From assembly GCF_003014485.1 (NCBI RefSeq), contig NZ_PYGA01000014.1:1-64000 (forward strand): 64,000 nucleotides of DNA. Reading direction: 5' to 3'. Below the pieces are notes generated by a model, which saw nothing but the letters and a program-made list of their open reading frames with translations, was not told the DNA's origin and did not search any database. The position numbers and the translations under genes were made by a program. Every line of letters begins with the position of its first letter. The stretch's first letter is position 1. Of the stretch, positions 1 through 64,000 are shown in pieces. Origin of the DNA: Murinocardiopsis flavida. Lineage in GTDB: Bacteria > Actinomycetota > Actinomycetes > Streptosporangiales > Streptosporangiaceae.

Positions 1-2
1 GG

Positions 3-77
3 TTCGTCGCCCGCGAGATCTACCGCCATCTACCCCATGTGATCCACACCGCCAAACCGCTTCTACAGACCGCTTGA
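3..77 (+). CDS. C-terminal tail of a truncated protein, possibly an IS110-type transposase
   Basis: An open frame enters from the left window edge and ends at TGA 75-77, giving 24 residues that begin FVAREIYRHL. This basic, helical tail resembles from memory the last residues of IS110-family DEDD transposases, where a similar string closes the protein. No catalytic residue is in the window, so the assignment is tentative. It sits next to a toxin-antitoxin pair, a common setting for mobile DNA. A strong hairpin at 102-132 follows. It could equally be the end of an unrelated gene. Confidence 0.4.
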   Translation, partial: FVAREIYRHLPHVIHTAKPLLQTA

Positions 78-101
78 CGATCTATAGGAGCTTCCCCGGA
101 A

Positions 102-132
102 AGGCCGGCCGCCCCACAAGGGCGGCCGGCCT
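102..132. terminator. Bidirectional hairpin terminator between the truncated gene and vapC
   Basis: Two 13-base arms (102-114 and 120-132) are perfectly complementary around a 5-base loop. The hairpin lies between convergent genes and its right arm touches the vapC stop codon, so it can end transcription from both sides. There is no long T tract, which is usual in GC-rich actinobacteria. Confidence 0.75.
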
Positions 133-530
133 CACCCGGCCGGTGCCGCCGTAGGCAGCCCAAGCCCATCGGCCGCCAAGAGAAGGCGCTTGTCATAAGT
201 GACGAAAGCGGACAACTGAGGGCCGAAGATCGCGTGGGCCGTCGCGAGATGGATCGCGTCCAATGGGCGGAGAAGCGGGTCGTTGTAGCTCGCAGCGGTC
301 GATCTCACGACGTCGTCGATGTCGTACACGCCGATGCGCTGGAGTACAGCCGGAACGGACGCGAGCAGTGAGGGCTCACTCCGCCGTAGCGCACGCGGGA
401 CTTCGACTTCGGAGAGCACGGAGGAGACGAGTGGGACTCCCGACCGCTCGTCCAGCCAATCCGCCAGGGCGTCGCTTTCCGCTTCGGGGCGGATCAGTTT
501 GATCAGTGCGGCTGTGTCGAGGTAGATCAC
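132..530 (-). CDS. vapC: VapC-like PIN-domain toxin (putative ribonuclease)
   Basis: A 132-residue protein, the usual length of a PIN-domain toxin. The acidic residues that bind Mg2+/Mn2+ in this fold are visible: D5 in the opening strand (IYLDTAAL), E41/E43 in SEVEVPRAL, D91 in PLDAIHLATAH and D113 in VTYDKRLL. PIN toxins are metal-dependent endoribonucleases that cut tRNA or rRNA and stop translation when their antitoxin is degraded. The start is GTG 530-528, immediately after the TGA of the upstream antitoxin (533-531), so the two are translationally coupled. The acidic set looks complete, which suggests an active toxin. The target RNA cannot be read from sequence. Confidence 0.85.
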   Translation of the reverse strand: MIYLDTAALIKLIRPEAESDALADWLDERSGVPLVSSVLSEVEVPRALRRSEPSLLASVPAVLQRIGVYDIDDVVRSTAASYNDPLLRPLDAIHLATAHAIFGPQLSAFVTYDKRLLLAADGLGLPTAAPAG

Positions 531-803
531 TCAGTACCGTTCCTCGTCGCGCATTTCGCGGACGAGTGCCCCGGCCTCATCGTTGTCGCGTACGGCTCCG
601 TGCGGACGAGGCATGGGGCCGCTGGCAGTGGGCGCGCGGAACTTGCCCGATGCGTACAGCGCCGCCGTGGGCGCGGGCGAACTCGGCACGATGCGGGCGA
701 TGACGACTCCGCGTTCGGTCAACTCGATCTCCTCGCCGCTCTTCACCTGGGCGAGGACACGAGCCGTCTCCTGGTTGAGGACTCTGACTGACACACTGGA
801 CAT
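531..803 (-). CDS. Phd/YefM-type antitoxin of the vapC pair
   Basis: A 90-residue protein starting MSSVSVRVLNQETARVL, followed by EEIELTERGVVIARIVPS. This is the beta-alpha-beta DNA-binding start of Phd/YefM antitoxins: a residue run ending in a helix, then 'E-L-T-x-R-G-x-x-I-A-x-I-x-P'. The C-terminal third is polar and probably disordered until it wraps the toxin. I chose the ATG at 803, not the one at 821, because a -10-like TACAAT (815-810, minus strand) ends 6 bases before 803, which would give a leaderless mRNA; the 821 ATG would lie upstream of that promoter. It should neutralise VapC and repress the operon through the palindrome at 811-834. Confidence 0.8.
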   Translation of the reverse strand: MSSVSVRVLNQETARVLAQVKSGEEIELTERGVVIARIVPSSPAPTAALYASGKFRAPTASGPMPRPHGAVRDNDEAGALVREMRDEERY

Positions 804-809
804 GAGCCC

Positions 810-834
810 ATTGTAATACATTTATGTAGTACAA
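810..834 (-). promoter_or_regulatory. vapBC promoter with overlapping palindromic operator
   Basis: Positions 811-834 form a 24-base palindrome of two 11-base arms (TTGTAATACAT and its near-exact complement, one mismatch) around TT. The minus-strand -10-like TACAAT lies at 815-810, partly inside the right half-site as read on the minus strand. An antitoxin dimer bound here would block RNA polymerase, the usual autoregulation of type II pairs. I see no good -35 hexamer. Confidence 0.7.
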
Positions 835-895
835 GATCTGCTCGTGACTGCTCGGATACCAATTGCGGCCATGGCGCCGAACGTCCGGGGTCTGT

Positions 896-914
896 GGCAC
901 ACTGGCAGTGTGCC
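896..914. promoter_or_regulatory. 19-base inverted repeat upstream of the cimA leader
   Basis: GGCACACTG (896-904) is repeated as its exact complement at 906-914 around one central base. It lies just before the leader ORF at 922. It could be an operator, or a hairpin ending minus-strand read-through. No regulator can be named from it. Confidence 0.45.
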
Positions 915-921
915 GTCCCAG

Positions 922-951
922 ATGATCATTATCGTGTGGCGCGCCGGCTGA
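922..951 (+). CDS. Ile/Val-rich leader peptide MIIIVWRAG ahead of cimA
   Basis: A nine-codon ORF reads ATG ATC ATT ATC GTG TGG CGC GCC GGC TGA. Three consecutive isoleucine codons and a valine codon directly after the start are what a ribosome-sensing leader for isoleucine-branch biosynthesis would contain. The ORF ends 25 bases before a hairpin with an eight-T tract (977-1004), which itself lies 41 bases before cimA. I see no convincing Shine-Dalgarno sequence, so a leaderless start is possible. The inference is transcription attenuation: charged tRNA-Ile/Val lets the ribosome finish and the terminator form, while starvation stalls it and permits cimA read-through. GCGCGC at 939-944 can pair with 968-973, a candidate alternative stem. 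Confidence 0.65.
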   Translation: MIIIVWRAG

Positions 952-976
952 CCATCGGACCTTGCCAGCGCGCTGA

Positions 977-1004
977 CCTCTCGTGTCCACGAGGGGTTTT
1001 TTTT
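977..1004 (+). terminator. Intrinsic terminator/attenuator in the cimA leader
   Basis: An 8-base stem (977-984 with 989-996, one G-T pair) with a 4-base loop is followed directly by eight Ts (997-1004). A canonical T tract is striking in a GC-rich genome. The site lies between the leader peptide and the cimA start, so it can act as an attenuator. It could instead end a small upstream transcript. Confidence 0.75.
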
Positions 1005-1045
1005 ATGGGCACTGGCAGACCATCCATTCCTCGGGAGTTCCGCTC

Positions 1046-2701
1046 ATGCTGGACGACAGTTTCCACGTCTTCGACACCACCCTCCGCGACGGGGCGCAGC
1101 GCGAGGGCGTCAACCTCACCGTCGCCGACAAGCTCGCCATCGCGAAGCTGCTCGACGAGTTCGGCGTGGGCTTCATCGAGGGCGGCTGGCCCGGCGCCAA
1201 CCCGAAGGACACCGAATTCTTCCAGCGTGCTCGGACCGAGCTTTCGCTGGAGCACGCGCAGCTCACCGCGTTCGGCGCGACCCGCCGACCCGGTGCGAAG
1301 GCCGCCGACGACCCTCAGGTGGCCGCCCTGCGCGAATCGGGTGCGCCGGTCGTCACTCTTGTCGCCAAGAGCGACGACCGGCACGTCCGGAAGGCGTTGC
1401 GCACGACACTGGACGAGAACCTCGCGATGATCACCGACACGGTGCGCCACCTGCGGGAGAACGGCCAGCGCGTGTTCGTCGACCTGGAACACTTCTTCGA
1501 CGGGTACCACTACAACCCCGAGTACGCGCTGAGCGCGGTGCGCGCCGCGGCTGAGGGCGGCGCCTCCGTCGTCGTCCTGTGCGACACCAACGGCGGCATG
1601 CTGCCCGCCGACATCACCCGGGTGGTCACGGCGGTCCGCGCCGAGACCGGCGCCCGCCTCGGGATCCACGCCCAGGACGACAGCGGGTGCGCGGTCGCGA
1701 ACACCATCGCCGCCGTGGACGCCGGGGCCAGCCACGTGCAGTGCACCGCGAACGGCTACGGCGAGCGGGTCGGCAACGCGAACCTCTTCTCCGTGGTCCC
1801 CGCCCTGATCCTCAAGCACGGCCGCGACGCGCTCCCCGAGGGGTGCCTGCGCGAGATGACCCGGGTCTCCCAGGCGATCGCCGAGGTCGTGAACATCGCC
1901 CCGTCCACCCACCAGCCCTACGTCGGGGTCTCGGCGTTCGCGCACAAGGCGGGGCTGCACGCGTCGGCGATCAAGGTCGACCCCGACCTGTACCAGCACA
2001 CCGACCCGGCGCTGTTCGGCAACGACATGCGGATGCTGGTGTCCGACATGGCCGGGCGCGCCTCCATCGAGCTGAAGGCGCGGGAACTGGGGCTGGACCT
2101 CGCCGACGACCGCGAGCTGCTGGGCCGGGTCGTCGACCGGGTCAAGGCCATGGAGCAGTCGGGGTACAGCTTCGAGGCGGCCGACGCATCCTTGGAACTG
2201 CTGCTGCGCGAGGAGCAGGGCGAGTCGGTGCGGTACTTCGAGGTGGAGAGCTGGCGCGTGATCTCCGAGCGGCGAGGCACCACGCGAGCGGAGTCGTCGG
2301 TGCTATCGCGCGAAGCGCCTGGTGCTGCTGCTGCGGAGTCGTCGGTGCCGGCGGTCGAGGCCGTCAGCGAGGCCACGGTGAAGCTGTACGTGAAGGGCGA
2401 GCGGATGATCGCCACCGCCGAGGGCAACGGCCCGGTGAACGCGCTGGACCGCGCCCTGCGCAGCGCGCTGGAGGGCGTGTACTCGGCGCTGGGCAACGTG
2501 GAGCTGACCGATTACAAGGTGCGGATCCTGGAGGGCTCCTCCGGTACCGACGCCATCACCCGGGTGCTCATCGGCAGCGGCGACGGCCGCCGCGACTGGA
2601 CCACGGTGGGTGTCGGGGAGAACGTCATCGACGCCTCGTGGATCGCGCTGGAGCAGGCCGTGAACTACGGCCTGCTGAACCAGGGCTACCCGCGGATCTG
2701 A
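1046..2701 (+). CDS. cimA: (R)-citramalate synthase
   Basis: A 551-residue enzyme that would condense acetyl-CoA with pyruvate to (R)-citramalate, opening the threonine-independent route to isoleucine. The N-terminal DRE-TIM barrel begins FHVFDTTLRDGAQREG; FIEGGWPGANPKD and the metal/substrate strand HAQDDSGCAVAN follow. The C-terminal regulatory domain (from about residue 450) keeps the LeuA-type pattern LEGSSGTDAITRVLI. FIEGGWPG and overall architecture favour the CimA/LeuA-like group over leuA itself. GGGAG at 1033-1037 precedes ATG 1046. The linker around residues 411-440 holds a 16-base direct repeat (2288-2303 and 2333-2348) spaced 45 bases, doubling AESSV. Regulation by the upstream leader ORF and attenuator fits an isoleucine-pathway gene. 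Confidence 0.92.
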   Translation: MLDDSFHVFDTTLRDGAQREGVNLTVADKLAIAKLLDEFGVGFIEGGWPGANPKDTEFFQRARTELSLEHAQLTAFGATRRPGAKAADDPQVAALRESGAPVVTLVAKSDDRHVRKALRTTLDENLAMITDTVRHLRENGQRVFVDLEHFFDGYHYNPEYALSAVRAAAEGGASVVVLCDTNGGMLPADITRVVTAVRAETGARLGIHAQDDSGCAVANTIAAVDAGASHVQCTANGYGERVGNANLFSVVPALILKHGRDALPEGCLREMTRVSQAIAEVVNIAPSTHQPYVGVSAFAHKAGLHASAIKVDPDLYQHTDPALFGNDMRMLVSDMAGRASIELKARELGLDLADDRELLGRVVDRVKAMEQSGYSFEAADASLELLLREEQGESVRYFEVESWRVISERRGTTRAESSVLSREAPGAAAAESSVPAVEAVSEATVKLYVKGERMIATAEGNGPVNALDRALRSALEGVYSALGNVELTDYKVRILEGSSGTDAITRVLIGSGDGRRDWTTVGVGENVIDASWIALEQAVNYGLLNQGYPRI

Positions 2702-2923
2702 GCGGGGCGGGCGCTCCGGCGGACCGGTTCCGAACCCTGCGGGTGCCGACCGCCGGGGTATGGGGTCAGAGCGCCCTTGGCCACAGGAGACCGGGGCAAG
2801 GCTGCCGGGGAGCCTGCGCAGCAGCGACGGCCGAAGCACATCCTGTTCTGGGCTGCAAGGTCGATACCTCAGCAGCCGTTCGAGCCCGGGTACTCCGATG
2901 TCCGGGCCCGGCAGCTCCGGCGC

Positions 2924-3409
2924 TCAGGCCAGGGTGATCTGCCCGCCGTCGACGGCGACCTCCACCTTGGGCAGCGGCTTCTCGGCCGGGCCGCCCGTCA
3001 CGGCGCCGTCGGCGATGGCGAAGCTGCTCTGGTGGCAGGGGCACTTGATCTGCCCGTCGGCGACCTCGTCGACGAGGCAGCCCTTGTGGGTGCATTCGGC
3101 GGAGAACCCGAGGATCGTGCCCTCCTCCGGCTGGGTGACGACGACCTTCTGCGCGGCGAAGACGGCGCCGCCGCCGACGGGGATGTCGGCGACCTGACCG
3201 AGCGCTCCGCCGTCGCCTTCGGGTGCCGAGGAGGAGTCCGACTCCTTCTCCTTCGGCGACGCGTCCTCTCCGCCGTACCCGCCGCCGGCTCCGCCGTTCC
3301 CGCCGCCGCAGGCCGCGAGTGCGCCCGCGAGGGCCCCTCCTCCCGCGATGCCGAGTGCCGCCCTGCGGCTGGCGCACATGAGGGCTCCGGGGATCGGTTC
3401 AACGCTCAT
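2924..3409 (-). CDS. Secreted Rieske [2Fe-2S] lipoprotein
   Basis: A 161-residue protein with a signal sequence carrying an SRR twin-arginine-like start, a hydrophobic stretch and a lipobox ending LAAC, so probably lipid-anchored outside the membrane. A low-complexity Gly/Asp/Ser linker is followed by the Rieske domain with both cluster motifs intact: CTHKGC and CPCHQSSF, giving two Cys and two His ligands. It lacks the membrane segments of a QcrA subunit of the bc complex, so it is more likely a small standalone electron carrier; its partner is unknown. ATG 3409 is preceded by GAGGAG at good spacing. It is convergent with cimA and divergent from the ugp genes. Confidence 0.88.
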   Translation of the reverse strand: MSVEPIPGALMCASRRAALGIAGGGALAGALAACGGGNGGAGGGYGGEDASPKEKESDSSSAPEGDGGALGQVADIPVGGGAVFAAQKVVVTQPEEGTILGFSAECTHKGCLVDEVADGQIKCPCHQSSFAIADGAVTGGPAEKPLPKVEVAVDGGQITLA

Positions 3410-3642
3410 CGCATCTCCTCGTAGTCGGGTGTGCGGCATCGTATCCGGGGGCACCCGAAAACACGGCGAAAGCGGGGCCGCGCGGCCCCGCCGACCCCCC
3501 GTGCGCAGGAATACTGCGTCCCTGATTCCGTATCCGTAACTTTCCACCCTCAAGTGTTCACCTGCCATTCCCCCGAATGTCGCCATATGGTCAACTGTGC
3601 TCTGCCTCATGTTCCGGGGCCTTGCACAAAAGGCGGTGGTGA

Positions 3643-4590
3643 GTGACGTCCTCGGTCGACGCCGGCAGGAGCGCCCCTGGTGAGGGGCCGCAACGGGCCG
3701 CGGGCAACCGGCGCAAATGGACCGGTGAGCACACACTGGCGTGGGCCTTCCTCGCCCCGTCGGTGCTGGTGTTCGCCGTTTTCCTGATCTACCCGCTGCT
3801 GTACACCGTGTACTTGAGCATGCACGGCAACGACATCGTCGGGAACCCGTCCACCTTCGTCGGGCTGGACCAGTTCGCCGAGATGATGACCCCCGAGTTC
3901 GCCAAGATCTTCGCGAACACGCTCCTCTTCACAGTGGGCACGGTCGCGCCGGGGGTCGCGGGGGCGCTGCTCATCGTCCTGCTCCTGGAGGCCCGCATCC
4001 GCGGCCGCAGGGTGTTCCGGACCGGGTTCGCGCTGCCGTTCGCGTTCTCGGTCGCCAGCGCCTCCGTGGTGTTCTCGGTGTTCTACAACCCCGCGAGCGG
4101 CGTGCTGAACGGGATCCTCTACCGGTTCGACCTGCCGCCGGTCGAGTGGCTCACCTCGCAGGACCTCGCCATGTGGTCCATCATCCTGACCACGGTGTGG
4201 ATGAACCTCGGCTACGGGGTGCTCGTGCTCTCGGCGGGGCTCGGCGCGATCCAGCCCGACATCATCGAGGCGGCCCGGATCGACGGCGCCACCGGGCACC
4301 GGCTGTCCTGGCACATCCTGGTGCCGCTGCTTGGGCCGCAGCTCTTCTTCCTGATCGTGCTGTCGACGATCAACGCCTTGCAGGGGTTCGGCCAGATCCA
4401 CATCCTCACCAAGGGCGGACCGGCCGACGAGACCACGACGCTCGTCTACTCGATCTACCAGGAGGCGTTCGCCACCGGGTCGGCGAACTTCGGCGGCGCG
4501 AGTGCCCAGGCGCTGGTGCTGTTCCTGATCGTGCTGGTGTGCACCGCCGTGCAGTTCGGTGTCATCGAGCGGAAGGTGCACTACTCGTGA
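3643..4590 (+). CDS. ugpA: ABC sugar/glycerol-3-phosphate transporter permease, UgpA/MalF type
   Basis: A 315-residue inner-membrane permease with six predicted hydrophobic segments, the first in AWAFLAPSVLVFAVFLIYPLLY. The EAA loop that docks the ATPase is visible as EAARIDGATGHRLSWHILVP. Start GTG 3643 is preceded by AAAGGCGG. The downstream permease overlaps its stop codon (GTG 4587 within CGTGA), indicating coupling. The binding protein two genes on resembles UgpB closely, so the substrate is probably sn-glycerol-3-phosphate or a glycerophosphodiester. No ATPase is encoded in the cluster. Confidence 0.88.
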   Translation: MTSSVDAGRSAPGEGPQRAAGNRRKWTGEHTLAWAFLAPSVLVFAVFLIYPLLYTVYLSMHGNDIVGNPSTFVGLDQFAEMMTPEFAKIFANTLLFTVGTVAPGVAGALLIVLLLEARIRGRRVFRTGFALPFAFSVASASVVFSVFYNPASGVLNGILYRFDLPPVEWLTSQDLAMWSIILTTVWMNLGYGVLVLSAGLGAIQPDIIEAARIDGATGHRLSWHILVPLLGPQLFFLIVLSTINALQGFGQIHILTKGGPADETTTLVYSIYQEAFATGSANFGGASAQALVLFLIVLVCTAVQFGVIERKVHYS

Positions 4591-5480
4591 GCACTGTCGA
4601 GACCGGCGAGCCGAAGGCGACCGGCGGTGCGGCACGGCCGCGCAGGCGCCGGCGCCGCACACCGGCGGAGACCGCAGGGCTGGTGTGCGTGTACGCGCTG
4701 CTGGCGGTGCTCATCGTGCCGGTGCTGTTCCCGCTGTACTACGCCGCCGTGGGCACCTTCATGTCGGTGCGGGAGCTGGCGACGTTCCCGCCGAAGCTCA
4801 TCCCGGGCGGCTTCACCTTCGACAACCTCGTGAACGTCAACGGCGCCATCAACCTGGACCGGCTGTACCTCAACTCGGTCATCATGGCCGGGGTCATCAC
4901 CGTCTCGCAGCTCGCGACGTCGGTCCTCGCCGCGTACGCGTTCGTCTTCCTGCCCCTGCGCCGACGCGGCGTGGTCTTCGCGCTGTTCCTGTCGACCCTG
5001 ATGATCCCGCACGAGGCGACGTTCATCCCGAACTACCTGATGATCTCCGGGTGGGGGCTCGACAACACCTACCCCGGGCTGGTGATGCCGTTCCTCGCCG
5101 CCGCCTTCGGGACCTTCCTGCTGCGGCAGTCGTTCAAGCAGTTCCCCCGCGAGCTGCGCGACGCCGCGATGATGGACGGGATGGGCCACCTGCGCTTCAT
5201 CACCCGGATCCTGGTCCCGCTGAGCAAGCCCACCCTCATGGCCGTCTCCCTGTACGTGTTCCTGACCACGTGGAACATGTACTTCTGGCCCCTGATCATC
5301 ACCGACCACCCCGATATGCGCACGCTCCAGATCGGGTTGAACAGCCTGAAGAGCGCCGAGTTCGCCAACCCCGGCCTGATCCTGGCCGGCGCCTTCGTCT
5401 CGGTGATCCCGACACTTCTGCTGGTGATCTTCGGACAGCGCTTCATCGTCCGCGGACTCACCGCAGGCGCCGTGAAATAG
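4587..5480 (+). CDS. ugpE: ABC transporter permease, UgpE/MalG type
   Basis: A 297-residue second permease of the importer. After a basic cytoplasmic start come six hydrophobic segments and the EAA-like loop ELRDAAMMDGMGHLRFITRILVP. The family signature near the C terminus (TTWNMYFWPLII) is present. The start GTG overlaps the ugpA stop by four bases. It would pair with UgpA to form the channel energised by two ATPase subunits encoded elsewhere. Confidence 0.88.
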   Translation: MSTVETGEPKATGGAARPRRRRRRTPAETAGLVCVYALLAVLIVPVLFPLYYAAVGTFMSVRELATFPPKLIPGGFTFDNLVNVNGAINLDRLYLNSVIMAGVITVSQLATSVLAAYAFVFLPLRRRGVVFALFLSTLMIPHEATFIPNYLMISGWGLDNTYPGLVMPFLAAAFGTFLLRQSFKQFPRELRDAAMMDGMGHLRFITRILVPLSKPTLMAVSLYVFLTTWNMYFWPLIITDHPDMRTLQIGLNSLKSAEFANPGLILAGAFVSVIPTLLLVIFGQRFIVRGLTAGAVK

Positions 5481-5521
5481 GACTCCCCCCGCTGGCACCC
5501 CCATGAAAGGCCGGAGCGCTC

Positions 5522-6943
5522 ATGACCACGAATCCGATCGATCGCGCGAGCAGGAACCGCCGGAGGCGCACCGCGCTCCTGGCGGGCGCGGTCGGGCTCA
5601 CCCTGACCGCGAGCGCCTGCGGCGGCGGTGGCGCCGGTGACGGCGGCGACCTCACCGCACCGGGGGCCGACGTGCTGAAGGACCACGACGGCGTGGTCGA
5701 GGTCGAGTTCTGGCACAGCATGGAGACGACCAACGGCAAGGTGCTCGAAGCGCTCATCGACGAGTTCAACAAGGAGAACGAGGGCAAGATCAAGGTCAAC
5801 CCCTCGTTCCAGGGCATCTACGACGACACCCTCGCCAAGTACCGGGGCGCCGTCCAGAAGGGCGACACCCCCGAACTGGTGCAGATCTACGACATCGGCA
5901 CCCGGTTCATGATCGACGCGAAGCAGGCGATCCCCGCGCAGTCGTTCGTCGACAAGGACAAGTACGACGACTCGAAGCTCGAAGAAGGGCTGCGCAACTA
6001 CTACACGGTCGACGGCGAGCTCCAGGCGTTCCCGTTCAACTCCTCGACCCCGCTGCTCTACATCAACAAGGACGCCTTCAAGAAGGCGGGCCTCGACCCG
6101 GAGAAGCCGCCGAAGACCCTCGAAGAGGTGCGGGAGTACTCCGAGAAGCTGACGGAGAAGGACGGGTCGAAGGTCGAGCAGTACGGCCTGGGCGCGGCCA
6201 TGTACGGCTGGTTCATCGAGCAGTTCAAGGCAAGGGCCGGCGAGTCGTACTGCAACAAGGGCAACGGCCGCGAGGGCCTCGCCACCGAGGTGACCTACGA
6301 CGAGGGCACCGCAGTCGAGGTCGTCGACTGGTGGAAGGGCATGCTCGATGACGGGTACGCGGTGAACGTCGGCCGCAAGACCGAGGATTCCCAGGCCGCG
6401 TTCAACAGCGGGCGGGCCGCCATGACGCTCGACTCCACCAGCGCACTCGGCGCCATCCTCGACCAGGCCGATTTCGAGGTGGGCACCGGCTACTTCCCGC
6501 TCGCCAACGACGGCGACCCGGGCGGCTCGATCATCGGCGGCGCCTCGCTGTGGATCAACGGTCCCGGCCACGAGCAGGTCGAGCAGCGCGCCTCGTGGGA
6601 GTTCGTGAAGTTCCTGCTCTCCCCGGAGGCCCAGTCGAAGTGGCACGCCGGCACCGGCTACCTCTCGGTGAACACCGACGGCTACGAGCAGCCGGAGGCG
6701 AAGGAGCAGACCGAGAAGTTCCCGCAGTCCACCACGGCGCTGGACCAGCTGCGCGAGACCAAGCCCAATGAGGCGACCGCCGGGTGCCTGCTCGGGGTCA
6801 TGAGCGAGGGCCGCATGGCCAACGAAGAGGGCTGGGAGCGGGCCGTGACCGCCGATGGCGCCGACCCGCAGGAGGAGCTGACCAAGTCGGCGAAGAAGAT
6901 GCAGGGGTCGATCGCCAAGTACAACGAGTCGATCGACAACTGA
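5522..6943 (+). CDS. ugpB: Glycerol-3-phosphate-type ABC substrate-binding lipoprotein
   Basis: A 473-residue extracytoplasmic binding protein. A basic start and hydrophobic segment end at a lipobox-like ASAC, so it is lipid-anchored. From about residue 60 it follows E. coli UgpB by recall: FWHSMETTNG, LVQIYDIGTRFM, PFNSSTPLLYINKDAFKKAG, VGRKTEDSQAAFNSG, IIGGASLW and a W-H-x-x-T-G-Y stretch. These are the segments that line the UgpB pocket, so sn-glycerol-3-phosphate or a related phosphodiester is the best guess. ATG 5522 follows AAAGG. The permeases are 41 bases upstream and a strong hairpin at 6949-6985 closes the operon. Confidence 0.88.
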   Translation: MTTNPIDRASRNRRRRTALLAGAVGLTLTASACGGGGAGDGGDLTAPGADVLKDHDGVVEVEFWHSMETTNGKVLEALIDEFNKENEGKIKVNPSFQGIYDDTLAKYRGAVQKGDTPELVQIYDIGTRFMIDAKQAIPAQSFVDKDKYDDSKLEEGLRNYYTVDGELQAFPFNSSTPLLYINKDAFKKAGLDPEKPPKTLEEVREYSEKLTEKDGSKVEQYGLGAAMYGWFIEQFKARAGESYCNKGNGREGLATEVTYDEGTAVEVVDWWKGMLDDGYAVNVGRKTEDSQAAFNSGRAAMTLDSTSALGAILDQADFEVGTGYFPLANDGDPGGSIIGGASLWINGPGHEQVEQRASWEFVKFLLSPEAQSKWHAGTGYLSVNTDGYEQPEAKEQTEKFPQSTTALDQLRETKPNEATAGCLLGVMSEGRMANEEGWERAVTADGADPQEELTKSAKKMQGSIAKYNESIDN

Positions 6944-6948
6944 TCCCC

Positions 6949-6985
6949 GGACGTCCGCGCACTCACGCCGGGTGCGCGGACGTCC
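6949..6985 (+). terminator. Terminator of the ugpAEB operon
   Basis: Two 13-base arms (6949-6961 and 6973-6985) are perfectly complementary around an 11-base loop, six bases after the ugpB stop codon. No T tract follows, typical for actinobacterial terminators. Confidence 0.8.
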
Positions 6986-7066
6986 CCATGCCGGCGCCCG
7001 CCGGCGGACCCCCGCCCGGCATCCCCCAGCCAGCGCCCTGAGCCGCGGGTTCCGCGCAACAGTCGC

Positions 7067-7900
7067 TTAGGGGTGCACCCAGCCGTTCTTCTTGCAGCCC
7101 TTGAGGCTGAAGGTCTGCTGCTGCATGACGGGCGCGAGCCCGCTGCCGTCGCAGTCGACGTGGCCGTGGCCCAGCGCGTGGCCCACCTCGTGGTTGATCA
7201 CGTAGACGCGGTAGGTGTCGAGGTCGCCCTTGAAGTGGGGGACGCCCGACACCCAGCGGTTCTGGTTGATGATCACGTGCTTGCCCTGCGTGCACGACAC
7301 GACGCCGTTGGTGCTCAGCGGGGCGCACATCCGGTCGACGGTCTCGGGCGACGCCAGCGCCACGCGGATCTCGGCGTCGTCTGTGGAGCCGACCCGCTGG
7401 AACGCCATGTCGCCGTCGTTGCCCCAGCTTCGGGGGTCGCCGAGGATCTGTTCCACAGCGGCGGCGAAGTCGGCCGGCTTGCCGGGCAGCCCTTCCTCGA
7501 CCTCGACGGCGTAGCGCTTCAGCGGCCCTTTGCCGGCGACACCGCTCGTTCCCCCGACGGTCTTCAGGTCGCCCTTGCCGGAGCGGACCTCCTTCACCAC
7601 CGAGCGCTTCAGGACCGGGACCGGCGACGGCGACGGCGCCGGGCGCGCGGCGTCGTCGGGCTCCTTCTCCTCGTGCGAGCGCTGGTAGTCGGCCGCCTGG
7701 GGCTCGCCCTCGCGCATGCGCGACTGTGTGTCCTGGACAGGGCCCGACGCCAGCACGGTCACGCTGGCGGCGACGACGGCCAGTGCGAGCAGGACGGCGA
7801 ACGGGTACCGGCGCCGCCGGTGGTGGCGGCCCCGCGGCGTGCTGCCGGAACGGTACGCCGACCGGGCGCGGTACCTGCTGCTGCTGCCGGTACGGGACAT
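7067..7900 (-). CDS. DUF3152 membrane-anchored metallopeptidase-like protein
   Basis: A 277-residue protein. A basic N-terminal run (RHHRRRRY) precedes a single membrane segment (about residues 28-50), then a charged and Pro-rich linker, then the extracytoplasmic DUF3152 domain. That domain contains HEVGHALGHGH (about residues 237-247), the HExxHxxGxxH zinc motif of metzincin proteases with the central catalytic Glu replaced by the pattern H-E-V-G-H, so the Glu is present. Four Cys in the domain (DRMCAP, VSCTQG, VDCDG, LKGC) could form disulphides outside the cell. The family is common in actinobacteria without an assigned substrate. ATG 7900 was chosen because the hydrophobic segment begins shortly after it; GTG starts further upstream cannot be excluded. 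Confidence 0.82.
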   Translation of the reverse strand: MSRTGSSSRYRARSAYRSGSTPRGRHHRRRRYPFAVLLALAVVAASVTVLASGPVQDTQSRMREGEPQAADYQRSHEEKEPDDAARPAPSPSPVPVLKRSVVKEVRSGKGDLKTVGGTSGVAGKGPLKRYAVEVEEGLPGKPADFAAAVEQILGDPRSWGNDGDMAFQRVGSTDDAEIRVALASPETVDRMCAPLSTNGVVSCTQGKHVIINQNRWVSGVPHFKGDLDTYRVYVINHEVGHALGHGHVDCDGSGLAPVMQQQTFSLKGCKKNGWVHP

Positions 7901-8052
7901 GAGTTGGCGGTGGACCTTCCCGGGATGTGCGTGGATGTTCCCAGCATCGCAGATGGGCGGCTGATCTTCGGCGACCTCGCCGGTCGCGGCATGCCCTCGC
8001 CGGGTGGATAGCCTTGGAGTCCACGTTACGACCATGCGGAGGAAGATCGGCT

Positions 8053-8853
8053 GTGCGCATCGCGAGGTTCTCGTCAGGAGACGACGTCGGGTACGGGTTG
8101 GTCGATTTCGATCCCGACACCGGCGAGGAGTTCGTCTCCCGGATCAGCGGGCACCCCTTGATGGGTGACATCAGGCTCGTCGGGGAGCGCGCCCGGCTGG
8201 CCGACGTCCGCCTGCTCTCCCCGGTGCTGCCGAGCAAGGTGCTGTGCATCGGCAAGAACTACGCCGACCACGTCGCCGAGATGGCCGACATCACCGGTGC
8301 GGCCACCGAGGAGCCCGTGGTGTTCCTCAAGCCGTCCACCGCCGTGACCGGCCCCGACGACCCGGTGTTCTACCCGGGGGCATCCGAGCGGGTCGACTTC
8401 GAGGGCGAGCTCGCCATCGTCATCGGCAGGGTCGGCCGCGAGGTCCCGCCCGAGCGCGCGAAGGACGTCATCTTCGGGTACACCTGCGCCAACGACGTCA
8501 CAGCGCGCGACCTGCAAAAGCGCGACAAGCAGTGGACCCGGGGGAAGGGCTTCGACTCGTTCTGCCCCATCGGGCCGTGGATCGAGACCGGGCTGAGCCT
8601 GGAGGAGGCGTCCGACCTCAAGGTCACCACCACCCTCGACGGGGAGGTCGTGCAGGAGGGGCGCACCTCGCAGTTCATCCACGACATCCCGGCGATGATC
8701 TCCTACATCTCCTCGTTCACCACGCTGCTGCCCGGCGACGTCATCCTCACCGGCACCCCGGCGGGGGTCGGCCCCATGCGGGTCGGCCAGCAGGTCGCGG
8801 TGTCCATCGAGCGGATCGGCGAGCTGCGCAACCGGGTCGCCCGGCGCGACTGA
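8053..8853 (+). CDS. Fumarylacetoacetate hydrolase (FAH) family protein
   Basis: A 266-residue FAH-fold enzyme. The metal-binding acidic set of the family is visible: FEGELAIVIG gives the E-x-E pair and CANDVTARDLQ the Asp, followed by KGFDSFCPIGPW and LLPGDVILTGTPAGVG. Bacterial members act as hydratases, isomerases or decarboxylases (including oxaloacetate decarboxylase) on short keto-diacids, and the exact substrate cannot be read. GTG 8053 follows GGAGGAAG at good spacing. It lies 72 bases upstream of gltX, which has its own promoter. A FAH gene just before gltX is a familiar actinobacterial arrangement. Confidence 0.85.
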   Translation: MRIARFSSGDDVGYGLVDFDPDTGEEFVSRISGHPLMGDIRLVGERARLADVRLLSPVLPSKVLCIGKNYADHVAEMADITGAATEEPVVFLKPSTAVTGPDDPVFYPGASERVDFEGELAIVIGRVGREVPPERAKDVIFGYTCANDVTARDLQKRDKQWTRGKGFDSFCPIGPWIETGLSLEEASDLKVTTTLDGEVVQEGRTSQFIHDIPAMISYISSFTTLLPGDVILTGTPAGVGPMRVGQQVAVSIERIGELRNRVARRD

Positions 8854-8913
8854 CCCGCGCGGAGGGGCGGTCGGCGGCGCCGGCCGCCCCCGGCGTCCAC
8901 TCCCGTGCGGCCC

Positions 8914-8919
8914 TATCCT
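8914..8919 (+). promoter_or_regulatory. Promoter -10 of gltX, leaderless
   Basis: TATCCT matches the actinobacterial TANNNT -10 and ends six bases before the gltX GTG at 8926. There is no Shine-Dalgarno sequence in that gap, so transcription probably begins at the start codon. Confidence 0.65.
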
Positions 8920-8925
8920 GGACGG

Positions 8926-10365
8926 GTGACTGAGACTTCGATTCGCACCCGCTTCGCACCCTCCCCGACCGGCATGTTCCACGTCGGCGGTGCCCGGTCG
9001 GCCCTGTTCAACTGGGCGATCGCCCGGCAACGGCCCGAGGGTCGCATGGTGCTCCGGATCGAGGACACCGATGCCGCCCGCAACAAGCCCGAATGGACCG
9101 ACGGCATCATCCGGGCGCTCGCGCTGCTCGGCATCAACGAGGACGACCCGCACTTCGAGGGCCCGTACTTCCAGTCCGACTTCGCCGAGAAGCACCGCGA
9201 GACCGCCCTCGCGCTGTACAAGGACGGCAGGGCCTACTACTGCGACTGCACCCGCGAGCAGGTGCAGGAGCGGCGCGACAACCCCAATCTCGGCTACGAC
9301 GGCTTCTGCCGCGACCGCGGCCTCACGGCGGGGCCGGGCCGGGCCCTGCGGTTCCGCATCCCCGACGGCGGGCCGACCATTGTCGACGACCGCATTCGCG
9401 GCCGGGTGGAGTTCGAGCACGGCGCGATGGAGGACTTCGTCGTCGCGCGCGCCGACGGCTCCCCCCTGTTCGTGCTCGCCAACGTCGTCGACGACGTCGA
9501 GATGCGCATCACGCACGTCGTCCGCGGCGAGGAGCACCTGTCCAACACCCCCAAGCAGCAGCTGCTGTGGGAGGCGCTCGGGCACACCCCGCCCGTGTGG
9601 GCGCACCTGCCGGTCATCGTGAACGAGAAGCGGCAGAAGCTGTCCAAGCGGCGCGACAAGGTCGCCCTGGAGAGCTACCTCGACGAGGGCTACCTCCCCG
9701 AGGCCATGGTGAACTACCTGATGCTGCTGGGCTGGGCGCCGGGCGGCGACCGCGAGATCATGCCGTGGTCGGAGATGGCGCCGCTGTTCGCGCTCTCCGA
9801 TGTGAACAGCTCCAGCGCGTTCTTCGACGAGAAGAAGCTGCGGGCGTTCAACGGCGAGTACATCCGCGCCCTGCCGCTCGCCGAGTTCATGTCCCGCTGC
9901 GGGCCGTGGCTCGCCGACGACGTCGCCCCCTGGCCGGCCGCCAACTACGACGACGCCGTGTTCCGCGCGATCGCCCCGCTGGCGCAGAGCCGCATCGCCG
10001 TGCTCAGCGAGATCGTGCCCAACGTCGACTTCCTGTTCCTCGACGCGCCGGTCGAGGACGACCAGAGCTGGAACAAGGCCATGAAGCCGGGGGTCGGCGC
10101 CGAGATGCTCGCCGCGGCGATCGGGCGCTTCGCCGATCCCGGTCTGGTGTGGGAGGCCGAGGCGCTGAAGGCCGCGCTGGAGGAGGCGGGCGCCGGACTG
10201 GGGCTAAAGCTCGGCAAGGCGCAGGCGCCCGTCCGGGTGGCCGTCACCGGGCGCACGGTGGGGCTGCCGCTGTTCGAGTCGCTGGAGCTGCTGGGCCGCG
10301 AGCGCGTCCTCGCGCGGCTGCGCGCGGCGGCCGACCGACTCGCCGCACAGCAGTCGGCGGAGTGA
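8926..10365 (+). CDS. gltX: Glutamyl-tRNA synthetase, probably non-discriminating
   Basis: A 479-residue class I aminoacyl-tRNA synthetase. The HIGH-type motif lies in [18 protein letters not shown] at residues 11-28, and the KMSKS-type loop is KLSKRRDK near residue 238. Length and the C-terminal anticodon-binding helical domain are normal. Actinobacteria generally lack GlnRS and use one GluRS to charge both tRNA-Glu and tRNA-Gln, the latter then amidated by GatCAB; this is family knowledge, not visible here. The genes for both substrate tRNAs follow directly downstream. GTG 8926 is chosen because it begins the conserved sequence and follows a -10 hexamer at leaderless spacing. Confidence 0.95.
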
Positions 10366-10564
10366 GCCGGGGGAGTGCTCCGGTGGCGTGAGCCGACGGG
10401 GTGAGCCGGGGGAGCGCTCCGGGGGTGCTCCGGTGCGCCCGTCGGGGCGCGGGGGAGTGCGCTGTGCCATCCGCAATCCGTTCGCGGGCACTCCGCGAGT
10501 CCGCTAAGGTTGTTCCTGCGCCGAGGGGAGCGAAACCCGATTTGGGTCGGTCCCCTAAGAGCAC

Positions 10565-10636
10565 TGGGGTATGGTGTAATCGGCAGCACGACTGATTCTG
10601 GTTCAGTTAGTCTAGGTTCGAGTCCTGGTACCCCAG
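10565..10636 (+). tRNA. tRNA-Gln (CTG anticodon)
   Basis: A 72-base cloverleaf: acceptor arms TGGGGTA (10565-10571) and TACCCCA (10629-10635), discriminator G 10636, and a T arm with GGTTCGAGTCC. The anticodon loop TTCTGGT reads CTG, decoding CAG. CCA is not encoded. It lies 200 bases after gltX, whose product probably charges it with glutamate first. Confidence 0.95.
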
Positions 10637-10640
10637 CACG

Positions 10641-10692
10641 TGGCAACCGTTTTCGGTTGTCATCGCAGAGCCGGGAGTCGAGACCCCGGCTC
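10641..10692 (+). other. Two tandem hairpins between tRNA genes
   Basis: The first stem pairs 10641-10649 with 10654-10662 (TTTT loop, one G-T pair). The second pairs GAGCCGGG 10668-10675 with 10685-10692. They sit between tRNA-Gln and the first tRNA-Glu and may act as a weak terminator or as processing structures. There is no T tract. Confidence 0.45.
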
Positions 10693-10700
10693 GTCCACCG

Positions 10701-10773
10701 GCCCCCGTCGTCTAGTGGCCTAGGACGCCGCCCTCTCAAGGCGGTAACGGCGGTTCGAATCCGCTCGGGGGTA
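10701..10773 (+). tRNA. tRNA-Glu (CTC anticodon), copy 1
   Basis: A 73-base cloverleaf starting GCCCCCG with acceptor complement CGGGGGT (first pair G-T) at 10766-10772 and discriminator A 10773. The anticodon loop CTCTCAA in a CCGCC/GGCGG stem reads CTC, decoding GAG. The T arm holds GGTTCGAATCC. CCA is not encoded. Confidence 0.96.
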
Positions 10774-10888
10774 CGCACGAAGATCCGCTTCCACTCCGGT
10801 GGTCGCGGTTGCCGGGGCGCAGGTCGGCTCCGGTGCAGGGCCGCGGTACCCGTCGGCGCGAGCCGAGGAACCGCGTGGAGTCCGGCAG

Positions 10889-10961
10889 GCCCCCGTCGTC
10901 TAGTGGCCTAGGACGCCGCCCTCTCAAGGCGGTAACGGCGGTTCGAATCCGCTCGGGGGTA
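10889..10961 (+). tRNA. tRNA-Glu (CTC anticodon), copy 2
   Basis: Base-for-base the same 73-base gene as the copy at 10701-10773, separated from it by 115 bases of unrelated sequence. The duplication therefore covers the tRNA alone. A strong terminator follows three bases later. Confidence 0.96.
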
Positions 10962-10963
10962 CC

Positions 10964-10992
10964 AGTCCTCGTCCCAGCGACGAGGACTTTTT
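10964..10992 (+). terminator. Intrinsic terminator of the tRNA cluster
   Basis: AGTCCTCGTC (10964-10973) pairs perfectly with 10979-10988 around a 5-base loop and runs into TTTTT at 10988-10992. This is a textbook Rho-independent terminator for the tRNA transcript. Confidence 0.9.
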
Positions 10993-11012
10993 GCTGTCCC
11001 CCTTTCTTCGCG

Positions 11013-11669
11013 TCAGGCGCCGGCGCCCGGGCGCGGCCTCCCGAAGCTGCGGGCCGAGGCGTCCTCCTGGGCGAGCCGGTGCAGCGCCGCGAGGGCCTGC
11101 TCCAACCGTGCGGTGACGATGACCACGTGCTCCAGGGTCTGGTCGCGCGGGGCGTCGGGGTCGATGACGGTGAGGTCGTCCTCTGCGGCGATCTCGGCCG
11201 CCCGCGCATAGCTGCGCAGGATCCGCGTGCTGACCGGGCGCCCGATCCGGTCGGTCGCGGCGAGTGCGGCGGCGAGCCGGCCGCGGGCCGGCGACGACCG
11301 GGTGACCCGCCAGCCCAGTTCCGCGATGAGGGCGTCGGCCTCCTCCTGCGCCGCTGTCCATGCGGGGTCGCCCTCGGCCGGGCGGTGCGGCTCGGGTGCC
11401 AGGGCGTACATCGTGATGCCGAGCAGCCGGTGCAGGTCGCCGCCGTCCGCTGAGTCGAGTGCGGCCGTGATGGCGTGCACCTTCGCCAGTGGCGCGTCGC
11501 CGACCTCGACGAGCGCGCGGATGAGCCGCAGGCGGTGCAGGTGCGCTTCGCCGTACCGGGCCTGGGTGGCGCCGGTCGCCTCGCCTTTCGGCACGAGGCC
11601 TTCACGCAGGTAGTACTTGATCGTCGCGACGGATACCCCGCTGCGCCGGCTCAGTTCCGAGATCCGCAC
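11013..11669 (-). CDS. MerR-family transcriptional regulator
   Basis: A 218-residue regulator. The N-terminal winged helix is clear: RISELSRRSGVSVATIKYYLREGLVP (residues 2-27), then RYGEAHLHRLRLI. The rest is a long helical effector/dimer region rich in Ala and Arg; I see no Cys metal site, so the signal is probably not a metal. GTG 11669 follows GGGGAC and begins the conserved helix directly. It is divergent from a GDSL hydrolase gene, and the 76-base gap holds nested palindromes (11692-11735), so it likely controls its own and its neighbour's promoter. Confidence 0.87.
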   Translation of the reverse strand: MRISELSRRSGVSVATIKYYLREGLVPKGEATGATQARYGEAHLHRLRLIRALVEVGDAPLAKVHAITAALDSADGGDLHRLLGITMYALAPEPHRPAEGDPAWTAAQEEADALIAELGWRVTRSSPARGRLAAALAATDRIGRPVSTRILRSYARAAEIAAEDDLTVIDPDAPRDQTLEHVVIVTARLEQALAALHRLAQEDASARSFGRPRPGAGA

Positions 11670-11691
11670 CGCCGTCCCCTTTCCCGCTTGA

Positions 11692-11735
11692 TTGGATAGT
11701 ACTAGTCTCCAATATTGGAGAGTGTCGCTATCCAA
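11692..11735. promoter_or_regulatory. Nested palindromic operator in the divergent merR/GDSL promoter
   Basis: TTGGATAG (11692-11699) is repeated inverted at 11728-11735. Between them is a perfect 14-base palindrome, CTCCAATATTGGAG (11707-11720). MerR-type dimers bind such dyads between promoter elements. The symmetry lets one site serve both genes. Exact -35/-10 boxes are not obvious. Confidence 0.65.
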
Positions 11736-11745
11736 GGGAGGGCGC

Positions 11746-12579
11746 ATGGGCGAGGCCGGTGGGACCCGGGACGCGTCGGCCGGTCGTCCGGCACGCACCG
11801 AGCAGGTCGGCGCGGGGCGGATGCGGCGGATGCTGCTCGCCGCGGCCCAGGTGCTGGTCTGGGCGGCCGTTCCGGTCCTGGTCGTCCAGGGGCGCGGTGT
11901 CCGCAGGACGACGCCGCGCCTGCCCGAGGCGCGCGGCCCGGCCGGGGCCTCTCCCACGGCAGGGGAGCCGGTCGGTCCCCCGCTGCGGCTGCTGGTGGTG
12001 GGGGACTCCACCGCGGCGGGGGTCGGTGTCGAATCCCATGGCGACGGGATCGCCGGGCGGCTCGGTGCCGAACTGGCGGCGCGCACCGGGCGCGAGGTGC
12101 GGTGGCGGGTCGACGGCCGGTCCGGGCGCACGGCGCGCGACGTGCTCGCCGCACTGGCGCCCGGAGGCGGTGACCGGCCCGATGTCGTCCTGGTCCTGGT
12201 CGGTGTCAACGACGTGCTGCGGATGACGTCCGTGCGCGCCTACGCCCGGAGTGTCGGCGCGATCATCGCCGCGCTGCGCGAACGCCACGGAGCCGGCCCG
12301 GCCCTGGTCCTCGGCGCCGTCCCCGAGATGGGCGGCTTCCCCGCTCTGCCGTGGCCGCTGCGGCCCCTGCTGGGGCTGCGGGCCCGCGCCCTCGACGCGG
12401 CGGCAATGCGGGTATCGGCGGCCGAGCCGGGGGTCGCGCACGTCCCGATGCCGCGCGCCGACGGGGCCGCGGCGGAGTTCTACGCGGCCGACCGCTTCCA
12501 TCCCGGCGCGGCGGGATACGCACTGTGGGCGGCCGGCCTGGCCCCCGTGTGCCTTGCAGGGCGCGCCGAGGCGCGGTGA
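11746..12579 (+). CDS. SGNH/GDSL-family hydrolase (esterase/lipase-like), membrane-anchored or secreted
   Basis: A 277-residue protein. After a hydrophobic N-terminal segment (MLLAAAQVLVWAAVPVLVV, about residues 28-46) it shows the SGNH blocks: VVGDSTAAGVG with the nucleophile Ser, VLVGVNDVL with the Gly/Asn blocks, and DRFHPGAAGYALWA with the catalytic Asp-x-x-His. All four blocks are intact, so an active esterase or deacylase is likely, with unknown substrate. ATG 11746 follows GGGAGG. It is divergent from the MerR regulator and probably under its control through the palindromes between them. Confidence 0.85.
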   Translation: MGEAGGTRDASAGRPARTEQVGAGRMRRMLLAAAQVLVWAAVPVLVVQGRGVRRTTPRLPEARGPAGASPTAGEPVGPPLRLLVVGDSTAAGVGVESHGDGIAGRLGAELAARTGREVRWRVDGRSGRTARDVLAALAPGGGDRPDVVLVLVGVNDVLRMTSVRAYARSVGAIIAALRERHGAGPALVLGAVPEMGGFPALPWPLRPLLGLRARALDAAAMRVSAAEPGVAHVPMPRADGAAAEFYAADRFHPGAAGYALWAAGLAPVCLAGRAEAR

Positions 12580-12601
12580 GGCGGTGACCGCCCGGGTTCC
12601 G

Positions 12602-12650
12602 TAGGATCACGGCCACGGCGGAACGGCCGCATACCCCGGGCCGTTGCCGT
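12602..12650 (+). promoter_or_regulatory. Promoter -10 and structured 5' leader of the first sorbosone dehydrogenase gene
   Basis: TAGGAT (12602-12607) fits TANNNT. Directly after it a 12-base-pair hairpin with a 2-base bulge can form (12615-12619 plus 12622-12628 with 12639-12650), placing a strong stem at the predicted 5' end of the mRNA. It may stabilise the message or be a regulatory stem. Confidence 0.5.
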
Positions 12651-12698
12651 AGTGAGCACGTCGAGCCATCGGGTCGCCGGCACCGGGAGACGAACATC

Positions 12699-13826
12699 AT
12701 GAGGCACCGCGCTGGAACCGCCGCGTTCGGGGCGGCGGTCCTGCTGGCCGCCGGGTGCACCGGCGGCGGCGAGGTCGGGTCCCCCGCCGATCCCGAGTCC
12801 GGGGGCGGCTCCGCCGCGCCCAGCACCTCGGCCGAGCGGCTGGTGCCGCCCGGCGACCCCTCCGACATCGCCACCGGCCTCGAAGTGCCCTGGTCCACCG
12901 CCTTCCTGCCCGACGGCGGCGCCCTGGTGAGCGAGCGCGACTCCGCGCGCATCGTCCGGGTCGGCGCCGACGGCGGCGTCGACGAGGTCGGCCGGGTCGA
13001 GGGCGTCGAACCGCAGGGCGAGGGCGGGCTGCTCGGGCTCGCCGTGTCGCCCGGCTTCCGCCAGGACTCCTACATCTACGCCTATTTCACCGGTGCCGAG
13101 GACAACCGGATCGTGCGCATGACCTACGACCCCGACGACGGCCTCGGCGCGCCGAAGGTGATCCTCGACGGCATCCCCAGTGCCGGCCACCACAACGGCG
13201 GCCGGATCGCGTTCGGCCCCGACGGCATGCTGTACGCGGCCACCGGCGACGCGGGCGACGACGGCACCGCCCAGGACACCGGTTCGCTTGGCGGCAAGAT
13301 CCTGCGCATGACCCCCGCGGGCGAGCCGGCGGCCGACAACCCGTTCGACAACCTCGTCTACAGCTACGGGCACCGCAACGTCCAGGGCCTCGCCTGGGAC
13401 GAGAAGGACCGGCTGTTCGGCATCGAGTTCGGCCAGAACACCTTCGACGAGGTGAACCTGATCGAGGCGGGCGGCAACTACGGCTGGCCCGAGGTCGAGG
13501 GTGTGGGCGAGGACGCCGAGTACGTCGACCCCGTCGTCACCTGGGACACCGGCGAGGCGTCGCCGAGCGGGGCGGCGATCGCCGGGGGGTCGCTGTGGGT
13601 GGCCGCGCTGCGCGGTGAGCGGCTGTGGCGGGTGCCGCTCACCGGCGACGCCGACGACCCCGTTGCGGCGCCCGAGGCGCTGTTCGTGGGCGAGTACGGC
13701 CGGCTGCGCTCCGTCGACGCCGCACCGGGCGGCGCGGAGATCTGGGTGACCACCAGCAACCGCGACGGACGCGGGTCCCCGTCCGACGGCGACGACCGTA
13801 TCCTGCGCGTCCCGCTCGACAAGTGA
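12699..13826 (+). CDS. PQQ-type glucose/sorbosone dehydrogenase lipoprotein (copy 1)
   Basis: A 375-residue lipoprotein: signal with lipobox LAAGC, a disordered linker to about residue 50, then a six-bladed beta-propeller of the soluble glucose dehydrogenase/sorbosone dehydrogenase family. Family landmarks are EGGLLGLAVSPGF, AGHHNGGRIAFGPDGMLYAATGDAG, LGGKILRM, YSYGHRNVQGLAW and EAGGNYGWP. In PQQ-dependent members the His of the HHNGG loop and the GHRN loop contact cofactor and substrate, and both are present. Actinobacterial homologues are often of unknown substrate. ATG 12699 follows GGGAGA. A paralogue lies 203 bases downstream on the same strand. Confidence 0.88.
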   Translation: MRHRAGTAAFGAAVLLAAGCTGGGEVGSPADPESGGGSAAPSTSAERLVPPGDPSDIATGLEVPWSTAFLPDGGALVSERDSARIVRVGADGGVDEVGRVEGVEPQGEGGLLGLAVSPGFRQDSYIYAYFTGAEDNRIVRMTYDPDDGLGAPKVILDGIPSAGHHNGGRIAFGPDGMLYAATGDAGDDGTAQDTGSLGGKILRMTPAGEPAADNPFDNLVYSYGHRNVQGLAWDEKDRLFGIEFGQNTFDEVNLIEAGGNYGWPEVEGVGEDAEYVDPVVTWDTGEASPSGAAIAGGSLWVAALRGERLWRVPLTGDADDPVAAPEALFVGEYGRLRSVDAAPGGAEIWVTTSNRDGRGSPSDGDDRILRVPLDK

Positions 13827-14028
13827 CGATTCCCGCCGCGAACGGCGCCTCGTATTGCCGTTCGGTTACTTTCCGCTGCGCATGTGCGGATTCCGCTGAG
13901 AAGCCCCGCGTTCAATGCGTAACGTAGTGAGTGCGGAGCGTGACATTGGGTGCTGGGGCCGTTAGCCGGTCCCGGGCGCGATGACCGCCGTTCCGCGAGG
14001 ACGGCGAAGCGGGTGTCGGAGGCGGGAA

Positions 14029-15111
14029 ATGAAGCGGACTGCCGGTGCCGCCGCCATGGTGTTCACGCTGCTGCTCGCGGGGTGCGCCGACGGCGTATCC
14101 GAGGACCGTCCGCGCCGCAGGGTCGACCCGGTGCGCGACGTGGCCGCCGGGCCCGCGAACGCCGGCGTCCCGGTGGAGGTCGCCGACGGCGTTGACGCGC
14201 CGGGGCCGATCGCCTTCCTGCCCGGCGGCGACGCCCTGGTGGGCGAGCGGGGGTCGGCGCGCGTCCTGCGGGTCCCCCGCAAGGGCGGCCCCAGTGTGGT
14301 GGGGACGGTCGCGGGGGCCCGCCCGCGCGGCGGGGGCGGCGTCCTCGGCCTCGCCGTCTCGCCGGACTTCGCCGAGGACGCCGCCGTCTTCGCCTACTAC
14401 AGCGGAGCGGCGGACGACCGGATCGTGCGCATGACCTACCGGCAGGGGGAGGGGTTCGGGCCGCAGCAGGTCCTGGTCGACGGCATCCCCCGATCGTCGC
14501 GCCGGCCCGGGGGCCGCATCGCGTTCGGCCCCGACGGCATGCTGTACGCGGGCACCGGCGACGCCGGGGCCCGCGCCCAGGACCCCGAGTCCCTCGGCGG
14601 CAAGATCCTGCGGATGACGGCCAAGGGCCGTCCCGCCGACCGCAACCCGTTCGGCAACCTCGTCTACAGCTACGGCCACCGCGACGTCGAGGGGCTGGCG
14701 TGGGACGCGCAGGGCCGCATGTTCGGCGTGGAGTCGGGCCGGGGCACCCCCGGTGAGCTGAACCTGATCCAGCCGGGCGGGAACTACGGCTGGCCCGACG
14801 CCGAAGAGGAAGGGGCGGCCGAGGGCGGCGCCTCGCGTTTCCTCGCGCCTCTGCACACCTGGCGGCCGGGGGACGCGATGTCCGCCGGCGCCGCGGCGGC
14901 GGGTGGGTCGCTATGGGTCGCCGCGCCGCGCGGCGGGGACCTGTGGCAGGTACCGCTGACCGGCGGGGAGCGGCGCCCGATCGGCCCGCCCGAAACGCTG
15001 TTCGCGGGAGCGTACGGGCGCATCGAGTCGGTCGCCGCGGCGCCGAACGGCGCCGAGGTCTGGGTCGGCGCCGGCCGCGACCGGATCCTGCGGATCCCCC
15101 TGCGCCGCTGA
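14029..15111 (+). CDS. Glucose/sorbosone dehydrogenase-like lipoprotein (copy 2, diverged)
   Basis: A 360-residue paralogue of the upstream gene with the same layout: lipobox LLAGC, linker, then a propeller with GGVLGLAVSPDF, GRIAFGPDGMLYAGTGDAG, LGGKILRM, YSYGHRDVEGLAW and QPGGNYGWP. It differs at a key place: the HHNGG loop of copy 1 is replaced by RRPGG, so the His expected to act in catalysis is missing, and the Asp-rich lid segments are shortened. It may have lost dehydrogenase activity or changed substrate. ATG 14029 follows AGGCGGGAA. It ends 157 bases before the convergent ndgR. Confidence 0.85.
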   Translation: MKRTAGAAAMVFTLLLAGCADGVSEDRPRRRVDPVRDVAAGPANAGVPVEVADGVDAPGPIAFLPGGDALVGERGSARVLRVPRKGGPSVVGTVAGARPRGGGGVLGLAVSPDFAEDAAVFAYYSGAADDRIVRMTYRQGEGFGPQQVLVDGIPRSSRRPGGRIAFGPDGMLYAGTGDAGARAQDPESLGGKILRMTAKGRPADRNPFGNLVYSYGHRDVEGLAWDAQGRMFGVESGRGTPGELNLIQPGGNYGWPDAEEEGAAEGGASRFLAPLHTWRPGDAMSAGAAAAGGSLWVAAPRGGDLWQVPLTGGERRPIGPPETLFAGAYGRIESVAAAPNGAEVWVGAGRDRILRIPLRR

Positions 15112-15200
15112 GCCCCGCCGCACCACGCCTCACCCCGCCGCGCTCCGGGCGGCGCGGCCCGGAGCGCGCCCGCTGCCATCCGCTGCCGCCCGGAGCGGCG

Positions 15201-15230
15201 CGGGACGGCGCGGGACGGCGCGGGACGGCC
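15201..15230. repeat. Three tandem copies of a 10-base unit
   Basis: CGGGACGGCG occurs at 15201-15210 and 15211-15220, with a third copy at 15221-15230 differing in the last base. It lies in the non-coding gap between convergent genes, just before the terminator hairpin. A short slippage repeat is the simplest reading. Confidence 0.8.
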
Positions 15231-15237
15231 CGGAATG

Positions 15238-15259
15238 GCGGGGCCCTACAGGGCCCCGC
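15238..15259. terminator. Bidirectional terminator between the dehydrogenase gene and ndgR
   Basis: GCGGGGCCC (15238-15246) pairs perfectly with 15251-15259 around a 4-base loop, between two convergent stop codons. Confidence 0.75.
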
Positions 15260-15267
15260 GAGTCACG

Positions 15268-15999
15268 TCAGCTCTTTGCGACCGAGTGCAGGGCCTCGCT
15301 GATCTTCTCCGCTGCGGCCATGACCGCCGGGGCGTGCAGCCGCCCGGGTGAGCGGGTCAGGCGGTCGATGGGGCCCGACACCGAGACCGCGGCGATGACC
15401 CGGCCCCCCGGCCCCGCTATCGGCGCCGACACCGAGGCGACGCCCTGCTCGCGCTCGCCGACGCTCTGCGCCCACCGGCGGCGCCGCACCTGCGCGAGGG
15501 AGGCGGCGCTGAACTGGGCGCCGCGCAGCGCGCGCCGGATCCGGTCGGGGTCCTCCCACGCCACCAGGACCTGCGCCGCCGAGCCGGCGTTCATGGGCAG
15601 CTCGCTGCCGACGGGGACGGTGTCGCGCAGGCCGCTGGTGCGCTCGGCCGCAGCGACGCACACCCGTGCGTCGCCCTGGCGGCGGTACAGCTGGGCGCTC
15701 TCCCCGGTGAGGTCCTTGAGCTGGACGAGGACGGGGTGCGCGACGGCGAGCAGCCGGTCTTCACCGGTGGCGATGGAGAGTTCGCCCAGGCGGGGCCCGA
15801 GGACGAAGCGGCCCTGGCTGTCGCGGTCGACCATCCGGTGCCGCTCCAGGGCGACCGCGAGCCGGTGCGCGGTGGGCCGGGCGAGGCCGGTGATCTGGAC
15901 GAGCTGTGCGAGCGAGGCCGGGCCGGATTCCAGGGCGTCAAGGACCGTCATTGTCTTGTCCAACACACCGACGCCGCTGGATGGGCTAGAGTTGTCCAT
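15268..15999 (-). CDS. ndgR: IclR-family regulator, NdgR/LtbR type
   Basis: A 243-residue IclR regulator. The winged helix occupies residues 10-75 ([20 protein letters not shown], then [17 protein letters not shown]), followed by the GAF-like effector domain with [18 protein letters not shown] and [19 protein letters not shown]. Divergent placement directly in front of leuCD is the hallmark of NdgR in Streptomyces and LtbR in Corynebacterium, which control leuCD and other amino-acid genes; this is family knowledge used here as inference. ATG 15999 begins the protein 162 bases from leuC, and an imperfect inverted repeat at 16002-16035 abuts it. I see no strong ribosome-binding site, so it may be leaderless. 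Confidence 0.88.
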
Positions 16000-16001
16000 G
16001 G

Positions 16002-16035
16002 CTTGATATTGCAGTCTCGTTATTTGGAATGCAAG
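16002..16035. promoter_or_regulatory. Candidate NdgR operator between ndgR and leuC
   Basis: CTTGATATTGCA (16002-16013) faces TGGAATGCAAG (16025-16035), an imperfect inverted repeat with conserved CTTG/CAAG ends. It directly abuts the ndgR start and lies in the only intergenic space between ndgR and leuC. Binding is inferred from position. Confidence 0.45.
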
Positions 16036-16161
16036 TCCGCGCCCCGTACATGCGGACACAGCACGCGCGGATCCTTCCCGCGCACCGCCGCGGCCCGCGG
16101 CACGCACACGCAGGGCCGCCGCTTTCGAGGACAGGATCCCAAGACGCGAGGAGGCGTCGCA

Positions 16162-17559
16162 ATGGCTCGCACCATGGCAGAGAAGGTCTGGGCGGAGCAC
16201 GTCGTACGACGTGCCGAGGGCGAACCCGACCTGCTCTACATCGACCTGCACCTGGTCCACGAGGTCACCAGCCCTCAGGCGTTCGAGGGCCTGCGGCTCG
16301 CGAACCGGCCGGTGCGGCGCCCCGATCTCACGATCGCCACCGAGGACCACAACGTCCCGACCGAGAACATCCTGGCGCCGATCGCCGACCCGGTGTCGCG
16401 CACCCAGATCGACACCCTCCGCAAGAACTGCTCGGACTTCGGCGTCCGCCTGCACCCCATGGGCGACATCGACCAGGGCATCGTGCACGTCGTCGGCCCG
16501 CAGCTCGGCCTCACCCAGCCGGGCATGACCGTCGTCTGCGGCGACAGCCACACCAGCACCCACGGCGCGTTCGGCGCACTGGCGTTCGGCATCGGTACCA
16601 GCCAGGTCGAGCACGTCCTGGCGACCCAGACCCTGCCGATGACCCCGTTCAAGACCATGGCCGTCACCGTCAACGGCTCCCTCAATGAGGGGGTGACCGC
16701 CAAGGACATCATCCTCGCCGTCATCGCCCGGATCGGGACCGGCGGCGGCCAGGGCTACGTCATCGAGTACCGGGGCGAGGCCATCCGGGAGCTGTCGATG
16801 GAGGCCCGGATGACGGTCTGCAACATGTCGATCGAGGCCGGCGCGCGCGCCGGGATGATCGCCCCCGACGACACCACGTTCGCCTACATCAAGGGCCGCC
16901 CGCACGCCCCGCAGGGCGCTGACTGGGACGCCGCCGTCGCGCACTGGCAGAGCCTCGGCACCGACGACGGCGCGGCGTACGACCACGAGGTCGTCATCGA
17001 CGCCGCCGACCTGAGCCCGTTCGTCACCTGGGGCACCAACCCCGGCCAGGGCGTGGCCCTCGACGGCGCGGTGCCGGCGCCCGAGGACTTCGCGTCGCCG
17101 GCGCAGCGCGCGTCGACGGAGAAGGCGCTCGCCTACATGGGTCTGCAAGCCGGGACCCCCATGCGCGACATCCGGGTCGACACCGTGTTCCTCGGGTCGT
17201 GCACCAACGGGCGGATCGAGGACCTGCGCGCGGCCGCCGAGGTCATCAAGGGGCGCAAGGTCGCCGACGACGTCCGCATGCTGGTCGTCCCCGGCTCCAT
17301 GCGGGTCAAGGAGCAGGCGGCGGACGAGGGCCTGGACGCGGTGTTCCGCGCGGCCGGCGCCGAGTGGCGCGAGGCCGGGTGCTCGATGTGCCTGGGCATG
17401 AACCCCGACCAGCTCAAGCCGGGGGAGCGCAGCGCGTCGACCTCCAACCGCAACTTCGAGGGGCGCCAGGGCAAGGGCGGCCGGACCCACCTGGTCTCGC
17501 CGCTGGTCGCCGCGGCCACCGCTGTGCGCGGCACCCTGTCCTCGCCCGCCGACCTGTAG
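16162..17559 (+). CDS. leuC: 3-isopropylmalate dehydratase large subunit
   Basis: A 465-residue aconitase-fold subunit that, with LeuD, isomerises 2-isopropylmalate to 3-isopropylmalate in leucine synthesis. Landmarks are the N-terminal [37 protein letters not shown], and the three Cys ligands of the 4Fe-4S cluster in LGSCTNGR and [18 protein letters not shown] at 16148-16154 precedes ATG 16162. leuD follows 29 bases later, and both share the promoter controlled by the divergent ndgR. LeuCD also handles citraconate/methylmalate in the citramalate route, so it works with CimA from the same window. Confidence 0.97.
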
Positions 17560-17588
17560 CCCGCCGACGAAGAGAGCGAATAGCCGAC

Positions 17589-18179
17589 ATGGAGAAGTTC
17601 ACCGTCCACACCGGCCGCGCCGTGCCGCTGCGCTACAGCAACGTGGACACCGACCAGATCATCCCCGCCGTCTACCTCAAGCGGGTGAGCCGCACCGGGT
17701 TCGAGGACGGCCTGTTCGCCGCCTGGCGCGCGAACGACCCCGAGTTCGTGCTGAACAAGCCGGAGTTCGAGGGCGGCACCGTCCTCATCGCCGGATCCGA
17801 CTTCGGCACCGGGTCCTCCCGCGAGCACGCCGTGTGGGCCTTGCAGGACTACGGGTTCAAGGCGGTGCTCGCGCCGCGCTACGCCGACATCTTCCGCGGC
17901 AACTCGCTCAAGGGCGGGCTGCTGACGGTGGTGCTGGACGAGCAGGTCATCGAGCGGCTGTGGGACATGGTCGAGGCCGACCCCGCAACGGAGGTGACCG
18001 TCGACCTGGAGCGGCGGGAGGTCCGCGCGCCGGGGATCGCGGAGTCGTTCGAGCTCGACGACTACACGCGGTGGCGGCTGCGCGAGGGGCTCGACGACAT
18101 CGCGCTGACCCTGCGGCACACCGAGGAGATCGACGCGTTCGAGGCGCGCCGCGCGTCGTGGTCGCCGGTGACCCAGTAG
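17589..18179 (+). CDS. leuD: 3-isopropylmalate dehydratase small subunit
   Basis: A 196-residue swivel domain, normal length for LeuD. The family sequence begins [20 protein letters not shown], and [16 protein letters not shown] and [10 protein letters not shown] mark the substrate-binding loops. It lies 29 bases downstream of leuC in one operon that ends in the very strong hairpin at 18260-18301. Confidence 0.97.
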
Positions 18180-18259
18180 CCGCTGAGGGCCGTCCGGGGC
18201 CGGAAACCCCGGCGGGACAGGCGCTCCGCGAAATATTTTACCTTTGGATTTACGAGGCG

Positions 18260-18301
18260 CCCCGGGGGCGTTCGCCGGCGTACCGGTGAACGCCCCCGGG
18301 G
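18260..18301 (+). terminator. Terminator of leuCD
   Basis: Nineteen-base arms (18260-18278 and 18283-18301) pair with a single mismatch around a 4-base CGTA loop. It is one of the strongest hairpins in the window. The gap 18180-18515 otherwise holds AT-richer bases and the hup promoter. Confidence 0.85.
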
Positions 18302-18455
18302 TGTCCGGATTCCCGCTATTCGTAGGCATTTGACGTCCTTGGATCGGGTCAAAAGGGATCCGCCGCGGCCGCCGCCGCGGCGCCGCGTACCGCGCCGGAC
18401 GCTCCCCGCAATGCTCGTCAGCCCGCCGACACGCTGATTCTCCAGGCGTTTGTGT

Positions 18456-18485
18456 TTGTGTCGAGGGCCCGGTGTCCCCTAATTT
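18456..18485 (+). promoter_or_regulatory. Promoter of the HU gene
   Basis: TTGTGT (18456-18461), an 18-base spacer and TAATTT (18480-18485) make a plausible housekeeping promoter. The hup ATG is 31 bases downstream with a clear ribosome-binding site. Confidence 0.5.
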
Positions 18486-18515
18486 CGTGCGAGCAAGGGG
18501 GAACCGGAGGAAGCA

Positions 18516-18812
18516 ATGAACAAGCGAGACCTGATTGACGCGATCTCCGACCGGCTGGGGGATAAGAAATCCGCCACCGAGGCTGTGAACGCCGTGTTGG
18601 AGACCATTCAGCAGACCGTCGCCAAGGGTGACAAGGTCGCCATTACGGGATTCGGCGTCTTCGAGAAGTCCGAGCGGGCCGCCCGTACGGCCCGCAACCC
18701 CGCTACCGGGGCCGCTATCGACGTGCCGGCGAGCTTCGTGCCGAAGTTCCGCGCGGGCGCCGACTTCAAGGCCCTGGTGAACGAGAGCGGCGGCAAGAAG
18801 AAGAAAAAGTAG
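18516..18812 (+). CDS. hup: HU-family nucleoid protein with a lysine tail
   Basis: A 98-residue HU protein. The dimerisation helices (NKRDLIDAISDRLG, then AVNAVLETIQQTVA), GDKVAITGFGVFEKSERAART and the DNA-binding arm RNPATGAAIDVPASFVPKFRAG are all canonical, and it ends in a short KKKKK tail. It bends and compacts DNA and belongs to the short actinobacterial HU class rather than the long PAKKA-tailed HupB/HupS class. GGAGGAAG just before ATG 18516 is strong, as expected for an abundant protein. Codons in the first third include more A/T third positions than neighbouring genes. Confidence 0.96.
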   Translation: MNKRDLIDAISDRLGDKKSATEAVNAVLETIQQTVAKGDKVAITGFGVFEKSERAARTARNPATGAAIDVPASFVPKFRAGADFKALVNESGGKKKKK

Positions 18813-18827
18813 CGCCAGGCACAGCGC

Positions 18828-18865
18828 CGCCGCCCGGGCCTCATCCGAGAGGGACCCGGGCGGCG
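18828..18865. terminator. Bidirectional terminator between hup and cofC
   Basis: CGCCGCCCGGG (18828-18838) pairs exactly with 18855-18865. The right arm lies inside the last codons of cofC, so the hairpin serves both convergent genes. Confidence 0.75.
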
Positions 18866-19539
18866 TCGTGTCCGCACCCCCCGCACTCGCCGAGGGCGGA
18901 GAGGACGTCGGCCGTACGGGCGCCGACCCCCAGGGCCGACGCGTCGAGCAGGTCGCCGGGGGTGTCGACGTCGCGCCGCACCGAGTCGACGCCCGCGATC
19001 CGCAGCTCCACCGCCCCGCCGTCGCTGTGCCGCCGCCGCGACGCACCCTCGAACGCCGGCGTGAACGCCGCGCCGGGCGCCGCCGTGTACAGGGTGGTGC
19101 CGACACCGGGGGCGTCGGCGAGGAACGCGTTGGGATGCCGCCCGGCCGCCGTCAGCGCCCGGTCGAGTTCCGCGGGGCGCAGCGCGGGCAGATCGGCCGA
19201 GAGCGCGGCGCGGCCGGCCGCCGGATACAGTTCCGCCGCTGCCAGCGCGCCGTGGCGCAGCGCGGGGTTCAGCCCCGTGCCGGGCTCGTCGCCGACGATC
19301 AGCGCACCGGCGCCGCGCAGCGCGGCCGCCGCCACGGGGTCGGCGGTGACCACCACGACCGAGCGCACGCCCGGTGTCCGCAGGACGGCCGACACCGTGT
19401 CGAGGGCGACGGCCAGGGCGAGATCGCCCCGGTGCGGACCGGTGTAGGCGGCGAGCCGCGACTTCGCGGCGCCGAGCCGCTTGACCGGGACCACGACGAC
19501 CCACGAGGACACGCGACGGGCCTGACTCGACTGCTTCAC
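18841..19539 (-). CDS. cofC: 2-phospho-L-lactate (phosphoenolpyruvate) guanylyltransferase, F420 biosynthesis
   Basis: A 232-residue nucleotidyltransferase of the CofC/FbiD family. It begins WVVVVPVKRLGAAKSRLA, the family's GTP-binding start, then VVTADPVAAAALRGAGA, LNPALRHGA, LSADLPALRP with the metal Asp, and GVGTTLYTAAPG. In actinobacteria this step makes the activated lactyl/enolpyruvyl-2-diphospho-guanosine used by FbiA, so it shows the organism makes coenzyme F420. GTG 19539 has GAGAGG upstream at good spacing and starts the conserved fold. It is divergent from plsC; other F420 genes are not in the window. Confidence 0.88.
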   Translation of the reverse strand: MKQSSQARRVSSWVVVVPVKRLGAAKSRLAAYTGPHRGDLALAVALDTVSAVLRTPGVRSVVVVTADPVAAAALRGAGALIVGDEPGTGLNPALRHGALAAAELYPAAGRAALSADLPALRPAELDRALTAAGRHPNAFLADAPGVGTTLYTAAPGAAFTPAFEGASRRRHSDGGAVELRIAGVDSVRRDVDTPGDLLDASALGVGARTADVLSALGECGGCGHDAARVPLG

Positions 19540-19833
19540 CGGGGACCTCTCGACGTCTCGGCCGACGCTGGGCCGCTCCGGACCGCGCCCTGGAGCGGCC
19601 GCGCGGCCGGCGCGGCCACGACAGGGCGCGCCTCTCGGATGCCTCCGGCCCGGAGCGATCCGCGGAACACGCCCTAGACTGGAGCGGCCGCACTTCGTTG
19701 GGTATTCCCCGGTCATCCATGCGTCCCGGAGTCGCGGTTCGGTCCATGCTGACATGCCACCATCCGGTACCCCGCGCGGTTCGGTGCGCTGCCCGCTCCC
19801 GATCCAGCGCCGGAGAGCCGAGAGGAGACCCCC

Positions 19834-20622
19834 GTGAAACGCCGAGAGTCACCATGGGTGAAGGCGGTGGTCGCCAGCATCGTCCGCCCCATCATGACGG
19901 CCGTCACCAAGGCCACGTGGGAGGGCCAGCACCACATCCCGCGCGAGGGCGGCGTGATCCTCGCCGCGAACCACCTGTCCCTCGCCGACCCGCTGACAAT
20001 CGCGCACTACCTGTACGTCGCGGGCCACCGCTGGCCGACCTTCACCGGGAAGGACAGCGTGTTCCGCATCCCCGTCGTGGGCGCCGTCGCGCGCTCCACC
20101 GGGCAGATCCCGGTGTACCGCGGCAGCACCGACGCCATCAAGGCGCTGCGCGAGGCCGAGAAGGCGCTCACCGTCGACCACGCGTCGGTCATCTTCTACC
20201 CGGAGGGCACCTGCACCCGCGACCCCGAGATGTGGCCGATGGTCGCCAAGACCGGTCTGGCGCGGCTGGCGCTGAAGACCGGTGTCCCCGTCATCCCCCT
20301 CGCGCACTGGGGCGAGCAGGACCTGCTGCCCTACGGCACCGCGAAGCTCCGCCCGTTCCCCCGCAAGCCCGTCCACCTCCTCGCCGGGCCGCCGGTCGAC
20401 CTCACCCGCTTCGCCGGGCAGCCCGCCACGTCGGCCGTGCTCAAGGAGGCGACCGCCGCCATCATGCGCGACATCACCGACCTCCAGGCGCGCATCCGCG
20501 GCGAGGAACCGCCCGCGGAGCTCTACGACATGCGCAAGGCCCGCGAGGGGCAGCTCACCGACGGCGCGGCCGACCAGCCCGGAACCGCGACGCGGGCCGA
20601 CTCCGACGAGGCCGCCGAATGA
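19834..20622 (+). CDS. plsC: 1-acyl-sn-glycerol-3-phosphate acyltransferase family protein
   Basis: A 262-residue PlsC-fold acyltransferase. The HX4D-type motif appears as NHLSLADPL (His and Asp present) near residue 50, with the glycerolphosphate motif FYPEGTCTRD and later VIPLAHWG. It is a membrane-associated enzyme adding the second acyl chain to lysophosphatidic acid, or a related acyl transfer. GTG 19834 follows AGAGGAG. It overlaps gpsA by four bases (ATGA), which supplies glycerol-3-phosphate, so the pair links to phospholipid synthesis. TAGACT at 19676-19681 could be its promoter with a long leader. Confidence 0.9.
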   Translation: MKRRESPWVKAVVASIVRPIMTAVTKATWEGQHHIPREGGVILAANHLSLADPLTIAHYLYVAGHRWPTFTGKDSVFRIPVVGAVARSTGQIPVYRGSTDAIKALREAEKALTVDHASVIFYPEGTCTRDPEMWPMVAKTGLARLALKTGVPVIPLAHWGEQDLLPYGTAKLRPFPRKPVHLLAGPPVDLTRFAGQPATSAVLKEATAAIMRDITDLQARIRGEEPPAELYDMRKAREGQLTDGAADQPGTATRADSDEAAE

Positions 20623-21629
20623 GCACGGTCGCGGTACTGGGCGGCGGCTCCTGGGGCACGGCGTTCGCCAATGTGGTGGCCGACGCCGGGGTCGCCGAGG
20701 TGCGGCTGTGGGCGCGCCGCCCGGACGTCGTCGACGCCATCGAGTCGCGGCACGAGAACCCCGACTACTTCCCCGGTGTGCTGCTCAACCCGGCCCTGCG
20801 CGCCACCGCCGACGCCGCAGAGGCGCTCGACGGCGCCGACTTCGTTGTGCTCGCCGTGCCCTCGCAGACGCTGCGCGCGAACCTGGGCGCGTGGCGGGCG
20901 CACATCCCGCGCGGCGCCGTCGTCGTCAGCCTCATGAAGGGCATCGAACTCGGCACGTCGCTGCGCATGAGCCAGGTCGTCTCCGAGGTGCTGGCGCTGC
21001 CCGCCGAGCAGGTCGCGGTGCTGTCGGGGCCGAACCTGGCGCAGGAGATCGCCGAGCGGCAGCCGGCGACCGCCGTGGTCGCCTGCCCGCACGAGGAGTC
21101 GGCGGTGCGGCTCCAGCACATCTGCAAGTCCGCCTACTTCCGGCCCTACACCAGTACCGACCTCGTCGGGGCCGAACTCGGCGGCGCGGTGAAGAACGTC
21201 ATCGCCCTCGGCGTGGGCGTCGCCGTCGGCATGGGGTTCGGCGACAACGCCAAGGCGTCGCTGATCACCCGCGGGCTCGCCGAGACGGTCCGGCTGGCCG
21301 TGGCGCTCGGCGCCGACGAGCACACCCTCGCCGGCCTGGCCGGCATGGGCGACCTCGTGGCGACGTGCAGTTCGCCACTCTCGCGCAACCGCACCTTCGG
21401 CGAGCGGCTGGGGTCGGGGCTCACCCTGGACGAGGTCATCGCCGAGACCCGGCAGACCGCCGAGGGGGTCAAGTCCTCGGAGTCGATCCTCGCCCTCGCC
21501 GACAGTGTGGGCGTCGACATGCCCATCACCGAGGCGGTGGTCGGCATGATGCACCACGACCTGACCCCCGCCGAGGCCCTGATGGCGTTCATGTCGCGCA
21601 GCGCCAAACCCGAGCGCTACGGAGTCTGA
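20619..21629 (+). CDS. gpsA: Glycerol-3-phosphate dehydrogenase [NAD(P)+]
   Basis: A 336-residue enzyme reducing dihydroxyacetone phosphate to sn-glycerol-3-phosphate. The Rossmann start VAVLGGGSWGTAFANVV, the substrate-site VLSGPNLAQEIAE, the catalytic-Lys stretch GAVKNVIALGVGVAVGMGFGDNAKASLITRGL and LAGMGDLVATCSS are intact. ATG 20619 overlaps the plsC stop, so the two are translationally coupled. Confidence 0.97.
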   Translation: MSTVAVLGGGSWGTAFANVVADAGVAEVRLWARRPDVVDAIESRHENPDYFPGVLLNPALRATADAAEALDGADFVVLAVPSQTLRANLGAWRAHIPRGAVVVSLMKGIELGTSLRMSQVVSEVLALPAEQVAVLSGPNLAQEIAERQPATAVVACPHEESAVRLQHICKSAYFRPYTSTDLVGAELGGAVKNVIALGVGVAVGMGFGDNAKASLITRGLAETVRLAVALGADEHTLAGLAGMGDLVATCSSPLSRNRTFGERLGSGLTLDEVIAETRQTAEGVKSSESILALADSVGVDMPITEAVVGMMHHDLTPAEALMAFMSRSAKPERYGV

Positions 21630-21700
21630 CCGGCGCGTACGCGGGCCGGGGGCGGCCGGTGGCGCCGGCGGGTGCCGTTACCCTGGCGCGGGAGGTGCAC

Positions 21701-22921
21701 ATGTCCGACAGCATCGATGAAGGCGCCGGCGAGAACACGTATGCGGCCCGGCTGCCGCTGCCGTCAGCCCCCGTGGGGCGCCCGGTGCGCATTCCGGTGC
21801 ACCGGAGCACCACCTACGCGTTCGCCACGTCGCAGGAGTACGCCGACACCCTCGGCGGGGCGACCGAGGGGTACTCCTACGCCCGGGTCGACAACCCCAC
21901 CGCCGACGCGTTCGCGCACGCCGTCGCCGCGCTCGAAGGGGCACGTGTCCCGGGCGGCACCCGCGCCCAGGCGTTCGGCTCGGGCATGGCCGCCATCAGC
22001 ACCACCCTGATGGCGCTCGTCGAGGCGGGGGCGCACGTCGTCGCCTCGCACTCCATCTACGGCAACACCTACTCGCTGCTCGACGGCCTGCTGCGGCGCT
22101 TCGGGGTGCGCACCGACTTCGTCGACATCACCGACCTCGACGCGGTGCGCGGCGCGGTCCGCCCGGACACCGCCGTGGTGTTCACCGAGACCCTGGCCAA
22201 CCCCACCATGGTCGTCTCCGACCTGCCCGCCCTCGCCGGTATCGCGCACGAGGCCGGCGCGCTGCTCGTCGTCGACTCCACGTTCGCGTCGCCCGCCGTG
22301 TGCCGCCCGCTGGAGCACGGCACCGACCTCGTCCTGCACTCGGCGACCAAGTACCTCGGCGGGCACAGCGACGCCACCGGCGGGGTGGTCGCCGGGCGGC
22401 CCGAGCTGGTCGAGCGGATCCGCGCCGCCCGCATCGACCTCGGCACCGGGCTGGCGCCCGACGAGGCGTACCTGCTGCACCGCGGCCTGGAGACGCTGCC
22501 GCTGCGGGTGGCGCGCCAGTGCGCCACGGCGGCCGAGTTCGCGTCGGCGCTCGCCGGGCACCCGGCGGTGGCGCGCGTCGACCACCCGAGCCTGCCGTCC
22601 CACCAGGGGCACCGGCTCGCAGCCGAGCTCTTCGACGCCGGGCGCCGCGGCGCCGTCGTCACCGTCACCCCGCACGGCGGCCGCGCGGCCGGGATGGCGT
22701 TCGCCGACGGCCTCCGCACCGCCGAGATCGCCGCCTCGCTCGGCGGCACCCACACCCTGGCCGGGCACGTCGCCTCGACCACCCATCGGCAGATGAGCGA
22801 TGATGCACTGCGGGCGGCCGGAATCGGGCCCGCAGCGGTGCGCTTCTCCATCGGTGTCGAGGACCCCGCCGACCTCGTCGCCGACGCGCGCGCGGCGCTC
22901 GACCGGCTCGCGGCACCGTGA
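21701..22921 (+). CDS. Cystathionine gamma-synthase/lyase-family PLP enzyme
   Basis: A 406-residue fold-type I PLP enzyme of Cys/Met metabolism. It shows YSYARVDNPTADAF, GSGMAAISTTLMALVEAG, SIYGNTYSLL, FTETLANPTM, VVDSTFASPAVCRPL and the PLP-lysine motif HSATKYLGGHSDATGG. The YARxxNP and SATKY motifs are strong; whether it acts as gamma-lyase, gamma-synthase, methionine gamma-lyase or sulphydrylase cannot be settled by motif. GGAGG precedes ATG 21701, 71 bases after gpsA. A -10-like TACCCT at 21679-21684 gives it a possible promoter of its own. Confidence 0.9.
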   Translation: MSDSIDEGAGENTYAARLPLPSAPVGRPVRIPVHRSTTYAFATSQEYADTLGGATEGYSYARVDNPTADAFAHAVAALEGARVPGGTRAQAFGSGMAAISTTLMALVEAGAHVVASHSIYGNTYSLLDGLLRRFGVRTDFVDITDLDAVRGAVRPDTAVVFTETLANPTMVVSDLPALAGIAHEAGALLVVDSTFASPAVCRPLEHGTDLVLHSATKYLGGHSDATGGVVAGRPELVERIRAARIDLGTGLAPDEAYLLHRGLETLPLRVARQCATAAEFASALAGHPAVARVDHPSLPSHQGHRLAAELFDAGRRGAVVTVTPHGGRAAGMAFADGLRTAEIAASLGGTHTLAGHVASTTHRQMSDDALRAAGIGPAAVRFSIGVEDPADLVADARAALDRLAAP

Positions 22922-22980
22922 CCGCCGCCGCCCCGATCCCCGGGGCACTCTCCGTATTCCGGTTCGTCCGTCCGGCGAGA

Positions 22981-22986
22981 TAGGGT
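22981..22986 (+). promoter_or_regulatory. -10 of a leaderless ddl transcript
   Basis: TAGGGT matches TANNNT and is followed after eight bases by the ddl ATG at 22995 with no ribosome-binding site between them. Confidence 0.6.
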
Positions 22987-22994
22987 CAACCACC

Positions 22995-24110
22995 ATGGCT
23001 GAGCAGCAGAAGATACGGGTCGCCGTCGTGTTCGGCGGGCGCAGTTCCGAGCACGAGATCTCCTGTGTCACGGCGGGGAGCGTCCTGTCGGTCATCGACA
23101 CCGACCGCTACGAGGTCGTCCCCGTGGGGATCACCCGTTCGGGCAACTGGGTCCTGACCTCCGGCGACCCCGAACAGCTCGCCATCACCGACGGCGCGCT
23201 GCCCTCGGTCACGGGTTCGGGGGCCGAGCTCGCGCTGCCGTTCAGCGGCGGGTCCGACTTCCTGGTGGTGCGCCCCGAGACCGCGCCGCAGGCCCTCGGC
23301 GGGGTCGACGTCGTGCTGCCGCTGCTGCACGGCCCGTTCGGCGAGGACGGCACGATCCAGGGCCTCTTCGAGATGATCGAGGCCCGCTACGCCGGGGCCG
23401 GCGTGTTCGCCAGCGCGGCGTCCATGGACAAGGTCTTCATGAAGGCGCTGCTGGCGGGGCACGGCATCCGCATCGGCGGCTACGTCGCCGTGCCCGACCG
23501 CGCGTGGCAGCGTGAGCGCAAGCGGGTCCTCGACGACATCGCCGACCTCGGCGGCGCGGTGTTCGTCAAGCCGGCCCGCGCCGGCAGCAGCGTCGGCATC
23601 ACCAAGGTGGCCGACTGCACCGACACCGACGCCGTCACGGCGGCCGTCGAGAGCGCGCGCGACCACGACCCCAAGGTCATCGTCGAGGCCGCGATCGAGG
23701 GGCGCGAGGTCGAGTGCGGCGTGCTGGAGTCCGAGGACGGCGGCGCGCCCGACGTCTCGCTGCCCGCCGAGGTGCACGTCGCCGCGGGCTTCGACTTCTA
23801 CGACTTCGAGGCGAAGTACCTCTCGACCAGCGGGCTGACCATCCCCGCCGACCTGCCGGCCGAGGTGATCGAGCGCATCCGCGCCCTCGCGGGGCAGACC
23901 TTCGAGGCCATGGGCTGCGAGGGGCTGGCCCGGGTCGACTTCTTCTACGGCGACGACGGCGAGGTCTACGTCAACGAGATCAACACGATGCCCGGCTTCA
24001 CGCCCACGTCCGCGTTTCCGCAGATGTGGGCCGCCACCGGGCTCGACTACGCGGCGCTGGTCGACCGCCTGATCCGTACGGCGCTGCACCGCGGGCCCGG
24101 TCTGCGCTGA
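22995..24110 (+). CDS. ddl: D-alanine--D-alanine ligase
   Basis: A 371-residue ATP-grasp ligase making the D-Ala-D-Ala dipeptide for peptidoglycan. It shows VVFGGRSSEHEISCVTAGS, LLHGPFGEDGTIQGLFE, YAGAGVFASAASMDK, KPARAGSSVGITKV and FFYGDDGEVYVNEINTMPGFT, covering both substrate and Mg-ATP sites. The omega-loop stretch KYLSTSGLTIPA resembles ordinary D-Ala ligases, not vancomycin-type lactate ligases, although the residue that decides this needs an alignment. It is probably leaderless from the -10 at 22981. Confidence 0.95.
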   Translation: MAEQQKIRVAVVFGGRSSEHEISCVTAGSVLSVIDTDRYEVVPVGITRSGNWVLTSGDPEQLAITDGALPSVTGSGAELALPFSGGSDFLVVRPETAPQALGGVDVVLPLLHGPFGEDGTIQGLFEMIEARYAGAGVFASAASMDKVFMKALLAGHGIRIGGYVAVPDRAWQRERKRVLDDIADLGGAVFVKPARAGSSVGITKVADCTDTDAVTAAVESARDHDPKVIVEAAIEGREVECGVLESEDGGAPDVSLPAEVHVAAGFDFYDFEAKYLSTSGLTIPADLPAEVIERIRALAGQTFEAMGCEGLARVDFFYGDDGEVYVNEINTMPGFTPTSAFPQMWAATGLDYAALVDRLIRTALHRGPGLR

Positions 24111-24190
24111 CCCCTCCGATTGACGGGGCGCCGCCGATGCAATTGGGTGTTATCCGCTGAAGTCGGGATGACACGCAACGGGCGGGGAAA

Positions 24191-25807
24191 ATGGCGTCGG
24201 AGCAATCCAGGGTGATCGCCGGCAGGTATGAGCTGAGGACGATCCTCGGGCGCGGCGGTATGGGCGCCGTATGGCGCGCCTGGGACCCCCAGCTGGGGCG
24301 CGAGGTCGCCATCAAGGAGGTGCTCATCCCGCCCGGGTTGAGCGCCGAAGGGCTGGCGCAGGCGCACGCCCGGACCCGCCGCGAGGCCCGCTCCGCGGCG
24401 ATGCTGACCAACCCGGCCGTGGTGGCGGTGCACGACGTCCTGGAGGCCGAGGGCCACCCGTGGATCGTCATGCAGCTCGTCCAGGGCCGGACGGTCGCCG
24501 AGATCCTGCGCGCCGAAGGGCCGCTGCGCTGGGAGCGGGTCGCCGCCATGGCGGCCGACCTGCTCGGCGCGCTGCGCGAGGCGCACGCCAAGGGCGTGGT
24601 GCACCGCGACATCAAGCCGGGCAACGTCATGCTCGGCGACGACGGCGGGGTCAAGCTCACCGACTTCGGCATCGCGACCATCGACGACGACGTCTCCATC
24701 ACCCGTACCGGCTCCCTCGTCGGCTCGCCGCAGTACATGGCGCCGGAACGGCTGGAGTACGAGAGCAACGCCCCGGCGATCGACGTGTGGGGGCTCGGCG
24801 CCACGATGTACGCGGCGGTCGAGGGCGCGTCGCCGTTCCAGCGCGATACCGTCACCGGCACCATCTCGGCGGTGCTCACGGCGCCCATCCCGCCGCCGGC
24901 GCACGCCGGACCCCTGGCGGGCGTGCTGCGCGCCATGCTCGACCGCGACCCCGTCCGCCGCATCGGCGTCGACGACGCGGCGGCGATGCTCGCCGGGCTC
25001 CTCGGAACGGGGCCGCGCCAGGCGGCCGGGCCGTTCCCGCCCCAGTCGGCGCCCCCGTTCCACTCGCAGGGACCGCCCGCCCCGCAGCCCCCGCAATCCC
25101 CGCAATCCCCGCAATCCCCGCCGCAGCCCCCGCCGCCGCGGTCCGGGTCCGGCGCGAAGCGGGGACTGCTCCTCGCCGCGGCCCTCGTCGTCATGCTCGT
25201 CCTCGCCTCGGCGGCGGTCTACGTCGCGACCCGGCCGCAGGAGGGCCAGGGCGGGGCGGCGGAGCAGAGCGGCGCGCCGGACGACTCTCCCGGCCCCTCT
25301 CAGGGCGCCTCGGCGCCGGTCGAGTACGAGTCCTACGCCGGCGACGACGGCGACTCCGTCGACTACCCGGCGGGGTGGGAGGTCGTGCCCGAGGAGAAGG
25401 GCGACTTCCGCATCGACTCGCCCGACCGGAAGGACCTCGCCTACATCAGCCACGAGTGGTACTCGCCGCCCTCCGCCAAAGGCGACAAGAGCGTCAAGGA
25501 GCACGCTCTCGACGAGAGCCGGCGGGTGGAGAAGCAGTTGCGGCGGGACCTGCCCGACTACAAGCGGCTGCGCATGGAGAAGGTCGAGGCGACCGATCGG
25601 CCCGAGGGCTGGGAGGTCGTCGAGTGGAACTACACCTACACCAACGGCGACACACCCAAGACGCCGCAGCGCTACGTCCAGCGGCTGCACATCAGGATCC
25701 CCGACAGCAGCCACAACATCCTGGAGGTCGATTCGCCGGCGGGGAAGCGGGGCCGGTACGCCCCCATCGGCGAGCACGTCCTCGACTCCTACAAGCCCGC
25801 CGACTGA
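24191..25807 (+). CDS. Membrane Ser/Thr protein kinase with extracytoplasmic sensor domain
   Basis: A 538-residue Hanks-type kinase. Kinase domain residues 12-270: glycine loop GRGGMGAVW, ATP-lysine K42 (VAIKEV), catalytic HRDIKPGN with D140, and DFG D158; SPQYMAPE follows. Residues about 275-320 are Pro/Gln/Ser-rich and include a PQSPQSPQS tandem repeat. A single membrane helix spans about residues 324-346. The outer part (about 370-538) is a soluble domain starting VDYPAGWEVV, without PASTA repeats, so it probably senses something other than peptidoglycan stems. ATG 24191 is chosen because it starts the conserved kinase fold; GGCGGGGA precedes it. The upstream ddl stop is 81 bases away. Confidence 0.9.
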   Translation: MASEQSRVIAGRYELRTILGRGGMGAVWRAWDPQLGREVAIKEVLIPPGLSAEGLAQAHARTRREARSAAMLTNPAVVAVHDVLEAEGHPWIVMQLVQGRTVAEILRAEGPLRWERVAAMAADLLGALREAHAKGVVHRDIKPGNVMLGDDGGVKLTDFGIATIDDDVSITRTGSLVGSPQYMAPERLEYESNAPAIDVWGLGATMYAAVEGASPFQRDTVTGTISAVLTAPIPPPAHAGPLAGVLRAMLDRDPVRRIGVDDAAAMLAGLLGTGPRQAAGPFPPQSAPPFHSQGPPAPQPPQSPQSPQSPPQPPPPRSGSGAKRGLLLAAALVVMLVLASAAVYVATRPQEGQGGAAEQSGAPDDSPGPSQGASAPVEYESYAGDDGDSVDYPAGWEVVPEEKGDFRIDSPDRKDLAYISHEWYSPPSAKGDKSVKEHALDESRRVEKQLRRDLPDYKRLRMEKVEATDRPEGWEVVEWNYTYTNGDTPKTPQRYVQRLHIRIPDSSHNILEVDSPAGKRGRYAPIGEHVLDSYKPAD

Positions 25808-25829
25808 CGACCCGGTGGGCGCCGCCCCG

Positions 25830-26651
25830 CTACGCGGGACCGGGCCACTGCGGCGGGCCGCCCTCGATGTGCGGTGCGGGCGCCGGGGGCGCCGGGGGAG
25901 CGGCGGGCAGCAGGTTGCGGGCGAGGATGGTGCCGCCCGCCGTGGCGGCGGGGAACACCACGACCGCGACGAACGGGATGGACAGCAGCAGGTAGGTGGG
26001 CACCGCGAAGCCCAGGACGTGCAGGCGGCGGGTGCCCATGTGCCGCCGCCGGTCGCGGAGCCGGATCAGGCCGCGCCGGTCGAACGCGGTGCCGACCAGC
26101 TCGATCGTGAGCATCCAGCCGCCGAACAGTGCGGCGATCACCGGGATGACCGACTGGCCGATGAGCGGGATGAACCCGGCGAAGAACAGCGGCACCGTCA
26201 CCAGCAGCGTGAGCGCGATGATGGAGAACGCCTGGCGGAGCGCCCGTGCGACGGAGCGGACCAGCGGCTCGTCGGGCGCCGGCGGGGCGTCGCCGAGCTC
26301 GTCCTCGACGGCCTCGGCGATCTTGTCGTACAGGGGGAAGCCCAGCGCCAGGGTGAGCCCCGTGAAGCCCACCACCATGACCAGGAGCAGCACCGCGGTC
26401 AGCGCCAGGCTGACCGCCACCCGCGTGGCGGTGCGCCAGGTGTCGTCCCACCCCTGGGCGAACGGGGTCAGCCACGCCGCCAGCGTGTCGACGTTGAGCA
26501 GGAACACGGTCAGGATGATCACGAACAGGATGGACGTGATCAGCGGCGGGATGGCGCCGAGCAGGAACAGCCGGGGCCGCCGCAGCACCATGCCGAAGCC
26601 GCGCAGCAGCACACCGGTACCGGAGAACGTTTCGCGAAGGGGGTTGCTCAC
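25830..26651 (-). CDS. EI24/CysZ-like membrane protein
   Basis: A 273-residue protein with about four hydrophobic segments and the DUF-type order seen in EI24/CysZ proteins: FSGTGVLLRGFGMVLRRP, then LFLLGAIPPLITSILF, ALGFPLYDKIAEAVEDEL and LIGQSVIPVIAALFGGW. CysZ is a sulphate channel in proteobacteria; actinobacterial homologues are often of unknown transport role. GTG 26651 has GGGAGG before it and starts 64 bases upstream of the cydC stop, in the same direction and possibly downstream in that transcript. The last 25 residues are Pro/Ala-rich. Confidence 0.8.
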   Translation of the reverse strand: MSNPLRETFSGTGVLLRGFGMVLRRPRLFLLGAIPPLITSILFVIILTVFLLNVDTLAAWLTPFAQGWDDTWRTATRVAVSLALTAVLLLVMVVGFTGLTLALGFPLYDKIAEAVEDELGDAPPAPDEPLVRSVARALRQAFSIIALTLLVTVPLFFAGFIPLIGQSVIPVIAALFGGWMLTIELVGTAFDRRGLIRLRDRRRHMGTRRLHVLGFAVPTYLLLSIPFVAVVVFPAATAGGTILARNLLPAAPPAPPAPAPHIEGGPPQWPGPA

Positions 26652-26715
26652 GCCTCCCGACGATAGCGCCGCCGGGACGCGCGCGCACCGCCCGGAAGCG
26701 GTCGGGCGCCGCCGC

Positions 26716-28473
26716 TCAGCCCGCCCCCGCACCGTTGGTGAGTGCGACGGCGTCGCGGTACCAGCCGTCGCTCGCGAGGAGGTCGGCGTGGCTGCCGTGT
26801 TGCAGCACGGCGCCCTCGGCGAGGACGTAGATCTCGTCCACGCGGTCGAGTCCCGCGAGGTCGTGCGTGATGAGCAGGGTGGAGTAGCCCTCGGCCGCGG
26901 CGAGGAGGTCGGCCGTCACCGCGTCGCGGGTGTCGGGGTCGAGGTGGGCGGTCGGCTCGTCGAGGACCAGGACGCGGGGCGCAGCGAGCAGCGCGCGGGC
27001 CAGCGCGAGGCGCTGGCGCATGCCGCCGCTGAGCCGGGTGCCGTGCGAGCCGACCTCGGTTTCGAGCCCGTCGGGCATGGCCTCGACCTCGTGGGCGAGC
27101 CGGGCGCGCCGCAGCGCGTCCCAGAGCGCGTCGTCGCCGCAGCCGGGCCGGGCCAGCCGCAGGTTCTCCCGCAGGCTGCTGGCGAAGATGTGCGGGTCCT
27201 GCGGGACCCCGGCGACCGCCGCGCGGGCGGCGTCGACCGGGTGGGCGGTGATGTCGGCGCCGCCCAGTTCGACCGTCCCGGAATCGGGGTCGCGGAACCG
27301 GAACAGCACGGACGCCAGCGTGGACTTCCCGGCCCCGCTGGGGCCCAGCACGGCGACGGTGCGGCCCGGTGCGATGTCGAGGTCGACCCCGTCGAGCGCC
27401 CACGGCTCGCCGGGCCCGTAGCGGACCCGCAGGTCGCGTATGCGCAGTGCGGCGGGGCCGTCGGGGAGGGCGGGGCCGGTCTCGGGGGCGTCCACCGACG
27501 GAGGGGTGTCGAGGACGCCGAACAGGCGCGCACCGCTCGCCCTGATGGCGCCGAGGCGGGCGGCGACCGCGGGGAGCGGGGCGACGATCTCGAAGGCGGC
27601 GAGCGCGGTCAGCACCACGACGGCGAGGGAGATCGAGGTGAGCGTGTCGTCGGCGACCGCGGCGACCCCCAGCAGCAGGGTGGCCCACACGGTCAGGCCG
27701 GTGATGAGCGCCGCGGCACCGGCGCCGAACCCGAGGAGCGCGGCGTCGCGGCGCGCCACCCGGGTGAGCTCGGTGTCGGCCTGCTGGACGCGGGCGACGG
27801 CGCGGTCCATGGCGCCGTAGGCGATCAGGTCGGGCGCGCCGTACAGGGTGTCGACCAGGGCGGTGGACAGCTCCCCCCGGGCGGCCGCCTGCCGTTCGCC
27901 GGGGCGCCGCCCCAGCGCGGCCGCCGCGAAGGGCACCACCAGCCCGGCGAGGACCAGGCCGGCGGCGAGCAGCAGCCCGCCGGGCACGTACAGCGCGGTG
28001 CACACCGCGATGGTCGCGCCCCCGGTGACCACGGCGATCAGGGGCGGGGTGAGCCCGCGCACGAGCAGGTCCTGGGTGGCGTCGGTGTCGCTGACCAGGC
28101 GCGAGACGAGGTCGCCCGACCGGAACCGGCGCACGGGCTCGGTGCGGGCCAGCCGCTCGTAGACGCGCACCCGCACGTCGGCCAGGGTGCGGAACGCCGC
28201 GTCGTGGGTGACGAGCCGCTCCATGTAGCGGGCCACGCCGCGGCTCACCCCGAGCGCGCGGGTGGCGACGACGGCGATGCTCAGCGCGGTGATGGGCGGG
28301 TGCTCGGCCGCCTTGGCGATGAGCCAGGCCGACACACCGAGCAGGGCGACACCCGAGCCGGTCGCCGCGGCGCCCCAGAGCACGCCGAGGACGAACCGGA
28401 CGCCGCGCGGGCGGGCGAGGGCGATCATCCGCCACAGGGGGTCCCGGGCGGGCCCGGTGATCGGGGAGGACAT
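26716..28473 (-). CDS. cydC: Thiol-reductant ABC exporter subunit CydC
   Basis: A 585-residue fused membrane-ATPase half-transporter. Six hydrophobic segments are followed by Walker A GPSGAGKST, signature LSGGMRQRLALARALL and Walker B LVLDEPTAHLD. With CydD it exports glutathione/cysteine-type thiols needed to mature cytochrome bd. ATG 28473 lies three bases after the cydD stop (TAG 28479-28477), so translation is coupled. Confidence 0.93.
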   Translation of the reverse strand: MSSPITGPARDPLWRMIALARPRGVRFVLGVLWGAAATGSGVALLGVSAWLIAKAAEHPPITALSIAVVATRALGVSRGVARYMERLVTHDAAFRTLADVRVRVYERLARTEPVRRFRSGDLVSRLVSDTDATQDLLVRGLTPPLIAVVTGGATIAVCTALYVPGGLLLAAGLVLAGLVVPFAAAALGRRPGERQAAARGELSTALVDTLYGAPDLIAYGAMDRAVARVQQADTELTRVARRDAALLGFGAGAAALITGLTVWATLLLGVAAVADDTLTSISLAVVVLTALAAFEIVAPLPAVAARLGAIRASGARLFGVLDTPPSVDAPETGPALPDGPAALRIRDLRVRYGPGEPWALDGVDLDIAPGRTVAVLGPSGAGKSTLASVLFRFRDPDSGTVELGGADITAHPVDAARAAVAGVPQDPHIFASSLRENLRLARPGCGDDALWDALRRARLAHEVEAMPDGLETEVGSHGTRLSGGMRQRLALARALLAAPRVLVLDEPTAHLDPDTRDAVTADLLAAAEGYSTLLITHDLAGLDRVDEIYVLAEGAVLQHGSHADLLASDGWYRDAVALTNGAGAG

Positions 28474-28476
28474 GGC

Positions 28477-30237
28477 CTAGGCCCCTTCGGCTGCGTCGGT
28501 GAGGGCGATGGCGCCCGCGTGGATGGGGACGACGTCGTCGGCGACGTCGGCCCAGCCGAGGTCGTGGGCGACGATGATGCCCGTGCGGCCGTCGAGGAGC
28601 CGCCCGGCGGCGCGGCGGACGGCGGCGGCGTTGTCGGGGTCGAGGTGCGCGGTGGGCTCGTCGAGCAGCACGATGGGCGCGTCGCGCAGGAACGCCCGCG
28701 CCAGGGCGATGCGCTGCCGCTGGCCGGCCGACAGCCGCGCGCCGCGCTCGCCGAGGCGGGTCTCGTAGCCGTCGGGCAGCCGCGCGACGAACGCGTGGGC
28801 CTCGGCGCGCTCGGCGGCGCGCCGGACCGCGGCGTCGTCGGCGTCGGGCGCGCCGAGCCGGATGTTGCCCGCCACGGTGTCGTCGAACAGGTAGGGCTGC
28901 TGCGGTACCCACGCGATGAGCGCCCGCCATTGGTCGGCGGGCACATCGGCAAGCGGGATCTCGGGCCCGTCGGCCGGGGTGATGCGCACGGCCCCGCCGG
29001 TGGGCTCGCGCATGCGCAGCAGCAGCGCGAGGAGCGTGCTCTTCCCCGACCCGCTGGGGCCGGTGAGGAGGGTGCGGCGGCCGGGCGCGAAGACGAGGGA
29101 GGCGTCGCGCAGCGCGGGGGTCTCCCTGCCGGGGTAGACGAGGGTGACGCCGTCGAGGCGGATGCGCGGGGCGGCGGCGCCGGGGCCGCGCAGCAGGGCG
29201 GGGGGAGGGGCGGGCCGGGCGGCGGCGCCGTCGTCCTTGACGGCGGCCTTCTCGTCGAGGGTCGCGAAGACCTGCTGCGCCGCGGCGACCCCCTCCATGC
29301 TCGCGTGGAAGCGGGCGCCGACCTCGCGCAGCGGCAGGTACGCCTCGGGGGCGAGGATCAGGACCAGCAGCGCCGTCTCGAAGTCGAGCAGGCCGTACAT
29401 CAGCCGGATGCCGATCTGCACCGCGACCAGCGCGACGGCGAGGGTCGCCAGCAGCTCCAGCACGAACGCCGAGAGGAACGCCACGCGCAGCGTCGCCATG
29501 GTGGTCGTGCGGTGCTCTTCGGTGATGCGCCGGATGATGGCGGCCTGCGCCTTGGCGCGGCGGAACACCGCGAGGGTCGGCAGGCCCTCGACGACGTCGA
29601 GGAAGTGCCCGCCGAGCCGGTTCAGCAGCGCCCACTGCCGCTCGGTGCGCTGCCGGGTGTGCATCCCGACCAGCGCCATGAACAGCGGGATCAGGGGGAT
29701 GGTGACGGCGACGATCACGCCCGAGATCCAGTCGGCCCCGAACACCACCACCAGGACCGCGACGGGCACCAGCATGGCGAGGACGAGCTGCGGCAGGTAC
29801 CGGGCGAAGTAGTCGTCGAGCGCGTCGAGCCCGCGGGTGGCCAGGGTGACCAGTTCCCCGGCGCGGGGGGTGCCGGTGCCCGATGCGCCGGCCAGCCACG
29901 CGGTCTGCGGTTCGCCCCCGGCCCGGTCGGCGCCGGTGACGTGCGCGACGAGGCGTGTGCGCAGCTGGGACTTTGCCCGCGCGGCCGAGCGCAGCGCCGC
30001 GGTCTCGGCGCCGTAGGACAGGACCGCGCGGGCGAGCGCGACCCCGGCCAGCGCGGCGACGGCCCAGGAGAGCTGCCGCGGCCCGGCGCCCTCGGCCGCG
30101 CCGGCGATGGTGTGCGCCAGCAGCCACGCCTGGAGCAGGATGAGGGCGGTGACCGCCGCGCCGCACACCACCGTCACGGCCAGGTGGACGCGCACCGCGC
30201 GTGCGGTCCGGACCAGGCGGGGGTCAAGGGGTCTCAT
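28477..30237 (-). CDS. cydD: Thiol-reductant ABC exporter subunit CydD
   Basis: A 586-residue half-transporter with six hydrophobic segments, Walker A GPSGSGKST, signature LSAGQRQRIALARAFL and Walker B IVLLDEPTAHLD. It pairs with CydC, which begins three bases on. ATG 30237 is chosen because it starts the conserved first helix; upstream of it a GC-rich hairpin (30277-30303) separates cydD from cydB. In many actinobacteria cydC and cydD are fused; here they are separate. Confidence 0.93.
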   Translation of the reverse strand: MRPLDPRLVRTARAVRVHLAVTVVCGAAVTALILLQAWLLAHTIAGAAEGAGPRQLSWAVAALAGVALARAVLSYGAETAALRSAARAKSQLRTRLVAHVTGADRAGGEPQTAWLAGASGTGTPRAGELVTLATRGLDALDDYFARYLPQLVLAMLVPVAVLVVVFGADWISGVIVAVTIPLIPLFMALVGMHTRQRTERQWALLNRLGGHFLDVVEGLPTLAVFRRAKAQAAIIRRITEEHRTTTMATLRVAFLSAFVLELLATLAVALVAVQIGIRLMYGLLDFETALLVLILAPEAYLPLREVGARFHASMEGVAAAQQVFATLDEKAAVKDDGAAARPAPPPALLRGPGAAAPRIRLDGVTLVYPGRETPALRDASLVFAPGRRTLLTGPSGSGKSTLLALLLRMREPTGGAVRITPADGPEIPLADVPADQWRALIAWVPQQPYLFDDTVAGNIRLGAPDADDAAVRRAAERAEAHAFVARLPDGYETRLGERGARLSAGQRQRIALARAFLRDAPIVLLDEPTAHLDPDNAAAVRRAAGRLLDGRTGIIVAHDLGWADVADDVVPIHAGAIALTDAAEGA

Positions 30238-30276
30238 GCGGCGCTCTGCTCTCTCGGTCCTGCGGCGGGGCGGGTG

Positions 30277-30303
30277 GGGCGCCGGGCCCGCGGCCCGGCG
30301 CCC
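30277..30303 (-). terminator. Intercistronic hairpin between cydB and cydD
   Basis: Eleven-base arms (30277-30287 and 30293-30303) pair perfectly around a 5-base loop, inside a continuous gene set. It may attenuate or stabilise, giving more CydAB than CydDC. No T tract follows on the minus strand. Confidence 0.5.
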
Positions 30304-30307
30304 GGCG

Positions 30308-31336
30308 TCATCCGGACGTCCCAACGCCACCATAGGCTGGCGCGGGCTCGATCTGCTGCGGGGTGACCCGCTTGCGGAACACCCAGTACGACCACGCCTG
30401 GTAGCCGATCACGACGGGCAGGAACACCAGCCCCACCCACGAGACCACGGTGAGCGTGTACTCCGCCGAGGAGGCGTTGGCGATCGTGAGGCTGTTGGCC
30501 GGGTCGGTCGTACTGGGCAGGACATTGGGGAACAGCGCGCCGAACAGCAGGATCGACACCGCCCCGATGGTGACCGCCGTCGCGGTGAACGACCAGCCCT
30601 CGCGGCCGCGCCCGGCGAGCGCGACCCCCGCCACCAGCGCGGCCGCAGCGGTGGCCGCCACCGGCCAGGTCCACGCCGTGCCGTAGGCCAGCTGGGTCCA
30701 GAGCAGGAAGCCGGTCGCGGTGGGAACGGTCGCGACGGCGAGGGTGCGCACCGCGGCGCGCGCCCGGTGCCGTACCGCCCCGTCGGTCTTGAGGCTGAGG
30801 AACACCGCGCCGTGCAGGGTGAACAGCAGCAACGTGGTCGCCCCTCCGAGCAGGGCGTAGGGGTTGAGCAGGTCGAACAGGCCGGCCGTCACGATGTGGT
30901 CGGCGTCCATGGGCACGCCGCGGATGATGTTGGCGAACGCCACCCCCCACAGTACGGCGGGGACCGTGCTGCCGAAGAAGATCGCCTTGTCCCAGGCGGC
31001 CCGCCAGTGGTCGGTGTCGACCTTGCCCCGGTACTCGAACGCGACGCCGCGCACGATGAGCGCCACCAGGATGAAGAACAGCGGCAGGTAGAACCCGCTG
31101 AACACGGACGCGTACCAGGCGGGGAACGCGGCGAACATCGCGCCGCCCGCTGTGATCAGCCAGACCTCGTTGCCGTCCCACACGGGGCCGATCGAGTTGA
31201 TCATGACGCGGCGGTCGGTGTTGCTCCGCCCGATGAACGGCAGCAGCGTGCCGACGCCGAAGTCGAACCCTTCGAGGACGAAGTAGCCGATCCACAGGAC
31301 GGCGATGGCGATGAACCAGACGAGTGCGAGATCCAT
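30308..31336 (-). CDS. cydB: Cytochrome bd ubiquinol/menaquinol oxidase subunit II
   Basis: A 342-residue subunit with about nine hydrophobic helices. The family N terminus (VLEGFDFGVG) and GPVWDGNEVWLITAGGAMFAAFP are intact. It supports the haem-bearing CydA in this high-affinity, energy-conserving oxidase. It lies 12 bases after cydA and shares its promoter. Confidence 0.97.
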   Translation of the reverse strand: MDLALVWFIAIAVLWIGYFVLEGFDFGVGTLLPFIGRSNTDRRVMINSIGPVWDGNEVWLITAGGAMFAAFPAWYASVFSGFYLPLFFILVALIVRGVAFEYRGKVDTDHWRAAWDKAIFFGSTVPAVLWGVAFANIIRGVPMDADHIVTAGLFDLLNPYALLGGATTLLLFTLHGAVFLSLKTDGAVRHRARAAVRTLAVATVPTATGFLLWTQLAYGTAWTWPVAATAAAALVAGVALAGRGREGWSFTATAVTIGAVSILLFGALFPNVLPSTTDPANSLTIANASSAEYTLTVVSWVGLVFLPVVIGYQAWSYWVFRKRVTPQQIEPAPAYGGVGTSG

Positions 31337-31348
31337 GGTGACCGGCTC

Positions 31349-32824
31349 CTAGTAGACGAAGGCGGGGACGGCCGTGTCCGCGCCGTCGGAATCGTCGGAG
31401 TCGTCGGCGCCGTCCTCCTTGTTCGGGACGACGTGGGACGGCCCGGCCTTGACGTAGCGCCACAGCAGCCCGGCCTCGACGACGGCGAGGACCCCGTAGA
31501 GCAGCGTGAATCCGGTGAGGGTGAACGCGACCGACCCGAGGCCGACCCCCGGCGAGACCCCGGCGGCGGTGAGCAGCTCGCCGACGACGACCCAGGGCTG
31601 GCGGCCCATTTCGGTGAGGATCCAGCCGCAGATGTTGGCGGTGAGGGCGGCGGGGAGCCCCAGGATCGCGAGCCGGTACATCCACGGGCGGTCGGGCATC
31701 CGCGACCCGCGCGTCAGCCACAGACCGGCGACCGAGAGCGCGACCCCGGCCAGGCCGAACCCGATCATCACCCGGAACGCCCAGTACAGGACGGCGATGT
31801 TGGGCCGGTAGTCGACCTCGCCGTTGCCGGGGTGCTCGGCCGCGAGGTCGCGCTGGACGTCGTTGATCCCGGCGACCTCGCCGTTGACGTCGTTGGTGGC
31901 GAGGAAGGAGAGGAGCTTGGGGATCTGGATGTTGACGTGGTTGCGGCCGTCCTCGATGTCGCCGACGGCGAAGAGCGAGAACCCGGCCCCCTCCTCGCCG
32001 TCCCACAGCGCCTCGGCCGAGGCCGTCTTCATCGGCTCGTACTCGGCCATGAGCTGGGCCTGGTGGTGGCCCGAGAACGCCGCCAGCGCGCCGGCCAGCG
32101 CGGTGACGACCATGCCGGTCCGCAGGGTCGCGCGGAACAGGTCGTGCTCGCTGCGGTGCGGGACGTCGCCCGGCGTGCCGGAGTCCCCGTAGTAGCGGGA
32201 GCGCAGCAGCTTGAACGCGCTGACCGCCACCACGAACAGCCCGGCGGTGATGAAGGCGCCGGCGACGACGTGCAGGTAGGTCGACCACGCCTGGTCGTTG
32301 GAGAGGACCGCCCAGATGTCGGTGAGCTGGGCGCGGCCGGTCTCCTCGTTGACCTCGAAGCCCACGGGGTGCCGCATCCAGGCGTTGGCGGCGAGGATGA
32401 AGTACGCCGAGAGGTTGGTGCCGATCGCCACGATCCAGATGCAGGCGAGGTGGACGCGGCGCGGCAGCTTGTCCCAGCCGAAGATCCACAGCCCGATGAA
32501 GGTCGACTCCAGGAAGAACGCGAGCAGCGCCTCCATCGCCAGCGGCGCGCCGAACACGTCGCCGACGAACCGCGAGTACTCACTCCAGTTCATCCCGAAC
32601 TGGAACTCCTGCACGATCCCGGTGACGACCCCCATGGCGAAGTTGATCAGGAACAGCTTGCCGAAGAACTTCGTCGCCTGGAGGTACTGGTGCTTGCCGG
32701 TGCGGTGCCAGGCCGTTTGCAGTGCGGCGACGATGACCGAAAGGCCGATCGTCAGCGGAACGAACAGAAAGTGGTAGACGGTGGTGATTCCGAACTGCCA
32801 CCGCGCGAGATCCAGTGCTTCCAT
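31349..32824 (-). CDS. cydA: Cytochrome bd oxidase subunit I
   Basis: A 491-residue membrane subunit carrying haem b558, b595 and d. The start LDLARWQFGITTVYHFLFVPLT contains the haem-ligand His of helix I region; NWSEYSRFVGDVFGAPLAMEALLAFFLEST and GWILTEMGRQPWVV are also family landmarks. The Q-loop is of the short type usual in Gram-positives. ATG 32824 begins the family sequence; the promoter at 32902-32873 lies 49 bases upstream with operator-like palindromes over its -10. Confidence 0.97.
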   Translation of the reverse strand: MEALDLARWQFGITTVYHFLFVPLTIGLSVIVAALQTAWHRTGKHQYLQATKFFGKLFLINFAMGVVTGIVQEFQFGMNWSEYSRFVGDVFGAPLAMEALLAFFLESTFIGLWIFGWDKLPRRVHLACIWIVAIGTNLSAYFILAANAWMRHPVGFEVNEETGRAQLTDIWAVLSNDQAWSTYLHVVAGAFITAGLFVVAVSAFKLLRSRYYGDSGTPGDVPHRSEHDLFRATLRTGMVVTALAGALAAFSGHHQAQLMAEYEPMKTASAEALWDGEEGAGFSLFAVGDIEDGRNHVNIQIPKLLSFLATNDVNGEVAGINDVQRDLAAEHPGNGEVDYRPNIAVLYWAFRVMIGFGLAGVALSVAGLWLTRGSRMPDRPWMYRLAILGLPAALTANICGWILTEMGRQPWVVVGELLTAAGVSPGVGLGSVAFTLTGFTLLYGVLAVVEAGLLWRYVKAGPSHVVPNKEDGADDSDDSDGADTAVPAFVY

Positions 32825-32860
32825 GTCGGCCTCTCCAACGCCCCCGACCTTTGACGGCGT

Positions 32861-32902
32861 GTAGTACTACGAAGTGTAGTTCTACAACGCGTAGTCGATC
32901 AA
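32861..32902 (-). promoter_or_regulatory. cydABDC promoter with palindromes over the -10
   Basis: On the minus strand TTGATC (32902-32897), an 18-base spacer and TACACT (32878-32873) form a good promoter. Palindromes cover its -10 and start region: GTAGTACTAC (32861-32870) and TGTAG-TT-CTACA (32875-32886), with ACTAC/GTAGT arms also spaced five bases. The TACTAC/GTAGTA flavour resembles BlaI/MecI-family operators; it does not resemble the TGTGAAC-type Rex site known upstream of Streptomyces cyd genes. The regulator is not in the window. Confidence 0.6.
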
Positions 32903-33025
32903 TGAGGGTCCATTGGGATACGGATCACGGTCGCGCCCGCCGGAAACCGGCACGCCGCGCGGCGCCGCGGCCCCGCGGTCAGAGGGCGGGCCGCCGCCGG
33001 CGCCGGGGCCGGCTCGGCCCTGCCG

Positions 33026-33490
33026 TCAGAGTTCGCCCGCGGGCAGCGCCGGCAGGTGCTCCTCGACGAGGTCGCTGACGTCGAGCAGGCTCTCGGCCGG
33101 GTCGAGGTCGTAGGACTCCGGGACGGTGAGCTCGACGTAGGCGTGGCGCCCGACGGCGGTGAAGGTGACGGGACGCTCGGTCGGGACGCCCAGCCACGCG
33201 ATGTCGTTGATCACGACCAGTTCGGATTCGGGCCGCAGCTCCTTGGGGCGGTCGACCCCGCAGCGCAGCATGATCGCCGGGCTGCCCCAGCCGACCACGT
33301 ACTCGGAGTCGGGGCTGACGTCCTTGCGCTGCTCGCCCAGCAGGGAGTCGGGCAGCGCGCCCATGAGCCCCGGGCACAGTTCGGCGGCGCGGCCCGTGGG
33401 CTCGGGCGCGGGGAGGTCGGGATCGCCGCCCGTGCAGCCGGCCAGCAGCGCCAGCCCTGCGACGGCGGCGCCGAGTGCCGCGTGTCTCAT
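33026..33490 (-). CDS. DUF3515 lipoprotein
   Basis: A 154-residue protein with a short signal ending in lipobox LLAGC, then the DUF3515 domain containing ELCPGLMGALPDSLLGE, VVGWGSPAIMLRCGV and NDIAWLGVPTERPVTFTAVGRHAYVELTVP. Two Cys outside the lipobox may form a disulphide. The family is actinobacterial, near thiL and often ddl, with no assigned role. ATG 33490 follows the RAM-domain gene by 21 bases, so the two are probably co-transcribed. Confidence 0.85.
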   Translation of the reverse strand: MRHAALGAAVAGLALLAGCTGGDPDLPAPEPTGRAAELCPGLMGALPDSLLGEQRKDVSPDSEYVVGWGSPAIMLRCGVDRPKELRPESELVVINDIAWLGVPTERPVTFTAVGRHAYVELTVPESYDLDPAESLLDVSDLVEEHLPALPAGEL

Positions 33491-33511
33491 ATCGGTGCCG
33501 CCACTCCCGGC

Positions 33512-33745
33512 TCAGAGGTTCACGATGGGGCACGTGAGCGTGCGCGAGATCCCGTCGAGCCCCTGGATGCGGGCGACCACCAACTGCCCGAGGGCGTCGA
33601 TGTCGGTGGCCTCAGCGCGCACCACGACATCGTATGGGCCCGTGACATCCTCCGCCCGGACCACCCCGTCGATGGCGGCGATCTCGGGCACCACATCGGC
33701 GGCCCGCCCCACCTCGGTCAGGATCAGGATGTACGCCTGGACCAT
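33512..33745 (-). CDS. Stand-alone Lrp/AsnC-type RAM ligand-binding protein
   Basis: A 77-residue protein that is only the RAM (effector-binding) domain of an Lrp/AsnC regulator: VQAYILILTEVGRAADVVPEIAAIDGV, then VTGPYDVVVRAEATDIDALGQLVV and a C-terminal strand. The helix-turn-helix is absent, so it is not a DNA-binding regulator by itself; such proteins bind amino acids or pair with full Lrp proteins. GAGGGG precedes ATG 33745. It is divergent from thiL, a conserved actinobacterial arrangement. Confidence 0.87.
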   Translation of the reverse strand: MVQAYILILTEVGRAADVVPEIAAIDGVVRAEDVTGPYDVVVRAEATDIDALGQLVVARIQGLDGISRTLTCPIVNL

Positions 33746-33819
33746 CGAGCACCCCTCTTCGCGCTCGCCCGGCCGGGCGCAAGCGTCGGGTCTAGACCAC
33801 TGGATCGGAAGCGTCACCG

Positions 33820-33825
33820 TACCCT
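33820..33825 (+). promoter_or_regulatory. -10 of thiL that decides its start codon
   Basis: TACCCT ends seven bases before GTG 33833 and one base before ATG 33827. The spacing makes GTG 33833 the likely leaderless start, as RNA polymerase could not start at 33827. Confidence 0.6.
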
Positions 33826-33832
33826 GATGGCT

Positions 33833-34810
33833 GTGTCGAGCACCATTGGCAGGCTGGGTGAATTCCAATTGATCGCGCGCATGACCTCGGGTCTCGCGCC
33901 GAGCGGCGACGTCCTGCTCGGGCCGGGCGACGACGCCGCCGTCGTCCGCGCCCCCGACCAGCGGGTCGTCGCGTCGATGGACCTCCTGGTCGAAGGCCGC
34001 CACTTCCGCCGCGACTGGTCCAGCGCGCACGACGTCGGGCGCAAGGCCGCCGCGCAGAACTTCGCCGACATCGCCGCCATGGGCGCCCGCCCCACCGTGC
34101 TGCTCGTCGGCTTCGCCGCACCCGCCGACCTGCCCGCGTCCTGGGCCGACGGCTTCACCGCCGGGCTGCGGGCCGAGTGCGCCGCGGCCGGCGGCACGGT
34201 CGCGGGCGGCGACGTGGTGGGCGCCGACACGGTGACCATCGCGGTCACGGCGCTGGGCGACCTGGAGGGCCGCCGACCCGTGCGCCGCGACGGCGCGCGT
34301 GTCGGCGACCTCGTCGCCGTCACGGGGCACCTGGGGCTCTCGGCCGCCGGCCAGGCGCTGCTGGCCGCGGGCATCGACGGCCCCCCGGCCTGCACGGACG
34401 AGCACCGGCACCCCGCCCCGCCCTACGCCCGCGGCCCGCAGGCGGCCGACCACGGCGCCACCGCCATGCTCGACGTCAGCGACGGCCTGGTGCAGGACCT
34501 CGGGCACATCGCCGCCGCCTCGGCGGTCGCCATCGCGCTGACCACGGAGTCGCTGCGGCCCGAAGCGGCGCTCGACGACGCCGTCGCGCTGCTGCGCGGG
34601 TCCGGCGAACGGCGCGGCGCCGCCGACTTCATGCTCGCGGGCGGCGAGGACCACGCCCTCGCGGCGACCTTCCCGCCCGATGCGGGGCTGCCGCCCCACT
34701 GGCACCCGATCGGCGTCGTCGAGCGCGGTTCCGGGGTGCTGGTCGACGGCGAACCCGCCGCCGTGCGGGGATGGGACCATTTCGGCCAAGGTCCCGAAAC
34801 AACGACGTAG
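33833..34810 (+). CDS. thiL: Thiamine-monophosphate kinase
   Basis: A 325-residue PurM/ThiL-fold kinase making thiamine diphosphate. Landmarks: GRLGEFQLIARMT, LGPGDDAAVV with the Mg-binding Asp pair, MDLLVEGRHFRRDW, AAQNFADIAAMGARPTVLLVG, AGGDVVG and MLDVSDGLVQDLGHIA. The start is GTG 33833 for the reason given at 33820-33825; ATG 33827 would add two residues. The stop codon TAG at 34808-34810 lies within the first copy of a 25-base tandem repeat. Confidence 0.95.
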   Translation: MSSTIGRLGEFQLIARMTSGLAPSGDVLLGPGDDAAVVRAPDQRVVASMDLLVEGRHFRRDWSSAHDVGRKAAAQNFADIAAMGARPTVLLVGFAAPADLPASWADGFTAGLRAECAAAGGTVAGGDVVGADTVTIAVTALGDLEGRRPVRRDGARVGDLVAVTGHLGLSAAGQALLAAGIDGPPACTDEHRHPAPPYARGPQAADHGATAMLDVSDGLVQDLGHIAAASAVAIALTTESLRPEAALDDAVALLRGSGERRGAADFMLAGGEDHALAATFPPDAGLPPHWHPIGVVERGSGVLVDGEPAAVRGWDHFGQGPETTT

Positions 34811-34855
34811 TGCCTGATTCCGCCGGCGGACGTAGTGCCTGATTCCGCCGGCGGA
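34806..34855. repeat. Perfect 25-base tandem duplication at the thiL stop codon
   Basis: Positions 34806-34830 and 34831-34855 are identical. The unit spans the thiL stop (TAG 34808-34810), so the second copy is an out-of-gene duplicate including a second TAG. Each unit includes a CCGCCGGCGG palindrome. Confidence 0.95.
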
Positions 34856-34935
34856 AAGCGCCCGGGGTCGGTTTCGCCGGGTAAGTCACGCTAAGCTCGG
34901 CCAGCATCGCCGTCGAGCAGACCGGAAGGCGACTC

Positions 34936-35589
34936 ATGGGCCGACAAAGCGGCGGCCGGCGCGGCGCACACCGCTCCGGGCCCACGGGCGACGGCAGGCT
35001 CGCCGCCGCGACGCACCTGCTGGGCACGACCGTGCCCCGCCGGGTCCGACCGCCGCGGCTGCTGAACGTGATGCTGGTCTCCGGCGTGACCGTCGGCCTG
35101 GTGCTGTTCGGCTACAGCACGACCCAGATCTACCTGCGGTTCAACGACCCCCATGGGGGAGCGGGCGAACCGGCGCCCGGCGCCACCATGTCGCCCCTGC
35201 CCTCGGCCGAACCCGGGCACCCCTCGCACGGCGCCCCCGACCCCAGCCGCGGCGACACCAGGAACACCGCCGACCGGCGCGATGGCGACACCGCCGTCTC
35301 CTACCGGGCCGTCGAGGCGACCGGCGGCGACTTCACCGGCAAGATCACCATCACCAACAGCGGCGGCGGCACGCTCGACAACTGGGTGCTCACCCTCGGC
35401 TTCTCCGAGGCCACGGTCACCTCGGCGTGGGACGCCGAGTGGCAGGCCACCGAGTCCGGGGTGGTCGTCCGCAAGCCCGAAGGCGAGAACGGCCTGGCGC
35501 CCGGCGAGTCCAAGACCGTCAACGTCACCGTCGAAGGCGACCGGCAGACCCCCGAGTGCACGCTGAACGGGCGCTCCTGCGGGCTGTGA
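34936..35589 (+). CDS. Membrane-anchored CBM2-like (cellulose-binding type) protein
   Basis: A 217-residue protein: basic cytoplasmic N terminus, one membrane helix at about residues 39-60 (LLNVMLVSGVTVGLVLFGYS), a disordered linker, then a CBM2-fold beta-sandwich from about residue 115 (VSYRAVEATGGDFTGKITITN, then LDNWVLTLGFSEATVTSAWDAEW and LAPGESKTVNVTV). Two Trp of the family remain (LDNW and SAWDAEW), but the aromatic usually found after the first Tyr is replaced by the AVEAT stretch, so classic flat cellulose binding is doubtful. A Cys pair at the C terminus (PECTLNGRSC) fits an extracellular domain. TAAGCT at 34893-34898 is a possible -10. Function unknown. Confidence 0.75.
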   Translation: MGRQSGGRRGAHRSGPTGDGRLAAATHLLGTTVPRRVRPPRLLNVMLVSGVTVGLVLFGYSTTQIYLRFNDPHGGAGEPAPGATMSPLPSAEPGHPSHGAPDPSRGDTRNTADRRDGDTAVSYRAVEATGGDFTGKITITNSGGGTLDNWVLTLGFSEATVTSAWDAEWQATESGVVVRKPEGENGLAPGESKTVNVTVEGDRQTPECTLNGRSCGL

Positions 35590-35663
35590 GCCCGCGGCCC
35601 CGCGGCGGGGCACCGGCGCGGTGGGCCCGGGACATGGGCACAAGAGCGGTGGGCACAACAGCA

Positions 35664-35694
35664 GAGCGCCGCGATCCCGGGGATCACGGCGCTC
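35664..35694. terminator. Bidirectional terminator between the CBM2-like gene and rpmB
   Basis: GAGCGCCG (35664-35671) pairs with 35687-35694, extended inwards by GATCC/GGATC. It sits between convergent genes. Confidence 0.75.
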
Positions 35695-35718
35695 GAGGGC
35701 CCTGCGGCGGGCGACCGC

Positions 35719-35904
35719 TCAGCGGCCGACCTTTCCGGCCTTGATGCACGAGGTGCACACGTTCAGCTTCTTGGGCGTACCGCCCACGCTGGTGCGCACG
35801 GTCTGGATGTTGGGGTTCCAGCGCCGGCGGGTGCGACGGTGCGAGTGGGAAACACTGTTACCGAACCCTGGTCCCTTGGCGCAGACGTCGCAAACGGCAG
35901 CCAC
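35719..35904 (-). CDS. rpmB: Ribosomal protein L28, zinc-binding form
   Basis: A 61-residue L28. The sequence [31 protein letters not shown] is canonical, and CDVC plus CTSC near the C terminus make the four-Cys zinc site of the C+ form. Actinobacteria often carry a second, zinc-free L28 induced by Zur when zinc is scarce; that copy is not in the window. GTG 35904 follows GGAG. The gene stands alone, opposite in direction to its neighbours; a -10 TATACT at 36148-36143 (minus strand) implies an unusually long leader of about 230 bases. Confidence 0.96.
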
Positions 35905-36292
35905 GGTAACTCCATTCAAGCGCTCGGGCCGACGCGCGGGCGCGCATGTCCGGATGACCCGAGAAGAGGTCTGATGAGCAGGCAGGTCGGCGCGGGGCGC
36001 CAACCTAGGAAGCGTACCCGACGAGAGGACCAACCGGGGAATCGCCGATGAGTGCGGTACGCGGTCGCACGGGTCCGCGACGGGCCCGTGCGGGGAGCCG
36101 CGGGCATCGCCGCCCGCCGTTCCCGCGAGGAACGCACGCCCCAGTATAGCCGGACACATCGACCGCGCGGTCCGACCGCCGCGGCGCATGAGACACAGGA
36201 GAACAAACGTTCTACCGTTGCGTGTGCGCACCGGCGGCCGCGCGGCCGACCACGCGGGAGCGCTGCGCACCGAGTGCGACGGGAGGAGGCCG
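35905..36292. promoter_or_regulatory. Divergent regulatory region rpmB/recG
   Basis: This 388-base gap holds the rpmB leader with TATACT (36148-36143, minus) as its best -10, and for recG the hexamer TACCGT (36213-36218). The recG ribosome-binding site GGGAGGAGG lies just before 36293. No other ORF or repeat stands out. Confidence 0.45.
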
Positions 36293-38494
36293 ATGACCGC
36301 GCTGGACGAGCCCCTGCACCGGACCCTCGGCGACAAGGCGGCGAAGCGGCTCGCCAAGGAACTCGACCTGCACACGGCGGGCGACCTGCTGCGGCACTAC
36401 CCGCGGCGCTACGCCACCAGGGGCGAGCTCACCGACCTCGCGTCGCTGGCTGAGGGCGAGCTGGTGACCGTCGTCGCCGAGGTCGTGCACGCCACCCGGG
36501 TGCCCATGCGCAACCGGGGCGGCTCGATGCTCAAGGTCGTGGTGACCGACGGCAGCGCGCGCGTGTCGATGCTGTTCTTCCCCGGCAAGGGCAACAACGT
36601 CGGGCACCACCAGTCGCGGCTGCCGCCGGGGCGGCGCGCCATGTTCGCGGGGAAGGTGTCGACGTTCCGCGGCGAGCGCCAGCTCTCGCACCCCGAGTAC
36701 GAGACCTTCCCCGACGACGAGGACACCGGCGCCGACCTCGCCCGCGCCTTCGCCGAGACCCTCGTCCCCGTCTACCCGGCGAGCAAGAACCTCGCCTCGT
36801 GGAAGATCGCCCAGTGCGTGGGGATCGTCCTCGACCAGCTCGGCGACCTCCCCGACCCGCTGCCCGCCGGGCTGCGGCGCCGGCACCGGCTCACCGGCCT
36901 GTCATCGGCGTTCCAGCGCATCCACCGGCCCGACACCCCCGCCGACATCGGCGCGTCCCGGCACCGGCTGAAGTGGGACGAGGCGTTCGTCCTGCAACTC
37001 GCCCTCGCCCGCCGCCGGCGCGAGGCTGCTGTCGTCGCCGCGCGCCCGCGCCCCGGCGGTCCCGGCGGGCTCCTCGACGCGTTCGACGCCGCCCTGCCCT
37101 TCACGCTCACCGAGGGCCAGCGCGAGGTCGGCGAGGTCATCGCCGCGGGGCTCGCCTCGTCGCACCCCATGCACCGGCTGCTCCAGGGCGACGTTGGGGC
37201 CGGCAAGACGCTGGTCGCGCTGCGCGCCATGCTCCAGGTGGTCGACTCCGGCGGGCAGGCCGTCCTCCTCGCCCCCACGGAGGTCCTCGCACAGCAGCAC
37301 CACCGCTCCATCACGGCGTCCCTCGGCCCCCTCGCCCAGGCCGGCCGGCTCGGCGGCGCCGAGAACGCCACCCGGGTGGCGCTGCTCACCGGGTCGCAGG
37401 GCGCCGCGGCCCGCCGCGAGGCCCTCCTCGACGCCGCATCGGGCGCCGCGGGCATCGTGATCGGCACGCACGCCCTGCTCCAGGAGCACGTCGGCTTCGC
37501 CGACCTCGGCCTGGTCGTCGTGGACGAGCAGCACCGCTTCGGCGTGGAGCAGCGCGACGCCATGCGCGAGAAGTCCGCCGACGGCCGCCCCCACGTCCTC
37601 GTCATGACCGCGACCCCGATCCCCCGCACCGTCGCGATGACCGTGTACGGCGACCTCGACGTCGTCGCCCTCACCCAGGCGCCGGCCGGCCGCTCGCCCA
37701 TCGCGACCCACGTCGTCCCCGCCCAGGAGCGGCCCCGCTTCCTCGACCGCGCATGGGAGCGAATCAGCGAGGAGGCCGGCCAAGGGCGCCAGACCTACGT
37801 CGTGTGCCCGCGCATCGGCGACGGCCTCGACCGCGGCGCCGAGCCCTCCGGTGCCCCGCCGGAGGAGGGCGACGCCCCGCGCCCGCCGCTCGCCGTCCTG
37901 GACGTCGCCGCGCAGTTGTCCGGCGGCCCGCTGGCGGGGCTGCGGGTCGAGTGCCTGCACGGCCGCCTCGGCCCCGACGACAAGGAGGCCGTCATGCGCC
38001 GGTTCACCGCCGGCGAGGTCGACGTGCTGGTGGCGACCACCGTCATCGAGGTGGGCGTCGACGTGCCCAACGCGACGGTCATGGCCATCATGGACGCCGA
38101 CCGCTTCGGTGTCTCCCAGCTCCACCAGCTGCGCGGGCGCGTGGGGCGCGGCTCGCTGCCCGGCCTGTGCCTGCTGGTGACCGACGCCCCCGACGGCGCT
38201 CCGGCGCGCGAGCGGCTCGACGCCGTTGCCGCCACCTCCGACGGGTTCGAGCTGGCGCGGGTCGACCTCGAACAGCGCCGCGAGGGCGACGTCCTCGGCG
38301 ACGCCCAGTCGGGCCGCAAGTCGTCCCTGCGGCTGCTCACCCTGCTGCACGACGAGGACCTGATCCGCGAGGCCCGCGAGGAGGCCGAGGCCCTCGTCGC
38401 CGACGACCCCGACCTCGAGGCGCACGCGCCGCTGGTGGCGGCGCTCGCGGAGCTGCTCTCCGACGACCGCGCCGACTACCTGGAGAAGACCTGA
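36293..38494 (+). CDS. recG: ATP-dependent DNA helicase RecG
   Basis: A 733-residue SF2 helicase. Wedge/OB domain to about residue 260 ([22 protein letters not shown]), then Walker A GDVGAGKT, motif [15 protein letters not shown] (DEQH box), MTATPIPRT, and the C-terminal helicase lobe with [16 protein letters not shown] and [12 protein letters not shown]. It rescues and remodels stalled replication forks and Holliday junctions. ATG 36293 follows a strong GGGAGGAGG. A short low-complexity insertion (about residues 517-540, [18 protein letters not shown]) lies in the second helicase lobe. Confidence 0.96.
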
Positions 38495-38609
38495 GGGACG
38501 CGGGCGGCGCAGCGGCCGCGGCCCCGCGGCCGATCCGCGGGGCGCGACCGGGCGCGTGTCCCGCCGCCGCGAGCCCGCCGCGAGCCCGGAATGATCCGCG
38601 CGGCACGCC

Positions 38610-38615
38610 CTAGGA
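38610..38615 (+). promoter_or_regulatory. -10 of a leaderless DUF4429 transcript
   Basis: TAGGAT is followed after eight bases by ATG 38624 with no ribosome-binding site between them. Confidence 0.6.
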
Positions 38616-38623
38616 TGCGTGCC

Positions 38624-39508
38624 ATGAGCGAGGTCCTGGTGCGCGACGGTTCATGGACGTTCGACGGCGACATCGTGCGCATCGTCCCCGGGCGCGAGCG
38701 GGGTGTGCACAAGATCCGGCACCTGCTCGGCGAGGTCGAGGTGCCGCTGGACGCCATCGCGGGCGTCGCCTACGAGCCCGCGCGCAAGGGCGGGCGGCTG
38801 CGGTTGCGGCTGCGCGAGGGCGCCGACCCGTTCACCAAGGCCGTCAGCGGGCAGATCCCGGAGTCCGCGAACCCCTATCAGCTCGTGATCGACGCCGACC
38901 GCACCGGTGTGGCCGAGTACTTCGTCGACGAACTGCGCAACGCCATGCTGCTCGCCGAGGTCCCGAGCGGACCGTGTGACCGCTACCTGCTGCCCGGCCC
39001 CGCCGTCCCGCTGGTCGGCTCGGGCGGCGACGGCACGGCGTCCTTCGACGGCGAGACCGTCCGGCTGGAGTGGACGTGGGGCGCCGAGGAGAGCAAGGCG
39101 TCGGCGGGGCCGCAGCAGATCGCGATAGGGGACCTCGCCGCCGTGGAGTTCCAGCCGGCGACGGGCCTCTCCAACGGTCACCTGCGGCTGGTGCCGAAGA
39201 GCACGCAGGTGCGGGCCGCGCCAAAGCACGACCTGTACAGCATCGTGCTGTGGGGCTTCGGCAAGGAGATCCGCACCATGCCGCTGCTGGTCGCGGCGGT
39301 CATCGCGCGCATGCCGCACCCGGTGGGCGGCGCGCCGGCCCCGGAGCTGCCCGCCGCGGAGCCGCCCGCCGAACCCGCGGCGGCCGGGGACGCCGGCCCC
39401 GACGCCCTGGTGCGGCGGCTGCGCGAGCTCGGCGAGCTGCACCGCGACGGCATCCTCAGCGACGAGGAGTTCACCGCCGCGAAGCAGGCCGTCCTCAAGC
39501 GCATGTGA
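38624..39508 (+). CDS. DUF4429 protein with C-terminal SHOCT domain
   Basis: A 294-residue protein. Two DUF4429 repeats can be seen: LVRDGSWTFDGDIVRIV (start) and ASFDGETVRLEW (about residue 140), each a pleckstrin-like beta-strand module. After a Pro/Ala/Glu linker comes a SHOCT domain, RRLRELGELHRDGILSDEEFTAAKQAVLKRM, a short helical oligomerisation or tethering module at protein ends. Common in actinobacteria without known role. Its start is probably leaderless from TAGGAT at 38610. It stands alone between recG and rsmD. Confidence 0.85.
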   Translation: MSEVLVRDGSWTFDGDIVRIVPGRERGVHKIRHLLGEVEVPLDAIAGVAYEPARKGGRLRLRLREGADPFTKAVSGQIPESANPYQLVIDADRTGVAEYFVDELRNAMLLAEVPSGPCDRYLLPGPAVPLVGSGGDGTASFDGETVRLEWTWGAEESKASAGPQQIAIGDLAAVEFQPATGLSNGHLRLVPKSTQVRAAPKHDLYSIVLWGFGKEIRTMPLLVAAVIARMPHPVGGAPAPELPAAEPPAEPAAAGDAGPDALVRRLRELGELHRDGILSDEEFTAAKQAVLKRM

Positions 39509-39679
39509 CCTGGGCCGGGTGCCGCCGGGGCCGCCGCGCCGGGGGCGGCCGTCCGGGCCGGGCGCCGAGCCGAGGAGCGGTCCTGCTGCGCGATAATCGC
39601 GAAGCGGCGCAGACGGGGGGCGTCGGCGCGGGCCCGGAACGGCCCGCCACCGGACACGAGCGAGGGGGACGGGACGGCG

Positions 39680-40258
39680 ATGCCGCGCATCATCGCAGGA
39701 TCGGCGGGCGGGCGGCGGATCGCCGTCCCCGAGGGCAGGGGCACCCGGCCCACCAGCGACCGCGCCAGGGAGGCGCTGTTCGCCTCGGTGCTGTCCGATC
39801 TCGGCACGCTCGACGGCGCACGGGTGCTCGACCTGTACGCGGGCTCCGGCGCCATCGGGTTGGAGGCGCTGTCCCGCGGCGCGGCGCACGCGCTGCTCGT
39901 GGAGTCGGACCGGCGGGCGGCGGCCGTCGTGCGGCGCAACATCGGCGGGCTCGCCATAGCGGGCGCCGAACTCGCCGCCGACCGCGTCGAGCGCGTCCTC
40001 GGGCGCGGGCCCGCCGGCGGCCCCTACGACCTGATCGTCGCCGACCCCCCGTACACCGTCACCGACGAGGCGGTCACCGCGGTGCTGGAGTCGCTGCGCG
40101 ACCGCGGCTGGGCGGCCGACGGGGCGCTGGTCGTGGTCGAGCGCGCCGGGCGCGGACCGGACCTGCGCTGGCCGCCGGGGTACCGGCCGGACCGGGTCCG
40201 CAGGTACGGCGAGGCGGCTCTTTGGTACGGTCACGCAGCGAGCCTGTTCGAGCAGTGA
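39680..40258 (+). CDS. rsmD: 16S rRNA (guanine966-N2)-methyltransferase
   Basis: A 192-residue SAM methyltransferase. IIAGSAGGRRIAVPEGRGTRPTSDRAREALF is the RsmD signature start, VLDLYAGSGAIGLEALSRGA binds SAM, and VADPPYTV is the DPPY-type catalytic motif. It methylates G966 of 16S rRNA. coaD follows 52 bases later, the usual pairing. Confidence 0.95.
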   Translation: MPRIIAGSAGGRRIAVPEGRGTRPTSDRAREALFASVLSDLGTLDGARVLDLYAGSGAIGLEALSRGAAHALLVESDRRAAAVVRRNIGGLAIAGAELAADRVERVLGRGPAGGPYDLIVADPPYTVTDEAVTAVLESLRDRGWAADGALVVVERAGRGPDLRWPPGYRPDRVRRYGEAALWYGHAASLFEQ

Positions 40259-40310
40259 CGGCGCCTCGGGGACAATCGGGGCGTCCGGCTCCCAACGAAA
40301 GCGGTGCACC

Positions 40311-40793
40311 GTGCGACGCGTCGTCTGTCCCGGGTCGTTCGACCCGGTCACCAAGGGCCACATCGACATCATCGGCCGCGCCGCGCGGCAGAACGACGAG
40401 GTCGTCGTGGCGGTGCTGAACAACGTCAACAAGCGCGGGCTGTTCAGCGTCGACGAGAAGATCGAGATGCTGAGCGAGAGCACCAAGGAGTTCGCCAACG
40501 TCCGGGTGGCCCGGTTCGGCGGCCTGCTGGTGGACTTCTGCCGCGAGAACGACATCCCCGCCATCGTGCGCAGCCTGCGGTCGGTCAGCGACTTCGACTA
40601 CGAGCTCCAGATCGCCCAGATGAACTACCAGCTGTCCGGCGTCGAGACCATGTTCATGACGGCGAACCCGCAGTACTCCTTCCTCAGCTCCAGCCTGGTG
40701 AAGGAGGTCGCGCAGCACGGCGGCGACGTCAGCAGCCTGGTCACGCCGCACGTCGAGGAGCGGCTGCGCGCCAAGTACGCGGCGAAGGGCTGA
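40311..40793 (+). CDS. coaD: Phosphopantetheine adenylyltransferase
   Basis: A 160-residue nucleotidyltransferase for CoA synthesis. VCPGSFDPVTKGHIDIIGRAA contains the T/H-x-G-H ATP motif; YELQIAQMN and FLSSSLVKEVAQHGGDVSSLV are family landmarks. Start GTG 40311 follows GAAAGCGG and is the usual position. It works downstream of rsmD in the conserved pair. Confidence 0.96.
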   Translation: MRRVVCPGSFDPVTKGHIDIIGRAARQNDEVVVAVLNNVNKRGLFSVDEKIEMLSESTKEFANVRVARFGGLLVDFCRENDIPAIVRSLRSVSDFDYELQIAQMNYQLSGVETMFMTANPQYSFLSSSLVKEVAQHGGDVSSLVTPHVEERLRAKYAAKG

Positions 40794-40832
40794 CCCCCGG
40801 GCGCTGATTTGGGTCGGAGCGGGGGCCTTGGG

Positions 40833-40838
40833 TATCCT
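40833..40838 (+). promoter_or_regulatory. -10 upstream of the yceD-rpmF gene set
   Basis: TATCCT matches TANNNT, placing a start near 40845 and giving about a 50-base leader before the first in-frame GTG. Confidence 0.5.
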
Positions 40839-40893
40839 CTCCGGGCAGGACTGTGCTGTCGCCGTTTCCGGCGCACCGGTCCGCGCGGACGCC

Positions 40894-41532
40894 GTGGCGG
40901 CGCCCGTCCTCGCCTGGCCCTCTCGGGGCCGAACGCCTGAAAGCCTGATCACCCTGTCTCGTCTGGATCCCCGTGCCCCGTTCGTGGTCGACACCCGGCC
41001 GCTGGGGCGTCAGCCCGGTTCGATGCGCACCATGAGCCGCACCGAGCCCTGCTCCAGTGTGCTCGCCGTCGCCATGACCGGTGTGCCGGAGGGCTCGCCG
41101 ATCCGGCTCGACTTCCGGCTCGAAGCGGTCATGGAGGGCGTGCTGGTCACCGGCACCGCCGAGGCCGACATCGAGGCGGAGTGCTCGCGCTGCCTCGACC
41201 CCATCGCCGACAGCGTCGAGGCGGAGTTCCAGGAGCTGTTCCGCTACGGCGACGACGACGATCTCATCGGCGGCGAGCCGCGGGCGGACGCGGAGGGCGA
41301 GCAGGAGGACTATCATCTTGAGGACGATCTGATCGATCTCGAACCGGTGGTCCGCGACGCGGTCGTGCTGGCGCTGCCGCTGTCGCCACTGTGCCGGGAG
41401 GACTGCCCGGGGCTGTGCGCCGAATGCGGTGCGAAACTCAGCGAGGCCGGTTCCGATCACGGTCATGGCGAGCGCATCGATCCGCGGTGGCAGGCGCTGC
41501 GGCAACTGGGCGACCAGCCCGGCGATCGGTGA
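40894..41532 (+). CDS. yceD: YceD/DUF177 family protein, ribosomal RNA accumulation factor
   Basis: About 212 residues if read from GTG 40894. The conserved part starts LSRLDPRAPFVVDTRPLGRQPGSM, then the pair of Cys in AECSRCLDPI, an acidic stretch, and CREDCPGLCAECGAKL, four further Cys that could bind metal. The bacterial family is needed for 23S rRNA accumulation and is nearly always encoded before rpmF, as here. No ATG lies just upstream of the conserved block, so either GTG 40894 or a CTG near 40954 begins translation; I used the GTG with low certainty. Confidence 0.85.
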   Translation: MAAPVLAWPSRGRTPESLITLSRLDPRAPFVVDTRPLGRQPGSMRTMSRTEPCSSVLAVAMTGVPEGSPIRLDFRLEAVMEGVLVTGTAEADIEAECSRCLDPIADSVEAEFQELFRYGDDDDLIGGEPRADAEGEQEDYHLEDDLIDLEPVVRDAVVLALPLSPLCREDCPGLCAECGAKLSEAGSDHGHGERIDPRWQALRQLGDQPGDR

Positions 41533-41671
41533 GTTCGCGCTCCCGCGGCTGAGAACGGCCCCGCTCCGGCGGCCGCTTCCGCCGCGGGTCGTGGTGCTTC
41601 CCCACGTCCGTGGGGGTGACGTAAGGCAAGAGAAGGCTCCCGCGCCGCGGGGGTGACCCAGGAGGATTCAC

Positions 41672-41851
41672 GTGGCCGTCCCGAAGCGGAAGATGTCGCG
41701 GAGCAACACCCGCATGCGCCGTTCGCAGTGGAAGGCGTCGGTGCCGACGCTGGTCGACTGCCCGCGCTGCCGCGAGCCCAAGCTCCAGCACACCGCATGC
41801 AGCGCCTGCGGTACCTACAACAACCGCCAGGTCATCGAGCCGGCGAACTGA
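41672..41851 (+). CDS. rpmF: Ribosomal protein L32
   Basis: A 59-residue L32: [20 protein letters not shown] at the start, then CPRC and CSAC, four Cys of a zinc ribbon (the zinc-binding form). It lies in the 50S subunit. GTG 41672 follows GGAGG. Placement between yceD and rnc is conserved in actinobacteria. It is shorter than most gene finders' cut-off. Confidence 0.97.
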
Positions 41852-42138
41852 TCCCGCCGGGTGGCGGGGCACCGCGCACGCGGGGCCCCGCCACCCGGAT
41901 TCCGCACCACCGACCACCGCAGTCGCACACGACCGCGCCGGTCCGGGTGTATCCCGAGGTCGTGGTGGTCGCCGGGGAGGACACTCGTCCTCCGCGACGT
42001 CCACCTCGCCTTCGAGCATTCCCGGCCGGCCCGCCATTGCGAAGCCGTGTCAGTACCCCGAGTGCCGCCCGCCAGGGCCGCTCGCCCGTTCTCGGCATCC
42101 GCTGCGGGGCGGGCCCATACGAGGGATGTGAAGGCCGA

Positions 42139-42870
42139 GTGGCAACTCAGCTCAATGCTTCGGAGACCCGGGCGTTCCGCGAGGCGATCGGGGTCGAGCT
42201 CGACCCGAAGGTCCTGGCGCGGGCGCTCACGCACCGCTCCTACGCCTACGAGAAGGGCGGCCTGCCCACCAACGAGCGCCTGGAGTTCCTCGGCGACTCC
42301 GTGCTCGGCCTGGTGGTCACCGACACCCTGTTCCGCGGCCACCCCGACCTCCCCGAAGGGCAGCTGGCGAAGCTCCGCGCCGCGGTGGTCAACATGCGCG
42401 CCCTCGCGGGGGTCGCCCGCGGGCTGGGCATCGGCCGCTACATCCGGCTGGGCCGCGGCGAGGAGGGCACCGGCGGGCGCGACAAGGCGTCCATCCTCGC
42501 CGACACCCTTGAGGCCATCATCGGCGCGGTCTACCTCGACCGCGGGCTCGACCACGCCTCCGATCTGGTGCACCGCCTCTTCGACCCGCTGATCGCCACC
42601 GCCTCGGGGCTCGGCGCCGGGCTCGACTGGAAGACGTCCCTCCAGGAGCTCACGGCGTCGGAGCTGCTCGGCGTGCCCGAGTACCACGTCGACGAGAGCG
42701 GCCCCGACCACCAGAAGACCTTCCGCGCCACGGTGCTCGTCGCGGGGCAGAGCCACGGCTCCGGCGAGGGCCGCAGCAAGAAGGAGGCGGAGCAGCAGGC
42801 CGCCGAATCGGCGTGGAAGGCCATCCGGGCCCAGTCCGAGGCGCGCGCCGCCGACGGCGACGCCGGGTAG
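42139..42870 (+). CDS. rnc: Ribonuclease III
   Basis: A 243-residue double-strand-specific endoribonuclease. The catalytic signature [15 protein letters not shown] carries the Mg-binding Glu and Asp, and [15 protein letters not shown] gives the second acidic pair. A C-terminal double-stranded-RNA-binding domain begins [19 protein letters not shown] 42139 follows GAAGG. It processes rRNA and mRNA. mutM follows after nine bases, so they share a transcript. Confidence 0.95.
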
Positions 42871-42879
42871 CGGCCCCCG

Positions 42880-43749
42880 ATGCCAGAACTCCCCGAGGTC
42901 GAAGTGGTCCGGCGCGGGCTCGACCCATGGGTCGCCGGCCGCGGTGTCGGTGCCGTGCGGGTGCTGCATCCGCGCGCTGTCCGCAGGCACGCCGCCGGCG
43001 GCGGCGACTTCACCGCCCGGTTGGCCGGCCGGACCATCGACGGTGTGGCGCGGCGCGGCAAGTACCTGTGGCTGCCGCTCGACTCCGGCGAGGCGCTGCT
43101 GGCGCACCTGGGCATGAGCGGCCAGTTGCTGGTGAAGACCCCCGACGCCGACGCTGAACGGCACCTGCGGGTGCGCCTCGACCTCGAAACCGGCGGCAAC
43201 GGCGTCCGGTTCGTCGACCAGCGCACCTTCGGCCACCTCATGGTCGCCCCGCTCGCGGCCGACGACGCGGGGGCGGCGCTGCCGACCCCCATCGCGCACA
43301 TCGCGCGCGATCCGGTCGACCCGCTGTTCGACGACGACGCTTTCAGCACGGCGCTGCGGCGCCGCCGCACCGGGTTGAAGCGCGCGCTGCTCGACCAGTC
43401 GCTGATCAGCGGTATCGGCAACATCTACGCCGACGAAGCCCTGTGGCGCGCCGAACTGCACTGGGCCCGGCCGACGGAGACCCTGCGCACGGCGCAGGTC
43501 GCCGCCGTCCTCGCCGCGGTCCGCGCGGTGCTGGCCGAAGCGCTCGACGCGGGCGGCACCTCCTTCGACAGCCTGTACGTGAACGTCAACGGCGAGAGCG
43601 GCTACTTCGAGCGCGGCTTGCAGGCGTACGGCCGCCGCGACCGGCCGTGCGCCCGCTGCGGTGCGCCGATCCGCCGCGAGGTGTTCATGAACCGCTCCTC
43701 CTACAGCTGCCCCCGCTGCCAGCCGGCTCCGCGCCGGGCGCGGTACTGA
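42880..43749 (+). CDS. mutM: Formamidopyrimidine-DNA glycosylase (Fpg/MutM)
   Basis: A 289-residue base-excision repair glycosylase/lyase removing 8-oxoguanine. The N-terminal catalytic Pro and Glu ([13 protein letters not shown]), HLGMSGQL, the helix-two-turn-helix [20 protein letters not shown], and a C-terminal zinc finger ([25 protein letters not shown] positions, four Cys) are intact. ATG 42880 is fixed by the required N-terminal Pro. Confidence 0.97.
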
Positions 43750-43845
43750 GCGGCGCGGCTGCGGTGTGCGGGGCTGCCGGTGCCCGTGTGCGCCGGGGGC
43801 CCGGTGCCGGGGCGGCCGAAACCCATCTGCGCGCAAGGAAGACAA

Positions 43846-44130
43846 ATGAGTCCGTCTGGTGACATCCGGTTGACAGCGTGGGTGCGCGGCACCGTCCAGG
43901 GGGTGGGTTTCCGCTGGTGGGTGCGGTCGCGGGCGTTGGAGCTGGGGCTCACCGGCGCCGCGACCAACCTCGCCGACGGCCGCGTCGAGGTGGTCGCCGA
44001 AGGGCCGCGCGAATCCTGCGAGCACCTTCTCCACCTGCTGAAGGAGGGGGCGACCCCGGGTTCGGTCGCGTCCGTGGGACAACGTTGGACGAACGCAGAG
44101 GGGGCCTTTTCCGGTTTTGCGGAACGTTGA
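43846..44130 (+). CDS. acyP: Acylphosphatase
   Basis: A 94-residue acylphosphatase with [23 protein letters not shown] (catalytic Arg) and [17 protein letters not shown] (catalytic Asn). It hydrolyses acyl phosphates. ATG 43846 follows AAGGAAG. It precedes the microprotein and smc, a conserved order. Confidence 0.93.
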
Positions 44131-44485
44131 GTACCATGGGAGGGCGACGCGGTTCGTCTTACTCAGGATGCGCGCTCATCCGTGCCGCGGCGGCGATCAG
44201 TAGCAGCGCCGTCGTGCGTACAGCGTCCTCCCACACAGGGGAGGCCCCACCGGGGGATGCCATCCACGTTCCGTGCGCTGCACGCTGCCTTGTTACTGTC
44301 TGTAATTAGGTGTGTGCACAAATATCTGACAACCTTGACCAGCGGCTCGCATGGTGAGATTCTGGAAAGCCAACCGCGCGACTTATTTGTCCTGCGTGCG
44401 CGGTCGTTCGCTTTTCGACCGCGCAACACGCGTCTCTTCGTGCGGCCACACCAAATCTGGTCACTCAGTGTGGAGGACCCGCATC
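44131..44485 (+). promoter_or_regulatory. AT-rich leader and promoter region before the coiled-coil microprotein
   Basis: This 355-base gap is markedly poorer in GC than its flanks from about 44270. Two small hairpins after acyP (CCTCCC/GGGAGG and CCCC/GGGG, near 44228-44260) may end that gene. TTGACC (44335-44340), a 17-base spacer and GATTCT (44358-44363) form a good promoter. Downstream, TGCGCGGTCG (44397-44406) pairs perfectly with 44416-44425 in the 5' leader. No ORF is convincing. Confidence 0.55.
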
Positions 44486-44677
44486 ATGGCGAAGGCTCTG
44501 TTCGGCCACGTCGGAGGCCCTGACCCCCGTATGGTTCAGGAAATGCGTCGACTGCAAAAACGAGTCCAGGACCTTGAAGCCGAAGTCGGCCGACTTCAGG
44601 CCAACAACGACCAGCTTTCCGCGGCCGTCGTCGACGTCGCCGTCAGCGCGGCCGACCGCGAGCCCGCGCTCGCCTAG
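44486..44677 (+). CDS. Conserved coiled-coil microprotein upstream of smc
   Basis: A 63-residue protein, MAKALFGHVGGPDPRMVQEM followed by a heptad-patterned helix (RRLQKRVQDLEAEVGRLQ) and an acidic Ala/Val-rich tail. No catalytic motif or membrane segment is visible. I recall close relatives at the same place, ahead of smc, in other actinobacteria, including the same MAKALxGxVGGxDPRM opening. A coiled-coil this short would dimerise or cap a partner. Start ATG 44486 is supported by the conserved opening. No function is assigned. Confidence 0.8.
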   Translation: MAKALFGHVGGPDPRMVQEMRRLQKRVQDLEAEVGRLQANNDQLSAAVVDVAVSAADREPALA

Positions 44678-44980
44678 CAGTACCGCAGCAGCCGATCAAG
44701 GGGCGCCTGATCCACGGGTGGCGTCCCTGAGGCGGCCCCCCGGTGGAGTCCCTCCCCGCCCGCCACGGCTGCGCCCCGTACGACCACCACCACCGCCGGA
44801 TCGCGGCCCGCGCTTCCCCCGCGCACCCGCCATCACGGCGCCGTTCGGGCGTCCGCCGCCCGGCCGGCGCGGATTCCCGCAGCACAACGGCTGCGCCGCG
44901 CCCCTCATCTGAGCACACGCCCGCGCTGTTCGTGGCACCCTTGTTCCGGTGCGGACCGGAACAGAGGGGAGAGCCAGGGC
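44678..44980 (+). other. Gap before smc with no recognised feature
   Basis: A 303-base GC-rich stretch. I see no convincing ORF, repeat or promoter; only the smc ribosome-binding site GGGGAGAG shortly before 44981. It may hold the untranslated leader of smc. Confidence 0.4.
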
Positions 44981-47900
44981 GTGTACCTGAAGAATCTGAC
45001 GCTGCGCGGATTCAAGTCCTTCGCGTCGGCCACCACCCTCCGGTTCGAACCGGGTATCACCTGCGTGGTGGGGCCCAACGGCTCCGGCAAGTCCAACGTC
45101 GTCGACGCGCTCGCCTGGGTCATGGGGGAGCAGGGCGCCAAGTCGCTGCGCGGCGGCAAGATGGAGGACGTCATCTTCGCGGGGACCTCCTCGCGTGCCG
45201 CGCTGGGGCGCGCCGAGGTCAGCCTGACCATCGACAACTCCGACGGCGCCCTGCCCATCGACTACTCCGAGGTCACGATCCGGCGGACCATGTTCCGCAA
45301 CGGCGGCTCCGAGTACGCCATCAACGGCGACACCTGCCGCCTCCTCGACATCACCGACCTCCTCAGCGACTCCGGTATCGGCCGCGAGATGCACGTCATC
45401 GTCGGCCAGGGCCAGCTCGACACCGTCCTGCACGCCGGCCCCGAGGAGCGCCGCGCCCTCATCGAGGAGGCGGCCGGGATCCTCAAGCACCGCAAGCGCA
45501 AAGAGAAGGCGCTGCGCAAGCTCGACGCCATGCAGGGCAACCTCGACCGGGTCACCGACCTCACCAACGAGCTGCGCCGCCAGCTCAAGCCGCTGGGCCG
45601 CCAGGCGGAGCTCGCCCGGCGCGCCGCGGTCATCCAGGCCGAGCTGCGCGACGCCCGGCTGCGGCTGCTCGCCGACGACATCCTCACCCTGCGCGAGCAG
45701 CTGGAGAAGGAGGAGGCCGACGAGTCCGCGGTGCGCGAGCGCCGCGGGGCCGCCGAGCGGTCCCTCGCGGACGCCCAGGCCAGGGAGACCCACCTCGACA
45801 CCGCCGCCGCCGAGGCCGCCCCGATGCTGGCCCGCGCCCAGGACGCCTACCACGGGCTGTCGCGGATCAAGGAGCGGCTGAACTCCGTCGCCGGTATCGC
45901 CGCCGAACGGCACGGCCACCTCGCCGCCGACACCGGCGAGGAGCAGCGCGGCCGCGACCCCGAGGAACTCGAACTGGAGGCCGAAGAGGTCCGCGCCCAG
46001 GAGGAGGAGCTCCTGGAGCGGCTCGAGGAGGCGCGCGAAGGGCTGGGCAGGTCCGTCGCCGCGCGGACCGGCGCCGAGGACGCCCTTAAGGCCGAGGAGA
46101 AGCGCATCGCGGCCGCCGCCCGGGCGGCGGCCGACCGCCGCGAGGGCCTGGCCAAGCTCCGCGGCCGGGTCGACTCGCTGCGCAGCAAGGTCGCCGCGAG
46201 TGAGGCCGAGGCCGAGCGGCTGGACCAGGCGTCCGTCGAGGCGCGCGAGCGCGCCGAGATCGCCCAGGCCGAGTACGAGACCGCCGCCGAGGAGTCCGCG
46301 GGGCTCGACGAGGGCGACGCCGAGCTCGACTCGGCGGCGGAGGCCGCCAAGGCTGCGCTCGCCGCGGCCGACTCCGCGCTCGGCGAGCTGCGCGACGCGT
46401 ACTCGACCGCCGAGCGCGAGCGCGCCGCGCTGGCGGCCCGCAAGGAAGCCCTGGAAATGGGGCTGAACCGCAAGGACGGCGCGGGCGCTTTGCTCGCCGC
46501 CGCCGACCGTCTTCCCGGGCTGCTGGGCTCGCTGGCGGCGCTGGCGCAGGTCGAGCCGGGCTACGAGACCGCGGTCGCGGCGGCGCTGGGCGCCACCTCC
46601 GACGCGGTGGCCGTCGACGGCGCCGACGCCGCCGCCGCGGCCCTCGCGCTGCTCAAGAGCGACGACGCCGGCCGCGCCGGGATCGTCCTCGCCGGCACCG
46701 ACCCCGCCACCGACCGCTCGCACTGGCCGGATCCCCCCGAGGGCCTGCGCTACGCGGTCGACACGGTGGCGCCACCCGCCGCGCTCGCCCCCGCGCTGTC
46801 GCTGCTGCTCGACCGGGTCGTGGTCGCCGACGATCCCGCCCAGGCGCGCGCGGTGGTCGCCGCCGACCCCGGGCTCCGCGCGGTCACCCGCGACGGCGAC
46901 CTCTTCGCGGCGGCGTTCGTGCACGGCGGCTCCGCGACGGCGCCGAGCCTGCTCGAAGTCCAGGCGGCGGTGGACGAGGCCGCCGAGAGCCTCGAGGCGG
47001 CGGTCGCCGCGTGCAAGCGCACAGAGGCCGACCTCGACGACGCCAAGCGCGAGCGGGGCGCCGCGGCGGCGGAGGCCGAGGAGCTGACCGCGCGCCGGCG
47101 CACCGCCGACAAGCGCCGCAACGAGGTCGCCGGGCAGGTGGGCAAGCTCGGCGGGCAGGCCAGGTCGGCGGCGTCGGAGGTCGAGCGCTACACCGCCGCC
47201 GCAGCCCGCGCCGGCCAGGGGCGCGAGACCGACCTCGCCCAGTTGGAGGAGTTGCAGGAGCGGCTCGCCGAGGCGGAGGCCGAGCCGGCCGAGGACGGCG
47301 AGCCGGGCACCGACCGGCGCGACGCCCTCGCCGAGAGCGCCTCCGAGGCGCGCGCCCAGGAGATGGAGGCCCGCCTGGCGGTGCGCACAGCGGAGGAGCG
47401 GGCGCGCTCCATCGCCGGGCGCGCCGACAGCCTCATCCGGGCGGCGGTCACCGAGCGCCAGGCGCGCGAGCGCGCCGCCGAGCGCAGGGAGCGCCGCCGG
47501 CTCCAGTCGCGCATCGCCGCTGCGGTGCGGCAAGGGGCGGGCGAGGCGCTGGAGCGCATCGACGCCTCACTCGCCGCCGCCGACTCCGAGCGCAAGGACG
47601 CCGAGGCGGCCCGCGACGCACGCGACGCCGAGCTGAAGACCGTCCGGGCGCGGGTCCGCGAACTGTCGGTGGAACTGGAGAAGCTGCTCAACGTCGTGCA
47701 CGGCAGCGAGGTGGCGCGCGCCGAGCGCAGGCTGCGGCTGGAGCAGCTGGAGCAGAAGTCCGTCGACGAACTCGGGGTCGACGTCGACTCGCTGCTCGCC
47801 GAGTACGGGCCGCGCGTCCCCGTCCCGCCGGTCGACGGCGAGGGCGACGACGCGGGGGTGCCCGTCCCCTACGTCCGCGAGGTGCAGGTCAAACGCGCGA

Positions 47901-48529
47901 AGGCGGCCGAGCGCCAGCTCAACCAGCTCGGCAGGATCAACCCGCTGGCGCTGGAGGAGTTCGCGGCGCTGGAGGAGCGGCACGCCTTCCTCACGACCCA
48001 GCTCGAAGACCTCAAGAAGACCCGCCGCGACCTGCTGACCGTCGTCAAGGAGGTCGACGACCGGGTGCAGGAGGTGTTCTCCGCGGCGTTCGCCGACGTC
48101 GAGCGCGAGTTCGCGGGGATCTTCGGGCGGCTGTTCCCCGGCGGCGAGGGGAAGCTGATCCTCACCGCGCCCGACGACATGCTCGCCACCGGCATCGAGG
48201 TCGAGGCCCGCCCCCCGGGCAAGAAGGTGAAGCGGCTCTCGCTGCTCTCCGGCGGCGAGCGCTCGCTGACGGCCGTGGCGTTCCTCGCGGCGATCTTCAA
48301 GGCGCGCCCGTCGCCGTTCTACGTCATGGACGAGGTGGAGGCGGCGCTCGACGACACCAACCTGCAACGGCTCCTGGTGATCTTCGAGGAGCTGCGCTCG
48401 GCGTCGCAGCTCATCGTCATCACCCACCAGAAGCGCACCATGGAGGCCGGGGACGCGCTCTACGGCGTGACCATGCAGGGCGATGGGATTTCGCAGGTCA
48501 TCAGCCAGAAACTGGTCCGCCCGCGGTGA
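44981..48529 (+). CDS. smc: Chromosome segregation protein SMC
   Basis: A 1182-residue SMC ATPase. N-terminal head: LKNLTLRGFKSFASATTLRF, Walker A GPNGSGKSN and the Q-loop VMGEQGAKSLRGGKM. Long coiled coils flank a hinge at about residues 500-650 (LPGLLGSLAALAQVEPGYETAVAAALG). C-terminal head: signature LLSGGERSLTAVAFLAA and Walker B VMDEVEAALDD. It forms the ring that compacts and separates sister chromosomes with ScpAB. GTG 44981 fits the conserved start. It ends 50 bases before a cobalamin riboswitch. Confidence 0.97.
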   Translation: MYLKNLTLRGFKSFASATTLRFEPGITCVVGPNGSGKSNVVDALAWVMGEQGAKSLRGGKMEDVIFAGTSSRAALGRAEVSLTIDNSDGALPIDYSEVTIRRTMFRNGGSEYAINGDTCRLLDITDLLSDSGIGREMHVIVGQGQLDTVLHAGPEERRALIEEAAGILKHRKRKEKALRKLDAMQGNLDRVTDLTNELRRQLKPLGRQAELARRAAVIQAELRDARLRLLADDILTLREQLEKEEADESAVRERRGAAERSLADAQARETHLDTAAAEAAPMLARAQDAYHGLSRIKERLNSVAGIAAERHGHLAADTGEEQRGRDPEELELEAEEVRAQEEELLERLEEAREGLGRSVAARTGAEDALKAEEKRIAAAARAAADRREGLAKLRGRVDSLRSKVAASEAEAERLDQASVEARERAEIAQAEYETAAEESAGLDEGDAELDSAAEAAKAALAAADSALGELRDAYSTAERERAALAARKEALEMGLNRKDGAGALLAAADRLPGLLGSLAALAQVEPGYETAVAAALGATSDAVAVDGADAAAAALALLKSDDAGRAGIVLAGTDPATDRSHWPDPPEGLRYAVDTVAPPAALAPALSLLLDRVVVADDPAQARAVVAADPGLRAVTRDGDLFAAAFVHGGSATAPSLLEVQAAVDEAAESLEAAVAACKRTEADLDDAKRERGAAAAEAEELTARRRTADKRRNEVAGQVGKLGGQARSAASEVERYTAAAARAGQGRETDLAQLEELQERLAEAEAEPAEDGEPGTDRRDALAESASEARAQEMEARLAVRTAEERARSIAGRADSLIRAAVTERQARERAAERRERRRLQSRIAAAVRQGAGEALERIDASLAAADSERKDAEAARDARDAELKTVRARVRELSVELEKLLNVVHGSEVARAERRLRLEQLEQKSVDELGVDVDSLLAEYGPRVPVPPVDGEGDDAGVPVPYVREVQVKRAKAAERQLNQLGRINPLALEEFAALEERHAFLTTQLEDLKKTRRDLLTVVKEVDDRVQEVFSAAFADVEREFAGIFGRLFPGGEGKLILTAPDDMLATGIEVEARPPGKKVKRLSLLSGGERSLTAVAFLAAIFKARPSPFYVMDEVEAALDDTNLQRLLVIFEELRSASQLIVITHQKRTMEAGDALYGVTMQGDGISQVISQKLVRPR

Positions 48530-48571
48530 ACCGCGCCGCGCCCGGCACCCACTGACACCGGACAAAACGGT

Positions 48572-48577
48572 TAGAGT
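48572..48577 (+). promoter_or_regulatory. -10 of the btuFC transcript
   Basis: TAGAGT matches TANNNT and lies just upstream of the riboswitch, so the RNA would start near 48584. The -35 is unclear. Confidence 0.55.
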
Positions 48578-48584
48578 GGCGAGG

Positions 48585-48745
48585 TCGGGTGCCGCGCAAC
48601 GGCGGCGCCGACCGCCCTGTGTGAGCGAAGTCCGGTGCGAATCCGGCGCTGTCCCGCAACTGTGGATCCCGCTGAACAGCGGGACGAGCCAGGCCGCCTC
48701 CCACAGGGCGCCGACGCCAGCTGTCCTCGTGGGAAGGGCAGTCCG
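48585..48745 (+). ncRNA. Cobalamin riboswitch
   Basis: The conserved core is visible: AAGTCCGGTGCGAATCCGG followed by GCTGTCCCGCAACTGT (48628-48663), then GACGAGCCAGGCCGCC (48683-48698). These are the AdoCbl riboswitch consensus pieces, GGTGCGAATCC, CCCGCAACTGT and GAGCCAGG. It precedes btuF by about 60 bases, as expected for control by cobalamin, probably by hiding the btuF ribosome-binding site. Exact ends are approximate. Confidence 0.93.
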
Positions 48746-48799
48746 TCGCCTGGTGCGAACGGGCTCCTCTGCACACGCCGCCGTCCATGAAGGAGTCCC

Positions 48800-49750
48800 G
48801 TGCGTACCCGCACCGCCCTCAGCGTTCCGATCGCCGCCCTCGCGGCCGCCCTCACCCTCTCCGCCTGCGGCGGCGGAGGCCAGGATGCCGAGCCCGAGCA
48901 AAAGGCCACCGAGGGCTTCCCCGTCACCGTGGAGCACGCCGGCGGAGAGCAGCAGCTGAAGATCGACGCCAAGCCCGAGCGGATCGTCTCGCTGTCGGCG
49001 ACGGCGACCGAGATGCTGTTCGACATCGGCGCCGGCGAGCAGGTCGAGGCCGCCGACCAGACCTCGAACTTCCCGGAGGAGGCGCCCACCGAGAAGGACC
49101 TGTCGGCGTTCACCCCGAGCGTGGAGGCCATCACCGAGTTCGAGCCCGACCTCGTGGTGCTCTCCGACGACATGGACGGCATCGCGGCGAAGCTGAAGAA
49201 GGTCAAGACCCCCGTCCTGCACCTGCCGGCCGCGACCACCCTGGACGACACCTACGAGCAGATGCGCACCCTCGGCGCCGCCACCGGGCACGCGGACGAG
49301 GCCGAGAAGCGCACCGGGGAGATCGAGGAGCGGCTCACCGAGATCGCCGACGACGCCAAGAAGGAGATCGGCGGCGAGAAGCTGAGCTACTACCACGAGC
49401 TCGACGACCAGATGTTCTCCATCACGTCCAAGACCTACGCCGGGGAGGTCTACGGCCTCTTCGGCCTGACCAACATCGCCGACGAGGCCAAGGAGCAGGC
49501 CGGGGGCTACCCGCAGCTGTCGGCGGAGTTCATCGTGGAGCAGGACCCCGACCTCATCGTCCTCAGCGAGGGCGGCGACAAGGCGGTCGAGGAGCTCGAA
49601 GGGCGGCCGGCGTTCGACACCATCGGCGCCGTCGAGAACGACGAGATCGCGCAGATCGACGGCGACCTGTCGTCGCGCTGGGGGCCGCGCGTCGTGGACT
49701 TCGCCGAGCAGGTGTCCGAGGCCGCTGTCGCGGCAGCGGAGAAGAACTAG
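48800..49750 (+). CDS. btuF: Cobalamin ABC transporter substrate-binding lipoprotein
   Basis: A 316-residue class III binding protein: signal ending in lipobox-like LSAC, then the two-lobed fold with PERIVSLSATATEMLFDIGAG, VEAITEFEPDLVVLS, PVLHLPAATTLDDTYEQMRTLG and FIVEQDPDLIVLSEGG. By motif alone it could be a haem or siderophore binder; the riboswitch directly upstream fixes cobalamin or a precursor as ligand. GTG 48800 follows GAAGGAG. Confidence 0.92.
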   Translation: MRTRTALSVPIAALAAALTLSACGGGGQDAEPEQKATEGFPVTVEHAGGEQQLKIDAKPERIVSLSATATEMLFDIGAGEQVEAADQTSNFPEEAPTEKDLSAFTPSVEAITEFEPDLVVLSDDMDGIAAKLKKVKTPVLHLPAATTLDDTYEQMRTLGAATGHADEAEKRTGEIEERLTEIADDAKKEIGGEKLSYYHELDDQMFSITSKTYAGEVYGLFGLTNIADEAKEQAGGYPQLSAEFIVEQDPDLIVLSEGGDKAVEELEGRPAFDTIGAVENDEIAQIDGDLSSRWGPRVVDFAEQVSEAAVAAAEKN

Positions 49751-49753
49751 CCG

Positions 49754-50782
49754 TTGCCGCGGCGCGGATACACCTGGGCGTGGCTCGTCGCGGCGGCGGG
49801 CCTGCTGGCGGCGGTGTGCGTCGTCAGCACCGCCGCCGGCGCGGCGTCGCTCACGCCGGTCGAGATCGTCCGCGACCTGCTGGCGGGGATCGGCATCGGG
49901 GAGTCGCCGCTCGATGAGCGCCAGCACGCCGTGCTGGTGGAGCTGCGGCTGCCGCGCGTCGTCATGGGCGCCGTCGTCGGCGGGCTGCTCGCCGTCGCCG
50001 GCGCCGGCTACCAGGGTGTGTTCCGCAACCCGCTGGCAGACCCCTACCTGCTGGGCGCGGCCGGCGGCGCCGGACTGGGCGCGACCCTGGTCATCGTCTA
50101 CGGGCAGGCGCTGGAGGCGGCGGCGGGGTCGCTGATCCCGGTCGCGGCGTTCGCCGGCGCGCTGAGCGGGGTGATGCTCGCCTACGCGCTGGGCAGCCTC
50201 GCCGGGGGCGGCGGCACCGCCACCCTCCTCCTCGCGGGGGTCGCGGTGTCGTCGTTCCTGTCGGCGGTGCAGACCCTGATCCAGCAGTTCAGGATCGAGG
50301 ACCTGCGCCGCATCTACTCCTGGGTCCTGGGCGGGCTGGGCCGCGGCGGCTGGGACGACCTCGCGTCCATCGCGCCCTACGCGCTGGTCAGCGCCGCGGT
50401 GCTGATCGCGAGCGGCTACTTCCTGGACATGCTCGCGCTGGGCGACGAGAAGGCGGCGAGCCTGGGGCTGAACCCGACGGCCGTGCGGCTGGTGGTGATC
50501 ACCGCGGCGTCGCTCGCGACCGCGTGCGCCGTGTCGGTGAGCGGGCTCGTCGGCTTCGTCGGCATCGTGGTCCCGCACATCGTGCGCCGCCTCGTCGGCA
50601 GCGACTACCGGCGGGTCGTGCCGATGTCGCTGCTCCTCGGCGGGGTGTTCCTGGTCCTCATCGACATCGTGGCGCGCACCGTGATCAGCCCGGGGGAGCT
50701 GCCGCTGGGCGCGGTGACCGCCTTCCTCGGCGCACCGTTCTTCCTGGTGATCCTGCGCGCGACCCGCAACCAGCGGATCTGA
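49754..50782 (+). CDS. btuC: Cobalamin ABC transporter permease
   Basis: A 342-residue FecCD/BtuC permease with about ten hydrophobic segments and VELRLPRVVMGAVVGGLLAVAGAGYQGVFRNPLADPYLLG, plus SVSGLVGFVGIVVPHIVRRLVG near the C terminus. It begins four bases after the btuF stop; TTG 49754 is the first usable codon and has no clear ribosome-binding site, so coupling is likely. No ATPase (BtuD) follows: the next gene is ftsY. Confidence 0.9.
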   Translation: MPRRGYTWAWLVAAAGLLAAVCVVSTAAGAASLTPVEIVRDLLAGIGIGESPLDERQHAVLVELRLPRVVMGAVVGGLLAVAGAGYQGVFRNPLADPYLLGAAGGAGLGATLVIVYGQALEAAAGSLIPVAAFAGALSGVMLAYALGSLAGGGGTATLLLAGVAVSSFLSAVQTLIQQFRIEDLRRIYSWVLGGLGRGGWDDLASIAPYALVSAAVLIASGYFLDMLALGDEKAASLGLNPTAVRLVVITAASLATACAVSVSGLVGFVGIVVPHIVRRLVGSDYRRVVPMSLLLGGVFLVLIDIVARTVISPGELPLGAVTAFLGAPFFLVILRATRNQRI

Positions 50783-50846
50783 GCGGCCCGCGCCGCACGC
50801 GCGCGGTGGCCGCCGCGGGCCGCTCTTCTGGGAGACTGGACGCGCT

Positions 50847-52016
50847 ATGGACTACACGATCGTTGCCGTTGTCATCTTCGCCGTCGCCCTGCTGGTCTTC
50901 GGCGGTGCGTTCCTGATCAGGCCGCGCAGGCCGCAGGCGCCGGCCGAGCCCGGCGAGCGCCCCGAGGGCGCGGCGCCGTCGGCGACGGCCGAACCGGCCG
51001 AAGACGAGGAGGCCGCCGCGGCGGCCGACGCCACCGCGGGCGCCTCGCCCGCCGAGGCGCCCCCCGCGGCGCCGGAGGTCGAGACCCCGCCGCCCTCGGC
51101 GGGGCGGCTGGTCCGGCTGCGCGCGCGCCTGGCGCGCTCCCAGAACGTCTTCGGGCAGGGGCTGCTGAGCCTGCTGTCGGCCGACAAGCTCGACGACGAC
51201 AGCTGGGAGGAGATCGAGGACACCCTCATCACCGCCGACGTCGGCACCACCTCGGCGGCGCAGATCGTGGAGAGCCTGCGGACCAAGGTGAAGGTCCTGG
51301 GGACCCGCTCGCCCGAGGAGGTGCGCGGGCTGCTGCGCACCGAGCTCCTCGCCCAGCTCAACCCCGACCTCGACCGCACCGTGCGCACCGAGGGCCACAG
51401 CGGCACCCCCTCGGTGCTGATGGTCGTCGGCGTCAACGGCACCGGCAAGACCACCACCTCCGGCAAGCTCGCCCGGGTCCTCGTCGGCGACGGCCGCAGC
51501 GTCGTGCTCGGCGCCGCCGACACCTTCCGCGCGGCAGCCGCCGACCAGCTCGAAACGTGGGGCGCGCGGGTGGGCGCCCCCGTCGTCCGCAAGGACGAGG
51601 GCGCCGACCCCGCGAGCGTCGCCTACGACGCGGTCTCACGGGGCGTCGCCGACGGCGCCGACGCGGTCATCATCGACACCGCGGGGCGCCTGCACACCAA
51701 GGTCGGCCTCATGGACGAGCTCGGCAAGGTCAAGCGCGTCATCGAGAAGAAGTCGCAGGTCGACGAGGTCCTGCTGGTCCTCGACGCCACCACCGGGCAG
51801 AACGGGCTACGCCAGGCCCGCGTGTTCTCCGAGGTCGTCAACGTCACCGGCATCGTGCTCACCAAGCTCGACGGCACCGCCAAGGGCGGCATCATCATCC
51901 AGGTCCAGCGGGAGCTCGGCGTCCCCGTCAAGCTCGTGGGGCTCGGCGAGGGCCCCGACGACCTCGCGCCGTTCGACCCCGAGGCGTTCGTCGACGCGAT
52001 CCTCGACGCGGCCTGA
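50847..52016 (+). CDS. ftsY: Signal recognition particle receptor FtsY
   Basis: A 389-residue membrane-tethered SRP receptor. One N-terminal helix (TIVAVVIFAVALLVFGGAFLI) is followed by an acidic Pro/Ala/Glu linker to about residue 90 and an NG GTPase domain with G1 GVNGTGKTTT, then GAADTFRAAAADQLE, IIDTAGRLHTK and LTKLDGTAKGG. It docks Ffh-ribosome complexes at the membrane; Ffh is encoded 5 kb downstream. Confidence 0.97.
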   Translation: MDYTIVAVVIFAVALLVFGGAFLIRPRRPQAPAEPGERPEGAAPSATAEPAEDEEAAAAADATAGASPAEAPPAAPEVETPPPSAGRLVRLRARLARSQNVFGQGLLSLLSADKLDDDSWEEIEDTLITADVGTTSAAQIVESLRTKVKVLGTRSPEEVRGLLRTELLAQLNPDLDRTVRTEGHSGTPSVLMVVGVNGTGKTTTSGKLARVLVGDGRSVVLGAADTFRAAAADQLETWGARVGAPVVRKDEGADPASVAYDAVSRGVADGADAVIIDTAGRLHTKVGLMDELGKVKRVIEKKSQVDEVLLVLDATTGQNGLRQARVFSEVVNVTGIVLTKLDGTAKGGIIIQVQRELGVPVKLVGLGEGPDDLAPFDPEAFVDAILDAA

Positions 52017-52020
52017 GAGG

Positions 52021-52050
52021 GCCGCGGCACCGGGGGCCCGGTGCCGCGGC
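52021..52050. terminator. Bidirectional terminator between ftsY and the ABC-2 genes
   Basis: Thirteen-base arms (52021-52033 and 52038-52050) are perfectly complementary around a 4-base loop, between convergent stop codons. Confidence 0.85.
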
Positions 52051-52052
52051 GC

Positions 52053-52853
52053 TCACACGGCGACGTCGCGCCGGGCGAACACCCCCGCACCGAGCGCGAG
52101 CAGCACGGCCGGGACCGCCACCAGCACAGCGGTGAACCCGGCGTCGAATCCGTTGACCAGCGGTTCGGGGTCCTGCGCGTAGTAGAACGCCGACGCGAAC
52201 CGCAGCCACTCCAACTCCGCCACCTGCAACGCGAAGGTATTGCCGAGGTAGCCGACCACGGCGAGCACCGCCCCGGCCATGACGGCGTAGGACCGCCTGC
52301 CGGTGATCGCGCCCGCGGCGAAGGCGGCCGAGCCGTAGCTGAGGGCGATCAGCGTGAGCATGGCGCACGCGGCGAACAATCGGCCCGCCGGCAGGTCGAG
52401 CGTCAACGGGGTGTTGAGCGCCGCCAGCACGGCGAACATGGCGAGGCCGAGCAGGGCCATGATGAGCGCGACGGCGGCGAAGCGCTGCATCAGCACCGAG
52501 GTGCGGCGGACCGGGTGGGCGAGGAGCAGTTCGAGGCCGCCCTCCTCCTCGTCGCCGGCGATCGCGCGGGACCCGAACATGATGGCGGCGATGATCATGA
52601 GGACCGGGCCGAGGATCCCGAACACGGTGGCGCCCAGGTACCCCTCGGCGCTGCTGAAGTCGCTCCACCCCATCGCCTCGGTGAGACCCGCGGGCATGCT
52701 GTCCATCATCTCTTCGTAGGCGCCGCCCGCGTCCTTCATCGTCGGGAAGAACGAGCTGTACATCACGGTCACGGCGCTGATGCCGATGAGCCAGCCGAGG
52801 ACCGCGCGCCGGTGGTCCCGCAGGAACTTGCCGAAGACGCTACGCAGCAGCAT
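52053..52853 (-). CDS. ABC-2 type permease
   Basis: A 266-residue membrane protein with about six hydrophobic segments. LLRSVFGKFLRDHRRAVLGWLIGISAVTVMY opens the fold, and GSRAIAGDEEEGGLELLLAHPVRR is the typical ABC-2 element where the permease meets its ATPase. Its start overlaps the end of the ATPase gene by 14 bases. It would form an efflux pump for lipids, drugs or polymers; the cargo is unknown. ATG 52853 is the first codon before the conserved sequence. Confidence 0.85.
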   Translation of the reverse strand: MLLRSVFGKFLRDHRRAVLGWLIGISAVTVMYSSFFPTMKDAGGAYEEMMDSMPAGLTEAMGWSDFSSAEGYLGATVFGILGPVLMIIAAIMFGSRAIAGDEEEGGLELLLAHPVRRTSVLMQRFAAVALIMALLGLAMFAVLAALNTPLTLDLPAGRLFAACAMLTLIALSYGSAAFAAGAITGRRSYAVMAGAVLAVVGYLGNTFALQVAELEWLRFASAFYYAQDPEPLVNGFDAGFTAVLVAVPAVLLALGAGVFARRDVAV

Positions 52854-53790
52854 GGCGGTCGGCCCCCTCGATCCCGACGGTGCCGTCGGCACCGTTGCGG
52901 TTGTAGTGGTGGAAGAACAGCTCCTCCAGGTCGGGCTCCGTGCTGTCCAGGGACAGCACCGTGTAGCGCGCGGCGGCCTTGACCAGCGCGTCGGGGCTGC
53001 CGTCGACGGTGCAGCGGACGGAGTCGCCCTCGATGTGCAGTTCGCGGAGGTTGTCGATCGCGGTGAAGTCCTCGGCGCGGACACGCCCCGCGACGCGGAC
53101 GCGGAACTCGCGCACCATCCGGTCGCGCAGCGCGTCGATGTCCTCCACCGCGACGATGCGGCCGCCGCGGATCACCGCGGCCCTGTCGGCGACGTCCTGG
53201 ACCTCGCTGAGCACATGGGAGGACATGAACACGGTGCGGCCGTCCGCCCGGGCGCGGCGCACCATGGCGAGGAACTCCTGTTGCAGCAGGGGGTCGAGCC
53301 CGCTCGTGGGTTCGTCCAGGATGAGCAGGTCGGGGTCGTGCATGAACGCCTGGATCAGCCCGACCTTCTGCTTGTTGCCCTTCGACAGCCCGCGGACGGG
53401 CCTGGAGAGGTCCAGGTCGAGGCGCTCGGCCAGTGCCGAGATTCGGTGCTGCGGGACTCCGCCGCGCAGGTTGGCGAGGTGGGTGAGGAGTTCGCGGGCC
53501 GGCCGGCGGCTCACCATCGCCAGTTCACCGGGCAGGTAGCCGACCCTGCGGCGGATCGCCATGCCGTCGGCGCGGGTGTCGAGCCCGAAGACCCGCGACT
53601 CGCCGCCGGAGCGGCGGATGAGGTCGAGGAGGATCCGGATCGTGGTGGTCTTCCCCGATCCGTTGGGGCCGAGGAAGCCGAAGACCTCGCCTTCGTCGAC
53701 CTCCATGTCCAGGCCGAACAGGGCCTGGTGGCGCCCGTAGCGCTTGGTCAGGTTCGCCGTCGTGATGACCGGCCGGGTGGATGCGGACAT
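52840..53790 (-). CDS. ABC transporter ATP-binding protein (ABC-2 exporter)
   Basis: A 316-residue ATPase with Walker A LGPNGSGKTTT, signature LSKGNKQKVGL, Walker B LLILDEPTSGLD and the H-loop SSHVLSEV. It carries a C-terminal accessory region after the ATPase core, as in drug or lantibiotic-type exporters. It powers the permease encoded directly downstream. ATG 53790 is divergent from amtB across a 548-base gap. Confidence 0.9.
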   Translation of the reverse strand: MSASTRPVITTANLTKRYGRHQALFGLDMEVDEGEVFGFLGPNGSGKTTTIRILLDLIRRSGGESRVFGLDTRADGMAIRRRVGYLPGELAMVSRRPARELLTHLANLRGGVPQHRISALAERLDLDLSRPVRGLSKGNKQKVGLIQAFMHDPDLLILDEPTSGLDPLLQQEFLAMVRRARADGRTVFMSSHVLSEVQDVADRAAVIRGGRIVAVEDIDALRDRMVREFRVRVAGRVRAEDFTAIDNLRELHIEGDSVRCTVDGSPDALVKAAARYTVLSLDSTEPDLEELFFHHYNRNGADGTVGIEGADRHAAA

Positions 53791-54338
53791 GGTGGCAGTC
53801 CTTGTCGAGTCGCCGTACAGGCCGGTCCTCGTTCGACCGGGGGGCGGCCGCCGGCCGTGTCGCGGGTCGGCGGCGGACTCAGGGGCCGGCCGCGCGCGCG
53901 GACCGGTCCTGGGGACTCCCGGAGTACGGCGGTGTGCGCGGCGTACCCGGGCCCGGTGGTGCGGGCGGGTCCCGCTGGCTCTGTGGCCGTTCCGATTCGG
54001 TACGCATCGCTCGCAACGCTCGTTGTCCTCCGCGGGATCTTCCCGCACTGCGATTCTGCGCCTCTCCGGCCGATTAGTAGAGGCCCCGGCGCCGTTTCTT
54101 AACGGCTTCCTGACAGCACGCGCCCGCCGCGGCGCGTCTCCGGGGCCGGTGCCGCAGTTCACCCGGACGTAACGCGCCGCCCGGTGTCTTTACGTGCGCG
54201 AAACAGCCCCGGCGGCGCTGGGAAACACGGCCGGACCACGATTCCGCCAGTGGTGGTCCCTGGCGAGCCCGACGACGTGCCCCGAGGAATGGCCCGCATC
54301 CGACGAACGACGATCCCCCGCACGACCCTGGAGGCGAC
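53791..54338. promoter_or_regulatory. Divergent region between the ABC-2 genes and amtB
   Basis: This 548-base gap has no convincing gene. It should hold the ABC-2 operon promoter (minus strand) and the amtB promoter. A GlnR-box-like element lies at 54169-54204. The stretch 54000-54110 is AT-richer, as promoter DNA often is here. Confidence 0.4.
54169..54204 (+). promoter_or_regulatory. GlnR-box-like element upstream of amtB
   Basis: TTTAC (54189-54193), six bases and GAAAC (54200-54204) match the actinobacterial GlnR box GTNAC-N6-GAAAC except for the first base. A second half-site GTAAC lies at 54169-54173. The spacing to the second half-site is 20 rather than the usual 22 bases, so confidence is moderate. 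amtB is a standard GlnR target. Confidence 0.5.
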
Positions 54339-55670
54339 GTGGAGAACCTCGACACGGGCACGACCGCGTGGCTGCTCATCAGCGCCGCGCTGGTCATGCT
54401 CATGACACCGGGACTGGCCTTCTTCTACGGCGGCATGTCCCGTGCCAAGAGCGTCCTGAACATGATGCTGATGAGCTTCGCGAGCATCGCCATCGTCAGC
54501 GTGCTCTGGGTGGCCGTCGGCTACTCCCTGACCTACGGCGAGGGCTACGGCGCGCTCTCCGGCTTCATCGGCGGGCTCGGCGACGCCGGGGTGTCGAACA
54601 TGATCGGCGCCGTCGACGAAGAGGGCGGCTACCCGCTCATGGTCGACGTCGGCTTCCAGATGATGTTCGCCGTCATCACCGTCGCGCTGATCAGCGGCGC
54701 CATCGCCGACCGCGCCAAGTTCGGCGCGTGGCTGCTGTTCGCCCCGCTGTGGGCGCTGCTCGTCTACTTCCCCGTCGCGCACTGGGTGTGGGGCGGCGGC
54801 TGGTTCGACGCGCTCTCCGGCCTCGGCGCCGACGTGGTCGACTTCGCCGGCGGCACGGCGGTGCACATCAACGCCGGGGCGGCCGCCCTCGCGCTGACCT
54901 TCGTCCTCGGCCGCCGCAAGGGCTTCGGCGCCGAGTCGATGCGCCCGCACAACCTCCCGTTCGTGCTGCTCGGCGCGGCGCTGCTGTGGTTCGGCTGGTT
55001 CGGCTTCAACGCGGGCTCCGCCTATGCCGCCGACGCCACCGCGGGCCTCGCCCTGGTGAACACGCAGGTCGCCACCGCGGCGGCGACCGGGGCGTGGATG
55101 CTGGTCGAGCGCCTCCGCTACGGCAAGGTCACCGCGCTCGGCTTCGCCTCGGGCGCGATCGCCGGCCTGGTCGCCATCACCCCGGCCGCCGCGAACCTGA
55201 CCCCCATGGGGGCGATCGCGCTGGGCCTGGTCGCCGGCGGAGTCTGCGCCTACGCGATCAGCTGGAAGTACAAGTTCAAGTACGACGACGCGCTCGACGT
55301 CGTCGGCATCCACATGGTCGGCGGCATCATCGGCTCGCTGGCGCTGGGCGTCATCGCGTCGTCGGTCACCGGCGAGGGCGCCCCCGACGGCCTGCTCTAC
55401 GGCGGGACCCCGATGTTCCTGGTGGTGCAGTTGATCGCGGTCCTCGCGACCATCGCCTACTCCTTCACGGTGACATGGGTCATCGCCAAGCTGATCGACC
55501 TCGCGATGGGCTTCCGGATCCCCGAGCACGTGGAGACCAACGGCCTCGACAGCGAACTGCACGCGGAGGACGCCTACGCCTTCGACGAGCTCGACGCCGA
55601 GGAGCTCACCGGCCTCTCCTCGCCGACGCCTCCGGGCGAGGAGGCGGCCTCACAGCAGGTGCGCAGCTAG
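54339..55670 (+). CDS. amtB: Ammonium transporter
   Basis: A 443-residue Amt protein with about eleven membrane helices. TAWLLISAALVMLMTPGLAFFYGG is the typical start; the pore twin His lie in VHINAGAAALAL and VGIHMVGGIIGSL, and FGWFGFNAGSA is also a family motif. The cytoplasmic tail (after about 400) is acidic and longer than in short Amt proteins. GTG 54339 follows GGAGG. In Streptomyces this position between ftsY and ffh carries amtB-glnK-glnD; here neither glnK nor glnD follows. Confidence 0.96.
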   Translation: MENLDTGTTAWLLISAALVMLMTPGLAFFYGGMSRAKSVLNMMLMSFASIAIVSVLWVAVGYSLTYGEGYGALSGFIGGLGDAGVSNMIGAVDEEGGYPLMVDVGFQMMFAVITVALISGAIADRAKFGAWLLFAPLWALLVYFPVAHWVWGGGWFDALSGLGADVVDFAGGTAVHINAGAAALALTFVLGRRKGFGAESMRPHNLPFVLLGAALLWFGWFGFNAGSAYAADATAGLALVNTQVATAAATGAWMLVERLRYGKVTALGFASGAIAGLVAITPAAANLTPMGAIALGLVAGGVCAYAISWKYKFKYDDALDVVGIHMVGGIIGSLALGVIASSVTGEGAPDGLLYGGTPMFLVVQLIAVLATIAYSFTVTWVIAKLIDLAMGFRIPEHVETNGLDSELHAEDAYAFDELDAEELTGLSSPTPPGEEAASQQVRS

Positions 55671-56063
55671 GTCTCTTCGACGGCGAGGAGGCCGGCCGCA
55701 CCACGACGGCTGTGAGGTGTGTTACCGGCCCGGCGGGTTCCCCCGCCGGGCCGGACGTATGCCCGGGCCCGTTGACGGTGCGGGTGGCCGGAATGGGCCT
55801 GCGGCCGGTATGGGACGGCGGGCGGGGCGCGCTCGCCCGGTGCGCCTTTCGTGATGAGGCATTTACCGGGCATTACTCTCAGGTTCGCTAGGCTTGCGCA
55901 GCAGGCGGGCGGATCCGCCTTCCGCGTTGTGCGCGTTGGGGCGCCGTACTATGGCCCGCATCGGGCAACGTCCGTCCTGCTGTCGCCCGGAGCCGGCTGC
56001 GGCTCCGGTGCGTCCAAGGTTTCTCGACACACATTCAGTACCCCTTGGCAGGGGCCAGGAGGC
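55671..56063 (+). promoter_or_regulatory. Intergenic region with a structured leader of the next lipoprotein
   Basis: This 393-base gap begins with the amtB terminator (55725-55754). TAGGCT (55889-55894) and TACTAT (about 55950) are possible -10 elements, followed by a leader of 110-165 bases with GC-rich stems. No ORF or known riboswitch is recognised in it. Confidence 0.4.
55725..55754 (+). terminator. Terminator of amtB
   Basis: Thirteen-base arms (55725-55737 and 55742-55754) pair perfectly around TTCC. Confidence 0.85.
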
Positions 56064-57260
56064 ATGATGGCGCCGGCACGACCCTCACAGCGGCGATCGC
56101 ACGGGCCGCTCACTCTCGCGGCGGCATCGACCGTTCTCGCACTCGGCCTGACCGGGTGTTCCCTCGACCTCAGCCACCTCGCTCCCGGTGGCCTGGGATC
56201 CTCGCCCTCGCCGACCCCGGTCGCCGCCGGCCCGGTGGCGAAGGACGCCATGGCGACCCTCGCCGAGGCCCCCGCCGTCGCGGTGCAGGGCCAGACCGCC
56301 GACTCCGGCGGCCAGCCGCGCGAGACCACCCTGACCGTCGCCGACTCCGGTGCCGCCTCCGGCACCGTCGACGTCGAGGGCTCCGAGGTCAAGGTCATCG
56401 AGATCGACCAGCAGCTCTACGTGTCGGGCGACGACGCGTTCTGGCTCGGGCAGTCGGCGTTCAACCCCGACTCCGACAGCTACGCCGACAACTGGGTGCG
56501 GGTCAAGCCCGATGTGCTCGGCATCGACCCCCAGGCGGTCCTGGCCCCCGCGCAGCTCGCCGAGATCATCACCGGGATGATCCCGGAGAAGGGCAAGGCC
56601 GTCGAGGAGAAGCTCGACGGCAAGGCCGTCTACCGCATCGACCTCGGCAAGAAGAACAAGATCTGGGTCACCAAGGAGAAGCCGCACACGCTGCTGCGCA
56701 TGGAGATCGAGGAGCTCGCCCCGGTCGAGGGCGGCGACCTCACCACGCGCACCCAGATGAACGTGAGCACGCCCGCGGCGGCCGACATCGAGAAGATGTA
56801 CGACGACATCGCCTCGACCGTCAAGGACGACCTCGGGAGCTCGCGCGACTCCCGCATCGAGGTCACCTGGGACGGTCAGCTCGACATGAAGTGCCAGACC
56901 GGCGGCAAGTGCAGTGTCACCGGCAAGGTCAAGGACAACGGCGTCGCCGCCGACGGCGAGGACAAGATCCAGGTGCGCATGGACGCCAAGTTCACCAACT
57001 CCTCGCTGGGCGACAAGAAGTGCGACGACTCCGGGACCCTCGAAGTCGGCGGCACGACCTCGCTCTCGTGCAGCGTCGACTACGCCTTGGCGGCGAGCAC
57101 CAACCCGCAGAGCTACCAGATCAACGGCGAGGGCCTGCTCTCGACCCGCGGCGTCAGCGGCAAGGGCAAGGACGCGCTGGCGAAGAAGGTCAAGGAGCAG
57201 CGCAAGACCACATTGGAGAAGGCGGGCGGCGCCCCCGCGAGCCCGTCCGAGGGCAACTGA
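56064..57260 (+). CDS. Large secreted lipoprotein of unknown function (LppX/LprG-like architecture)
   Basis: A 398-residue lipoprotein. The signal ends in lipobox LTGC near residue 32, then a Ser/Pro linker and two beta-rich halves: residues about 55-240 (TLTVADSGAASGTVDVEG, VKVIEIDQQLYVSGDDAFWLGQSAFNPDSDSYADNWVRV) and 270-360 with four Cys (CQTGGKC, KCDDSG, LSCSVD). The first half has the concave-sheet layout of LppX/LprAFG-type carriers, but I am not sure of homology; the second half looks like a separate disulphide-bonded domain. ATG 56064 follows AGGAGG. It stands alone and ends in a strong terminator. Confidence 0.75.
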   Translation: MMAPARPSQRRSHGPLTLAAASTVLALGLTGCSLDLSHLAPGGLGSSPSPTPVAAGPVAKDAMATLAEAPAVAVQGQTADSGGQPRETTLTVADSGAASGTVDVEGSEVKVIEIDQQLYVSGDDAFWLGQSAFNPDSDSYADNWVRVKPDVLGIDPQAVLAPAQLAEIITGMIPEKGKAVEEKLDGKAVYRIDLGKKNKIWVTKEKPHTLLRMEIEELAPVEGGDLTTRTQMNVSTPAAADIEKMYDDIASTVKDDLGSSRDSRIEVTWDGQLDMKCQTGGKCSVTGKVKDNGVAADGEDKIQVRMDAKFTNSSLGDKKCDDSGTLEVGGTTSLSCSVDYALAASTNPQSYQINGEGLLSTRGVSGKGKDALAKKVKEQRKTTLEKAGGAPASPSEGN

Positions 57261-57273
57261 TCCGGGACCACTC

Positions 57274-57303
57274 GCGCCACCGGGCCCCCGCGCCCGGTGG
57301 CGC
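57274..57303 (+). terminator. Terminator of the lipoprotein gene
   Basis: Twelve-base arms (57274-57285 and 57292-57303) pair perfectly around a 6-base loop. Confidence 0.8.
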
Positions 57304-57405
57304 AGCGGAGGGAGGTGCCCGGCGCGCGCGTTCCGGGCCCCTCGTCGGCGTCCCGAGCGGATACCCTAGGAAGCCACTCCCGAGATTGAAGGACGGGACA
57401 CCCTC

Positions 57406-59004
57406 GTGTTCGAAACGCTTTCCGACCGGCTGACTTCGGTCTTCTCCTCGCTGCGCGGCAAGGGCCGGCTCTCCGAGGAGGACATCGACAAGACGGCGCG
57501 CGAGATCCGCCTCGCGCTGCTCGAAGCCGACGTCGCGCTGCCCGTGGTGCGGGCGTTCATCGCGAAGGTCAAGGAGCGGGCCCGCGGCGAAGAGGTCTCC
57601 AAGGCGCTCAACCCCGCGCAGCAGGTCATCAAGATCGTCAACGAGGAGCTCGTCGAGATCCTCGGCGGCGAGACCCGCGAGATCCGCCACGCCAAGAACG
57701 CCCCGACCGTCATCATGCTCGCCGGCCTCCAGGGCTCCGGCAAGACCACGCTCGCCGGCAAGATCGTCAAGTGGCTCGCCGACCAGCGCAACACCCCGCT
57801 GCTGGTGGCGTGCGACCTCCAGCGCCCCAACGCGGTGACCCAGCTCCAGGTCGTGGGGCAGCGGGCGAGCGTGCCGGTGTTCGCGCCGCAGCCCGGCAAC
57901 GGCGTGGGCGACCCCGTCGAGGTGGCCCGCCAGTCCGTCGAGCACGCGCGGCTCAACAACAACAACTTCGTCATCATCGACACCGCCGGGCGCCTCGGCG
58001 TCGACGCCGAGATGATGCAGCAGGCCGCCGACATCCGCGACGCGGTCCAGCCCGACGAGATCCTGTTCGTGGTCGACGCCATGATCGGCCAGGACGCCGT
58101 CAACACCGCGCAGGCGTTCCTCGACGGCGTCGGCTACGACGCCGTCGCGCTCACCAAGCTCGACGGCGACGCCCGCGGCGGCGCCGCGCTGTCCATCCGG
58201 CACATCACCGGGCGCCCCATCATGTTCGCGTCCACCGGCGAGAAGCTGGAGGACTTCGACCTCTTCCACCCCGACCGCATGGCGTCGCGCATCCTCGACA
58301 TGGGCGACGTCCTCACCCTGATCGAGCAGGCGCAGCGCACGTTCGAGCAGGACGAGGTCGAGGAGATGGCGGGCGCGCTGGCGTCCGACACCGACTTCAC
58401 CCTCGACGACTTCCTCAAGCAGATGCAGATGGTGCGGCGCATGGGCCCCATCAGCAACCTGCTCGGCATGATGCCCGGCATGGGGCAGATGCGCGACCAG
58501 ATCAACGACGTCGACGACAAGGATCTCGACCGCATCACCGCCATCATCCGGTCGATGACCCCGGGCGAGCGGTTGAACCCGAAGCTCATCAACGGCTCGC
58601 GGCGGCTGCGCATCGCCAACGGGTCGGGCGTCCAGGTGAGCGACGTCAACGGCCTGGTCACGCGTTTCTTCGAGGCGCAGAAGATGCTGAAGCAGATGAA
58701 GAACGGCGGCATGCCCGGTATGCCGGGGATGCCGGGCATGGGCGGCGGCAAGAAGAAGGCCGCCAAGGCCCAGGCCAAGAAGGTGAAGAAGGGCAAGCAG
58801 CGCAGCGGCAACCCGCTCAAGGCCAAGCAGCAGGAGGCCGACCGCGCGGCCGAGCGCGAGCGTCGGCGCGAAGAGGGCCCGGCCGAGCAGGGCGGGCCGA
58901 AGCTCCCGCCCGGGTTCGGCGGCGGCGCGCCCACGCTGCCCCCGGGGTTCGGCGGCGGCAACGCCCCCGACCTCTCCGACTTCAAGCTGCCCAAGCAGAA
59001 GTAG
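57406..59004 (+). CDS. ffh: Signal recognition particle protein Ffh
   Basis: A 532-residue SRP GTPase. G1 GLQGSGKTTLAGK (about residues 107-119), DLQRPNAVTQL, IIDTAGRLGVDAEM, ALTKLDGDARGGAAL and the Met-rich M domain that binds 4.5S RNA and signal peptides (DFLKQMQMVRRMGPISNLLGMMPGMG). The C terminus carries GMPGMPGMPGMG and a long Lys/Ala then Pro/Gly tail (residues 445-532), longer than usual. GTG 57406 fits the conserved start. TACCCT at 57362-57367 is a possible -10. Confidence 0.97.
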   Translation: MFETLSDRLTSVFSSLRGKGRLSEEDIDKTAREIRLALLEADVALPVVRAFIAKVKERARGEEVSKALNPAQQVIKIVNEELVEILGGETREIRHAKNAPTVIMLAGLQGSGKTTLAGKIVKWLADQRNTPLLVACDLQRPNAVTQLQVVGQRASVPVFAPQPGNGVGDPVEVARQSVEHARLNNNNFVIIDTAGRLGVDAEMMQQAADIRDAVQPDEILFVVDAMIGQDAVNTAQAFLDGVGYDAVALTKLDGDARGGAALSIRHITGRPIMFASTGEKLEDFDLFHPDRMASRILDMGDVLTLIEQAQRTFEQDEVEEMAGALASDTDFTLDDFLKQMQMVRRMGPISNLLGMMPGMGQMRDQINDVDDKDLDRITAIIRSMTPGERLNPKLINGSRRLRIANGSGVQVSDVNGLVTRFFEAQKMLKQMKNGGMPGMPGMPGMGGGKKKAAKAQAKKVKKGKQRSGNPLKAKQQEADRAAERERRREEGPAEQGGPKLPPGFGGGAPTLPPGFGGGNAPDLSDFKLPKQK

Positions 59005-59005
59005 C

Positions 59006-59031
59006 CCGGCGCCCCCGCGCGGGGGCGCCGG
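59006..59031 (+). terminator. Terminator of ffh
   Basis: Eleven-base arms (59006-59016 and 59021-59031) pair perfectly around a 4-base loop just after the stop codon. Confidence 0.8.
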
Positions 59032-59139
59032 TCACCCGGTGTGTTCGATCCGACCCGCCGAGCCCGCTCAAGTGGCACCTCGGCCCTCTGAACGTCTGGC
59101 ACAATTGACAGGCGACTAACGGTGCGCGGGACGGCCCTC

Positions 59140-59210
59140 TACCTTGCCGGCGCATCCACGTCCACAGCCCAGCGGTACTCCACAACCCCACGTGGACGTC
59201 GGCGCTGGGC
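59140..59210 (+). promoter_or_regulatory. rpsP 5' leader with mutually exclusive complementary arms
   Basis: TACCTT (59140-59145) is a good -10, so the mRNA should start near 59152. Four arms follow in interleaved order: ACGTCCAC (59158-59165), GCCCAGCG (59167-59174), GTGGACGT (59192-59199) and CGCTGGGC (59203-59210). Arm one pairs exactly with three, and two with four, so the two 8-base stems cannot form together as simple hairpins. The second ends 16 bases before the ribosome-binding site. This looks like a regulatory switch. Confidence 0.6.
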
Positions 59211-59241
59211 GATCACGCCGTTTTCAGGAGAATCCACACCC

Positions 59242-59685
59242 GTGGCTGTCAAGATCAAACTCAAGCGTATGGGCAAGATCCGTACGCCGCAGTACCGCAT
59301 CGTCATCGCCGACTCGCACACGAAGCGCGACGGCAAGGCCATCGAGGAGATCGGCCACTACCACCCGCAGGAGGAGCCGAGCTTCATCCAGGTGAACTCC
59401 GAGCGGGTGCAGTACTGGCTGTCCGTGGGCGCGCAGCCCACCGACCCGGTGTCGCACATCCTCAAGCTCACGGGCGACTGGCAGAAGTTCAAGGGCCTCC
59501 CGGCCCCCGCGCCGCTGAAGGTCGCCGAGCCGGTCGACGGCGAGGCGAAGGAGGCCGAGTTCCAGGCGGCCCTGAAGGAACTGGTCCTGCCCGAGAACTC
59601 GGCGAAGGACAAGCGCAACAAGAAGGCCGAAAAGGCCGAGGACAAGCCGGCCGAGGCGGAGAAGAAGCCCGAGGGCGAGGAATAA
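59242..59685 (+). CDS. rpsP: Ribosomal protein S16
   Basis: A 147-residue S16. The core [30 protein letters not shown] is canonical (residues 2-31), followed by the usual actinobacterial extension ending in a charged Lys/Glu/Ala tail ([20 protein letters not shown]). GTG 59242 follows CAGGAG. It begins the rpsP-khpA pair. Confidence 0.97.
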
Positions 59686-59686
59686 A

Positions 59687-59929
59687 GTGCTGGAAGAGGC
59701 GCTTGAGCACCTGGTCAAAGGGATCGTCGAGAATCCCGATGACGTCAATGTGCGAGCCCGCAGGCTGCGCAAGGGCAAGGTGCTCGAAGTCCGGGTCCAT
59801 CCCGATGATCTCGGGAAGGTGATCGGCCGCAACGGCCGTACCGCCAAGTCGCTGCGGACCGTCGTCGGTTCGCTGGCCGGCGGGCGCTACGTCCGTGTCG
59901 ATCTGCTGGATCTGCACGAAGTCCGCTGA
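59687..59929 (+). CDS. khpA: KH-domain RNA-binding protein KhpA
   Basis: An 80-residue single KH-domain protein: LVKGIVENPDDVNVRARRLRKGKVLEVRVHPDDLGKVIGRNGRTAKSLRTVV contains the GxxG loop (GRNG). It binds RNA, usually as a partner of KhpB/Jag in cell-size and translation control. GTG 59687 is one base past the rpsP stop codon. A very strong hairpin follows before rimM. Confidence 0.95.
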   Translation: MLEEALEHLVKGIVENPDDVNVRARRLRKGKVLEVRVHPDDLGKVIGRNGRTAKSLRTVVGSLAGGRYVRVDLLDLHEVR

Positions 59930-59983
59930 TCCGCGCCCACAGACCCGTCGGCTCCGGTCGACGCCCATGCGGTATGCGCTGGT

Positions 59984-60020
59984 TCGACCGCGCGGCAGGC
60001 CCGGCCTGCCGCGCGGTCGA
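59984..60020 (+). terminator. Strong terminator-like hairpin between khpA and rimM
   Basis: Sixteen-base arms (59984-59999 and 60005-60020) are perfectly complementary around CCCGG, followed by TTTGTG. rimM begins 28 bases later on the same strand. It should split the ribosomal-protein transcript from rimM-trmD-rplS or attenuate it. Confidence 0.85.
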
Positions 60021-60047
60021 TTTGTGCCATCGAGGAGGGACGTGGCG

Positions 60048-60557
60048 ATGCGCCTCGTTGTAGGCAGGATCGGCCGTGCGCACGGGGTGCGCGGCGACGT
60101 CGCCGTCGACGTGCGCACCGACGACCCGCGGGCGCGCTTCGCCGACGGTGCGCGGCTGTTCACCGACCCCGAGAGCGCGGGACCGCTGACCGTCGCCGGG
60201 TCGCGCTCGCACTCCGGGCGGCTGCTGGTGCGGTTCGAGTCCGTGGCCGACCGCACCGCCGCGGAGCGGTTGGCCGGTGTCACGCTGCTGGTCGACTCCG
60301 CCGCCATCGCCCCGGTGGACGACCCCGACGAGTTCCACGACCACGAGCTCGTCGGCCTGGCCGTGCGCACCGTGGCCGGCGCCGAGGTCGGTACGGTGCG
60401 CGACATCCTGCACAACGCCCAGGACGTCCTGGTGGTCGAGGGCCCCGGCGGCGAGGAGGTGCTCGTGCCGTTCGTGCGGGCCCTGGTCCCCGAGGTCGAC
60501 ACCGCGGCCGGCCACCTGGTCATCGACCCCCCGCCGGGTCTGCTCGACCTCTCCTAG
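60048..60557 (+). CDS. rimM: 16S rRNA processing protein RimM
   Basis: A 169-residue PRC-barrel protein: LVVGRIGRAHGVRGDVAVDVRTDDP at the start and HELVGLAVRTVAGAEVGTVRDILHNAQDVLVVE in the PRC half. It assists 30S maturation. GAGGAGGGA at 60031-60039 fits ATG 60048; the in-frame GTG at 60042 is too close. trmD follows after 16 bases. Confidence 0.94.
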   Translation: MRLVVGRIGRAHGVRGDVAVDVRTDDPRARFADGARLFTDPESAGPLTVAGSRSHSGRLLVRFESVADRTAAERLAGVTLLVDSAAIAPVDDPDEFHDHELVGLAVRTVAGAEVGTVRDILHNAQDVLVVEGPGGEEVLVPFVRALVPEVDTAAGHLVIDPPPGLLDLS

Positions 60558-60573
60558 CCGCCCTGGGGGGCCT

Positions 60574-61368
60574 ATGCGCATCGACATCATCACCATCTTC
60601 CCCGAGTACTTCGCGCCGCTGGAGCTGTCGCTCATCGGCAAGGCCCGCGCCTCGGGGCTGCTCGACATCCGCCTGCACGATCTCCGGTCGTGGACCCACG
60701 ACCGGCACAACACCGTCGACGACACCCCGTTCGGCGGCGGGCCCGGCATGGTCATGAAGCCGGAGCCGTGGGGCGCGGCGCTGGACGACGTCGCGGGCCG
60801 CGGGCCCGACGAGCGTCCGCCGCGGCTGGTCCTGCCCACACCGAGCGGGCGCCCGTTCACCCAGGCGGCGGCGGACCGCCTGGCGGGGGAGCCCCGCCTG
60901 GTGTTCGCCTGCGGGCGCTACGAGGGCATCGACTCCCGGGTCGCAGCCGACGCTGCGCTGCGGATGCCGGTCGAGGAGCTGAGCGTCGGCGACTACGTCC
61001 TCAACGGGGGGGAGTCGGCGGTGCTGGTGATGGTCGAGGCCGTGACCCGGCTGCTGCCCGGTGTCCTCGGCAACGCCGATTCGGCGGCCCAGGACTCGTT
61101 CGCCCCCGGCGCAATGCACAACCTGGTCGAAGGCCCGGTGTACACCAAGCCGCGAGTGTGGCGCGACCAGGAGGTGCCGCCGGTACTGCTGTCGGGCGAC
61201 CACGGCGCCGTCGACCGCTGGCGGCGCGACGAGGCGCTGCGCAAGACCGTGCGCACCCGCCCCGATCTGGCCGAGCGCCTCGCAGCAGAGGGCGACCTCG
61301 ACCGGCGCGACCGGGAGGTCCTGGAGGAGGCCCGGGTACAGGTCACTCCGGAAGCTGTGGCAGACTAG
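60574..61368 (+). CDS. trmD: tRNA (guanine37-N1)-methyltransferase TrmD
   Basis: A 264-residue SPOUT methyltransferase. IDIITIFPEYFAPLELSLIGKA, the trefoil-knot SAM site VFACGRYEGIDSRVA, and VGDYVLNGGESAVLVMVEAVTRLLPGVLGN are canonical. It methylates G37 next to the anticodon. It lies between rimM and rplS as usual. Confidence 0.97.
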   Translation: MRIDIITIFPEYFAPLELSLIGKARASGLLDIRLHDLRSWTHDRHNTVDDTPFGGGPGMVMKPEPWGAALDDVAGRGPDERPPRLVLPTPSGRPFTQAAADRLAGEPRLVFACGRYEGIDSRVAADAALRMPVEELSVGDYVLNGGESAVLVMVEAVTRLLPGVLGNADSAAQDSFAPGAMHNLVEGPVYTKPRVWRDQEVPPVLLSGDHGAVDRWRRDEALRKTVRTRPDLAERLAAEGDLDRRDREVLEEARVQVTPEAVAD

Positions 61369-61541
61369 ACGAGTTGCCCCTGTCGTCGGCTTTGTTCGCG
61401 TGCGCAGTCAAGACATTCCTGGCTGCCGGCCGCTGAACAGCCGCATCAACCGGGGGCGGCCGAATCCGAGCCCGGCAGATCCGCCCGCGCGCAGCGTTTA
61501 TGCCCGTCGCCGCGGCGCGCAATCGATGAGGAACCGCTGAG

Positions 61542-61886
61542 ATGCACACCGCAATCCAGGAGCTGGAGAAGGCCCAGCTCCGCACCGACGTCCCCGAGTT
61601 CCGTCCCGGCGACACGCTCAACGTCCACGTGCGGGTCACTGAGGGTACCCGCTCCCGGATCCAGGTCTTCAAGGGAATCGTGATCGGTCGCCAGGGCGCC
61701 GGCAACCGCGAGACGTTCACCATCCGCAAGATCAGCTACGCGGTCGGCGTGGAGCGCACCTTCCCGGTGCACACCCCGGCGATCGAGAAGATCGAGATCG
61801 TCTCCCGCGGCCGCGTCCGCCGCGCGAAGCTCTACTACCTGCGCAACCTGCGGGGCAAGGCGGCGCGCATCCGCGAGCGCCGCTGA
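61542..61886 (+). CDS. rplS: Ribosomal protein L19
   Basis: A 114-residue L19 with [35 protein letters not shown] and [19 protein letters not shown]. It lies at the subunit interface. ATG 61542 follows GAGGAACC. A hairpin at 61894-61935 ends the transcript. The 173-base gap before it includes TAGACG near 61364 and may carry its own promoter. Confidence 0.97.
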
Positions 61887-61893
61887 CCGCCCA

Positions 61894-61935
61894 CCCGCCG
61901 CCGCGCACCGCACTGCGGGGCATCCCGGCGGCGGG
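61894..61935 (+). terminator. Terminator of rplS
   Basis: Ten-base arms (61894-61903 and 61926-61935) pair perfectly, with a small inner stem in the 22-base loop. Confidence 0.7.
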
Positions 61936-61949
61936 CGCCGCGCTCGGCT

Positions 61950-62194
61950 AGGCTTCGCCCCGATGAGCGACGACGAGAACGCGATCCGGCGCCGCGGTAC
62001 CGGGGCACCGGCTCCGCGTATTCCGGACGCTCCTCCACAGGATTCTGGCTCCTCCGTGTCCACGCACGGGGGGGCCAGTCGTGTATCGGGGCCCGCACGC
62101 GCGGGCACCGGCGTCGACACCGGTCCCGATCCGGGCGGCGGCGATGAGCAGGCAGCCGGATCGGCCAATACATGGGGAGAGCACGGACACCGGG
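61950..62194 (+). other. Leaderless ORF start in a different frame upstream of lepB, with a seven-G run
   Basis: TAGGCT (61950-61955) is followed after seven bases by ATG 61963, a typical leaderless start that opens MSDDENAIRRRGTGAPAPR. That frame overlaps lepB but is not lepB's frame. A run of seven G at 62068-62074 lies between them; removing one G would fuse this start to the lepB frame and give an extended disordered N terminus, such as many actinobacterial LepB proteins have. Either a sequencing or natural frameshift, or a separate small ORF. Confidence 0.5.
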
Positions 62195-62998
62195 ATGAGC
62201 GCGAAGAGAGCCGCCAAGGGCGCGCAGAAGTCAGGTTCCTTCTGGAAGGAACTGCCGATCCTGATCGTGATCGCCCTGGTGCTGGCGTTCGTCATCAAGA
62301 CCTGGGTGGTCCAGGCGTTCTACATCCCCTCGCGCTCGATGGAGAACACCCTGCTCATCGGCGACCGGGTGCTCGTCAACAAGCTCGTCTACCAGGTGCG
62401 CGACATCAAGCGCGGCGACGTGGTCGTGTTCAACGGCAACGGGTCGTGGGACGAGGAGACCGCTGAGACCCCGCCGTCGCAGAACCCCATCGCCAAGGGG
62501 TACCGCTGGGTCGAGCGGCAACTGGGCGTCGAGACGCAGGGCAAGGACTACATCAAGCGCGTCATCGCCCTGCCCGGCGACACCGTCCAGTGCTGCGACG
62601 CCGAGAACCGGGTGGTCGTCAACGGGCAGCCGCTGGACGAGCCGTACCTGTTCCCCGGCAGTGTCGAGACCCACCGGGACTTCGAGCCCGTGACGATCCC
62701 CCAGGGGCGGGTGTGGCTCATGGGCGACCACCGCGAACTGTCCAAGGACTCCAGGGCGCACCAGCTGGAGACCGGCGACGGCACCGTCGCACAGGACCAC
62801 GTGGTGGGCCGCGCGTTCGTCCTCGTGTGGCCGCTGAACCGATTCACCACACTGCCCATCCCCGACACGTTCACCAAGGTTAACGGCGGCGCGGCCGCGG
62901 CCGCTGCGGGCGCCGCCCCGCTGGCGCTGGGCGCGCTCGGGGCCGTCCCCGTCCACCGGACGGGGCGCGGCCTGCTGCGCAGGCTGCGCCGCCCGTGA
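62195..62998 (+). CDS. lepB: Signal peptidase I
   Basis: A 267-residue type I signal peptidase from ATG 62195 (upstream starts in this frame are possible). After a basic start comes a membrane helix (ELPILIVIALVLAFVIKTWVVQAF), the catalytic Ser in IPSRSMENTLLIGDRVLVNKL and the catalytic Lys in DYIKRVIALPGD, then LMGDHRELSKDSR. A second hydrophobic stretch near the C terminus may anchor it again. It removes signal peptides from exported proteins, including the many lipoproteins' non-lipid counterparts. The true start is uncertain because of the upstream frame and G run. Confidence 0.92.
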   Translation: MSAKRAAKGAQKSGSFWKELPILIVIALVLAFVIKTWVVQAFYIPSRSMENTLLIGDRVLVNKLVYQVRDIKRGDVVVFNGNGSWDEETAETPPSQNPIAKGYRWVERQLGVETQGKDYIKRVIALPGDTVQCCDAENRVVVNGQPLDEPYLFPGSVETHRDFEPVTIPQGRVWLMGDHRELSKDSRAHQLETGDGTVAQDHVVGRAFVLVWPLNRFTTLPIPDTFTKVNGGAAAAAAGAAPLALGALGAVPVHRTGRGLLRRLRRP

Positions 62999-63161
62999 CG
63001 CGCGAATTCCCCCAAATGCCCCCCACCGATTGACACGTGGCCCATCATGGTTGCTACGGGGGTGCCCACGGGCGGCCCCGCCGGGCGCGCAGGCGCAAGG
63101 ACCGGATCATGAGGAGACAGGACACAGAACCGGGGAAGGCACGACGAAAGCGAGCGGTTGG

Positions 63162-63506
63162 ATGAGTTCTGAGGACCTGGAGAAGTTCGAAGCCGAGATG
63201 GAGCTCCAGCTCTATCGCGAGTACCGCGACGTCGTCGGGTTGTTCGGATACGTGGTGGAGACCGAGCGTCGGTTCTACCTCACCAACCAGGTCGACCTGC
63301 AACCGCGTACTACCGACAACGGCGAGACCTACTTCGAGGTCACCATGCAGGACGCGTGGGTGTGGGACATGTACCGGCCGGCGAGATTCGTGAAGAACGT
63401 CCGAGTGGTCACCTTCAAGGACGTGAACGTCGAAGAGATCACAAAGTCCGACCTTGAAGTGCCGCCCAACGGCCAGCCCGGGGCCGAACCGGGCCCGACC
63501 CCCTGA
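63162..63506 (+). CDS. DUF2469 protein
   Basis: A 114-residue acidic protein. SSEDLEKFEAEMELQLYREYRDVVGLFGYVVETERRFYLTN is the conserved actinobacterial DUF2469 start, then VTMQDAWVWDMYRPARFVKNVRVVTFKDVNVEE. The family is almost universal in actinobacteria, placed after lepB/rnhB, but without assigned function. ATG 63162 is chosen from the conserved opening; TTGACA at 63030-63035 may be part of its promoter. The last 20 residues are Pro-rich. Confidence 0.9.
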   Translation: MSSEDLEKFEAEMELQLYREYRDVVGLFGYVVETERRFYLTNQVDLQPRTTDNGETYFEVTMQDAWVWDMYRPARFVKNVRVVTFKDVNVEEITKSDLEVPPNGQPGAEPGPTP

Positions 63507-63527
63507 GGTCCGCGGCGCGCGGCCGTT

Positions 63528-63570
63528 GCCGCGGCGCCGCCGCAATGTCACCCTGCGGCGGCGCCGCGGC
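63528..63570 (+). terminator. Terminator of the DUF2469 gene
   Basis: Seventeen-base arms (63528-63544 and 63554-63570) pair perfectly around a 9-base loop, followed by TTT. Confidence 0.85.
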
Positions 63571-63697
63571 TTTGGTGTGGTGGGGCCGCGGGGCCGCGGT
63601 CATGGTGTGACCCTGCTGCGGTGTTGCGGCCACGTTGTGATCCCCTCCGCGCGGGTAGGGCGAGGAAGAACCCGCCCACGCCACGAGGGGAGTCACC

Positions 63698-64000
63698 ATG
63701 CGCGAACGCGATCCCGGCGACCGCCGGCAGGACCGGCAGGACCGGCAGGACGACGAACCGTCCGCAGCGGCGCAGGAGGACGCGGTCGGCAACCAGGCGC
63801 GCGCCGAGCCGATGCCCGCCGCCCCGGAGGAGTCCGGGGGCGCCGCTGTCCGCCGCAACGAGGAACTGGGGGCGCTGGGCACCGCGTCGGACCTGCCGCC
63901 GCGCGCTGAGGCGCCGGCCAACGACCAGGCGGCCGACCCGCCCGAGCGCGTCACTGGAGCGGTCCCCGCCGCCCAGGCCCCGCAGAACGCCCCGGGCGTC
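63698..64000 (+). CDS. N-terminal part of a disordered, repeat-containing protein (cut by the window edge)
   Basis: From ATG 63698 (GAGGGGAG just before it) an open frame runs to the window end without a stop, 101 residues. It opens MRERDPGDRRQDRQDRQD; the 9-base unit encoding DRQ is repeated in tandem at about 63723-63750. The rest is rich in Ala, Pro, Glu, Asp and Arg with no hydrophobic helix so far, so it is predicted to be disordered. In other actinobacteria the next genes after DUF2469 are often a YraN-type nuclease and comM; this one is different. Function unknown. Confidence 0.6.
   Translation, partial: MRERDPGDRRQDRQDRQDDEPSAAAQEDAVGNQARAEPMPAAPEESGGAAVRRNEELGALGTASDLPPRAEAPANDQAADPPERVTGAVPAAQAPQNAPGV

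Follow-up and report, generated by a model that had tools for sequence, protein, structure and literature searches.

The cimA locus and its leader

CimA makes a committed precursor of isoleucine and opens a threonine-independent route to this amino acid. How is its gene controlled in Murinocardiopsis flavida? In the 64,000-nt stretch of DNA analysed here (the window), an initial annotation had placed a nine-codon Ile/Val leader peptide and a terminator in front of cimA and had read this layout as classical ribosome-mediated attenuation. From a comparison of related leaders, which supports this reading well, we conclude that an Ile-responsive ribosome-mediated transcription attenuator probably controls cimA, with a probability of roughly 0.8.

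The features of the region are listed in Table 1. The downstream gene is a citramalate synthase (631 bits against the TIGR00977 profile, cut-off 450), and its ATG at 1046 lies 41 nt from the T tract, as annotated. The hairpin and its perfect T8 were also found where they had been described, but the distance from the stop codon to the hairpin was 23 nt and not 25. In the window, the P1 pair 945:967 is a C-A mismatch, and T974, between P1 and P2, could wobble-pair with G938.

Table 1. Elements of the cimA upstream region in the window.
Feature	Position	Strand	Basis or remark
Putative promoter element TGTGGCACACT, extended −10, hexamer CACACT at 898–903	893..903	+	6 nt 5′ of the leader start codon
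Leader ORF, GTG start, VPSQMIIIVWRAG then TGA	910..951	+	start kept in relatives; presumably leaderless
Regulatory codons ATC ATT ATC (Ile-Ile-Ile)	925..933	+	Ile-Ile in 146/153 Ile-type leaders
P1 helix, 5′ strand, overlapping the end of the leader ORF	939..948	+	covariation
P1 helix, 3′ strand	964..973	+	covariation; 1 nt (T974) separates it from the terminator
P2 intrinsic terminator hairpin, stem 975–984/989–998, loop 985–988	975..998	+	covariation; −13.7 kcal/mol alone
T8 tract	997..1004	+	sequence
GGGAG, probable Shine-Dalgarno of cimA	1033..1037	+	sequence
cimA, citramalate synthase, 551 aa	1046..2701	+	TIGR00977 above cut-off

Upstream of this region lie a gene for a PIN-domain protein (132–530) and a likely Phd/YefM-type antitoxin gene (531–821; a weak match below the Pfam cut-off), both on the minus strand and divergent from cimA. 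Since these genes point away from it, cimA probably needs its own promoter in the intervening region. When the 166-nt region of the window was shuffled with its dinucleotide composition preserved, an Ile-Ile-Ile ORF alone turned up in 1 of 3000 shuffles, a strong terminator alone in 4, and the two together in none. Folding of the window sequence alone was unremarkable (z = −1.31; 17 of 200 shuffles were equally stable), and a strict sigma-70 scan of the window gave no promoter at the leader. A known Rfam element was ruled out as the identity of the leader, because no match there reached its gathering score (best, RF02837, 16.1 bits against a cut-off of 49.5). Elsewhere in the window, at 48631–48693, a cobalamin riboswitch was matched at 31.6 against a gathering score of 31.5, covering model positions 51–163 of 189.

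The leader open reading frame

The frame from ATG 922 to TGA 949–951 does read MIIIVWRAG, as the initial annotation stated; its start, however, appears to lie further upstream. Of 82 distinct leaders, 80 have a start codon (ATG in 60, GTG in 20) 18 nt 5′ of the conserved ATT codon, a count made with a script that favoured this position whenever a start codon stood there. The corresponding codon of the window is GTG 910, in frame with ATG 922, giving a leader of 13 codons, MPSQMIIIVWRAG, rather than nine. The place of ATG 922, codon 5, is ATG in only 2 of the 80 leaders (the window and L020) and is otherwise mostly CTG, GCC, GTG or GTT, so that ATG 922 was rejected as the leader start.

The pattern TGYGBCWNRNT occurred within 35 nt 5′ of the start in 92 of 153 leaders, compared to 0.5 expected from shuffles, and −10-like hexamers peaked 6–10 nt 5′ of the leader start codon. 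A −10-like element so close to the start codon suggests that the transcript is leaderless and that the leader is translated from its 5′ end; in the window, the element at 893–903 would act as the promoter. No Shine-Dalgarno sequence was seen by eye before the window leader.

The 153 distinct Ile-type leaders comprise 79 near and 74 distant ones, identical leaders being counted once; 150 of them precede cimA (by tblastn in the near set, by tblastn or a visible cimA start in the distant set), L164 and L167 precede a small protein, and L188 is too short to tell. Ile was present in 153/153, Ile-Ile in 146/153 (absent from 7) and Ile-Ile-Ile in 39/153, and at least one ATT codon in 151/153; the near leaders were found by the motif ATTAT, which was absent from no locus, and a model trained on that set supplied the distant ones, so that the Ile and ATT counts of the distant leaders are biased upward. 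In the near set, ATT is rare in the aligned cimA genes (4 of 1327 Ile codons) and common in their leaders (97 of 182). Slow reading of the codon that senses Ile could account for this enrichment, as could a requirement that an A+T stretch be left unpaired. The Ile half of the annotated Ile/Val signal is thus conserved; Val was rejected, as codon 9 is Gly, Val, Ser or others among 64 leaders.

Five cimA leaders (L150, L154, L173, L202 and L206) have one lone Ile, with Thr as the next residue (LITH, CITT, CITP). Threonine is the other isoleucine precursor, and mixed Ile/Thr sensing is possible for these leaders. Further upstream, 55–67 nt 5′ of the leader start and at nearly fixed spacing, relatives such as L046, L065 and L089 carry a palindrome, TCTCGNATNNTGAGA, with at most 2 mismatches at 42 of 82 loci (mean best of shuffles, 5.2); the window lacks it (5 mismatches). 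It is perhaps an activator site. NdgR was considered as its regulator and rejected, the 15-bp motif described for it (PMC4340878) being unlike the palindrome.

Conservation and distribution

A leader with ATTAT and a terminator were found together at all 110 cimA loci compared, the window included (96 on the plus strand, 14 on the minus strand), so relatives do not lack the ORF and the hairpin. The 111 sources matching cimA consisted of the window and 110 loci, one of which (L001) was the window again and was dropped, leaving 110; the loci include genomes fetched from two collections, and the 96 plus-strand leaders contain 82 distinct ones. Carriers include Thermobifida, Nocardiopsis, Streptomonospora, Streptosporangium, Nonomuraea, Microbispora and Streptomyces. 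L059, whose terminator is seen at the locus but had been assigned wrongly, was dropped from the leader table. So were L162, for which a start codon was not found, and L178, in which the script detected no terminator; both have CimA downstream. Two scaffolds of a record titled Glycomyces fuscus (L035 and L037) carry a Nocardiopsis-like cimA with identical 400 nt upstream; this record is a mislabelled or mixed assembly.

From 48 of the 82 distinct leaders (alignment A1) we built a covariance model, R1, which matched 144 of 150 family genomes, representing 67 of 68 genera. Counted per genome, 141 of the 145 family genomes with cimA had an R1 match (the exceptions being G023, G035, G054 and G116), and 3 of the 5 without cimA matched weakly, presumably at other genes. 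In the class sample, R1 matched 205 of 394 genomes and 85 of 138 genera at E <= 0.01, a few of these matches lying at other genes, and cimA was present in 309 of the 394 at E <= 1e-100. At least 104 of these 309 genomes had no R1 match, indicating that the leader is not universal or has diverged. In the phylum sample, 20 of 396 genomes matched at E <= 0.001, five of them outside the class.

Two covarying helices

Compensatory changes were observed in two helices, P1 and the terminator P2. The pairing of GCGCGC at 939–944 with 968–973, which had been suggested as an alternative stem, proved to be the foot of the 10-position helix P1. In the 48 rows of A1, from which long-loop leaders (Streptomyces, some Nocardiopsis) and many near-identical ones were left out, 99.7% of cells pair and 68 cells show double changes, a number reached by 0 of 500 shuffles; when the structures were slid, pairing dropped to 33–55%. 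Two of five measures were not clearly above shuffles in A1, namely 4 pairs with double changes (reached by 54/500) and 10 further pair types (500/500). In A2, with 63 mostly distant rows, 13 of 20 pairs had double changes and 35 further types were seen, none of 500 shuffles reaching the observed value in any of the five measures; this alignment was fitted to R1, which favours covariation, and its rows include the window, two leuS leaders, an ilvB leader and, from L150, a short match on the reverse strand. Examples of compensation are GCGCAGCGG/CCGCTGCGC (L177) and GCGCATCGAC/GTCGATGCGC (L181).

In A2, P1 varies above its GCGC foot. The foot itself (939–942 and 970–973 in the window) is nearly invariant in Ile-type leaders while the rest of the helix covaries, so a constraint besides pairing may exist there.

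Comparison of the upstream regions of cimA in relatives, proposed as a check of the annotation, thus bore out the leader ORF, the Ile codons and the compensatory stem changes, and did not bear out Val.

Ribosome position and P1

Among the 153 leaders, the last Ile codon ends 3–9 nt 5′ of P1, most often 5 nt, with a single row at 11. The stop codon sits at the P1 foot or within the P1 5′ strand or loop. We set the ribosome edge 12 nt away from the first base of the A site. In 97% of the leaders, 8 or more P1 pairs then survive a stall at the first codon of the Ile run; with the ribosome at the stop codon, no more than 4 survive in 97%, and none in 123 leaders. The median folding energy of the exposed RNA is −19.2 kcal/mol for the stall and −2.0 kcal/mol for the stop. 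The corresponding stall and stop figures were 98% and 90% for an edge of 9 nt, and 42% and 100% for 15 nt; this result is partly built in, as P1 lies just 3′ of the Ile codons. Since a stall keeps P1 and a ribosome at the stop codon removes it, P1 would be a stalling-dependent helix, as expected of an antiterminator.

Leader codons follow the downstream gene

Eighty R1 matches in the class were fetched, picked for variety rather than at random from a source list without the weakest matches. cimA was the next gene in 73 of them (71 by tblastn; in the short loci L187 and L211 its start was visible). L157 and L174 precede leuS, L164 and L167 a small protein, and L188 is too short; L208 and L210 look like leuS by eye and are too short for a family hit. 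Together with L229, from outside the class, L157 and L174 are leuS leaders (gene by NCBIfam) that match R1 with Leu codons replacing Ile, the leuS-type leaders reading MRARLLLTGPR and similar.

Four of the five leaders from outside the class, whose genes are named from best NCBIfam hits of partial proteins except where stated, gave a similar picture: L229 (MAAHLLLIWPR) precedes leuS, L230 (MTTVRSASLLLVIVTRLR) ilvB and L231 (MSQNLLLT) leuA, and L232 resembles leuS, as judged from its leader. In the window genome itself, the leader L114, MVVSVQSNSLILVLGQRAAR, matches R1 weakly (23.3 bits), has ilvB confirmed downstream and, by eye, has P1 beside P2. Both ilvB leaders, L114 and L230, carry Leu/Val/Ile codons and the leuA leader L231 a Leu run. 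The choice of codons in a leader thus matches what the next gene makes; an untranslated structural RNA would leave this match unexplained.

Two unexpected cases were also seen. In two genomes of one other family, second Ile leaders (L164, MFALVIIM; L167, MFTPRIII) lie on the minus strand near 2532–2626, and both genomes carry a cimA leader elsewhere too (L163 and L168). The gene that follows them encodes a protein of 103–107 residues, ACT-like by eye; the L164 protein had no Pfam match and one unreliable NCBIfam hit (E 0.047), and the L167 protein had no NCBIfam hit. L233, outside the class, combines a Leu/Val leader, MGFKDRTGLLVVVT, with P1 and a terminator (match at its position 201) and precedes a hydrolase weakly related to biuret amidohydrolase, an unexpected gene for such a leader.

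Alternative readings

An antiterminator is expected to exclude the terminator. One reading is that isoleucine is sensed as we propose and that an ordinary base-sharing antiterminator, either the P1 loop pairing with the P2 shoulder or P1 borrowing the first bases of the terminator, escaped the tests. The Corynebacterium ilvB-II model (PMC10272879) and the C. glutamicum ilvBNC 'fast attenuator' (PMC11857589) are precedents for it, and the GTCT/GTTT end of P2 has a possible partner in the P1 loop, GGAC, whose conservation in A1 is 90% or more. Pairing of the P1 loop with the right shoulder of P2, though, was no better than in shuffles (mean z −0.10; 2 of 113 rows below 0.05). The gap between P1 and P2, with wobble pairs at the base of P1 and A-U pairs at the base of P2 included, was 0 in 134 of 153 leaders, 1 in 14, −1 in 3 and −2 in 2; the search for P1 allowed an overlap of up to 2 nt with P2, larger overlaps being covered by the extension tests. 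In these, contiguous outward extension of P1 took no core P2 base in 148 of 153 leaders (1 nt in 4, 3 nt in 1), and bulged extension into P2 was rarer than in shuffles (0.06 observed against 0.17; 153 leaders); neither was supported. Pairing of the P1 3′ tail with the P2 left arm showed a slight gain (−2.35 against −1.92 kcal/mol, 79 of 153 rows beating the shuffle mean; −2.43 against −1.93 kcal/mol and 24 of 34 among non-redundant rows), and a hairpin within the leader ORF was not supported (−3.88 against −3.76 kcal/mol in shuffles). Clear covariation between P1 and P2 was not found among 40 non-redundant rows (best cross pairs, z 2.7 and 2.3), and the best column pairs beyond P1 and P2, scoring up to 4.2, were mixed pairs in P2 or the 5′ flank, which we read as relatedness or composition. 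The pairing, extension and covariation tests thus yielded no conserved base-sharing antiterminator, and we regard this reading as rather unlikely, while giving it a serious chance.

It is improbable that regulation works mainly by a protein or metabolite binding P1/P2 instead of Ile-tRNA charging, the ORF being incidental. In its favour, CATTAT and GCGC are kept in the leaders at the nucleotide level, and changes of leader codons at S. coelicolor ilvB are reported to be without effect (PMC1262725), a result that by analogy counts against Ile stalling. Against it, codon identity tracks the product of the downstream gene; the frame, the stop position and the spacing from Ile to P1 are kept amid varying sequence; and P1 is variable above its foot. 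In a third reading, the terminator acts constitutively to insulate cimA from the divergent toxin-antitoxin genes, and the ORF is there by chance. This agrees with the orientation of the upstream genes and is nonetheless very improbable: the terminator lies downstream of a conserved promoter element and ORF, accompanies the leader at every cimA locus compared, and was never seen together with such an ORF in the shuffles.

Discussion

The leader, its Ile codons, both helices and their geometry stand on the comparison of relatives; the transcript start, the translation of the leader and the direction of the response are what we infer from them. That the leader and terminator are kept in many actinobacteria makes it very probable that they switch cimA on when isoleucine is short. 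In the Ile-responsive attenuator that we favour, transcription would begin at GTG 910 or beside it, and the leaderless start codon would then be bound by a ribosome. With sufficient Ile-tRNA, the ribosome would reach the stop codon at 949–951 and cover the P1 5′ strand, so that P1 is blocked, P2 closes and transcription stops near 1004. With scarce Ile-tRNA, it would stall at 925–933 with its leading edge at the P1 foot; P1 would form, P2 would fail and cimA would be made. The final step is a guess: having no linker and no shared core base with P2, P1 may sterically or by stacking block its full closure, in that abutting P1 and P2 might not enter the exit channel of the polymerase together, leaving the lowest P2 pairs open. 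We propose tentatively, giving it somewhat less than an even chance, that the leader at cimA and its relatives at leuS and ilvB all work in this way, without competing base pairs, and that such abutment antiterminators are widespread in actinobacteria.

Compared with attenuators of the trp/ilv type, the locus has, by its sequence features, a short 5′-proximal ORF with end-product codons and an intrinsic terminator between this ORF and the gene, as well as, on geometry alone and more weakly at the 15-nt edge, a helix dependent on the ribosome position. An antiterminator sharing a strand with the terminator was searched for and not found. As P1 abuts P2 and no base-sharing alternative was found, the leader would work like a trp/ilv attenuator without being a textbook member. 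The initial claim of classical ribosome-mediated attenuation accordingly holds for the conserved ORF, the Ile codons, the stop position, the covarying helices and the gene-matched codons, and fails for a mutually exclusive pairing; likewise, P1 is real and placed to form only when a ribosome stalls, and it shares no bases with the terminator that it was supposed to replace.

Several published systems, known to us from parts of the papers cited, resemble this arrangement. In M. tuberculosis ilvB1, a short ORF with branched-chain codons (LVVI) likewise precedes a terminator, and replacement of these codons by Ala abolishes induction (PMC13236596). In S. lividans, eight leader peptides are tabulated, including the leaderless IlvL and LeuL2 and none for cimA (PMC8079986); IlvL, MRTRILVLGKRVG, is like the window leader in being leaderless, in having 13 residues, in ending RVG (RAG in the window) and in being followed by a terminator. 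The actinobacterial ilvB leaders differ in carrying Ile, Leu and Val codons, whereas Ile is the only conserved signal of the cimA leader. The uORF attenuator of C. glutamicum ilvB has experimental support, and a three-hairpin model of ilvBNC, the 'fast attenuator', has the antiterminator adjoin the terminator with one trinucleotide common to both (PMC11857589). Its hairpins stand side by side, as here, and its leader peptide starts 1 nt from the transcript start; its antiterminator and terminator overlap at the boundary trinucleotide, in contrast to the cimA leaders, 148 of 153 of which share no core base. For Corynebacterium ilvB-II, a uORF over P1 and a P2 terminator with a U tract are likewise described, together with a proposed antiterminator between the P1 loop and the lower right of P2 (PMC10272879), a pairing without support in the cimA leaders. 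The part of PMC1262725 (Seliverstov 2005) consulted lists attenuators at trp, trpS, cys, ilvB, leuA, leuS and ileS, with cimA not among them. The Streptomyces leuS attenuator of that paper, compared from text and legend rather than structure, concerns another amino acid and another gene, and the leuS leaders L157, L174, L229 and probably L208 and L210 match R1.

The initial annotation knew of no such case for cimA, and our search of open-licence PMC papers, which returned no report of a cimA leader, agrees. As far as we could find within the open literature searched, cimA is thus a new target of such attenuation. The window genome had no hit above the cut-off for threonine ammonia-lyase TIGR01127, and a serine/threonine dehydratase in it passes the NF006094 cut-off. 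Because CimA opens a threonine-independent route, an Ile-sensing leader in front of its gene would be a direct end-product switch on that route. That the cassette also stands, with exchanged codons, before leuS and ilvB and, outside the class, before leuA amounts to a natural swap experiment, and helices that share no base make the mechanism of antitermination in actinobacteria directly testable.
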